Part shown: positions 1-35,366 of the stretch, piece by piece | Layout: each line of letters begins with the position of its first letter | Numbering within the stretch: the stretch's first letter is position 1 | NCBI GenBank assembly: GCA_021829015.1 | Contig: JAJZOJ010000036.1 | Coordinates: 1 to 35,366 of the forward strand | Length of the DNA stretch: 35,366 nt | Origin: Microcaldota archaeon | Lineage (GTDB): Archaea; Micrarchaeota; Micrarchaeia; Micrarchaeales; Micrarchaeaceae | Direction of reading: 5' to 3' | Notes under the pieces: generated by a model | Database searches by the model: none | What the model saw: the letters and a program-made list of their open reading frames with translations, nothing else | Told to the model about the DNA's origin: nothing | Translations under genes and position numbers: made by a program

Positions 1-1
1 C

Positions 2-2764
2 AATTCCCCCCAGCACATGGGCCACATAAGGACATACGGCACCGCAGACACGTACGCGCGCTACATGCGCATGCGCGGCTTCAACGTCCTTTACCCTATG
101 GCTTTCCATGCTACGGGGACGCCGCTGCTCGCGTTCGCGAAGCGCATAAACAACAACGACAAGGAGCTAATAGACGAGCTGAAGATGTTCCATGTCCCTG
201 ACAACGAGATATCCAAGATGGCGGATCCGAGGTACATTGCCGATTATTTCGTAAAGGAGATGGAGTACGGCATGAGGATCGCCGGCTACGGCGTTGACTG
301 GAGGAGGAAGTTCGTATCCATAGAGCCGCTCTTCAGCCGCATGGTGGAGTGGCAGTTCCTCAAGCTAAGGGAGAAGGGCTACATAACCAAGGGGAAGCAT
401 CCGATAGGCTGGTGCACCAACGACAACAACGCGGTCGGGCAGCACGACACGAAGCATGACGTAGATCCGGAGATAGAGGAGGTCACCGTAATAAAGTTCA
501 AGGACCCCGAAAGCGGAATCTATTTCGGATGCTCGACCTACAGGCCCGAAACCGTGTTCGGCGTGACGAACCTGTTCGTATCGAAGGATTCGCAGTACGT
601 GATAGCGGAGATCGGCGGAAGCAGGTACTACATGACCAGGGAGGCGGCTGAGATGCTCTCCCACCAGATGCAGGTGACCGCAGGGGAAAGCATGCCTGGC
701 GCCGAGCTGCTGAAGAAGAAGGCGATCAACCCGGTGGACGGCACCGAGCTGCCTGTACTGCCTGGGTTCTTCGTGAAACCCGACATCGGCACTGGAGTAG
801 TGATGAGCGTTCCAGCCCATGCCCCCTTCGACTACGTAGCCCTGCAGAGGCTCAAGGAGGAGAACTACCCGATGCCTGAGATCGCGATAAAGAAGGTCAT
901 GGACATAGAGGAAAGCAACGGCATAGGCATAGGCCGCTCGCTTCCCGACGTGAGCAAGGGCGCAGTCAAACCGCAGCATCCAGAGATACCCGCTCTTGCA
1001 TACCTTGAGGTGCTGAACACGGACCCGAAGGCCATAGACGACATGATAGAGTTCGCCACCAAGCTCGCATACAGGGAGGAATCGCACTGGGGCGTCATGA
1101 GCGTGAAGGGCTATGAGGGGCTCAAGGAGCCGGAGGCCAGGGAGCGCATCAAGAAGGAGCTCGAATCTGCCGGCAGCGCGATAAGCATATTCATAATCGG
1201 CAACGAGGAGCCGGTATTCTGCAGGTGCGGGACAAAGGTGATAGTCAAGATGGTCGAGGACCAGTGGTTCATCAACTACGGCGACCAGAAGTGGAAGGAG
1301 CTCGCCCATGCGTGCTTCAACGGGATAAAGGTGCGCCCAGAGAAGCTTAGGCTCTCCTTCGAGCGCACCATCGACTGGCTGGACCTGAAGGCAGCGGAAA
1401 GGGAGCAGGGGCTGGGGACCAAGTTCCCGTTCGACGAGAAGTACGTGATAGAGTCCCTTTCCGATTCAACGATATACATGTGCTTCTATACCTTCGTGCA
1501 CCTGCTCAGGGCATCGAACATAAACCCTGACGCGCTGAAGCCGGAGTTCTTCGACTACGTGCTGCTAGGCACGGGCGATGCGGCAGGGGTCGCGGCGCTT
1601 ACGGGGATAGACGTTCCAACCATAGAGAAGTGCAGGGAGTCATTCACCTACTGGTACACCAACACGTCGAGGCACTCGGGCCCTGACCTGATACCCAACC
1701 ATCTCACCATGTACATATTCAACCATTGCGGCCTGCTTCCAAATGAATTCTGGCCGAAGCAGATAGCTGTCAACGGGTTCGTTGACTACGAGGGCGAGAA
1801 GATGAGCAAGAGCCTCGGGAACATCGTGCCGCTTGTCGACGGCATCTCGAAATACGGCTCCGACCCGCTGAGGTTCATAGAGCTTACAGGCGCCGACCTG
1901 GACACCTCGACGGAATTCACCACCGAAGGTGTCAACAGCATATACTCGAAGAACGACTTCATCTACCGCGCGATACAATCGCTCCCGGAATTGCGGAGCA
2001 AGGAGCTCTCGCACATGGATTACTGGCTGTATTCGAAGCTCAATTCGAGGATAAAGGCTGCAACCGCAATGATGGACATGCTCGACCTCAAGGGCGCATA
2101 CACCGAGATTTACTACAACTCCATGCTCGACCTCAAGAAGTACATGGAGCGCGGAGGGGAGAACGGAATAGTGATGAGGGAGTACCTCGAGAAGATGGCG
2201 CTCATGCTGGCCCCGGTAATGCCCCACGTATCCGAGGAGTTATGGAGCGCTCTGGGCAAGACCACTTTCGCCGTGCAGGAGAAATGGCCAGAGTTCGACC
2301 AGAGCATGATAAACGAGGCCGATGAGGCGATAGAGGAGATAGTCGACAACACTATAGCAGACATAAGGCACAGCGAGCAGCTGACGGGGCGCATAAACTC
2401 CAACAGCGGCAAGTCCATGAAGGAGATAAGGATAATACTCTCCAGCCCGTGGAAGTCTATAGCATACAACCTCCTGGCAGACTGCAGGAGCATAGGCGAG
2501 GTCATGTCCAGCGAATCCCTTGCTAAGATACACAGGGAATCGCTGTCGGCGTTCCTCTCGCAGTTCTCAAAGAGGATAAATTCCATCAGGAGGCTCCCGG
2601 ATATAAAGCCTGATGCTGTCATGTCAGCGTTCGTGGAGGCAAGGGACTACATATCAGACAGGTTCAAGGCCAAGGTGCTCATAGAGAACGAGGTGGACTC
2701 CAGCTCGAAGAGGGCCTCGCGCGCTACACCCGAGAAGCCCAGCATAGACCTATTCTGGGATTGA
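2..2764 (+). CDS. leuS: Leucyl-tRNA synthetase, archaeal type (5' partial)
   Basis: Charges tRNA-Leu with leucine in the cytoplasm. The reading frame is open from base 2, so the true start lies outside the window. The first visible codons read NSPQHMGHIRTYG, which contains the class I HIGH motif as HMGH. The CP1 editing domain is recognisable by TYRPETVFGVTNLFV, and the KMSKS loop is perfect (GEKMSKSLGN, codons at 1799-1813). The anticodon-binding helical domain follows, with APVMPHVSEELW near 2210-2245. The frame reads almost exactly as archaeal/eukaryotic-type LeuRS and runs to TGA at 2762-2764. The HAD gene starts at the next base, so the two are probably co-transcribed. Only the N-terminal 30-40 residues or so appear to be missing. 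Confidence 0.97.
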   Translation, partial: NSPQHMGHIRTYGTADTYARYMRMRGFNVLYPMAFHATGTPLLAFAKRINNNDKELIDELKMFHVPDNEISKMADPRYIADYFVKEMEYGMRIAGYGVDWRRKFVSIEPLFSRMVEWQFLKLREKGYITKGKHPIGWCTNDNNAVGQHDTKHDVDPEIEEVTVIKFKDPESGIYFGCSTYRPETVFGVTNLFVSKDSQYVIAEIGGSRYYMTREAAEMLSHQMQVTAGESMPGAELLKKKAINPVDGTELPVLPGFFVKPDIGTGVVMSVPAHAPFDYVALQRLKEENYPMPEIAIKKVMDIEESNGIGIGRSLPDVSKGAVKPQHPEIPALAYLEVLNTDPKAIDDMIEFATKLAYREESHWGVMSVKGYEGLKEPEARERIKKELESAGSAISIFIIGNEEPVFCRCGTKVIVKMVEDQWFINYGDQKWKELAHACFNGIKVRPEKLRLSFERTIDWLDLKAAEREQGLGTKFPFDEKYVIESLSDSTIYMCFYTFVHLLRASNINPDALKPEFFDYVLLGTGDAAGVAALTGIDVPTIEKCRESFTYWYTNTSRHSGPDLIPNHLTMYIFNHCGLLPNEFWPKQIAVNGFVDYEGEKMSKSLGNIVPLVDGISKYGSDPLRFIELTGADLDTSTEFTTEGVNSIYSKNDFIYRAIQSLPELRSKELSHMDYWLYSKLNSRIKAATAMMDMLDLKGAYTEIYYNSMLDLKKYMERGGENGIVMREYLEKMALMLAPVMPHVSEELWSALGKTTFAVQEKWPEFDQSMINEADEAIEEIVDNTIADIRHSEQLTGRINSNSGKSMKEIRIILSSPWKSIAYNLLADCRSIGEVMSSESLAKIHRESLSAFLSQFSKRINSIRRLPDIKPDAVMSAFVEARDYISDRFKAKVLIENEVDSSSKRASRATPEKPSIDLFWD

Positions 2765-3409
2765 ATGGCTGGCAAGGATATACTCAAGTCCCACGACCTC
2801 TTCGTTTTCGACTGGGACGGCACGCTGAGCAGCATGCGTCTTCTCCTCCGCATCAACGAGAGCCTCAAGAGGCTGTTCAGGCGGTGGAACGTCGACAGCG
2901 CATATGGCGATTTCAGCCACATGGACGGCGCGGCGAGGCTGAGGCTAAGGAGCGAGGAGCGCAGGAACAACCTCATGACATTCACATTCGACATATTCCT
3001 GAACCTGAGCAGGCCCAGGCTGCACAACGACGCGGTAAGGCTGCTTAAGCTGCTCAAGAAGAGGGGAAAGAAGGTCGCGATATTCTCGAACGGAAGGTCA
3101 AGCAGGGTCAAGAAGGAGCTGCGCATGCTCGGCATATACAACCTATTCGACTTCGTGATCAGCGCAAGGGACCTCAATGCGCTGAAGCCCAACCCTGCGG
3201 GACTGAAGATGCTGCTGCAGCATTCGAAAGTGTCCCCGTCCCGGAGCCTCTACATAGGGGACATGGTCGATGACATGATGGCAGCCCGGCTGGCGCACAT
3301 GCGCTCATGCGCTATGGCCGACGGTTTCGACAGCTACAGGAAGCTGAGGAGCACGAAGCCGGACTACATATTCAGGAGCATAGAGGCGCTCCTCAGGGCC
3401 CTTTCATGA
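2765..3409 (+). CDS. HAD-superfamily hydrolase (phosphatase)
   Basis: A 214-residue haloacid-dehalogenase fold phosphatase. All four HAD motifs are visible: DWDGT with nucleophile D16 and acid D18, Ser108 in FSNG, Lys141 in LKPNP, and GDMVDD with acidic residues 166-170. The helical segment between motifs I and II is a small cap, as in phosphoglycolate phosphatase-like (Gph) proteins. The substrate cannot be told from sequence. The ATG directly follows the leuS stop codon with no spacer, so translation is probably coupled to leuS. A T-rich stretch with a TATA-like box follows at about 3438-3450 and belongs to the next gene. Confidence 0.9.
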   Translation: MAGKDILKSHDLFVFDWDGTLSSMRLLLRINESLKRLFRRWNVDSAYGDFSHMDGAARLRLRSEERRNNLMTFTFDIFLNLSRPRLHNDAVRLLKLLKKRGKKVAIFSNGRSSRVKKELRMLGIYNLFDFVISARDLNALKPNPAGLKMLLQHSKVSPSRSLYIGDMVDDMMAARLAHMRSCAMADGFDSYRKLRSTKPDYIFRSIEALLRALS

Positions 3410-3437
3410 TCTGCCATGCAAGGCCCTGAAAACAGAA

Positions 3438-3450
3438 GATTTTTAAGCTT
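3438..3450 (+). promoter_or_regulatory. TATA-like box for the TRAM-domain gene
   Basis: The AT-rich box (GATTTTTAAGCTTA core) lies about 75 bp ahead of the TRAM ATG at 3519. With the usual archaeal spacing of about 25 bp it would start transcription near 3470. That leaves an unusually long 5' leader of roughly 45 nt for this genome, where many genes look leaderless. The leader could hold a regulatory fold; this is inference. Confidence 0.4.
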
Positions 3451-3518
3451 ATTTGAGAAAAATTAACTGATATACGGAGTAAGGCGAAAGCTAATTCTAC
3501 GTATGAGAAAAAGATAAA

Positions 3519-3794
3519 ATGCGAGAAGGAGATGAATTCGGAGGAGAGAGAGGGGAACGTGGCGACAGAGGAAGGCGCGGAATGAGCATGAATCCAAACT
3601 ATTTTCTGCCAAAGCCAGTGAAGGTCGGCGATGAGGTCGAGGTCAAGGTCGAGGCTGTTGCGTCGAAGGGCGACGGCATAGCCAAGAAGGACGGCTTCGT
3701 AATCTTCATAAAGGACGCCAAGGAGGGAGACACCGTAAAGGTAAGGATAACGGAAGTAAAGGCCAGGTTCGCAATCGGAGAGATAATAGCCTGA
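3519..3794 (+). CDS. TRAM-domain RNA-binding protein with Arg/Gly-rich N-terminus
   Basis: A 91-residue protein. Residues about 30-91 form a stand-alone TRAM domain: KVGDEVEVKVEAVASKGDGIAKKDGFVIF, then KEGDTVKVRITEVKARFAIGEII. Archaeal single TRAM proteins bind RNA and are thought to act as cold-shock-like RNA chaperones (known for the family). The first 21 residues are a charged GERGERGDRGRRG tract resembling eukaryotic RGG boxes, a natural RNA-contacting tail. An internal ATG at 3582 would give a TRAM-only form. The upstream ATG is preferred because a GAGAAGGAG purine tract and the RG tail are both in frame after it. A T-rich stretch follows the stop codon. Confidence 0.9.
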   Translation: MREGDEFGGERGERGDRGRRGMSMNPNYFLPKPVKVGDEVEVKVEAVASKGDGIAKKDGFVIFIKDAKEGDTVKVRITEVKARFAIGEIIA

Positions 3795-3805
3795 CCACAG
3801 TGCTC

Positions 3806-3836
3806 CTTTTGTTTAATTTTTTATTTTTAATCTTTC
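3806..3836 (+). terminator. Oligo-T transcription terminator after the TRAM gene
   Basis: Starting 12 bp after the TRAM stop codon the plus strand has several successive T-runs (CCTTTTG, TTTAATTTTTTATTTTTAATC). This is the usual form of an intrinsic terminator in archaea, which needs no strong hairpin. It separates the TRAM gene from valS, whose own TATA-like sequence (TTCATTATATTACG) follows at about 3834-3847. Confidence 0.6.
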
Positions 3837-3873
3837 ATTATATTACGCAGGTTAGCTGCGGCATGGTGCGCTG

Positions 3874-6312
3874 ATGTACGATTCTTCAGTCGAGGAGAAG
3901 TGGAGGAAATATTGGAAAGAGCATAAGATAGGGCTCTTCGACGAGAAGGATCGCTCAAAGGAGCTATACGTGCTCGACACCCCGCCGCCGTATACCTCCG
4001 GAACGCTGCACATGGGCCACGTAACGAGCTACAGCCTTATAGACTTCACCGCAAGGTACAAGCGGATGCGCGGCTTCAACGTACTATATCCTCAGGGATG
4101 GGACACCCAGGGCTTCCCTACAGAGAAGGCAGTAGAGAAGAAGTACGGCGTCACCCTTCCCCGCGAGGAGTTCTATGCTAAGTGCGTAGAGGTGGCCGAG
4201 GCGAACCTCTCGGCGATGAGATCCCAGATGGAGCGGCTGGGCTTCTCCCCAGACGAGCGCATGGAGTACATAACGATGTCGGATTCCTACAAGGCAAAGG
4301 TGCAGCTTTCCCTTATACTGATGCTCGAGAAGGGATTCGTTTACAGGGGGAACCATCCAGTGGAATGGTGCATAAGGTGCAGGTCTGCGATAGCCCATGC
4401 GGAGACAGAGGAGAAGGAGGAGGAAACGGACCTCACCTACGTGCGCTTCGCAATATCGGGAACGAAGAAGAGCATAGTAATAGCTACGACAAGGCCGGAA
4501 CTGATGCATGCATGCGTCGCTGTCGCGGTGAACCCCAAGGACGACAGGTTCGGGGGCCTTGAGGGGAAGAACGCCAAGACGCCGATATTCAACAAAAGCG
4601 TGCCGATAATATACGACGAGAACGTTGACCCAGCGTTCGGAACCGGAGCGGAGATGGTCTGCACATTCGGCGACAAGGTGGACAGGGACATGTACTACAG
4701 GCACGGCCTGAAGCACATAGAGGCGATGGACGAGTCCGGGAAACTGAAGAATGCCGGCGACTTAACCGGAATGAAGCTCAAGGAGGCGCGCGAGGCGATA
4801 AAGGGCATGCTCGCCGATGCGAAGGTAGTGGAGAAGACCGATCGGTTGAAGCACATGGTGAAGGTGCACGACAGGTGCGACACCCCAATAAACCTAATCA
4901 TGTCGATGCAGTGGGCGATAAGGATAAAGGAGCACGCCGAGAAGATAAAGGAGCTCTCAGGCGAGATGAGGTGGGAGCCGCAGTTCATGAAGAGGTACCT
5001 CGAGGACTGGGCCAACTTCATAGACTGGGACTGGATAATATCGAGGAACAGGGTCTTCGGGACCCCTATACCGTTCTGGTACTGCACGAAATGCGATTTC
5101 ATAGCGACTCCCGAGAAGGGAAAGCTGCCTGTCGATCCCTCCAGGGACAAGGCCCCGATGCACAAGTGCCCGAAGTGCGGCGGCAGGATTGTAGGGGAGG
5201 CAGCCACATGCGACGTGTGGGTCGATTCATCGATAACCCCGTTGGTCATAGCTGGCTGGCCGGATGACAAGGAGCTGCTCAAGAGGGCATACCCCTCATC
5301 GCTTAGGATACAGGGTAGCGAGATAATAAGGACATGGGCATTCTATACGATATTCCGGTCATGGGCGCTTACGGGAAACAAGCCCTTCGAGGACATACTG
5401 GTCCATGGGATGATCCTTGCGCCGGATGGGAAGCGCATGCACAAGAGCAAGGGCAATGGCATATCCCCTGAGGAGATACTCGCCAAGTACCCCGCAGACA
5501 CGATAAGGCTGTGGGCCGCCCTCAGCGGCGCGATAGGGAAGGACAAGCCCTTCCTATACAATGACATAGACTACGCGAAATCATTCATAACCAAGCTCTT
5601 CAACTCATCGATATTTGTAGAATCGGCAACCAAGGAATCGGGAATCGGCGGCAAGGGCGCAGAGGGCCTTGGCGAGCACATGAATGCCTTCGACCTATGG
5701 ATACTCTCGAGAATGAACTCCATAGTCGGGAAGGCCGTCGAATCGTACGACAGCTTCAATTTCTACGAGGCTATGAACTCGACGATAAACTTCTACTGGC
5801 ACGAGTTCTGCGACTACTACATAGAGGACGTGAAGCACAGGATATACTCGAAGGACCCGAAGCTCGAGGAGAGCAGGAAGGCGGCCGTGCATGTGCTGAA
5901 CCATGTGCTGTACACGACAGTGAAGCTCCTGGCCCCGGTAATGCCCCATGCGGCTGAGGAGGTATACTCCAAGGCCCATGATGCGAGCGTATTCACTGAA
6001 AGGTTCCCGGTTCCAGCGGAGCCGCGCATAGGCGTCGGCTATGACATATACGGGGTATTGTTCCGCGGGCCGAAGGCCGAGGTGGACTACGGCTCGATAG
6101 GCGCGGTTCTAAATGCGGTGATAACAGAGGTAAGGAAGGCAAAGGCAAGGGAGAAGAAGGCATTGAACGCTGAGATAGCCTCTATTAATATAAAGGTTCC
6201 TGAAGAATACTATAATACAACCTTGTCCTCCAAGGATGAAATCGCCCTGATATGCAAGGCGAATAAGGTATCGGTCCAGAAGGGGGAATTCTCGGTTGAG
6301 ACAAAGATTTGA
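3874..6312 (+). CDS. valS: Valyl-tRNA synthetase
   Basis: Charges tRNA-Val. The 812-residue class I synthetase has the ValRS-typical PPPYTSGTLHMGH, with the HIGH motif as H46-M-G-H49. The CP1 editing region contains TTRPELMHACVAVAVNP. A zinc-binding knuckle pair (CTKC and CPKCGG) lies near residues 409-436. The KMSKS loop is slightly altered to R521-M-H-K-S, followed by KGNGISPEEI. The N-terminus (YDSSVEEKWRKYW) fits the ValRS start. The ATG at 3874 follows its own promoter region. The C-terminus is short and lacks a long coiled-coil arm, as in archaeal ValRS. The uS15 gene follows 15 bp later in the same direction. Confidence 0.97.
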   Translation: MYDSSVEEKWRKYWKEHKIGLFDEKDRSKELYVLDTPPPYTSGTLHMGHVTSYSLIDFTARYKRMRGFNVLYPQGWDTQGFPTEKAVEKKYGVTLPREEFYAKCVEVAEANLSAMRSQMERLGFSPDERMEYITMSDSYKAKVQLSLILMLEKGFVYRGNHPVEWCIRCRSAIAHAETEEKEEETDLTYVRFAISGTKKSIVIATTRPELMHACVAVAVNPKDDRFGGLEGKNAKTPIFNKSVPIIYDENVDPAFGTGAEMVCTFGDKVDRDMYYRHGLKHIEAMDESGKLKNAGDLTGMKLKEAREAIKGMLADAKVVEKTDRLKHMVKVHDRCDTPINLIMSMQWAIRIKEHAEKIKELSGEMRWEPQFMKRYLEDWANFIDWDWIISRNRVFGTPIPFWYCTKCDFIATPEKGKLPVDPSRDKAPMHKCPKCGGRIVGEAATCDVWVDSSITPLVIAGWPDDKELLKRAYPSSLRIQGSEIIRTWAFYTIFRSWALTGNKPFEDILVHGMILAPDGKRMHKSKGNGISPEEILAKYPADTIRLWAALSGAIGKDKPFLYNDIDYAKSFITKLFNSSIFVESATKESGIGGKGAEGLGEHMNAFDLWILSRMNSIVGKAVESYDSFNFYEAMNSTINFYWHEFCDYYIEDVKHRIYSKDPKLEESRKAAVHVLNHVLYTTVKLLAPVMPHAAEEVYSKAHDASVFTERFPVPAEPRIGVGYDIYGVLFRGPKAEVDYGSIGAVLNAVITEVRKAKAREKKALNAEIASINIKVPEEYYNTTLSSKDEIALICKANKVSVQKGEFSVETKI

Positions 6313-6327
6313 AGCATAGGGTTTCCA

Positions 6328-6786
6328 ATGGCCAGGATGCATACGAAGAGACACGGAAGGTCCAAGTCAAGAAAGCCGCTGCAGGAGAATGCAACGAAAT
6401 CTGACGTGGGCAAGAAGGAAGTGGAGAAGATAATATTCGATTACGCCAAGCAGGGCATGTCCCCGGCTATGATAGGCGAGAAGTTGAAGAAGGAGCACAA
6501 TGTTCCTTACATAAAGCACCACATGGGCGTGCGCCTTGGGAAGATACTCAAGGACGGCGGCCATGCGGGCAGCATCCCGCCGGATCTCATGGATCTCATG
6601 AAGAAGGCGGTAAACCTTGATTCCCACATACAGCGCAACAGGCAGGACCTCCACAACGCGATGAGGCTTAGGAGGATAGAGTCGAAGATACGCAGGCTTG
6701 CAAAGTACTACACCGGAAGGAAGGCCCTTCCGGCTGATTGGAGGTACGACCCAGAGCAGGCGAAGCTTATAATAAAGGGCACGTGA
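6328..6786 (+). CDS. rps15: Small ribosomal subunit protein uS15
   Basis: A 152-residue archaeal uS15 (S15P/S13e). It has the archaeal/eukaryotic N-terminal extension (MARMHTKRHGRSKSRKP) and the conserved core (DLMDLMKKAVNLDSHIQRNRQDLHNAMRLRRIESKIRRLAKYY). It binds 16S rRNA in the platform of the small subunit. It starts 15 bp after valS and ends 4 bp before the eS1 gene, so the three probably share an operon. Confidence 0.97.
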   Translation: MARMHTKRHGRSKSRKPLQENATKSDVGKKEVEKIIFDYAKQGMSPAMIGEKLKKEHNVPYIKHHMGVRLGKILKDGGHAGSIPPDLMDLMKKAVNLDSHIQRNRQDLHNAMRLRRIESKIRRLAKYYTGRKALPADWRYDPEQAKLIIKGT

Positions 6787-6790
6787 TCGC

Positions 6791-7360
6791 ATGGCACTTC
6801 AGAAGAAATCGGAGAACTGGAAGCTAAAGAAATGGTACACCGTGCACGCGCCTAAGGTATTCAATGACGCCGCGGTAGGGGAGATGCCCGCAAATGACGA
6901 AAAGGCCGCCATGGGCAGGAACATCGTCGTTGGCCTGGATTCCCTGACCAAGAACCCATCCCATGCTTATACTACGGCAACGCTGAAGGTGATAGAGGTC
7001 AGCGGCGCCAATGCAAATACTACCCTTGTCTCGATATCGCAGCTCTACAGCTACGTCAGGTCCCTAGTAAGGAGGTACAGGAGCATAGCCAGCTCGGTTG
7101 TTCCGGTAACCACGAAGGACGGCAACAAGATGACCGTAAAGATGCTCGTCATAACCAGGCAGAGGACGGCCCACAGCAAGATAGTCGGCATAAGGAAAGA
7201 GATGGACCAGATGGTCAGGGACTTCTTCAGCTCGACAGATTCCGATGCCGCGGTTAGCGCGATAATAGAGGGGAAGTTCCAGGCGGACCTTTCCGCAAGG
7301 CTGGAGCACATCGCCCCGCTCAACAAGGTCGAGGTAAGGCGCCTCGACGTTGGGAAGTAA
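6791..7360 (+). CDS. rps3ae: Small ribosomal subunit protein eS1 (S3Ae)
   Basis: A 189-residue archaeal/eukaryotic ribosomal protein of the S3Ae family. Recognisable stretches are WKLKKWYTVHAPKVFNDAAVGE near the N-terminus and KMLVITRQRTAHSKIVGIRKEM in the second half. It sits at the mRNA exit side of the small subunit. It follows the uS15 gene by 4 bp and ends the operon. The next gene is convergent, 32 bp away. Confidence 0.96.
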   Translation: MALQKKSENWKLKKWYTVHAPKVFNDAAVGEMPANDEKAAMGRNIVVGLDSLTKNPSHAYTTATLKVIEVSGANANTTLVSISQLYSYVRSLVRRYRSIASSVVPVTTKDGNKMTVKMLVITRQRTAHSKIVGIRKEMDQMVRDFFSSTDSDAAVSAIIEGKFQADLSARLEHIAPLNKVEVRRLDVGK

Positions 7361-7392
7361 CGCAGGCAAACGGCCGGCGCGTATTATTCCCA

Positions 7393-8103
7393 TTATAACT
7401 CTACGATCCCAGCAGGCGCAGCCTTCCCCTTCGGTTTCCTATCCTTTGGGCGGGATCGGAGAAGCATGTGCATTCCCTCGGAGGCGCACCACAGGCCAAG
7501 CAGGGTCCCTTCGGCAATCTCGTTCAAGGCATTGAGGCTATCCTTCTTGTGCATGAGTATGGCAGAGGCTGCAGCCACGCCAACACCTATCGCCGCAGCT
7601 CCCCTAATCTTATTACCGTTCCTTATGAGTTTGTTACCAGTTGCGACTAGGGCAGCCGGTGCGGTAAAGAAATAGGCGTTTGAGGATATCGCGTGGGCCC
7701 TGCTTCCGATCTTCGAGGCCCCGCATACGGCCAGCGCGGTGCTTGCCAGGGCCATGAGGGCCGCGCCTCCTGGCGTGCGCCAGCCCACCGAGGTTTTACT
7801 TCCCATGCGCTGGGCAAGGCCCATCATCATTACCGCGGAGCCGCTCATGCATGCGCCGAAGGCAGCTCTTCCATCAGTATTCGTTATTTCGCTGAACGTT
7901 CCATGCATCCAGCTGAAGCCATCCATCTTTCTTGCCAGCGAAATTGCGCCTGCAATGCCTATGACGGGCGCGGCAACCCCGCAGATGCCGCCAGCTATGT
8001 CAAGGACCCTTGCGCCATCGGGCCCAGGTTCTTTCCTCAGGAGCCTGGCGCTGCCCTCCTGCCCCATCCTGGAAGTATCTCGTGGAATAGTGCGGGCCCC
8101 CAT
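7393..8103 (-). CDS. Multi-spanning membrane protein, DUF998-like
   Basis: About 236 residues with some six hydrophobic segments rich in Gly and Ala, for example GGICGVAAPVIGIAGAISLA, AALMALASTALAVCGA and GAAAIGVGVAAASAILM. The stretch SWMHGTFSEITNTDGRAAFGACMSGSAVMMMGLAQRM resembles DUF998 membrane proteins, whose function is unknown; this is a pattern match, not a search. A basic tail (RSRPKDRKPKGK) ends the protein. The frame is also open to a TTG at 8124. I prefer ATG at 8103 because a TATA-like box sits at 8127-8134, about 25-30 bp upstream, which would give a leaderless transcript. Confidence 0.7.
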   Translation of the reverse strand: MGARTIPRDTSRMGQEGSARLLRKEPGPDGARVLDIAGGICGVAAPVIGIAGAISLARKMDGFSWMHGTFSEITNTDGRAAFGACMSGSAVMMMGLAQRMGSKTSVGWRTPGGAALMALASTALAVCGASKIGSRAHAISSNAYFFTAPAALVATGNKLIRNGNKIRGAAAIGVGVAAASAILMHKKDSLNALNEIAEGTLLGLWCASEGMHMLLRSRPKDRKPKGKAAPAGIVEL

Positions 8104-8125
8104 ACAAATGGAATGTACACCCAAG

Positions 8126-8136
8126 ATATTTAAGAT
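8126..8136 (-). promoter_or_regulatory. TATA-like box for the DUF998-like gene
   Basis: On the minus strand the sequence reads ATCTTAAATATCTT, centred about 28 bp ahead of the ATG at 8103. This spacing fits a leaderless archaeal mRNA and decides the start codon against the TTG at 8124, which would lie upstream of the predicted transcription start. Confidence 0.5.
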
Positions 8137-8173
8137 TTTAGTTGGCTATGCCGCGGTGCGGACTGCTATCCTG

Positions 8174-8503
8174 TCAGCTCAGGCTGACGAGGACTACCCC
8201 TATTGCTATGACAAGCACGCCGCTCCACCTCAGGATTGAGACGTTCTCCCCAAGCACGAAGGATGCGAGGAATACCGCCACTATGTAGCTTATGCTGCTC
8301 ATCCCGTATGCCCAGCTCAGGTGTACCCTGCTGAGGATGTAGAAGTAGACAGCAGTGGATATCGCGTATATCCCAAGGCCCGCGCCAAGCGTTATGGCGA
8401 GCTTGCCGTCCAGGAATGCATACTTGAAAAGCAGCTGGCCTATGCCCCCCAATACCGTTGACACGACAAGGAGCAATACATACGCGAATTTATCTTCCCT
8501 CAC
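8174..8503 (-). CDS. SMR/EamA-type four-helix transporter subunit
   Basis: A 109-residue integral membrane protein with four predicted helices: YVLLLVVSTVLGGIGQLLF, ITLGAGLGIYAISTAVYFYIL, MSSISYIVAVFLASFVLG and WSGVLVIAIGVVLVSL. The layout, and motifs such as GQLLFKYA in helix 1 and LGENVS before helix 4, are typical of half-size drug/metabolite transporters (EmrE or ArnE/ArnF-like). The substrate is unknown. It starts 7 bp after the stop of a second protein of the same kind (8511-8867), so the two probably form a co-translated heterodimer. Confidence 0.85.
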   Translation of the reverse strand: MREDKFAYVLLLVVSTVLGGIGQLLFKYAFLDGKLAITLGAGLGIYAISTAVYFYILSRVHLSWAYGMSSISYIVAVFLASFVLGENVSILRWSGVLVIAIGVVLVSLS

Positions 8504-8510
8504 ATCATCA

Positions 8511-8867
8511 CTACGCGGTCAATGCGACAATCGTTATGCCCGCTATTATGAGAAGTATCCCGAATATGCGCTTCGCATTCATCGCCTCCTTCAGGTGCTT
8601 CATCGACAGCAGGGTAACGAAGACGAAGGAGCTCGCGAACACAGGGAACACCACGGACAGCTGTGAATTCTCGAGCGCAACGAGGTACAGCGCAAAGCTC
8701 ACCGCATATCCGCACAATCCTATGAAGACGCTGGGGTTCCTGAGCGTGCCCAGTATGTCGGTTATCGTATCGAGCCGCTTCTTGAGGCCCTTCTTGAACA
8801 TGAGCTGCGATAGCGACGTCACCAGGGCAGCAACAAGTGTTATAAATATAACCAAGTAAATATCCAT
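8511..8867 (-). CDS. SMR/EamA-type four-helix transporter subunit (partner)
   Basis: A 118-residue four-helix membrane protein: YLVIFITLVAALVTSLSQLMF, SVFIGLCGYAVSFALYLVAL, VVFPVFASSFVFVTLLSM and IFGILLIIAGITIVAL. SQLMFKKGL in helix 1 and the loop before helix 4 correspond to those in the downstream gene, showing that the two are paralogues. Paired, oppositely oriented half-transporters are known in the SMR superfamily. An ArnE/ArnF-like lipid-linked sugar flippase is one possibility. The start at 8867 is only 18 bp from the divergent gene at 8886. Confidence 0.85.
   Translation of the reverse strand: MDIYLVIFITLVAALVTSLSQLMFKKGLKKRLDTITDILGTLRNPSVFIGLCGYAVSFALYLVALENSQLSVVFPVFASSFVFVTLLSMKHLKEAMNAKRIFGILLIIAGITIVALTA
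8841..8850 (+). promoter_or_regulatory. TATA box for the small membrane protein gene
   Basis: A perfect TATAAATATA lies 36 bp ahead of the TTG at 8886, predicting a transcript that starts near 8870. The box lies inside the first codons of the divergent transporter gene, so the two promoters may interfere with each other. Confidence 0.5.
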
Positions 8868-8885
8868 AGCAGCACGTGGTTTGAT

Positions 8886-9086
8886 TTGGAAGCCAGCAAA
8901 AATGAGATTGTTGCATCGTCCATTGTCATTGTACTAGCTATCATCGCAATTTGGCTATTTATAGTTTCTGGTGGATCGGCGGCATTTTACGTAGTTGTCG
9001 TCGCCGCATTTGCGGCATGCGCTTACAATGCATGGCTGTTTTCCACTACACCTACGGCCCGCAAAAAGGGGAAAAGGCGGCGCTAA
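8886..9086 (+). CDS. Small two-helix membrane protein
   Basis: A 66-residue protein starting at TTG. It has two adjacent hydrophobic helices (IVASSIVIVLAIIAIWLFIV and AAFYVVVVAAFAACAYNAWLF) and a strongly basic C-terminus (KKGKRRR) that would sit in the cytoplasm by the positive-inside rule. I recognise no family. A consensus TATA box upstream and the short gap to topA (20 bp) support expression, possibly together with topA. Confidence 0.65.
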   Translation: MEASKNEIVASSIVIVLAIIAIWLFIVSGGSAAFYVVVVAAFAACAYNAWLFSTTPTARKKGKRRR

Positions 9087-9106
9087 TTCCAACCGGTTGA
9101 GATGAA

Positions 9107-11344
9107 ATGGGAAACCTGCTTATAGTCGCGGAGAAGCCGAGCGTTGCGCTGAGGATAGCTATAGCCCTGGGGAACAATACCCAGAAGCGCCTGAACCTCA
9201 ACGGCGTCGGGTACTACGAGATAGACGGCCCTTCCGGCAAGACCTACATAGCAGCGGCAGTGGGCCACATATTCACGATAAGGCAGAAGGGGAACGAGAG
9301 GGGGTATCCGGTACTTGACGTCCAGTGGGCCCCATCCTACGAGGTTGACAAGAACTCCTACTACACCAAGAAGTACCTTGACGTCTTCCGGTCACTCGCG
9401 CAGAAGTGCGACAGCTACGTAAACGCATGCGACTACGACATAGAGGGAACCGTAATAGGCACGAACATCATAAGGTTCGCCGGCAATGGGATAGACAAGG
9501 CAAGGAGGATGAAGTTCTCCACTACCACAATACCAGACATAAAGAACGCATATGATAATCTCATGGCCATGGACATAGGCAACTTCCATGCAGGGGAGGT
9601 CCGCCACATGCTTGATTGGCTATGGGGCATAAACCTAAGCAGGGCCCTCACAAGCGCGATAGCAGGAACGAAGTTCTCAAGGTACCTCAGCATAGGCAGG
9701 GTGCAGGGCCCCACATTGGCCGTCCTGGCGAAGAGGGAATTGGAGATAACGAACTTCAAGCCAGAGCCGTACTGGACCGTTCATTTGCTTGCAAAGGAGG
9801 TCGAATTCACAAGCACGAAGGGGAACATATTCGACAACAAGGAAGCGACTGCCATCCTCGACCATGCAAACGCGAACGTGGGCAGCGCATTGGTGGAAGA
9901 CGTGGAGGCGAAAGAGGACCTGGTAAGGCCTTATCCGCCATTCGACCTCACCGCATTGCAGATGGACGCAAGCAGGTTCCTCAGGATGGATCCGTCCGCT
10001 ACGCTTGCTGTCGCCCAGTCCCTTTACGAGAGGGCGTACATATCATATCCGAGGACATCATCGCAGAAGCTGCCGCCCACGCTCGGCCTCCCGAAGATAA
10101 TAGGGGAGATGGCAAAGAATCCCAAGTATGCGGAGCTGGCAAACATGCTAATTTCGGAGAAGAGGTTCAGGCCCAACGAGGGGATTAAAAAAGACGAGGC
10201 CCACCCGGCGATATACCCGACAGGGATAATCCCAAAGGCATTGAAGGACAACGAGGAGAAGCTGTACGACATGATAGCAAGGCGATTCCTATCATGCTTC
10301 GCCCCGTACGCGAAGGTGTCCCGCATGTCGGTGACCATATCAGTAGGCGAGGACAAATTCGCCGCCAGGGGCTTCAAGATGCTGGACAAGGGATGGTACG
10401 GCTTCTACACATACGCGATGCCTAAGGACAAGCCATTACCGGAATTCGCCAAGGGGGAGAATGCGGGTGCGACGAAGGCATACATGAACGAGATGCAGAC
10501 ACAGCCGCCGAAGCGCTTCGGGAAGGCAGGGCTCATAGCGGAATTGGAGAAGAAGGAGCTTGGGACTAAGGCGACGCGTGCGGCGATAATAGACGCGCTG
10601 TTCAGGCGCGGATACATAGAAGGATCGTCGATAAAGGTGACGAGCTTCGGCCTCAACGTCTACAAGGCCCTTGACGAGAACGTGCACATGATAGTCAGCG
10701 AGGAGACCACGAAGCAGCTCGAGCACGAGATGGACCGCATAGCGAACGGGGACAAGACCCCTGATGATGTAATCAACGAGGGGAAGGAGATGCTGCTCGA
10801 GGCGATAAAGGCCTTCGACAGCAACAAGGAGCGCATAGGGAAGGAGATGCAGGAAGGATTGGTGGAGAGCCAGGCGATAATAGGCAAGTGCCTGAAGGAC
10901 GGCGGTGACCTTGTGATAAAGAGGTCGAAGGCAGGGAAGCAGTTCGTCGCATGCAACAACTACCCCGAATGCACCAATACATATTCGATACCGCAGCAGG
11001 CCCTTGTCGTGCCATCTGGAAAGACCTGCGAGCACTGCAAGACCCCGATAGTCAAGATAATAAGGAGGGGCAAGGGTGTATTCGAGATGGACCTTGACCC
11101 AAACTGCGTGACAAAGGAGAAATGGAAGTCAAGGAACCCCCCTGATGCAGTCAAGGCATCAGCAATCAAGGGCGCTGCCGCCGTGCCGTCCGGAGCCGCG
11201 GCCAAGGCACCAAAGGCTAAGGCACCATCCGTTAAGAAGCCATCCGCTGCCGCAAAGCCCAGGAAGAGGGCAGCAAGGGCGAAGCCGGCCGCAAAGGCTA
11301 AGGCAGCAGCCGTGCGCACAAGGAAACCAAAGACAATGACGTGA
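9107..11344 (+). CDS. topA: DNA topoisomerase I (type IA)
   Basis: A 745-residue type IA topoisomerase that relaxes negative supercoils by single-strand passage. The Toprim domain has E9 in VAEKPS and the metal motif D109-Y-D111-I-E113. The active-site tyrosine is Y314 in SYPRTSS. After the cleavage core come zinc-ribbon segments: CNNYPEC and CEHC...C are intact, but the first ribbon reads CLKDGG where CPxCG is usual, so one of its cysteines is missing. The last 75 residues or so are a low-complexity Lys/Ala/Pro tail, likely a nonspecific DNA-binding tail. The ATG at 9107 follows GGTTGAG. The methyltransferase gene begins 4 bp after the stop. Confidence 0.97.
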   Translation: MGNLLIVAEKPSVALRIAIALGNNTQKRLNLNGVGYYEIDGPSGKTYIAAAVGHIFTIRQKGNERGYPVLDVQWAPSYEVDKNSYYTKKYLDVFRSLAQKCDSYVNACDYDIEGTVIGTNIIRFAGNGIDKARRMKFSTTTIPDIKNAYDNLMAMDIGNFHAGEVRHMLDWLWGINLSRALTSAIAGTKFSRYLSIGRVQGPTLAVLAKRELEITNFKPEPYWTVHLLAKEVEFTSTKGNIFDNKEATAILDHANANVGSALVEDVEAKEDLVRPYPPFDLTALQMDASRFLRMDPSATLAVAQSLYERAYISYPRTSSQKLPPTLGLPKIIGEMAKNPKYAELANMLISEKRFRPNEGIKKDEAHPAIYPTGIIPKALKDNEEKLYDMIARRFLSCFAPYAKVSRMSVTISVGEDKFAARGFKMLDKGWYGFYTYAMPKDKPLPEFAKGENAGATKAYMNEMQTQPPKRFGKAGLIAELEKKELGTKATRAAIIDALFRRGYIEGSSIKVTSFGLNVYKALDENVHMIVSEETTKQLEHEMDRIANGDKTPDDVINEGKEMLLEAIKAFDSNKERIGKEMQEGLVESQAIIGKCLKDGGDLVIKRSKAGKQFVACNNYPECTNTYSIPQQALVVPSGKTCEHCKTPIVKIIRRGKGVFEMDLDPNCVTKEKWKSRNPPDAVKASAIKGAAAVPSGAAAKAPKAKAPSVKKPSAAAKPRKRAARAKPAAKAKAAAVRTRKPKTMT

Positions 11345-11348
11345 ATAA

Positions 11349-11912
11349 ATGTTCATACCAGACCATTACAAAAGGCTGAAGAGGGGACCGCAGGTCATAC
11401 TTCCTAAGGACATAGGGCTTATACTAGCTTATTCCGGAGTCGGGAAGGACAGCGTATGCATAGATGCAGGAACCGGCAGCGGCTGGCTCGCTGTGTCCTT
11501 GGCTCGTGTGTGCAGGGAGGTGCACAGCTACGACATACGCGACGAGTTCATAAAGATCGCAGAGCGCAACAAGGCCTCAGAGAAGCTTGAGAATCTCCTC
11601 ATAGAGAAAAGAGATGTCACGAAGGGATTCGGGAGCATCAAGGACGCGGACCTCGTGGTCCTTGACATGCCCGATTCCCACAAGGCGGTGAGGTGGGCGC
11701 GTAAATCACTGAAAAGCAATGGCTTCATATGCGGCTACCTTCCGCACACGGAGCAGGTGAAGGAATTCATAAAGGCATTGTCGCGCAGCAAGTTCAGGAA
11801 CATAAACACAATGGAGGCGATAGTGCGTGACATGCTTGTGAGGGAGCAGGGAACCAGGCCATCGACAAAGGGGGTGTGGCACACCGCTTATCTGGTATTC
11901 GCGCAGAAATGA
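11349..11912 (+). CDS. trmI: tRNA (adenine-N1)-methyltransferase, TrmI family, short form
   Basis: A 187-residue class I SAM-dependent methyltransferase. The TrmI entry motif KRGPQVILPKDIGLIL is followed by the SAM-binding loop DAGTGSGWLAVSLA, an acidic strand end (HSYDIRDEF), VVLDMPD and the C-terminal signature REQGTRPSTKGVWHTAYLVFA. In archaea this family methylates A57/A58 in the tRNA T-loop. Family members are usually about 250 residues with an N-terminal beta domain. Here the protein starts almost directly at the catalytic domain, so that domain is absent. It sits 4 bp after topA. Confidence 0.88.
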   Translation: MFIPDHYKRLKRGPQVILPKDIGLILAYSGVGKDSVCIDAGTGSGWLAVSLARVCREVHSYDIRDEFIKIAERNKASEKLENLLIEKRDVTKGFGSIKDADLVVLDMPDSHKAVRWARKSLKSNGFICGYLPHTEQVKEFIKALSRSKFRNINTMEAIVRDMLVREQGTRPSTKGVWHTAYLVFAQK

Positions 11913-11970
11913 TGTGCAAATTGCACGTATGCCTAAACATGTAATTGTGATTCACGCAAGGGATTCTCCT

Positions 11971-12579
11971 TCAGCGATTATCCAGTACCTTCCTCAAGTT
12001 TATTTTTTCCGACAGCGTATCCCCAAGAAGTATGTTGTCGCTTATTTTCTCTCCCTTGAGCTTGCATGCATCCGCATATATGTCGTCATAAGGCTTTGTA
12101 ATGTTCTTTTCTAGACTGAATCCAAGCGCAATTGCCAGCGTTTTTATTTTTACCATGTCTCCTTCAATCTCCAGGAAATCCCCAAAAGAGAAGCTGTCTA
12201 CTGTTATTTTGCATCCGTCAGCCATGAATGTGTCCCTTATCCTTTCATAACTGCTTACTGCAGAATAACCCAATTTTTTCAGAATACTCTCTAGCTCGTT
12301 AAATGAGGAGACTTCGACCTCATTTTCATCCTCAATCTTTACGCCCTCCTTTAACTTTGGTTTTTTATAGCTCAGCTCGCACCTCTCCTGATCGCTCTTA
12401 ATATCCACAATCTTTCTAATACGGAGTCTGGCATCATTTTTGTGCAGTGTCCTTTCTGGATTATCATACATTACCGTTAGTTCCTTTGCAGAGCCTTTAT
12501 ATTCCGCCATTGATTTGATGTTTCTCACCAAACCATTGTAATCGCCCACATTGAACTTAAGTTCTATTTCGTCAGCCAT
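11971..12579 (-). CDS. CYTH-domain protein (class IV adenylate cyclase / triphosphatase fold)
   Basis: A 202-residue CYTH protein. The N-terminal ExExK signature is E4-I-E6-L-K8, and the alternating charged strands of the tunnel fold follow (ARLRIRKI, RCELSYKKP, ENEVEVSS, FLEIEGD). CYTH enzymes act on triphosphates (CyaB-type adenylyl cyclase, thiamine triphosphatase, RNA triphosphatase); in archaea the substrate is often unknown. The ATG is about 25 bp downstream of a TATA-like box at 12599-12611, predicting a leaderless mRNA. Base and codon use are clearly more AT-rich than in the neighbouring topA and trmI genes, a sign of different origin. Confidence 0.88.
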   Translation of the reverse strand: MADEIELKFNVGDYNGLVRNIKSMAEYKGSAKELTVMYDNPERTLHKNDARLRIRKIVDIKSDQERCELSYKKPKLKEGVKIEDENEVEVSSFNELESILKKLGYSAVSSYERIRDTFMADGCKITVDSFSFGDFLEIEGDMVKIKTLAIALGFSLEKNITKPYDDIYADACKLKGEKISDNILLGDTLSEKINLRKVLDNR

Positions 12580-12598
12580 TCTACCATTTATCCATGGG

Positions 12599-12611
12599 TT
12601 ATATGTATAAT
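12599..12611 (-). promoter_or_regulatory. TATA box for the CYTH gene
   Basis: The AT-rich box (TTATACATATAA on the minus strand) is centred about 25 bp ahead of the ATG at 12579. This is the spacing expected for a leaderless archaeal transcript. Confidence 0.5.
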
Positions 12612-12671
12612 GGGACAGATGTATATATTCACCACAGAATGCCCAATGCTGCTGCTATCCAATCAAACAAT

Positions 12672-12745
12672 AGGCGTATGCAAGAGCATACGCCTGGGTG
12701 GATGAGAATAGGGTTCTACAGAACACGCATCTTCGAAAAAATGCG
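12672..12745. other. Cluster of three hairpins in an intergenic region (possible small RNA)
   Basis: Between the CYTH gene and the hydrolase there are 270 bp without a gene. They hold three consecutive inverted repeats. The first is a perfect 10-bp stem with an AAGA loop (AGGCGTATGC / GCATACGCCT, 12672-12695). The second is GTTCTACAGAAC at 12713-12724. The third is CGCAT / ATGCG at 12726-12730 and 12741-12745. A TATA-like stretch (TGTATATATT, 12620-12629) would start a plus-strand RNA near 12650. I see no known RNA family, and no T-rich terminator follows, so a noncoding RNA is only a possibility; a protein-binding or recombination site is another. Confidence 0.4.
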
Positions 12746-12849
12746 CGTAGTAAATTATTATTAAACGTATTTAAACCTTTCGCAATTAAATACCCTGCGC
12801 TTAGACGACACGAAATGAATAAAATGCATCGTTGTCAATCCGTAATTGA

Positions 12850-13722
12850 GTGAACATGGCCCAAAAAGGAATGAGCGGCGAGCTGGTCAGGTTCAGGACG
12901 CCAGACGGAGTTGAGCTACATGGATTCATGAAGCATTGCAAGGATAGGAAGAGCGCAATACTCTACCTTCACGGATTGTGTGGCACATTCTACAGGAATT
13001 ACTACATATACAGCATGGCTAACGTCTCGGCAAAGGCCGGCATCGGATTCCTCTCGATTGAGCAGCGCGGCAGCTACGTTGCGTTGGGCTTCTCGAAAAA
13101 CGGAAAGCGCCGCCTCATGGCTGGCGGCGCTTTCGAGAGGTTCGAGGACAGCGCAGATGACATACGCGGCGCGATAAGGTTCCTGCGCAGCATAGGGTAC
13201 AGGAACGTGTACCTGGTGGGCCACAGCACGGGATGCCAGAAGGCCACCCACTACATGTGGAAAACAAGGGACAGGAGCGTCAAGGCAATGGTGCTGCTCG
13301 CCCCTGCTGACGATTACAACATAAACAGGATAAGCATGAGGAAAGGGTTCAAACCTGCTGTGGCATTTGCCAGAAAGGCAGGGGGCCGTTCGGTAATGCC
13401 GGAAAAATACCTGAAGCAGATGTTCAGCGCAGGAAGGTTCCTGAGCTTCTCAGATCCAAAGCGCCGTGAGGCAAGGATATTCAATTACAATCGCGGGAAG
13501 CTCTCGGAATTTTCGAGCATCAGGATCCCAGTACTTGCGATATTCGGCAGCAATGAGCAGTACGCGGACAGGCCAGTCGGGGAATACCTGGACATACTGG
13601 AAAGGAATACATCATCGAGGAGGTTCTCCAGAATGGTGATAAGGGGCGCAGACCACGGGTTCAGGGATAAGGATGCAATCCTGTCGAAGAAGGTAGTGGG
13701 CTGGCTGAAGGAACTTAGATAG
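12850..13722 (+). CDS. Alpha/beta hydrolase, DUF1749-like
   Basis: A 290-residue alpha/beta-hydrolase. YLHGLCGT carries the oxyanion-hole HG, and the nucleophile elbow is G124-H-S126-T-G128. The catalytic histidine is probably H269 in RGADHGF. The order and spacing, with a long first segment addressing NYYIYSMANVSAKAG, resemble DUF1749 hydrolases. The acid of the triad should lie near IFGSNEQYAD (residues about 235-245), but which residue serves is unclear. The start is GTG at 12850 or ATG at 12856. The gene is convergent with tbp, and their stop codons lie next to each other. Confidence 0.85.
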   Translation: MNMAQKGMSGELVRFRTPDGVELHGFMKHCKDRKSAILYLHGLCGTFYRNYYIYSMANVSAKAGIGFLSIEQRGSYVALGFSKNGKRRLMAGGAFERFEDSADDIRGAIRFLRSIGYRNVYLVGHSTGCQKATHYMWKTRDRSVKAMVLLAPADDYNINRISMRKGFKPAVAFARKAGGRSVMPEKYLKQMFSAGRFLSFSDPKRREARIFNYNRGKLSEFSSIRIPVLAIFGSNEQYADRPVGEYLDILERNTSSRRFSRMVIRGADHGFRDKDAILSKKVVGWLKELR

Positions 13723-13723
13723 A

Positions 13724-14056
13724 TCAATACCTGCCCTTGCTCTTGAGGTACTTGTTGACGAGCTCGACCGCCTTGTCTATCGCCCTCCTCACGTCGGCGA
13801 CGGTCTTAGCCCCTGTGCATATTATCTTCCCGTTCTTGAAGAGCAATAGCGCAGCCTTCGGCTCGTGGACCTTGAATATGGCTCCTGGGAACTGCTCAGG
13901 CTCGTAGTCAACGTCATGGGAGAGCTTGGCCAGGCCGTAAAGGTCCAGGTCAACGTTTAGCTCTGCCTTCGTTACTATGTTCTGCACCTTGTAGGTTGGT
14001 TTCAGCACCACCCTCTTGTGCGGCGGATACAGGTTTGAACGCTTTGCCATTTTCAT
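13724..14056 (-). CDS. tbp: Single-repeat TATA-binding protein (half-TBP)
   Basis: About 110 residues covering exactly one TBP repeat. It shows YKVQNIVTKAEL (with the DNA-groove asparagine N26), LDLYGLAKL, then YEPEQFPGAIFKVHEPKA, LLLFKNGKIICTGAK and a final helix. F56 and F73 match the phenylalanine pair that kinks DNA in TBP. Normal archaeal TBP is about 180-190 residues with two such repeats; here the gene ends cleanly with TGA and there is no room for a second repeat on either side. The protein would have to dimerise to form the saddle. The frame is open to a GTG at 14089, but that lies too close to the TATA box at 14093-14103, so ATG 14056 (or 14050) is preferred. Confidence 0.92.
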   Translation of the reverse strand: MKMAKRSNLYPPHKRVVLKPTYKVQNIVTKAELNVDLDLYGLAKLSHDVDYEPEQFPGAIFKVHEPKAALLLFKNGKIICTGAKTVADVRRAIDKAVELVNKYLKSKGRY

Positions 14057-14094
14057 GCACTTTAATATAAGCCTATAATGATTCCACACGCATA

Positions 14095-14111
14095 TTTAAA
14101 TAGGTTTATGC
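14095..14111 (+). repeat. 17-bp direct repeat, left copy, at the edge of the AT-rich cassette
   Basis: TTTAAATAGGTTTATGC is identical to 16611-16627 in the same orientation. The following bases match partly as well (the pattern NCNCAT). This copy contains the stop codon of the TraB-like gene (14106-14108) and, on the other strand, the TATA box of tbp. The two copies bracket the AT-rich three-gene block, as expected for a target-site duplication or attachment-site pair. Confidence 0.75.
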
Positions 14112-15086
14112 GCTCATCTTATGGCTATAATCTGCCCAACTAAACATCTTTGTGCTTCCAAAATTTGTTTCAATCTCTTTTTTTAACAGGTTCCGAATAG
14201 TTTGGATGTGCCCGACACCAGCCAATGCCACAACAACATCATATTTCTTCATTTTATTTATGCATTCTTCTATCATGCTTTTGTTCCTATATGATTCTAT
14301 GATTGCTAAGAATCTGTTATATTTATATTCCTTCGAGAATGGATACGGGCCTGTTCTACTCAATTCTTCAAGCAAAAGTCCGATGGGCCTTTTAGCTACA
14401 TACATATTGATTGCATCCTGATTTATCCTTTTTATTAGTTCATGTAATTGGGCATTGCCTTTGTCCATTAAAAGAACCCTTTTTTTAAGTCCCCCAACAT
14501 CCCTAACTAACAGATCAGAAATAAAATTATTTATTGCCAATTTATAATGGTCTGAATCAGTTAAATTTCTGCCTTTAGTATATTTACTATTATAGCGCCT
14601 CAATACGTACATTAGTACCGCACACTTTAACTCATTATCATCAAAATTTATATTTGGCTCTTGGTCATCCATGCCTCCAATCTTAATGTTATTTTTGTTT
14701 GCCAAATAAGCAATCCATTCTACCTCTGTCCACACGTTTTTTGGGGCATATAACTTCTTTATGATTTGCTTTCTTGTCACTACTTTATCCACCTCTACAA
14801 GAATAAATCCTGGTCTCGTTGATTTTATAACACTCTTGAGAAAATTTAGAAAAACGCGTCTTTTGTCTTCTGAAAACCTCCAAATATGTAACCCTCCTAT
14901 GAAGACTAAAGTTTTATCCTTTGTTTTATATAGCGTGGACTCCAACATCGGTGCATTAGTTTCATAATCTGCTTTTCCCTTATAATCTCTTAGTCTAGCT
15001 TTTATTGAATATCTATAAGCTTCTTTTGCGTCTACCATATATACCAATATTGATTCAAAAGAATTATTTATAGAACCTCTACTCAA
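14106..15086 (-). CDS. TraB/PrgY/TIKI-like protein, putative metalloprotease
   Basis: A 326-residue protein, third gene of the AT-rich cassette. Near the N-terminus TLVFIGGLHIWRF gives a GxxH motif at 64-67. A conserved-looking glutamate follows in FILVEVDK (E98), and near the C-terminus VVVALAGVGHIQTIRNLL gives a second GxxH at 290-293. Two GxxH motifs plus a glutamate define the TIKI/TraB/PrgY fold, whose animal members are metal-dependent proteases and whose bacterial member PrgY acts against a peptide pheromone. No transmembrane segment is obvious. The TTG at 15086 directly abuts the stop of the radical SAM gene; ATG at 15038 is an alternative start. A leader-peptidase role is inference. 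Confidence 0.6.
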   Translation of the reverse strand: MSRGSINNSFESILVYMVDAKEAYRYSIKARLRDYKGKADYETNAPMLESTLYKTKDKTLVFIGGLHIWRFSEDKRRVFLNFLKSVIKSTRPGFILVEVDKVVTRKQIIKKLYAPKNVWTEVEWIAYLANKNNIKIGGMDDQEPNINFDDNELKCAVLMYVLRRYNSKYTKGRNLTDSDHYKLAINNFISDLLVRDVGGLKKRVLLMDKGNAQLHELIKRINQDAINMYVAKRPIGLLLEELSRTGPYPFSKEYKYNRFLAIIESYRNKSMIEECINKMKKYDVVVALAGVGHIQTIRNLLKKEIETNFGSTKMFSWADYSHKMSA

Positions 15087-16004
15087 TTAGGTATGTTTCA
15101 CCCTATCTCTTGCTTTACTCCATATCTCTTTCCAGCTTTCATGGTACAAATTCCCGATTTTATCATTCCTAACTATCACTCCGCCTACCGAAACGCTCCC
15201 ATCTACAAACACTCCTGCTCTTGCAAGAATTACTGCATTATTATTTATCGTATTTCTGCGTAACATCTTGATAGATTCTGATACGCTGCCATCGTGTTCT
15301 ATTATACCTGCAACTCTAACATCCCCCCTATTTGAACTCCTTATCAGTTGCCTAACCTCCAAATTCATATCAATACTATCTGATAAACTTGGGTATAATC
15401 TATCAAACTCATCCCCAAATGTACTGGCAGGTTGCAGTTCCTCAAGATTCAACGCTTTCAAATGTTTGAATGTGGTAAGCAAGTCCTTGATCGTTCTAGG
15501 TATGTCGGAGATATTTAGCCTGGTCACTACTATTCCCACTTCAAAATTTATACCGTTCTTCTCTAATGTAACTAACCCCTCTAACGTGGGATTTGTTACT
15601 CCTCTTGTGAGATTGTTTATTTTAGGATCTGTACTATCAAAAGAAACTTGAATAATTGGGTAATCTTTATTTAGTTCCCTAAGCCTATTTAAATCAGTTT
15701 TGGAAAGTTCAGAGAGTTTAGTTCCATTTGTACTTATACCCACCTTGCCATTGAAAGTGGCATGTGCAACGTCAATTATTCTAATTATGTCATGCCTTAG
15801 GAATGGCTCTCCACCAAGTAATATTACCGTAAATGGATTTGCTTCTTGCTTGGTTTTTTCCAATAGGTGTATTACATTATCAAATTTTGGCACGTTTGCA
15901 GTAAAAGGCATCGCATAACAATATCTACATTTTAGATTACAAGCACTAATTATTTCGAATTCAATTCGGAATGGGGTTACTGGCAAAGGGAGTCTTTTTT
16001 CCAT
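15087..16004 (-). CDS. Radical SAM peptide maturase-like protein
   Basis: A 305-residue radical SAM enzyme. The cluster motif C22-NLK-C26-RY-C29 follows a short FRIEFEIISA strand, as in SPASM/PqqE-like peptide maturases, and the SAM-binding GGEP is at 64-67. The C-terminal part (VFVDGSVSVGGV...IGNLYHESWKEIWSKARD) has the outline of a SPASM end. However, the protein has no cysteine after C29, so it cannot hold the usual auxiliary Fe-S clusters. It starts 14 bp after the end of the interrupted repeat frame (stop 16019-16021) and abuts the TraB-like gene. A peptide-modifying role is inferred from the neighbour; the substrate is unproven. AT-rich codon use differs from the flanking housekeeping genes. 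Confidence 0.88.
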   Translation of the reverse strand: MEKRLPLPVTPFRIEFEIISACNLKCRYCYAMPFTANVPKFDNVIHLLEKTKQEANPFTVILLGGEPFLRHDIIRIIDVAHATFNGKVGISTNGTKLSELSKTDLNRLRELNKDYPIIQVSFDSTDPKINNLTRGVTNPTLEGLVTLEKNGINFEVGIVVTRLNISDIPRTIKDLLTTFKHLKALNLEELQPASTFGDEFDRLYPSLSDSIDMNLEVRQLIRSSNRGDVRVAGIIEHDGSVSESIKMLRRNTINNNAVILARAGVFVDGSVSVGGVIVRNDKIGNLYHESWKEIWSKARDRVKHT

Positions 16005-16018
16005 GCTAAACCGACCAA

Positions 16019-16291
16019 CTATTCAATATTTAATGCAAGACAATCAATTAACTTAGGGTAATACTTTGCAATAAAGTCTAGCTTTTTGTCTATAAGCTTC
16101 ACCACTAGCTTAATCGCGCTTGCATTGGCATAAAATATTATATCACTATTAAGATTCCTTATAAAGCCATAATCTATGTCATCAAACCTAAATTGTATCG
16201 TGTTTCCAAGTATAGCACTATTTTTTAATTTAACCGTGGCTTTTGAGTTACTATTATTATAATTGCTATAATTACCGTAGTTTGAATAGTT
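16019..16291 (-). other. In-frame continuation of the NYx-repeat ORF beyond an amber codon
   Basis: After the TAG at 16292-16294 the same frame stays open for 90 codons to a second TAG at 16019-16021. It begins with four more NYx units (NYSNYGNYSNYN), then NSNSKATVKLKNSAILG, a segment containing QFRFDDIDYGFIRNLNSD, and a Lys/Leu-rich end (KLIDKKLDFIAKYY) finishing in CLALNIE. The repeats continue across the stop in phase. No ATG, and no GTG or TTG outside the last third, is available for separate initiation, so it would be made only by read-through. It may equally be the remnant of a recently interrupted longer gene. Confidence 0.6.
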
Positions 16292-16549
16292 CTAATAATT
16301 GCCATAATTATTGTAGTTTGAATAGTTACCGTAGTTAGAATAATTATCATAAGAAGCAAGATTTCCTGAGAATACCTCTACGCCAGAACATTTTTCCGTT
16401 TTTGGGAACGCTCGGCCAGGTTCTCTAAGATATGGTATGACCTCAATATCCTCGTATAATTGTTTTTTTGATTCTCTGTTTGGCCTTATAAGTTCTTTGA
16501 AATCAAAAGCTGAGACCTGGTTAGACACGACAGTTTTATTCTTATTCAC
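16292..16549 (-). CDS. Putative RiPP precursor / repeat protein with Asn-Tyr-x tripeptides
   Basis: An 85-residue protein, first gene of the cassette. Residues 1-65 are a mixed, charged leader-like region (AFDFKELIRPNRESKKQLYEDIEVIPYL is its central part) with one cysteine. Residues 69-85 are pure tripeptide repeats: NYS NYG NYS NYN NYG NY, then TAG. It starts at GTG 16549 after a GGGGATTAGGTG purine tract and a TATA box at 16578-16591. The following gene in the same direction encodes a radical SAM enzyme. A leader plus tandem core repeats next to a radical SAM enzyme is the usual layout of a RiPP precursor. A Tyr/Asn-rich low-complexity adhesive or phase-separating protein is the alternative. 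Confidence 0.6.
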   Translation of the reverse strand: MNKNKTVVSNQVSAFDFKELIRPNRESKKQLYEDIEVIPYLREPGRAFPKTEKCSGVEVFSGNLASYDNYSNYGNYSNYNNYGNY

Positions 16550-16577
16550 CTAATCCCCAATTTATCTTGAATAGACC

Positions 16578-16591
16578 AAATATATATAATC
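16578..16591 (-). promoter_or_regulatory. TATA box of the AT-rich cassette
   Basis: ATTATATATATTT on the minus strand lies about 30-40 bp ahead of the GTG at 16549. No other clear promoter is seen between here and the TraB-like gene, so the precursor, radical SAM and TraB-like genes are probably one transcript. Confidence 0.55.
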
Positions 16592-16610
16592 TGCTAGTAC
16601 AATGGTGGGG

Positions 16611-16627
16611 TTTAAATAGGTTTATGC
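16611..16627 (+). repeat. 17-bp direct repeat, right copy, at the edge of the AT-rich cassette
   Basis: TTTAAATAGGTTTATGC is identical to 14095-14111 and in the same orientation. This copy carries the TATA-like TTTAAATAG that probably drives the eL21 gene (ATG 16661, with a GTGGT ribosome-binding sequence at 16652-16656). Removing one repeat plus the block between would place tbp and the eL21 gene back to back around a shared promoter region. Confidence 0.75.
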
Positions 16628-16660
16628 ACACATATTCTACGCTACTTATCAGTGGTACAT

Positions 16661-16948
16661 ATGTCGAAAAGATCCAATGGCTTATTCTCGGGAAGGACAA
16701 GGCATCTTGCCAGGCACAACAGGCCGTCTTCACTGAGCATAAGCGAAACCGTAAAGAGCTTCAATGACGGGGACAGCGTAGCTATAGTGCCCCGCGGGAA
16801 CGCCAAGAACATACCCCACCCAAGGTACAGGGGCAGGATAGCCAAGGTAATAGAACGCCGCGGCTCCGCCTACGTTGTTGAGCTCAAGATGTTCAAGGCG
16901 ACGAAGAGGCTCGTGGTGCCTGCTCTGCATCTAAAGAAGGTACAGTAA
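16661..16948 (+). CDS. rpl21e: Large ribosomal subunit protein eL21
   Basis: A 95-residue archaeal/eukaryotic ribosomal protein L21e. The N-terminus SKRSNGLFSGRTRHLARHNRPSSLSISETVKSFNDGDSVAIV and the later HPRYRGRIAKVIERRGSAYVVEL are diagnostic. The frame is open to GTG 16652, but ATG 16661 is chosen because GTGGT at 16652 is better read as the ribosome-binding site and the protein then begins as usual for the family. Its stop overlaps the next ATG by one base. In many archaea rpoF and DUF655 follow eL21; here they are nearby but inverted. Confidence 0.93.
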   Translation: MSKRSNGLFSGRTRHLARHNRPSSLSISETVKSFNDGDSVAIVPRGNAKNIPHPRYRGRIAKVIERRGSAYVVELKMFKATKRLVVPALHLKKVQ

Positions 16949-17478
16949 TGGAACGCACGTACCAGCGCAAATCTGCAGGTGTAGCCAGTATACTGCGCGA
17001 GACCAGGGACTCTACGCTATGGAATAGCATCATAATCCTAAAGCACGGCAACGACAAGGAGGCTGCGCATGCCGCAAAATACCTGTTCAAGACAGCGGTG
17101 AACCAGAATACGCGCTTCAATGACGAATACCTGATAGCAGAGGCGCTGTTCGACGTCATGAAGGACAGCTCGCGGTTCGGCAGGGAGAGGAGGGAGGCTG
17201 TCGGGGTTGTTGCGTCCTCGATACTGGCCGCGGGAACCGACAGCATGTGCGACAAGGCTACTAACCTGCTTGCACGGCTTCTGGACAGCGAGCAGCTGTA
17301 CAGGCAGGACCTCAAGATATTCTCCGATACGTTCAATTCCTGCAGCCCGAAGCGGAAGAGCAGGATCAGGAACCACCTGATAGCGCTTAAGAACAATCCG
17401 GATTCCTCAAAAAAGCTGATGCTCAACCTGGAATTCGCCATATTCCTGTCGAGAAAAAGGCAGGGGCCCATCTACTGA
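16948..17478 (+). CDS. Unrecognised helical protein downstream of eL21
   Basis: A 176-residue soluble, largely alpha-helical, basic protein that I cannot assign. Its ATG overlaps the eL21 stop (TAATG), so it is translationally coupled. Alternating helices such as KEAAHAAKYLFKTAVNQN, NDEYLIAEALFDVMKD, REAVGVVASSILAAG and CDKATNLLARLLDS suggest a HEAT/ARM-like helical stack. Coupling to a ribosomal protein gene hints at a role in translation or ribosome assembly, but this is inference only. Base composition matches the housekeeping genes, so it looks native. Confidence 0.75.
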   Translation: MERTYQRKSAGVASILRETRDSTLWNSIIILKHGNDKEAAHAAKYLFKTAVNQNTRFNDEYLIAEALFDVMKDSSRFGRERREAVGVVASSILAAGTDSMCDKATNLLARLLDSEQLYRQDLKIFSDTFNSCSPKRKSRIRNHLIALKNNPDSSKKLMLNLEFAIFLSRKRQGPIY

Positions 17479-17481
17479 AAT

Positions 17482-18051
17482 TCAGTATTCCCTTCTCCTG
17501 TAGGGCTTGGTGAACATGTAGAAGCGCTCGTCCCCGTGTAGCTCCGTTATTACCCTGTCGGTTATGAGCTTTATAGGGTCCTGCAGCAGCTGTACCCTGT
17601 TGGATATGTCCTTGAAGCTCTCGAACTTCTTCTCGTCGCGGGCCTTTATTATCGCGTCAAGGTGCCTCTTCCCTATACCTGGAAGCAGCTCAAGGGAGTG
17701 CTGCCTTATGTTGAGCGGGCCTGCGCCGTTGAACATCGCTATGAACTTCTGCTCGTTGTCCTTGACTATCTTCGATATGACTATCGGCAATTCGTTCTTC
17801 GCGGTTTGCGTCAAATCGTTGAAGGTTATCCTTGATTTTATCAGCAGTATCTTGTCCCTTTCCTCGCGGCCTATGTAGACGCGCTCCCCAAGCGACAGCG
17901 ATGCGCCTGGCTTTATCGTAGCCTCGAGTATGGTGAACTTCTCCTCGCCTATGAGCTGCGTCAGAGGTTCAGAACGCGTTGAGAAAGACTTGCCAGTGGC
18001 CATGAAGTCCAGCACATAGGCATATTCCTCCCTTTTCTCCTCTCCATCCAT
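17482..18051 (-). CDS. DUF655 family protein
   Basis: About 189 residues of the archaeal DUF655 family, which combines a nucleic-acid-binding beta domain (YAYVLDFMATGKSF to GERVYIGREERDKILLIKSRI) with a helix-hairpin-helix motif (LELLPGIGKRHLDAIIKARDEKKFESFKDI). The family is conserved next to rpoF and eL21 in archaea and is thought to bind nucleic acid; its exact job is unknown. The frame is open to TTG 18063; ATG 18051 fits the family start (DGEEKREEYAYVLDF). It follows rpoF closely on the same strand. Confidence 0.92.
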   Translation of the reverse strand: MDGEEKREEYAYVLDFMATGKSFSTRSEPLTQLIGEEKFTILEATIKPGASLSLGERVYIGREERDKILLIKSRITFNDLTQTAKNELPIVISKIVKDNEQKFIAMFNGAGPLNIRQHSLELLPGIGKRHLDAIIKARDEKKFESFKDISNRVQLLQDPIKLITDRVITELHGDERFYMFTKPYRRREY

Positions 18052-18075
18052 TTTCCCAACCAAAGCAAAAAGGAA

Positions 18076-18390
18076 TCACTTTTCCTTTAGTATAGAAAGC
18101 ATCTTGTTGACCTCCTCGTCGGAGTAGTTCTTCCTCTCCGGTGCGAGGATCTGCCTTATCGTCATAGCGCTCTTCGGCATTATCTCGAGCATCTTTATCG
18201 CGCTCCTGTCGGATATCCCGAGCGCCGAGAGCTCCTTCCTGAGCTTCTCCGCCTTGGCCTTGGCCGCGGCGAACTTCTTGGCATGCTGCAGCGCCAGCTG
18301 CTGCTCGTAAGTAAGGTCAGAGGCCTTCTTGTCCTCCAATACGCCTATGACCTCGTCTATGAGCACTGCCCTTGTCTCTTTCACTTCCAT
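18076..18390 (-). CDS. rpoF: RNA polymerase subunit Rpb4 (RpoF)
   Basis: About 104 residues of the Rpb4/RpoF family: a helical protein with YEQQLALQHAKKFAAAKAKAEKLRKELSAL, then MLEIMPKSAMTIRQILAPERKNYSDEEVNKMLSIL, the HRDC-like end of the family. It partners Rpb7 (RpoE) in the RNA polymerase stalk. ATG 18390 (upstream GTG 18399 also open) follows a TATA-like box at about 18425-18434. The order rpoF then DUF655 is the conserved archaeal arrangement. Confidence 0.88.
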   Translation of the reverse strand: MEVKETRAVLIDEVIGVLEDKKASDLTYEQQLALQHAKKFAAAKAKAEKLRKELSALGISDRSAIKMLEIMPKSAMTIRQILAPERKNYSDEEVNKMLSILKEK

Positions 18391-18464
18391 CCTGACCACT
18401 GATTAACATATCTATTTGGCACTCAGGTATTTAACTCTTTTATTTTATAAGAACTAGGATATTT

Positions 18465-19382
18465 ATGGTGGATGCAAGCTCCTCGTACAAGATGGTGCTC
18501 AACGAGGTGAAAAAGCACATAGCAGGCAAGGAGGACGTCATAAAGCTGATGTTCATAGGCATACTCGCCGACGGGCACTGCCTACTAGAAGGGGTTCCTG
18601 GGGTTGCGAAGACCCAGATGACCAAGGCCCTGGCCTCGGCCATAGACGCCAAGTTCACCAGGGTGCAGGGCACCCCTGACCTGGAGATGAAGGACATAAT
18701 CGGATATACATACATGGACGAATCAGACCACACGCTGAAGCTCAAGAAGGGCCCGGTCTTCACGAACATACTCCTTGTCGACGAACTTAACAGGACGCAG
18801 GCCAGGACAATGGCGGCATTCCTTGAGGTGTTGGAGGAGCGGCAGGTAACGATACCAGGGGCGCCAACCCAGAGGCTGGAGCCGCCATTCATTGCATTTG
18901 CCACGCAGAACCCCCTGAACATAGAGGGAACGACGGCGCTCCCGAAGGTGCTTGCCGACAGGTTCATAATGAGGATAGCGGTCAGCTATCCGTCAGGGGA
19001 GGAGGAGGTAGAGATGCTTCACCTCAAGGAGAGCGAGACGGAAGTAGAGACGAAAAGGGTGATGGGTACCGCAGAGATACTCCAACTGCAGAAGGACATA
19101 AACAACGTCAGGATATCCGAGGACAACATCGAATACATCACCAGGCTAGTCGATGCGACGAGGAAGGACATGCACGTGGTCATGGGGGGATCCCCAAGGG
19201 CGGAGATATCCTTCATGAAATGCTCAAAGGCGAAGGCGCTCATAGAGGGCAGGGACGAGGTGACGAGCGAGGACATCAAGTACCTGGCAAAGCCGATACT
19301 GAGCCACAGGCTGGTCGTAAGGTCGACAGGGGGAATAGGGGTTAACGGCGTAATAGACGGAATCGTAGCCAGTGTGAAGTGA
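18465..19382 (+). CDS. MoxR-family AAA+ ATPase
   Basis: A 305-residue MoxR ATPase. It has Walker A G43-VPGVAK-T50, Walker B LLVDELNR with D106-E107, sensor 1 in FATQNP (N149) and an arginine-finger candidate in LADRF (R166). A C-terminal lid domain follows (GGSPRAEISFMKCSKAKALIEGRDEVTSEDI). MoxR proteins act as chaperones that insert metals or assemble complexes, usually with DUF58 and VWA-domain partners. No such partner is nearby. It is divergent from rpoF, with its own AT-rich promoter just upstream (18438-18450). Confidence 0.95.
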   Translation: MVDASSSYKMVLNEVKKHIAGKEDVIKLMFIGILADGHCLLEGVPGVAKTQMTKALASAIDAKFTRVQGTPDLEMKDIIGYTYMDESDHTLKLKKGPVFTNILLVDELNRTQARTMAAFLEVLEERQVTIPGAPTQRLEPPFIAFATQNPLNIEGTTALPKVLADRFIMRIAVSYPSGEEEVEMLHLKESETEVETKRVMGTAEILQLQKDINNVRISEDNIEYITRLVDATRKDMHVVMGGSPRAEISFMKCSKAKALIEGRDEVTSEDIKYLAKPILSHRLVVRSTGGIGVNGVIDGIVASVK

Positions 19383-19386
19383 GATT

Positions 19387-20634
19387 TCACCTTATCGCGA
19401 ACTCGGAGAGCCTCTTCTGCTGCAGCATGTCACGCAGTATGGTGCTGTTCCTTATCCAGTCCCTTCCAGCTATCTCGAACTTGGACCTTATGCAGTTAAG
19501 CATGTCCGGAAGCGTATGCATTATCTCAGGCTTACCCTGGAGGGTCTCCCTTACGTGCTCCCTGACGTTCCATACCCCTACGGGCATTATATAGCCGTCA
19601 TGCACCTCCCTCAATATCAATGCCACTGCCTGCTTCCCCAGGCTCTGCAGCTTCTCCGTTATCGCCAATCTTCCCGAATAGTAGCACCCGCCTATCTCCG
19701 CATAGGTCTTCCTGCCGTTGTAGCCCTCATACGAGCCGAATATCGATATGTTCTTGCCATCCTCGTTCCATACTGTCTTCGGGTACCACGCCTCTATAGA
19801 CTCATACTGCCAGTTCCCGGGTATCAGGAATATCAGCCAGCGGTTGTCAAGCGCGTTGTTGAAATACGCATGTATCGAATCCAATGGGCTGTACGATTTC
19901 ACTTCCTCCAGGTTGCTCTTCGAAAGCGTATCATCAACTGCTGTTATGCTCCACCGCGTGGGTACGAACCTGCGCCTTGTCCTTAGGCCGAAGAGCCCGG
20001 CCGACAATCCCTTCTGTATCCTTGAGACAGGTATGCCTTTGTCATACAATTCCACCATGGCGGTCTTCGCCCCGGCGTCCGTATCGGAATAGAGCCTCTC
20101 GACCTTTTGGTCCGCTTTTATGTTGTACAGCTCGAACCCCTTCATGGTCGCGCTTGGCCCGAAGGGCTCCACCTCGTCCTTCAGGGTCATCCTTATGAAC
20201 GGCTTGGATGCGAAGCTCACCTCGGCTTCTGCAGGCCTCTCAGCCAATGCAAGGTCCCTGACGAACTCCTCTATTCTTCCTTTTTCGACGTCCTGAACCT
20301 TGGCCCTGTGCAGTCCCCTTACGAGCCTTGAGCGCATGTTGACTATGTCCTCTATGCCCATGCTGTGCCACCTCTCCGGAGTCCCGAGTATCGAGGTGTC
20401 GCCGAACTCCGGGGGCACGAGCGGGCCTATGTTGACATACGGGTATCCGAACCTGCCAACGAAAAGGTCCGTGGGGGTGCTTCCGACTATCTCCAGTTTG
20501 CTGGTCATCGGCATGGTCTTTACCTTGTAGTAGTACCTAAGAAGAGCAGGATCCCTCATGTGCCTGTATACTATGTCGGATCTCTTGATCCCGAACTGCT
20601 CATCAAGATCCGAAAAAATAGCTTTCCTGTCCAT
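19387..20634 (-). CDS. nreA: NreA-family DNA repair protein
   Basis: A 415-residue protein of the archaeal Nre family, linked to DNA damage tolerance and PCNA binding. Recognisable blocks are PTDLFVGRFGYPYVNIGPLVPP, the invariant VPTRWSITAVDD, IPGNWQYESIEAW, GGCYYSGRLAITEKLQSLGKQAVALILRE and MPVGVWNVREHVRETL. The C-terminus QKRLSEF (406-412) fits a PCNA-interacting QxxLxxF motif. Many Nre proteins start with a cysteine zinc finger; this N-terminus has no cysteine. It is convergent with the MoxR gene, 4 bp apart. Confidence 0.92.
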   Translation of the reverse strand: MDRKAIFSDLDEQFGIKRSDIVYRHMRDPALLRYYYKVKTMPMTSKLEIVGSTPTDLFVGRFGYPYVNIGPLVPPEFGDTSILGTPERWHSMGIEDIVNMRSRLVRGLHRAKVQDVEKGRIEEFVRDLALAERPAEAEVSFASKPFIRMTLKDEVEPFGPSATMKGFELYNIKADQKVERLYSDTDAGAKTAMVELYDKGIPVSRIQKGLSAGLFGLRTRRRFVPTRWSITAVDDTLSKSNLEEVKSYSPLDSIHAYFNNALDNRWLIFLIPGNWQYESIEAWYPKTVWNEDGKNISIFGSYEGYNGRKTYAEIGGCYYSGRLAITEKLQSLGKQAVALILREVHDGYIMPVGVWNVREHVRETLQGKPEIMHTLPDMLNCIRSKFEIAGRDWIRNSTILRDMLQQKRLSEFAIR

Positions 20635-20699
20635 GCCACCAAATCATTTGCACCTGAAAACTAGTTAAGCTTATCTAGGCATTTATACCAGTGGGATAA

Positions 20700-21776
20700 A
20701 TGGACGTGAAGAGGCGCCTTGGCAGGGTGTTCAGCACATTGGAAAACATCGACGCGATAATGCTCATCAATACAGGTGTGAAGGACAGCAACTTCACCTA
20801 CTTAACGGGATTCATCGGCGGGACATTCGAGTATACCCCATTAATCGCCACGAGGAATGGGGTAACGGTCCTCGCCTCAAGCCTAGAGTACGGCATAGCG
20901 AAATCGCAGGCCCAGCCTGGTATGCAGATAAAGAGGATAGATACCTCGAAGCGCATGATGGCCGAATTGTCTAAGGGCCTCAAGGGCAGGAGAGTAGGAT
21001 TCAACGGCAGCTTCCTGCCGTACAGGCTGCACAAGCTCCTTACGAAGAACTCGAAACGCACTTACGATGTCAGCAAGGCATTCTGGTCCGCAAGGGCCGT
21101 GAAGGACAAGGATGAGATAAAGCGCATAGAGGTTGCGAACGACATAGCGAAGGCCGCGATGTCATCTGCAAGAAAGTCGCTGAAGGAAGGCATAACGGAG
21201 CGGCAGCTTGCCGCTGTGATAGACTACAACATGGTCATCAGGGGTGCGGATTCCCCGTCATTCGACACGATAGTCTCATTCGGGAAGAACTCCGCCCTGC
21301 CGCACCATGCTCCTGACAGCACGAAACTAAAGCGGAACGAGATAGTCCTTATAGACATGGGCGCTCGCTATGAGAACTACTGCTCTGACATAACTAGGAC
21401 ATTCATGTTCATGCCTGACCCGTCATCCTCGAAGTACAAGCGCTTCATGGGCATGTACAAAACGGTAATGAGGGCGAAGAGGGAATCCATAGCGCTTACC
21501 ACGATTGGAAGGAATGGCGCGGATGCTCACAACTGCGCCGAGAAGGTTATAAACGAATCGGACAATGGCAAATACAAGGGGCTATTCATACACGGCCTGG
21601 GGCATCCCGTAGGATTAGATGTCCATGACAAGGGCCCAGGCCTGGCTCCGAGGGAAGGCAAACTGGAGGAGAACATGGTAGTGAGCAACGAGCCCGGCAT
21701 ATACATTGAAGGGTTTGGCGGGGTAAGGCTGGAGGACGACATCCTCATAACGAAAAATGGGCCTATGATAATATAG
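20700..21776 (+). CDS. pepQ: M24B metallopeptidase (Xaa-Pro dipeptidase/aminopeptidase)
   Basis: A 358-residue M24 peptidase that cleaves Xaa-Pro bonds. The creatinase-like N-terminal domain spans about 1-130. The pita-bread catalytic domain has all five metal ligands: D219 (IDMGAR), D230 (CSDITRTF), H302 (GLGHPVGLDVHD), E331 (NEPGIY) and E345 (VRLEDD). The HHAP motif at 202-205 is also typical. The ATG at 20700 is the first codon after a TATA-like stretch (CATTTATACC). It probably works in recycling proline-containing peptides. Confidence 0.95.
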   Translation: MDVKRRLGRVFSTLENIDAIMLINTGVKDSNFTYLTGFIGGTFEYTPLIATRNGVTVLASSLEYGIAKSQAQPGMQIKRIDTSKRMMAELSKGLKGRRVGFNGSFLPYRLHKLLTKNSKRTYDVSKAFWSARAVKDKDEIKRIEVANDIAKAAMSSARKSLKEGITERQLAAVIDYNMVIRGADSPSFDTIVSFGKNSALPHHAPDSTKLKRNEIVLIDMGARYENYCSDITRTFMFMPDPSSSKYKRFMGMYKTVMRAKRESIALTTIGRNGADAHNCAEKVINESDNGKYKGLFIHGLGHPVGLDVHDKGPGLAPREGKLEENMVVSNEPGIYIEGFGGVRLEDDILITKNGPMII

Positions 21777-21777
21777 C

Positions 21778-22740
21778 TCAGTTCCTGAGCATGTTGGGAT
21801 TATACACAAAAGAGTCTGACATCTTGAGGGTGCTGAGTATCCTGTCGGAGTCAAGCGTGCTGTCAGGATCCTCTAAAGAGATTCTTGTGATCTCCCTCCT
21901 AAGCCATATATCCTTGTCTGGCATCCCAAAGACATCGAGAACTTTGCTCTTGTAGCCAACTGCGAGTGTCATGAGGTGAAGATCCCAAACCATGCGCTCG
22001 GCTGGGCTGCTTGATGCGTTAGGTTCGCCGATGTTGCTGTTTTCATCGACCATCATGTCAAAATATTGAAGCGCCGATGCGTTTGCATGGGCCCTGAACC
22101 ATTTTATGAAGTCCGGATTATACTCAGTGAACATAGCATCGACTTTCTCAAACATTTCGGCAGGAATCTGGGTCTCCTTATCCTTCTTGGAATGCGATGC
22201 GGAATTGTCGACCTGATTAGAGTCCAAATACCCGCTTTCCATATACCAGGAATATACATGTGCTATGCAAATCGGGCTGCCTTTGAGTAGCCCAAGGGAA
22301 CCCATAACGGTAAGCCCCTCCATGGCATCCTGATCAGCGTTGAAGCTCAGCACTTTTCTCATGAATCTATTTATTTCACCAGATACCGGTCCGCTTACCA
22401 TCTCAACAAATTCCTTGACGCCGTCAGGGGCGAAGTCAAATTCGTTGCGCGCGAGCTTAGGCAGGGGCGAGGATTTTATGGCTTTTGTCATGTCGTATGT
22501 CGTATCCGTTAACGATACCTCCCTTGCCATCTCCTCCCGGATATTTATTGGCCTGTTCGCCCTGCGATCTTTTTCCATGAGACTCCTTGCTGCCTCCTCA
22601 TATAAATACTTTGCACTACGCAAGCAAGCCTGCGGCTCATTGAAAGATGGATTGAAAAGAAAAAGACGCACGGCACGAAGCCATGCGCATTGGGTGATTT
22701 TGGTTGGGATTGGATTTTTTACGTTATGTAAAAAGTCCAT
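21778..22740 (-). CDS. Unrecognised 320-residue soluble protein
   Basis: I recognise no family. The protein is soluble and mostly helical, with a Ser/Asn/Asp-rich acidic middle (NQVDNSASHSKKDKETQ). It has no signal peptide, membrane segment or cysteine cluster. The frame is open to 22872, but two TATA-like boxes at 22768-22797 lie inside that upstream part. ATG 22740 (MDFLHNVKNPIPTK) is about 30-35 bp downstream of the nearer one and is preferred. It is convergent with pepQ (1 bp between stops) and divergent from the fused regulator at 22969, which may control it. Confidence 0.7.
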   Translation of the reverse strand: MDFLHNVKNPIPTKITQCAWLRAVRLFLFNPSFNEPQACLRSAKYLYEEAARSLMEKDRRANRPINIREEMAREVSLTDTTYDMTKAIKSSPLPKLARNEFDFAPDGVKEFVEMVSGPVSGEINRFMRKVLSFNADQDAMEGLTVMGSLGLLKGSPICIAHVYSWYMESGYLDSNQVDNSASHSKKDKETQIPAEMFEKVDAMFTEYNPDFIKWFRAHANASALQYFDMMVDENSNIGEPNASSSPAERMVWDLHLMTLAVGYKSKVLDVFGMPDKDIWLRREITRISLEDPDSTLDSDRILSTLKMSDSFVYNPNMLRN

Positions 22741-22767
22741 GTGGTTGGGATTATACGTCCTAACCGA

Positions 22768-22797
22768 TATGTATATAAAGTAGCCTATATAAATGCC
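22768..22797 (-). promoter_or_regulatory. Two TATA-like boxes ahead of the unrecognised gene
   Basis: On the minus strand CATTTATATAGG (22787-22798) and CTTTATATACATAT (22769-22782) follow one another. The second is about 35 bp ahead of ATG 22740. Together they argue that the longer open frame to 22872 is not translated. Confidence 0.45.
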
Positions 22798-22874
22798 TTG
22801 TTGCACCAGCATTGGGCTCTTCATAGAAGATTTACCCATTTTTATGGCAATTTTTATACATTCATGCTGCAAAT

Positions 22875-22969
22875 GGTAATTAGTCCATAGGTTAATCCAT
22901 ATAGATGCCCCATATTCTGCCCAATATCAGAAAGACTTTAATATTTGATTACTCAATAGGTAATCCATA
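22875..22969 (+). promoter_or_regulatory. Three repeats of a GGTAATCCATA-like motif (putative operator)
   Basis: The motif occurs as GGTAATTAGTCCATA (22875-22889), GGTTAATCCATA (22890-22901) and GGTAATCCATA (22959-22969). The last copy runs into the ATG of the regulator at 22969. The TATA-like CTTTAATATTTGATT (22936-22950) lies between the copies. Repeats on both sides of the basal promoter suit autoregulation by the Lrp-like protein encoded immediately downstream. The site assignment is inference. Confidence 0.45.
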
Positions 22970-24345
22970 TGGAAGGATTGCCGGTCAGGATAAGGGCCAC
23001 ATTCGCCAGGCTTAGGAAGGAGAGCAGCAAGTACCTTGAGATAAAGAGGATAAAGGGCTACTTCTTCGTGTACCAATCCACAAGCCGCTGGGACAAGGAG
23101 AAAGGCCGCCCGGTAAAGGTACCTACATACCTTGGCAGGATATACAACGACGGCACATTCAAGGAGGCCGCAAGGAAGAAGGAGAGAAAGATAGCAAAAC
23201 CCGAGACGGAAGAACAGGATGCAACGAAGCAGCTTACGCTCGTAACATCGGTGCAGAACGAGAAAAGGGGCAGAAACGAGAATGCGATCCTAAAGGCGCT
23301 CAGCACCAATGGAAAGATACCGATGTCGATTCTGGGCTCAATTATCGGTGTAAAGGAGACTGCCGCATTGTCCCAGGTGAAAAGACTGGAGGCGAGGTAC
23401 GGGATAAGGTACACGGCAGAGATAGACCCTGTGAAGCTGGGCTACGTGCAGTATCTAATAACCGTGAAATTCATCGGCAAATTCCCGGGGATCGATCAGC
23501 TAAGGAGCGTGCTTTCCGCAGAGCCTAGGGTGCAATTGGCACTCATAACAAAAGGCAGATACGACCTCATGATATACGCATTGTCAAAAAACATAGAAGA
23601 GGTAAACCACCTTGTACTTGACCTGAGGACCAGTCTGCCCTTTGATTCCACTTGGGGAACGGCCCCGATAATACATGGATATGGATACGTGCCCATCAGG
23701 CCGGAATTCATAGAGTCGCTAAAAGGCACGCTATTGACCAGGGAGTATGCGGTCCTCAAGGAATTGATAACAAACGGCAAGAGGGAATTCACAGACATCG
23801 ACGAATTATACGGGTTCGACAAGGGAAGGTCACAATACTCCTACCACAAGCTCAACGGTTCGGGAACGATAAGACGCATAACCATATGCATGCAGAACCT
23901 TCCGATAAGGTACATAGCAGCACTTATCGAGGATACCGTCAACTGGGAGCAATACAAGCGCAACAGGGACAAGTACCTTAGGGACATGATATCAGACAGC
24001 GGGCACATGCTAAACAAATACCTGCTCATATGGGATACAATAAATCCGGACGGCACTATACTCTATGCCCCAATATTCGACGACAACGACCTAAGCAGGG
24101 TAATAGAGTCAAGGGCCAAGCTTAACCTCGGAATCAATACCCGCACCTCGATAGTAACCTCGATAATAGTCGGCAGCTTCGGATACAGGCTTCTGGATAA
24201 CGATTATTCAGAACAACAGACAATACTTGTGCAAAAGTATGGAGACATCATGCCTGAACTGAAAGGCTATGGGCACAAGAGGCACGGCAGAAGAAATAGG
24301 AGCATTCGGAAAGACGTACGCGGGGTTGCTTATACTAGTCCTTGA
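22969..24345 (+). CDS. Lrp/AsnC-like regulator fused to a transposase-like N-terminal segment
   Basis: A 458-residue protein in several parts. Residues about 20-65 (YLEIKRIKGYFFVYQSTSRWDKEKGRPVKVPTYLGRIYNDG) look like the N-terminal segment of IS1634-type transposases. Residues about 105-145 form a helix-turn-helix (NAILKALSTNGKIPMSILGSIIGV). Residues about 147-225 form an Lrp/AsnC effector (RAM) domain (PVKLGYVQYLITVKFIG, VQLALITKGRYDLMIYAL). Another HTH-like segment starts near 258 (LTREYAVLKELITNGKREFTDIDELYGF). Beyond it is a region I cannot assign and a basic tail (GHKRHGRRNRSIRK). It is likely a DNA-binding regulator sensing a small ligand. It appears leaderless. Confidence 0.75.
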   Translation: MEGLPVRIRATFARLRKESSKYLEIKRIKGYFFVYQSTSRWDKEKGRPVKVPTYLGRIYNDGTFKEAARKKERKIAKPETEEQDATKQLTLVTSVQNEKRGRNENAILKALSTNGKIPMSILGSIIGVKETAALSQVKRLEARYGIRYTAEIDPVKLGYVQYLITVKFIGKFPGIDQLRSVLSAEPRVQLALITKGRYDLMIYALSKNIEEVNHLVLDLRTSLPFDSTWGTAPIIHGYGYVPIRPEFIESLKGTLLTREYAVLKELITNGKREFTDIDELYGFDKGRSQYSYHKLNGSGTIRRITICMQNLPIRYIAALIEDTVNWEQYKRNRDKYLRDMISDSGHMLNKYLLIWDTINPDGTILYAPIFDDNDLSRVIESRAKLNLGINTRTSIVTSIIVGSFGYRLLDNDYSEQQTILVQKYGDIMPELKGYGHKRHGRRNRSIRKDVRGVAYTSP

Positions 24346-24526
24346 ATATCAGTTTTGCTATGGTCTTGCTCATCTTTAGTTTCCCGTGGTAGTCGTCCCT
24401 AAATGTGGCGTTCCTGCCGTGATTGGCCATGCTAACCCTGGGGCATTTGTCATCGTTCAGGCTTGCGACAAAAACAACTTTCCTTTTGAACGAGTATAGC
24501 TTTCCCACTCTGGCGCTTTTCTTCAT
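24335..24526 (-). CDS. Small basic protein, unrecognised
   Basis: A 63-residue basic protein with a beta-rich first half (VGKLYSFKRKVVFVASLNDDKCPRVSM) and a second half NHGRNATFRDDYHGKLKMSKTIAKLIF. I recognise no family. Its 3' end overlaps the end of the convergent regulator by 11 bp. A TATA-like CTTTAAGATT at about 24551-24560 is placed for a leaderless start at 24526, which supports it as a real gene. Confidence 0.55.
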   Translation of the reverse strand: MKKSARVGKLYSFKRKVVFVASLNDDKCPRVSMANHGRNATFRDDYHGKLKMSKTIAKLIFKD

Positions 24527-24575
24527 TTTCTCATTATGGATTAATCCTGAAATCTTAAAGATTTTGCGATTGCAA

Positions 24576-25130
24576 CTATATGCTGGCCCAGAGCCTCTCG
24601 AAATGCGCCCTCAGCTCCCTGACCCTTGCTGGGTCCCGTATGACGTAAATGTGCTCGACGTTCCTGTGCATGCCGCTGAAGGTCAGGTTGGCGCTCCCGG
24701 TTATCGCTATGTCATCGGACAGGTAGATCTTCTCGTGGACGAACCTGTCCCTGGATACCTTGACAACCATGTTTAGGCTTATTCCCCTCCTCCTGGCAAA
24801 GGAAAGAGTCCCGAGGATTGCTATCATTAGCGATATGATTAGCGTGGTGTAGATGAACCCAAGGTATATTGATATCGCGTCAAGCAGCACAAGGAATAGT
24901 ATCGCCTTGACGTACGGCATGCCGAACCCTCCCTTGAGCACGGATCCCTTCCCTACGGCGCTCTCCGATGTTACGACGCGTACGCTTACACCGGAAGCCG
25001 CCCTTGCTGCGAGTACCTTTGCATAGCCGTTGCTTATGTACGGGGATACTATCATAAGCTTCCTAGCATGCGCTATAAGCGCATCAACCTGCTTGTAGGA
25101 ATCCTGGCCACTGTACGATTCGGCATCCAT
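24576..25130 (-). CDS. Phospholipase D-like protein with an internal membrane hairpin
   Basis: About 184 residues with one HKD motif: H137-E-K139...D145...G150-S-A-N153 (numbered from the TTG at 25145). The first half (LIAHARKLMIVSPYISNGYAKVLAARAASGVSVRVVTS) is typical PLD-nuclease core. Two hydrophobic helices (about 79-96 and 98-117) are inserted in the middle of the domain, which should anchor the catalytic part to the membrane. One HKD motif means it must dimerise, as in Nuc-type nucleases. ATG 25130 fits a TATA-like TTTTATT about 25 bp upstream. Its substrate (DNA or lipid) is unknown. Confidence 0.8.
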   Translation of the reverse strand: MDAESYSGQDSYKQVDALIAHARKLMIVSPYISNGYAKVLAARAASGVSVRVVTSESAVGKGSVLKGGFGMPYVKAILFLVLLDAISIYLGFIYTTLIISLMIAILGTLSFARRRGISLNMVVKVSRDRFVHEKIYLSDDIAITGSANLTFSGMHRNVEHIYVIRDPARVRELRAHFERLWASI

Positions 25131-25173
25131 CAGAGCTATATGCAACCACGGAATAAAAAGCAGCGCGTATGTT

Positions 25174-28100
25174 TCAATCCTTGCTCTGGTTCCTCGACAG
25201 GGCTATGGTCACCTTGGCGCCGAGTATGTCGATAACCGAGGTTTTTGCCCCATCCGGAAGCTTCCCGTTTATTGCAATCCTGTTCGCCCTCACTATCCCT
25301 TTTATCGTCTTCGCATTGCCCTCGAGAACTTTTTTCATGTTTTCGTCGACTGACACGTGAAGCGTAATGGTGTCGTGCCTTGTCAGGCCCTCATCCTTTC
25401 TCATGACCTGCGCCCTCCTTATTATCTCCCTGGCGAACAGTTCTTCTTTCAGCTCGTTGGATAGTTCGGTGTTTATGTCTACATGCAGCTTTGTGGCTCC
25501 GGAGCTTACCCATGCGCCGCCGCCCTCGCCCGCGTTCTCCACCACTGAAAAGTGGTTGGGTTTGATGTCGAATACGCCGGCATTAGTGTGCAGGGTGTAA
25601 TGGCCGTGCTCCTCTACCTCCTCTAAGACCTTTGAGGCATCCTGGTTCTTGAGCTCCGCTGCCACTGCCTGGGCATTGCCCTTGAATTCTGGGCCCAGCT
25701 CCCCGAATATCGGTACTATGGACCTGCCCCTCTCTGCACCTTTCTTGATCCTAACGGACTTGGAGTTCGCATACATCGCTATTAGGTTGCTCATTCTTTC
25801 CAGCGAGGAGATGGCAGAATCGCTGTTGGCTTCCACGATTATCTCGCTTATGGGCCACCTGAGCTTGGAGTTCCTTTCCTCCCTAAGGTAAAGCACTGAC
25901 CTGGATACTTCCTTGAGGAGCTCGAAGTCCTCCTCTAGTTCGTTGTTGGACAGTTTTGCCGAAGGCTTGGGCCACTTCTCCATGAATACGCTCTCGGCGC
26001 CGTGGTAGACGTCTTTGTATATGTACTCGCAGGAGAACGGCATTATGATGGATGCGAGTATTACCGTCTGTTTGAGTATGTATGAGTTCAGTACGGACAG
26101 CCTCTTGAGCCTGCCTTTAGTCGCCAGCTCCGCCCTCTGCTTTGCGAATTTCAGGTAGAACCTGCTGTAGTCCTCGAGGATGAATGAGCGTATCTCCTTC
26201 ACCGCGTTGTCTATCCTGTACTCGTCCATGTTTGCGGTAGTGTTTGCTATGAGCGTATTGAGCCTAGATAGTATCCATGCCTCCTCCTTCTCAAGTGATG
26301 CGACTGACGGGGGCCTTTTCTGCAGCTCTGGCTTTGATCCGGAAAGTGCGGCGAATTCCTTTACCAGTTCCGCAACGTTGTACAGTGTCATTATGTTGCC
26401 GTCAGCCTCGGTCAGCTCCGCCTTCTTGAGCTTCAGCTCAAGCCATCTCGGGTGGCTTGAGCACCACAGCCTGTATCCATCGGCAGATACTATGTTTAGG
26501 AGCTCGTTTCCTGAAACTGTGTTGCCAAGGTGCCTGTGCATCTCCTGGCCGAGCTCGTCCTTTATCATGCCGCCTATGTTCACGCGCTTGAATGGCGATT
26601 TGCCATAGACCGCAATCCCGGTCTTCAATAGAACGCTGAACCAGCCCCTTATCTGGTCCCTGCTCTCGGTTATCCAGTCCGCGGGGAACAGCCTCCTGAA
26701 CTCCTCGCCATTCAGGCTTGCGGTGTGCGATATGCCTGAATCGTACCACACGTCGAATATGTCTGGTATCCTTTTCATCTTCCCTCCGCATTTGCATGCG
26801 AATTCTATCGCATCCACATAGGGCTTGTGCAGGTCTACCGGCTCGGATCTAAGGCCTGCCCTGGAGACCAGCGCTTTCGGCGAGCCTATAACCTCCATTG
26901 CATCGCATGAGCTGCATATCCATATCGGTATGGGCGCGCCCCAGTACCTCTGCCTTGATACGCACCAGTCCGGGGAGCTCTCTATCCCGTCGGCAAACCA
27001 TTCAGATGCCGCTGCGGGGTGCCATGCTACCTTCCTGTTGGCGCTTATCATGCGTTTCTTTATCTTCTGGACGTTTATGAACCACTGCTCCGTTGCCCTG
27101 TATATCAGCTTGCTGTGGCAGCGCCAGCAGTGCGGGTAGCTGTGGCGTATCTGCTTCTCGAATAGCAGGCTGCCATTGTCCTTCAGCGCGTCAAGAACGC
27201 CCCGGTTGGCCTCCCCCGGAACCTTCAATCCCTTGAAATCCCCAGCCTCATCCGTATAGGCCGCATGCTGGTTTATCGGAGAGAACGCAGGCATCTTATG
27301 CTCCTTCCCGAGCTTGTAGTCCTCTGGGCCGTGCCCTGGCGCTACGTGCAGCAGCCCAGTGCCCTCGCTGACGCTCACGAAGCTCCTGCTCATTATGACG
27401 TAATGGTATTTGCCGAGCTCCTTCTGCTTCGGCACCCTTGCTGCAAGTGGGCTCTCATAGTAGAGGCCCTTGAGCTCGCTGCCCGCGAATTCGGACATCA
27501 CAGTCATGCTCTTCCCGAGTTGGCCTGAGAACGAATCCAGAAGCGCCTTGGCGATTATGTAGTGAATCCCCTCAGCCCTGACAAGCAGGTAAGGTTCCTC
27601 CGGGTTCGCGGCTATCGCGATGTTTGATGGCAGGGTCCATGGAGTAGTGGTCCATATGACCAGATACGTGTCCGCAGGCAGCTTGAGCCTCGGGCTGCCG
27701 CGTTTGGAATCAACCTTGAACCTTACGTAAATGGAATTGTCGTTCTCGTCCTCGTACTCGACCTCGGGCCCTTGTGCCGAGAGCACGGTCTCGCATCTCG
27801 GGCAGTATGCCAGCGGCGCAAGGTCCTTGTAAAGGAGGCCCTTGTCGCTCATGCCCTTGAATATCTCCCAGCCCTTGGCTATGTAGTAGTTCTCGTAGGG
27901 CATGTACACCGTGTCGAAGTCTAAGGACGAGCCGAACCTGAGGTATGTGGATATGGCGCTGCGTGCCTGCTCCTTGGCGTAGTCCTTGCATGCGATTATG
28001 AACTCCTCAACGCCTATGCGCTCCTTTATGTCCTGCTTGGAGGTCACGTTGAGCAGCTTCTCAACCTTTACCTCGATTGGAAGCCCGTGCACGTCGAAAC

Positions 28101-28326
28101 CGGCCCTGTCGTGCACCATCTGGCCCCTGTATCTCCTGTACCTCAGGACTATGTCCTTTATCGTTTCAACCCATATGTGGTGGCTGCCTAGCTCCCCTGT
28201 AACGTATGGGGGCCCGTCCAAAAAGTAGAACTTCTTCCCGTTCTTGTTTCGCTCGCGGATTTTGCCGTTAATCGAATGCTCTTTCCAGTAGTCGAGTATT
28301 TCTTGCTCCCTGGATTTCATGTCCAT
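25174..28326 (-). CDS. ileS: Isoleucyl-tRNA synthetase with altered signature motifs
   Basis: A 1050-residue IleRS that charges tRNA-Ile. The N-terminus DGPPYVTGELGSHHIWVETIKD carries the HIGH motif as G47-S-H-H50, with the first and third residues swapped (GXHH). The class I core is otherwise clear: GFDVHGLPIEVKVEK, the editing domain IWTTTPWTLPSNIAIA, SRQRYWGAPIPIW and DVWYDSGISH. The KMSKS loop is E595-M-H-R-H599 before LGN, losing the usual lysines. Cysteine pairs (CPRC, CWRC, CSSC, CKCGG) suggest zinc sites. It is the largest gene in the window and follows a small zinc protein by 15 bp. Confidence 0.95.
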   Translation of the reverse strand: MDMKSREQEILDYWKEHSINGKIRERNKNGKKFYFLDGPPYVTGELGSHHIWVETIKDIVLRYRRYRGQMVHDRAGFDVHGLPIEVKVEKLLNVTSKQDIKERIGVEEFIIACKDYAKEQARSAISTYLRFGSSLDFDTVYMPYENYYIAKGWEIFKGMSDKGLLYKDLAPLAYCPRCETVLSAQGPEVEYEDENDNSIYVRFKVDSKRGSPRLKLPADTYLVIWTTTPWTLPSNIAIAANPEEPYLLVRAEGIHYIIAKALLDSFSGQLGKSMTVMSEFAGSELKGLYYESPLAARVPKQKELGKYHYVIMSRSFVSVSEGTGLLHVAPGHGPEDYKLGKEHKMPAFSPINQHAAYTDEAGDFKGLKVPGEANRGVLDALKDNGSLLFEKQIRHSYPHCWRCHSKLIYRATEQWFINVQKIKKRMISANRKVAWHPAAASEWFADGIESSPDWCVSRQRYWGAPIPIWICSSCDAMEVIGSPKALVSRAGLRSEPVDLHKPYVDAIEFACKCGGKMKRIPDIFDVWYDSGISHTASLNGEEFRRLFPADWITESRDQIRGWFSVLLKTGIAVYGKSPFKRVNIGGMIKDELGQEMHRHLGNTVSGNELLNIVSADGYRLWCSSHPRWLELKLKKAELTEADGNIMTLYNVAELVKEFAALSGSKPELQKRPPSVASLEKEEAWILSRLNTLIANTTANMDEYRIDNAVKEIRSFILEDYSRFYLKFAKQRAELATKGRLKRLSVLNSYILKQTVILASIIMPFSCEYIYKDVYHGAESVFMEKWPKPSAKLSNNELEEDFELLKEVSRSVLYLREERNSKLRWPISEIIVEANSDSAISSLERMSNLIAMYANSKSVRIKKGAERGRSIVPIFGELGPEFKGNAQAVAAELKNQDASKVLEEVEEHGHYTLHTNAGVFDIKPNHFSVVENAGEGGGAWVSSGATKLHVDINTELSNELKEELFAREIIRRAQVMRKDEGLTRHDTITLHVSVDENMKKVLEGNAKTIKGIVRANRIAINGKLPDGAKTSVIDILGAKVTIALSRNQSKD

Positions 28327-28341
28327 GGAACTGCCCCTGGA

Positions 28342-28560
28342 TCATTCGCGGGCTTCGACCGGCTTGGCCTCAAGGCGCTTGTTCTTGAATGCCCTCCTCC
28401 TGTGCATGTTGCCCCAGCAGTCCTTGCATATGACAAGCCTTGTTACCTTCTGGACCCTCTGGGAGCTCTTTATGCAGTCGTTGCATATCTTCTTGTTGCA
28501 GTAGCCGCATGTCTCGCTCTTGTATATCTCCCTTTTGCATCTCTCGCATAGAAACGTCAT
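28342..28560 (-). CDS. Small zinc-binding protein upstream of ileS
   Basis: A 72-residue protein with four CxxC knuckles (C5/C8, C18/C21, C26/C29, C45/C48), enough for two zinc ions in a RING- or treble-clef-like cross-brace (CERC, CGYC, CNDC, CKDC). The C-terminus is basic (HRRRAFKNKRLEAK), suiting RNA binding. I recognise no named family. It is 15 bp upstream of ileS on the same strand, so it is probably the first gene of the ileS operon. Confidence 0.8.
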   Translation of the reverse strand: MTFLCERCKREIYKSETCGYCNKKICNDCIKSSQRVQKVTRLVICKDCWGNMHRRRAFKNKRLEAKPVEARE

Positions 28561-28688
28561 GAATGCACCTTAGGTTAGACTATCTGTTATTAGAAGCTAA
28601 AAAGCTTACTGCTCCGCCCGATGCGCGGCGCTGCGGGAATTCATGAGCCTTTTTATCCTTGCCCTACAGAAATAGTACTGGCGAGAAA

Positions 28689-29948
28689 GTGAGGGCATAC
28701 ATAAGGACATACGGCTGCACGCTTAACCAGGCCGACAGCGACATTATTTCGTCAGTGCTTTCAGCCGAGGGCATTGAGCTCTCCGCAAACGAAAAGGACG
28801 CAGAAGCCATAGTTGTCAACACATGCACCGTTAAGAACGCCACATCCCAGAAGATACTCTACAAGCTCTCGCAATTGGAAAATTCGGGCAAGAAAGTCGT
28901 TGTAACAGGATGCATGGCCTCGGCCAACAGGGACCTTATAGAGAGATACGCGCCTAACGCTAGCATAGTCACCGCCCCTAACGCCGCACGGATCGGAGAG
29001 GCCGTAGGGTCAAAGGAAAGAATGGTATTTGACTCATACTCTAAGGTAGACAGGCTGGAGATGTACAGGCCGGGTAGCGGCACGATCGCAAGGATACCGA
29101 TAAGCGACGGGTGCACGAGCAGCTGCACCTTCTGCGAGACCAGGTTCGCCAGAGGCGGGCTGAACAGCTTCCCAGAGCAGCTAATACTCAAGGCCATAGA
29201 GGCCAGCGTGGCCAATGGCGCGAAAGAGATACAGCTCACGTCGCAGGATACCGGCGCCTACGGCCTTGACAGGAACACCGACATAGCAAGGCTCATGCAC
29301 GCAATAACATACATTGAAGGCGACTTCAAGGTAAGGGTCGGGATGCTTAACCCCGAGCATCTGCACAGGTACATAGACGGGTTCTGCGAGGCCATGTGCG
29401 ACCGGAGATTCTACAGGTTCGCCCACATACCCATAGAATCGGGCAGCAATCCGGTGCTCAAGGCAATGGGCAGGCATTACACAGTGGATGAGTTGGAGAG
29501 TTATGTAGAAAGGCTTAGGGGCTCCGTTCCAGGAATTGCGATAGAGACGGACATAATAGTCGGATTCCCTACAGAGACAGATAAGGACTTCAAGGATACG
29601 GTAAGCTTCATAAGGCGGTGCAGACCCGAAGTGACGAACGTATCAAGGTTCGGGGCCAGGCCGCATGCCCCGTCGTCTAGGATGATGCAGAACAGCACGG
29701 AAACGATAAACTCAAGGAGCAGGGAGCTCTCAAGGGTAGTAAGAGGCGTGCAGAGTGGGACGAACAGCAGCCTCATAGGCAGCAGCATGGAAGTGCTCAT
29801 TACAGAATCGAACAGCAAATCAATGAACGGAAGGAGCCGCTCGTACAGGCAGGTCGTAATACCATCGGGCAGGGAGCTCGGCCTTGAGATCGGCGGAACG
29901 TATAATATGCTTATAAAAGCAGCGTCTGCAAATGTACTTTATGCGTAG
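28689..29948 (+). CDS. tRNA methylthiotransferase (MtaB/CDKAL1-like)
   Basis: About 419 residues, a radical SAM methylthiotransferase that probably converts t6A37 to ms2t6A37 in tRNA. The N-terminal cluster cysteines are C10 (TYGC), C46 (NTCT) and C75 (TGCM). The radical SAM cluster is C142-TSS-C146-TF-C149, and a C-terminal TRAM domain (from about MEVLITESNSK) binds tRNA. The order matches the archaeal/eukaryotic e-MtaB group. The frame is open to TTG 28659, but a TTTTTATCC box just upstream and the usual family start favour GTG 28689. gatD follows 2 bp later. Confidence 0.9.
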   Translation: MRAYIRTYGCTLNQADSDIISSVLSAEGIELSANEKDAEAIVVNTCTVKNATSQKILYKLSQLENSGKKVVVTGCMASANRDLIERYAPNASIVTAPNAARIGEAVGSKERMVFDSYSKVDRLEMYRPGSGTIARIPISDGCTSSCTFCETRFARGGLNSFPEQLILKAIEASVANGAKEIQLTSQDTGAYGLDRNTDIARLMHAITYIEGDFKVRVGMLNPEHLHRYIDGFCEAMCDRRFYRFAHIPIESGSNPVLKAMGRHYTVDELESYVERLRGSVPGIAIETDIIVGFPTETDKDFKDTVSFIRRCRPEVTNVSRFGARPHAPSSRMMQNSTETINSRSRELSRVVRGVQSGTNSSLIGSSMEVLITESNSKSMNGRSRSYRQVVIPSGRELGLEIGGTYNMLIKAASANVLYA

Positions 29949-29950
29949 GT

Positions 29951-31294
29951 GTGCCTTTGTATTCGGATGAGCTGCTCAGGGCATTCAAGAGGAACGGCAT
30001 AGCCCTAGGCGACACCATAAGCTTGGCAAAGGATGGCAAGGAAATGATCGGGGAGCTAATGCCCGGTACCGAGGCGGGCAGCAGCAACGTGATAGTCCTG
30101 AAGCTACCCAGCGGCTACAACATCGGCATATCCGTAACGCCCAAGACCGCGATAAAGAAGGTAAAGGGAGGCACTGGCACAATAAGATTCCCGCAGGGCC
30201 GCGCATCGGCCAGGAAGGGCCTTCCTAAGGTGACGCTGATATATACCGGGGGCACGATAGGCAGCAAGGTAGACTACAAGACCGGAGGAGTATACATGCT
30301 GACCAGACCTGAGGAATTGCTCCACGAGGTACCTGAGATATCCGAGATAGCGAGCCTTGTTGTAAGGAACCCGTTCAGCATAGCGAGCGAGGACATGTCA
30401 TACATGGAATGGCAGACCATAGCCGAGGAGATAGTCGCGGCATTCAAGGATAACTCACATGGTGTCGTGGTTACGATGGGCACCGACACGATGCATTATA
30501 CCGCCGCGGCATTGTCATTCATGCTCCACGACTTGAACGGCCCCGTGATAGTTACCGGTGCGCAGCGCAGCAGCGACCGGGGGTCCAGCGATGCGTTCCT
30601 CAACCTTGCATGCTCGGTAAGGCTTGCCGCTGATTCCGATGTGGCGGAAGTTGGGATATGCATGCACTCTACGAGTTCGGATGACGAATGCATGCTGATA
30701 AGGGGCACAAGGGCCCGGAAGATGCACACGTCGAGAAGGGACGCCTTCAGGCCGATAAACGACAGGCCCATAGCATACGTGGACAGGGATCTCAGGATAA
30801 AATACGCAAATGATTACAATAAATCGGTTGGGCACGTCAAGGATGCGCCGACCGCGGAAACCTCGTTCGAGGGCAAAGTCGCTCTCGTGAAGAGCTACCC
30901 CAACTCCGACCCGGGAATAATCGACTACTATGCGGACAAGGGGTACAAGGGGATAGTGATAGAGGGCACAGGGCTTGGCCACTTCCCTGCGTCAACCAAG
31001 CACGAGGAGCTGCTGTGGCTAAACCATGTAAGAGATGCGATAAAGAAGGGCATCATAGTGTGCATGACCTCACAGTGCCTCTACGGCAGGGTGAACGACA
31101 ACGTATACAGGAATCTCCGCCTGATAAGCGGTGCTGGTGTGATATACTGCGATGACATGCTGCCGGAGACCGCATATGTGAAGCTCGGCTGGCTGCTCGG
31201 CAACTTCGGGACAAAAGAATCGGAGCAGCTGATGTCCAAGGACCTGAGGCGTGAGACCAAGCCAAGGAGCGGATACGACGAATTCCTGGTGTGA
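29951..31294 (+). CDS. gatD: Glutamyl-tRNA(Gln) amidotransferase subunit D
   Basis: A 447-residue asparaginase-like subunit that releases ammonia from an amide donor for Glu-tRNA(Gln) conversion. After an N-terminal beta domain it shows the first catalytic threonine in T99-GGTI and the second site in VTMG-T178-D179-T. YCDDMLPETAYVKLGWLLG near the C-terminus is typical of GatD. The GTG start at 29951 lies 2 bp after the methylthiotransferase stop. It overlaps gatE by TGATG, so the two subunits are coupled. Confidence 0.96.
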   Translation: MPLYSDELLRAFKRNGIALGDTISLAKDGKEMIGELMPGTEAGSSNVIVLKLPSGYNIGISVTPKTAIKKVKGGTGTIRFPQGRASARKGLPKVTLIYTGGTIGSKVDYKTGGVYMLTRPEELLHEVPEISEIASLVVRNPFSIASEDMSYMEWQTIAEEIVAAFKDNSHGVVVTMGTDTMHYTAAALSFMLHDLNGPVIVTGAQRSSDRGSSDAFLNLACSVRLAADSDVAEVGICMHSTSSDDECMLIRGTRARKMHTSRRDAFRPINDRPIAYVDRDLRIKYANDYNKSVGHVKDAPTAETSFEGKVALVKSYPNSDPGIIDYYADKGYKGIVIEGTGLGHFPASTKHEELLWLNHVRDAIKKGIIVCMTSQCLYGRVNDNVYRNLRLISGAGVIYCDDMLPETAYVKLGWLLGNFGTKESEQLMSKDLRRETKPRSGYDEFLV

Positions 31295-33180
31295 TGCCAA
31301 TGCCGAAACAGCAGAGAAGGGAAAAGGCGGAAGAGGACAGATACTCAAAAATCGGTTTCATGTGCGGGCTTGAGATACACCAGAGGCTCGCGACGACGAG
31401 CAAGCTGTTCTGCGGCTGCACCTCGGTTCTCCCAAAGGACCCGAGGCCTTTTGCGTCGGTGCATCGCACCCAGAGGGCCGTTGCGGGGGAACTAGGTACT
31501 GTTGACAAGTCTGCGGAATTCGAGGAGGAGAAGGGGAAAAGGTTCACATACAACGCTTTCGAGAGGAACACATGCCTTGTGGACCTTGACGAGGAGCCGC
31601 CGCATGAGATGAACAGGGACGCGCTGCGGATAGCGCTCTCGATGGCCGCGGCATTCGGGATGGAGATGGTTGACGAACTGCAGCCCATGAGGAAGGCGGT
31701 TGTCGATGGCAGCGACCCAAGCGCATTCCAGAGGACGGTAATGGTCGCATACGATGGGAAAATAACAGCAAACGACGTTACCGTTGGTATGCCGTCCATG
31801 TTCCTAGAGGAGGAATCCTGCGGCATAGGGGGCTCGTCCGCGACTTCCACTACATACAACACGGACAGGCTGGGGATACCGCTCATAGAGATTGATACGG
31901 ATCCTACAATACCGAATCCCGCAGCCGCAAAGGATATTGCGCTCAGGATAGGCATGATGCTGAGGCTTACTGGCTATGCGCAAAGGGGCATAGGCTCGAT
32001 ACGCCAGGACGTCAACCTATCGATAAAGGGCGGCGCAAGGGTCGAAATAAAAGGCATGCAGGAATTATACGCGATAGACAGCTTCATAGAGAACGAGATA
32101 AGGAGGCAGGAGGAGCTGATAGGCATAATGAAGCGCCTTTCAGGTAAGAAGGCCAAGGTGGAAAAGGCCAAGGACGTGACAGGCATATTCAGGGACACCT
32201 CATCTGCGCTCATAAAGAGGAATCTGGCGGACAATGGCGCAGCGTTCGCGTTTGCATTGAAGGGCTTTGCGGGGGAATTGGGACATGAAATAAACCCGAA
32301 CCGCAGGCTTGGCACTGAGATAAGCGACTACGCAAAGATGGCCGGAGTACATGGAATAATACACAGCGACGAAGACATGAAAAAATACGGCATATCCGAA
32401 TCTGAGGTATCGAAACTGAAAGGCACCCTTGGGCTGAATGATGGCGATGCATTCGTAATCGTGGCAGGAAGGCGCGATATGGCGGAGAAGGCTGCCCGCC
32501 TCGCAGAATGGAGGGCGGAATATGCGGCAAAGGGCGTGCCTAAGGAGACCAGGTTCGCGCACGACATCGACGGGTTTACGACAAGGTTCATGAGGCCGCT
32601 GCCGAGCGGGTCTAGAATGTACCCGGAAACAGATGCAAAGCCCGTTCCTGTTACGGACAGTATGAGAAAGACCGCAGTTGCGGAGGCACCAAACCTGGAA
32701 AAGGAGCTGAAGTCGCTATCGTCAATGATAAAGAGCCGTGATATAGTGGAGCGCATGATGATGTCGCCAAGGCTGCATGCCTTCAAGACCGTCACAAGTG
32801 AGACAAATGCAGATCCCGAGTTCGTGGCCAACTTCATGCTCCAGAGGATGACAGAGCTGAAACGCTCGGGCTTCGACGTGGACGCGATAAGCGAGGAGGA
32901 CCTCATCAGGGTATTCAAGATGTACTCAAACGAGGAGATAACCAAGCAGGGTGTGGAGGAACTGGTGCGTGAGCTGCCCAGCGGCAAGAGCATAACCGTC
33001 ATAGTAAAGGAGCTATCCCTTGCAAGGATAAAGGGCGATAAGCTGAAGGAGCTTGTCAAGGCTGCAATGGCAAAGGGCGGAGATGGGGATATTAACGGGA
33101 TACGCAACGGCATAATGTCCAAATACAGGCTGAATGTGGACGGCTCCGAGCTTAACCGGCTCCTTGCAGAGAAGGAATAG
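31294..33180 (+). CDS. gatE: Glutamyl-tRNA(Gln) amidotransferase subunit E
   Basis: About 628 residues, the archaeal GatE kinase/transamidase subunit, which activates Glu-tRNA(Gln) and uses ammonia from GatD. GFMCGLEIHQRLATTSKLFCGC is the GatB/GatE signature. The AspRS-like GAD insertion lies around residues 290-410 (GEISDYAKMAGVHGIIHSDED region), and a GatB-Yqey-type tail ends the protein. ATG 31294 overlaps the gatD TGA; GTG 31291 and ATG 31300 are alternatives. This operon means Gln-tRNA is made by the indirect route. Confidence 0.96.
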   Translation: MPMPKQQRREKAEEDRYSKIGFMCGLEIHQRLATTSKLFCGCTSVLPKDPRPFASVHRTQRAVAGELGTVDKSAEFEEEKGKRFTYNAFERNTCLVDLDEEPPHEMNRDALRIALSMAAAFGMEMVDELQPMRKAVVDGSDPSAFQRTVMVAYDGKITANDVTVGMPSMFLEEESCGIGGSSATSTTYNTDRLGIPLIEIDTDPTIPNPAAAKDIALRIGMMLRLTGYAQRGIGSIRQDVNLSIKGGARVEIKGMQELYAIDSFIENEIRRQEELIGIMKRLSGKKAKVEKAKDVTGIFRDTSSALIKRNLADNGAAFAFALKGFAGELGHEINPNRRLGTEISDYAKMAGVHGIIHSDEDMKKYGISESEVSKLKGTLGLNDGDAFVIVAGRRDMAEKAARLAEWRAEYAAKGVPKETRFAHDIDGFTTRFMRPLPSGSRMYPETDAKPVPVTDSMRKTAVAEAPNLEKELKSLSSMIKSRDIVERMMMSPRLHAFKTVTSETNADPEFVANFMLQRMTELKRSGFDVDAISEEDLIRVFKMYSNEEITKQGVEELVRELPSGKSITVIVKELSLARIKGDKLKELVKAAMAKGGDGDINGIRNGIMSKYRLNVDGSELNRLLAEKE

Positions 33181-33215
33181 CCTTTTTAATCATCTAGGAC
33201 TAAATTACTATGCAT

Positions 33216-33303
33216 GCGATTGTAGTCTAGCCTGGTAGGACTTTGCCCCTCCATTCCAAGGAAAGGAAAGGCAAAAACCCGGGTTCAAATCCCGGCAATC
33301 GCA
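33216..33303 (+). tRNA. tRNA-Gly (probably TCC) with an insertion in the anticodon arm
   Basis: The acceptor stem GCGATTG/CAATCGC with discriminator A, a D-arm starting TAGTCTAGCCTGGTAGGAC and a T-arm CCGGG-TTCAAAT-CCCGG are all clear. G1, C2, G3 and A73 fit archaeal tRNA-Gly. The anticodon stem TTGCC/GGCAA encloses 22 nt instead of 7, so 15 extra bases are present. Removing a 15-nt intron at position 37/38 gives loop CCTCCAA, anticodon TCC, but with C instead of the near-invariant U at position 33. The internal segment ATTCCAA would be a perfect TCC loop. A TATA-like TTTTTAAT lies about 28 bp upstream. Confidence 0.85.
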
Positions 33304-33353
33304 AATTTAATATATATGTGATGAAAGTAATGATTTAGGCCTGCGATGGTCGC

Positions 33354-33806
33354 ATGCAGTCTTATAGGAAGAAACAAAAGCTCAGGAATCTTCTGAGACT
33401 GGATTCCGCAGCCGGCAGAGTCGTTAAGGAAGCAGCATTCGGGGGCGGAAATACTATAGGGAATGTGCCATTGGGGCAATTGCACAAAGCCATTGATGAT
33501 GGGGATTTGGACGTCAGGATTGCGGCCGCTATGTGCAAAAATGCGGACAGATACGTCATGGAAAAGGCCACAAACGATCAGAACGAACTTGTTAAGTGGG
33601 CTGCGCTTAGCAACCCCAACATAAGCTGCAAACAGCTGGTCAGGATTATCAGGGAATTCTACAGTAAGAATGCGACGGAGATCGTATCCCCAAGGGGCAC
33701 TACTTTCTCCTTCTTCCTGCACAGCAACCCGAATGCAGAAAAGGTGAATTTCGCCATTAAGTGCGTAAAAAGGTACTCTAGTGGCAAGACCAGTGTGGTA
33801 TCTTGA
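33354..33806 (+). CDS. LRV/HEAT-like repeat protein, unrecognised
   Basis: A 150-residue basic protein. DDGDLDVRIAAAMCKNADRYVMEKATNDQNELVKWAALSNPNISCKQL reads as two or so leucine-rich-variant or HEAT-like helical repeats (pattern D-x-x-V-R/K-x-A-A-x-x-x-N). No catalytic motif is seen. A TATA-like TTTAATATATATG just after the tRNA gives it its own promoter. Its stop overlaps the start of the DUF1653 gene (TTGA), so the two are coupled. Confidence 0.65.
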   Translation: MQSYRKKQKLRNLLRLDSAAGRVVKEAAFGGGNTIGNVPLGQLHKAIDDGDLDVRIAAAMCKNADRYVMEKATNDQNELVKWAALSNPNISCKQLVRIIREFYSKNATEIVSPRGTTFSFFLHSNPNAEKVNFAIKCVKRYSSGKTSVVS

Positions 33807-34045
33807 GTGTAATTAAACCAGGGATATACAGGCACTACAAAGGCGGCGAATACATGGTCCTCGGCGTGGCGAGACACAGCGAGGATCCCGGAAAGGAGCT
33901 TGTCGTATACCGCTCTTTGGGGAAAAGCGGGAAATTCCGCACAGGAACCATATGGGTGCGTCCCAAGGCGATGTTTAACGATATGGTCGTTGTGAACGGC
34001 AAGCGCATACCAAGATTCAGGCCTGCCAGGGACAGGGAAACCTAA
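33803..34045 (+). CDS. DUF1653 protein
   Basis: An 80-residue protein matching DUF1653 almost end to end: GIYRHYKGGEYMVLGVARHSEDPGKELVVYRSLG, IWVRPKAMFNDMVV and NGKRIPRF. This small beta-rich domain is common in bacteria and its function is not established. The TTG start overlaps the TGA of the preceding gene. Its commonly bacterial distribution would be compatible with transfer into this archaeon. Confidence 0.88.
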   Translation: MSVIKPGIYRHYKGGEYMVLGVARHSEDPGKELVVYRSLGKSGKFRTGTIWVRPKAMFNDMVVVNGKRIPRFRPARDRET

Positions 34046-34094
34046 GGAAACGGCAGCAATATAAAAGTAGAAATGATGAATACCTACTGGTTAC

Positions 34095-34589
34095 ATGGAC
34101 ACTAAGACGATAATAGGGATTGTTGCGGTCATTGCTGTATTCGGGGTAGGAGCATTGGCCATGGCGCTTAACCACAACCATTCAGGAACCCTAATGAGTA
34201 CACAGCCGCAAACGCAAGTGCAGGCACCGAGCGGCACAACAGGCCAAACGCATAACACGAACAGCCAGCAATCCAATTCGTCGAAGGTCCTGTTCTCGAG
34301 CACCCAGTATGCGCAGTACTCCTATCAGGTTTACCCTGGGCCGTTGTCGCAGCAGGCCAAGGCGGCGATGTCGGGGTTCAACATCTCATACTCGGCGCTG
34401 CAGAACGGCTCCACATCAATCTCGATAACACTTCAGGGCACGGGGCAGTCGCAGGCTATAACGCTTAAGCCCGGATACAAGCTGTATGTCGTCGAGGCCT
34501 CGTTCGGGGACGATGGGTACACGTTCGATTCGGCTCTCGGGGACGACGGCTTCATAATGGTAGATCCATCGGGATACCTGACACAATAG
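34095..34589 (+). CDS. Membrane-anchored extracytoplasmic protein
   Basis: A 164-residue protein with an N-terminal hydrophobic anchor (IIGIVAVIAVFGVGALAMAL, residues 6-25). A Gln/Thr/Ser/Asn-rich linker follows (about 30-63), then a beta-rich globular domain to the end (YQVYPGPLSQQAKAAMSGF, TSISITLQG, YKLYVVEASFGDDG). The anchor lacks a clear cleavage site, so it is probably tethered on the outer face of the membrane. I recognise no family. A TATA-like AATATAAAAG lies about 30 bp upstream, and the next gene starts 1 bp after the stop. Confidence 0.75.
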   Translation: MDTKTIIGIVAVIAVFGVGALAMALNHNHSGTLMSTQPQTQVQAPSGTTGQTHNTNSQQSNSSKVLFSSTQYAQYSYQVYPGPLSQQAKAAMSGFNISYSALQNGSTSISITLQGTGQSQAITLKPGYKLYVVEASFGDDGYTFDSALGDDGFIMVDPSGYLTQ

Positions 34590-34590
34590 C

Positions 34591-35366
34591 ATGGTTAAGA
34601 TGAAATTATTAGGCCGCACCGTAAGCTCAATGTACCTTTGGGCGATCGCGCTAATATCCATACTTGCTGCAGTATCGAGCTATACAATGCGCGTAGTCCC
34701 TGTTTCGCTTATCCTGGCAGTTGCGCTGTGCGCCATCCTGGAGATGCTCGTGCGGAGGCTGTACCTGCGGCATCCGTTCAAAATTCCTTGGTCGGGGCTG
34801 ATAACAGGGCTTATAATCGGATCCGTAGCGCCAGTCAATGTCCCGTTGGCGCTGGTTGCCATTGCCGCGGCCATAGCGATCCTGTCGAAGTTCTTCATAC
34901 AGTACAGGAGCTCGAACATATTCAATCCCGCGGCCCTTGGGCTCATAATAGCGCTTCCGCTCTTCGGCCTCGGGGACGAATGGTGGGTAGCCAGCAACTA
35001 CAACCTCTACGGGATTGCGGTAACGCTTACCCCGATACTCATAATACTCGCATACGAGGCAAGGAGGCTGCCTGCGGCACTCTCCTTCACAGGGGTGAGC
35101 TTTCTCGTAGAGCTTTTGATATCAGGGGTGCACCTGACATCGGCATCAAGCGCCCTAGCTGTGCTGTTCAGCATAAACTACTTCTTCGCCTTCGTGATGC
35201 TCATAGAGCCGAAGACGTCGCCCAGCAACAGGCACGTTCAACTGGCATACGGATCCGGACTCGCACTGCTATATCTCGCATTCGCCTACCTGCGGCTTTC
35301 CTATCCGCTGCTTGCCCTTCTGCTCATAGGCAACATCCTGTATCTCGTATACAGGAAGTTCGGCGG
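34591..35366 (+). CDS. RnfD/NqrB-like membrane protein (3' partial)
   Basis: An open frame with no stop before the window end, at least 258 residues with about eight hydrophobic helices. SSNIFNPAALGL and the later MLIEPKTSP correspond to the FNPAA and D/EPxTSP motifs of the RnfD/NqrB family, the membrane subunits of ion-translocating NADH or ferredoxin oxidoreductases that carry flavin. Stand-alone members of unknown role also exist. No other Rnf subunit is in view, although genes may follow outside the window. It is separated from the anchored extracytoplasmic protein by 1 bp, so the two may work together at the membrane. Confidence 0.8.
   Translation, partial: MVKMKLLGRTVSSMYLWAIALISILAAVSSYTMRVVPVSLILAVALCAILEMLVRRLYLRHPFKIPWSGLITGLIIGSVAPVNVPLALVAIAAAIAILSKFFIQYRSSNIFNPAALGLIIALPLFGLGDEWWVASNYNLYGIAVTLTPILIILAYEARRLPAALSFTGVSFLVELLISGVHLTSASSALAVLFSINYFFAFVMLIEPKTSPSNRHVQLAYGSGLALLYLAFAYLRLSYPLLALLLIGNILYLVYRKFG

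What the first reader, a model, noticed from the sequence alone, without database searches (positions are those of the whole stretch)
14095..16627. Putative mobile RiPP-type cassette: NYx-repeat peptide, radical SAM enzyme and TraB/TIKI-like protease
Seen: three same-strand genes with clearly AT-rich base and codon use, one promoter, tight spacing (14 bp, then abutting), inserted between tbp and the eL21 gene. Known: a short protein with a leader-like part and tandem repeats next to a radical SAM enzyme is typical of ribosomally made, modified peptides, and TIKI/TraB/PrgY proteins act on peptides or proteins. Inference: the radical SAM enzyme modifies the repeats and the TraB-like protein cleaves or controls the product. 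I know of no described system with this combination in a DPANN-like archaeon.
Basis: partly seen in the sequence, partly recalled or inferred. Interest (0 to 1): 0.9.

Follow-up and report, generated by a model that had tools for sequence, protein, structure and literature searches.

The report
Archaeal self-docking modified-peptide cassette
A small block of foreign DNA in an uncultured archaeon encodes a repeat peptide that appears to carry its own docking domain, a radical enzyme that probably modifies the repeats, and a likely peptide-cutting enzyme; relatives of the block keep the same plan, but the peptide gene in this copy is interrupted by a stop codon.

Summary
Corrections: the repeat ORF ends at an in-frame TAG (codon 86), but homologues show that the precursor continues. 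Conserved is not 'NYx' but a plan: leader motif, core of aromatic-x-Asn/Asp/Gln motifs, and a C-terminal domain predicted (pLDDT 92) with the element order of a RiPP recognition element (RRE). The docking element seems to travel on the substrate; sequence support for the RRE is weak. The third protein resembles the TIKI/EreA/ChaN fold; 4 of 12 other loci carry an HExxH protein there instead, which points to a peptidase slot. The window's enzyme belongs to a clade that lacks the three SPASM cysteines of its sister clade, so its chemistry is uncertain. The cassette (35% GC in 53%) sits inside the conserved divergent tbp-eL21 promoter, bracketed by a 17-bp direct repeat. Best reading: a new variant of rSAM-RiPP systems; this copy may be broken.

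The parts
16022..16549 (-). precursor gene, full conserved frame (176 codons), interrupted by TAG at codon 86; stop codon at 16019-16021
   Evidence: translation with the TAG marked; two homologues, P0078 and P0079, span both halves, E 8.8e-23 and 9.3e-17
16406..16441 (-). leader motif VIPYLREPGRAF (family pattern roughly [IL]xPYxRxxxQEF)
   Evidence: alignment A3
16253..16351 (-). core: Tyr-x-Asn repeats (NYx)
   Evidence: D1, 9-nt register; motif enrichment
16292..16294 (-). in-frame TAG stop inside the core; TAG is the stop of 7 of 30 window genes
16022..16255 (-). [quoted passage not shown]
   Evidence: AlphaFold2 pLDDT 92, pTM 0.78; structure rows
15087..16004 (-). radical SAM enzyme, 305 aa, CxxxCxxC at residues 22-29
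   Evidence: Pfam Radical_SAM E 9.4e-19; homologues
15111..15239 (-). SPASM-like tail of the enzyme without the three cysteines of the sister clade (bounds approximate)
   Evidence: alignment A1, per-row Cys table and tree
14106..15038 (-). TIKI/TraB-like protein, 310 aa from ATG (a TTG start at 15086 gives 326 aa); conserved H67, E98, H293 in the 326-aa numbering
14095..14111 (.). left copy of the 17-bp direct repeat TTTAAATAGGTTTATGC (26 nt at 88%: 14095-14120)
16611..16627 (.). right copy of the 17-bp direct repeat (26 nt at 88%: 16611-16636)
13724..14056 (-). flanking tbp gene (host)
16652..16948 (+). flanking eL21 ribosomal protein gene (host)

Best explanation
The cassette is a horizontally acquired peptide-modification (RiPP-type) unit. 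The precursor is built as leader - aromatic-x-Asn core - RRE-like domain in one chain (shown by homology; the fold is predicted). The RRE-like domain binds a leader strand, its own or a neighbour's, and presents the core to the radical SAM enzyme encoded next to it (inferred). The enzyme makes a 5'-deoxyadenosyl radical (from its CxxxCxxC core, by family) and modifies successive aromatic-x-Asn/Asp/Gln units, most likely by joining the aromatic ring to the beta carbon of the residue two places on, as in triceptides (inferred from the motif; less certain in this clade, which lacks the auxiliary-cluster cysteines). A TIKI-fold peptidase, or an HExxH protein in other versions, then frees the modified core or controls the product (inferred from the interchangeable third gene). 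The unit entered the tbp-eL21 divergent promoter with duplication of about 17 bp (direct repeats and empty sites). In this copy a TAG stop cuts the precursor in the core, so the system is either recently inactivated here, polymorphic in the population, or dependent on read-through.
Confidence: 0.72

Rival explanations
1. The C-terminal domain is not a leader-binding RRE but a small partner, chaperone or immunity-like domain of similar topology; the radical SAM enzyme recognises the core or leader directly and the domain stabilises, silences or anchors the precursor until a peptidase removes it.
Against: Order of elements is that of an RRE (definition), RRE-bearing proteins are 5 of the top 8 structure rows, and the leader motif is conserved as it would be for a binding strand.
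Confidence: 0.25
2. In the clade without tail cysteines the enzyme does not cross-link but carries out a redox-neutral or single-radical change of the repeats, such as epimerisation or another modification at Tyr or Asn.
For: All three tail cysteines are absent in 9 of 35 enzymes, which form one side of a branch (99/98 support; SH-aLRT 88, under the 95 mark, with the tail left out), with the CxxxCxxC core invariant.
Against: The precursor keeps the same aromatic-x-N motif in this clade (P0001; P0078 if it belongs to P0015; L007). No call here ties cluster loss to a change of reaction.
Confidence: 0.35
3. The window copy is a decaying pseudo-cassette: the nonsense codon is fixed and the enzyme and third gene are passengers.
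For: TAG at codon 86, with TAG the stop of 7 of 30 window genes; a second precursor, in G130, also shows an in-frame stop, though at a contig end; degraded copies of the TIKI-like gene lie beside the intact one in G001 and G003.
Against: The remaining 90 codons are open (2 of 20,000 shuffles) and keep conserved residues of the domain; the enzyme and third gene are intact.
Confidence: 0.4
4. The three genes are neighbours by chance and the first ORF is a low-complexity AT-rich artefact.
For: The core is a 9-nt-register AT-rich repeat; the TIKI-like protein finds only itself in the large protein search.
Against: The homologues, the conserved order and the same 8 of 301 genomes, and a TIKI-like gene directly downstream of the enzyme in L003.
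Confidence: 0.02

Closest known systems
Triceptides and their three-residue cyclophane-forming rSAM enzymes (XncB, OscB, MscB, YxdB)
   Same: Core made of aromatic-x-Asn/Asp units next to a radical SAM enzyme. PMC11002830 (passages) gives Trp/Phe-x-Asn, Trp-x-Asp and Tyr-x-Asp cross-links.
   Different: Precursor carries a C-terminal RRE-like domain; tandem units including x-Gln; none of the 25 NCBIfam models shown (of 80) reaches its cut-off; the window clade lacks tail cysteines; archaeal; product unknown.
RRE-dependent RiPP systems (PqqD, CteB, SuiB, TbiB1, TigE)
   Same: [quoted passage not shown] conserved leader motif.
   Different: In the passages read of PMC7470986 and PMC12710340 (12 places each) RREs are discrete proteins or fused to other proteins such as biosynthetic enzymes; here the domain is fused to the precursor.
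TIKI/TraB/EreA/ChaN superfamily (TIKI, PrgY, RRSP, erythromycin esterase)
   Same: Fold rows and His-Glu pair; PMC6254334 passages describe the shared His-Glu pair and peptide cleavage by RRSP.
   Different: The Glu two places before the first His is absent; no Pfam or NCBIfam model reaches its cut-off.
rSAM-RiPP clusters reported in archaea and DPANN by genome mining
   Same: PMC12144867 (passages) reports RiPP clusters, ranthipeptides and sactipeptides among them, across superphyla including DPANN; PMC12153355 (passages) reports 9 RiPP-related clusters in DPANN.
   Different: The passages seen name no precursor-RRE fusion, aromatic-x-Asn cores or TIKI-like partner.

Membership tests
rSAM-modified RiPP system | small precursor with leader and core adjacent to a modifying enzyme, conserved across relatives | tested here: met
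   12 of 12 loci; same 8 of 301 genomes
rSAM-modified RiPP system | post-translational modification of the core | not testable with these tools
   needs mass spectrometry
Triceptides / 3-CyFE | aromatic-x-Asn/Asp type motif in the core | tested here: met
   aromatic-x-N/D/Q enriched in 13 of 15 precursors; motif definition from passages of PMC11002830
Triceptides / 3-CyFE | SPASM domain with auxiliary cluster cysteines | tested here: not met
   window enzyme and 8 relatives lack all three tail cysteines; 26 of 35 keep them
Triceptides / 3-CyFE | match to a named maturase model above cut-off | tested here: not met
   best NCBIfam 65.5 bits (ScmE) against a cut-off of 400; none of the 25 shown of 80 reaches its cut-off
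Triceptides / 3-CyFE | three-residue cyclophane in the product | not testable with these tools
   needs MS and NMR
[quoted passage not shown]
   order of elements in the model, pLDDT 92; definition from PMC12710340 passage
RiPP recognition element (RRE) | structural match to known RREs above background | tested here: inconclusive
   [not shown]
RiPP recognition element (RRE) | PqqD (PF05402) sequence match | tested here: not met
   no PqqD hit in 11 members nor in L104, L117, L118; profile comparison prob 4.3%, best of 22 with 20 shuffles and one reversal
RiPP recognition element (RRE) | binds the leader peptide | not testable with these tools
   needs a binding assay or complex structure
TIKI/TraB superfamily | parallel-sheet TIKI/EreA/ChaN fold | tested here: met
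   [not shown]
TIKI/TraB superfamily | catalytic His-Glu pair plus C-terminal His | tested here: met
   H67, E98, H293 invariant in 5 of 5 rows, three of which (L001, L002, L004) are near-copies; motif from passages of PMC6254334
TIKI/TraB superfamily | second Glu two residues before the first His (2His/2Glu) | tested here: not met
   Gly at that place in the window protein, other residues in relatives
TIKI/TraB superfamily | TIGR00261 (traB) above cut-off | tested here: not met
   14.5 against 178.35 bits
Mobile genetic element | empty site in relatives and target duplication | tested here: met
   tbp and eL21 adjacent and divergent in 26 of the 30 loci fetched; 17-bp direct repeat
Mobile genetic element | encodes its own recombinase or transposase | tested here: not met
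   Pfam on the three cassette proteins gives none

The most novel reading that the evidence does not exclude
A RiPP class in which the recognition element is built into the substrate, giving a self-docking precursor (leader - repeat core - RRE), matured by a family of radical SAM enzymes of which one clade has dispensed with the auxiliary iron-sulfur cluster and still processes tandem aromatic-x-Asn units, and finished by interchangeable TIKI-fold or HExxH peptidases, spreading between genomes of ultra-small archaea as a compact block.
Probability: 0.35. Interest if true: 0.85.

Novelty: new variant of a known kind. Interest (0 to 1): 0.7.

Why it matters
If the RRE really sits on the precursor, it reverses the usual layout, in which the enzyme or a separate protein carries the docking element, and offers a natural self-presenting substrate in which the core could be swapped. 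The enzyme family holds a clean comparison, one clade with and one without the tail cysteines on similar substrates, which would make the role of the auxiliary cluster in peptide modification directly testable. It also gives an uncultured archaeal phylum a defined, testable peptide product.

Tried and rejected
Rejected: TAG read as a sense codon throughout (pyrrolysine-like). TAG ends 7 of 30 window genes and the homologues of the precursor end near its second TAG. Rejected: a separate RRE gene downstream of the first TAG; no ATG, GTG or TTG in codons 87-148. Led nowhere: viral contigs gave 16 loci with distant radical SAM proteins, best E 8e-10 and 27% identity. Searches of 115 and 292 genomes of two other archaeal phyla gave no match at E 1e-40, but neither set held a positive control. 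The genome-contig scan is by short patterns and keeps the best 80 of 175; it missed the G130 and G192 loci and the second G001 pair found. Sequence search of solved structures found only two ribosomal chains at E 0.3 and 0.36 for the TIKI-like profile and two weak hits (E 0.11, 0.21) to C39-like proteins for the precursor. Foldseek alone gave no match at E 0.001 or better for either model. Pfam found no family above cut-off for the HExxH proteins. Flanking direct repeats at the 11 other loci tested are no better, or at L117 and L118 only one or two letters better, than the best of 12 shuffles. Paper searches bearing on a precursor-RRE fusion, triceptides in archaea or Micrarchaeota/DPANN RiPPs listed no title or abstract start that describes this system; the library holds only open PMC papers. 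The contigs of P0005-P0034, P0078 and P0079 could not be fetched as such, so the pairing of P0078 with P0015 rests only on an equal contig length of 2491.

Full report
What is in the window. On the minus strand between tbp and the eL21 gene lie three AT-rich genes. GC3 is 0.31-0.32 against a mean of 0.67 for 30 window genes that I picked, two cassette genes included. The first ORF starts with GTG at 16549 and stops at the TAG ending at 16292 after 85 codons, but its frame is open for a further 90 codons to a second TAG. Only 2 of 20,000 base shuffles of that stretch stay open.

A search with the frame marked X at the stop found two proteins, P0078 (153 aa, E 8.8e-23) and P0079 (156 aa, E 9.3e-17), that align over both halves without a stop. 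The intact form is therefore leader, repeat core and C-terminal domain. The window copy is interrupted in the core by TAG, which is the stop of 7 of 30 window genes, and there is no ATG, GTG or TTG for a restart in codons 87-148.

Relatives. Among 73 hits the radical SAM protein has 29 relatives at 37-51% identity besides its own entry. The genome-contig scan kept 8 loci at E 2e-53 or better, the next at 1e-15; seven are named Micrarchaeota (L001 and L002 from one bin) and one (L007) a Syntrophaceae bin. Two relatives are labelled Methanolobus sediminis (P0020) and Marsarchaeota (P0018). In 301 genomes of the phylum of G002 the enzyme is found in 8 (E 1e-30 or better) and the precursor in the same 8 (E 1e-4 or better). 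G130 and G192 were in neither profile; loci or proteins of the other six were, so for them the matches are partly by construction, while the 293 negatives are not. A precursor ORF lies immediately upstream of the enzyme in L001-L008, in a second pair of G001, in two loci of G192 and in G130 (contig end, one in-frame TGA): 12 of 12, that is all 11 matches plus L007. The precursor of the most distant one (L118) was recognised by position and layout; the precursor profile did not list it.

The precursor plan. The relatives share a leader motif near [IL]xPYxRxxxQEF, a core of W/Y/F-x-N/D/Q units in most, and the C-terminal domain. The motif count exceeds shuffles at p < 0.05 in 13 of 15 precursors; L104 (p 0.64) and L118 (p 0.34) do not. 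Core bounds were set by a pattern in that script; for L007 and the partial G130 sequence the whole N-terminal part was taken, and for L104 the stretch began before the leader motif. L001, L002 and L004 are near-copies.

The enzyme. Radical SAM core with CxxxCxxC. In 26 of 35 family members three further cysteines in the tail (252, 270 and 311 in P0008) could hold one auxiliary cluster; in 9 of 35, the window included, all three are missing. These nine are one side of a branch (99/98; SH-aLRT 88 with the tail left out). Of 80 NCBIfam models matched, none of the 25 shown reaches its cut-off.

The insertion. eL21 was found in 239 of 301 genomes and the best 30 were fetched. In 26 of these 30 tbp lies divergent beside eL21 with 69 to 291 bp between the aligned parts; in 4 no tbp match lay in the fetched flank. 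In L122, the closest by TBP (90%), the stretch TTTAAATAGGTTTAT occurs once; in the window TTTAAATAGGTTTATGC occurs at both ends of the cassette. The best repeat in 12 shuffles of the flanks was 11 long. The repeat holds an archaeal TATA-box-like sequence (recalled), so each flanking gene may keep one after insertion. No recombinase was recognised in the cassette, and the other 11 loci tested show no clear flanking repeat. Cassette GC is about 0.07 or more below the flanks at the window, L003, L006, L008, L116 and L117, and not at L001, L002, L004, L005, L007 and L118.

Mechanism. Shown: conserved gene order, precursor plan, family of the enzyme, insertion. Predicted: RRE fold, TIKI fold. Inferred: docking in cis, modification of aromatic-x-Asn units, cleavage by the third protein. 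The triceptide comparison rests on motifs reported in PMC11002830 and PMC9062424 (passages); membership is not claimed because the tail cysteines and the family models were tested and not met. The consequence of the TAG is open.

Novelty. rSAM-modified RiPP clusters in archaea, DPANN included, are reported in general terms (PMC12144867, PMC12153355, passages). The seven paper searches named in Tried and rejected listed no description of a precursor with a built-in RRE or of this Micrarchaeota family. I rate it a new variant of a known kind.

Noticed in passing
G130:C14:7584-7937 (L116, L162): A second precursor with an in-frame stop (TGA, in the leader motif) beside an intact enzyme; it lies at a contig end, so it may be an assembly error. 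With the window copy, 2 precursors of the family are interrupted.
   Followed up: partly
G001:C7:10591-10896, G001:C20:16652-16909, G003:C18:83090-83347: Degraded partial copies of the TIKI-like gene with stops beside the intact gene.
   Followed up: no
L104 1456-1908 and 1929-2951: A second precursor-enzyme pair in G001 whose precursor keeps leader and C-terminal domain but has almost no aromatic-x-Asn core.
   Followed up: partly
L118 2080-4236: A distant version of the system (precursor core WDNGGWSGKGWS, enzyme, 229-aa protein with HGYFHH) next to ORFs that resemble transposases (recalled resemblance, not tested).
   Followed up: no
window 11971-12579: CYTH-domain gene with low GC (0.40, GC3 0.46) in a 53% GC contig; possibly another acquired gene.
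   Followed up: partly
window 22969-24345: 458-aa protein with an AsnC-type helix-turn-helix match just under the Pfam cut-off, in a lower-GC stretch.
   Followed up: no
L007 (DLME01000118.1): A short contig binned as Syntrophaceae carries the system with a cysteine-less enzyme; possibly a misbinned archaeal contig.
   Followed up: no
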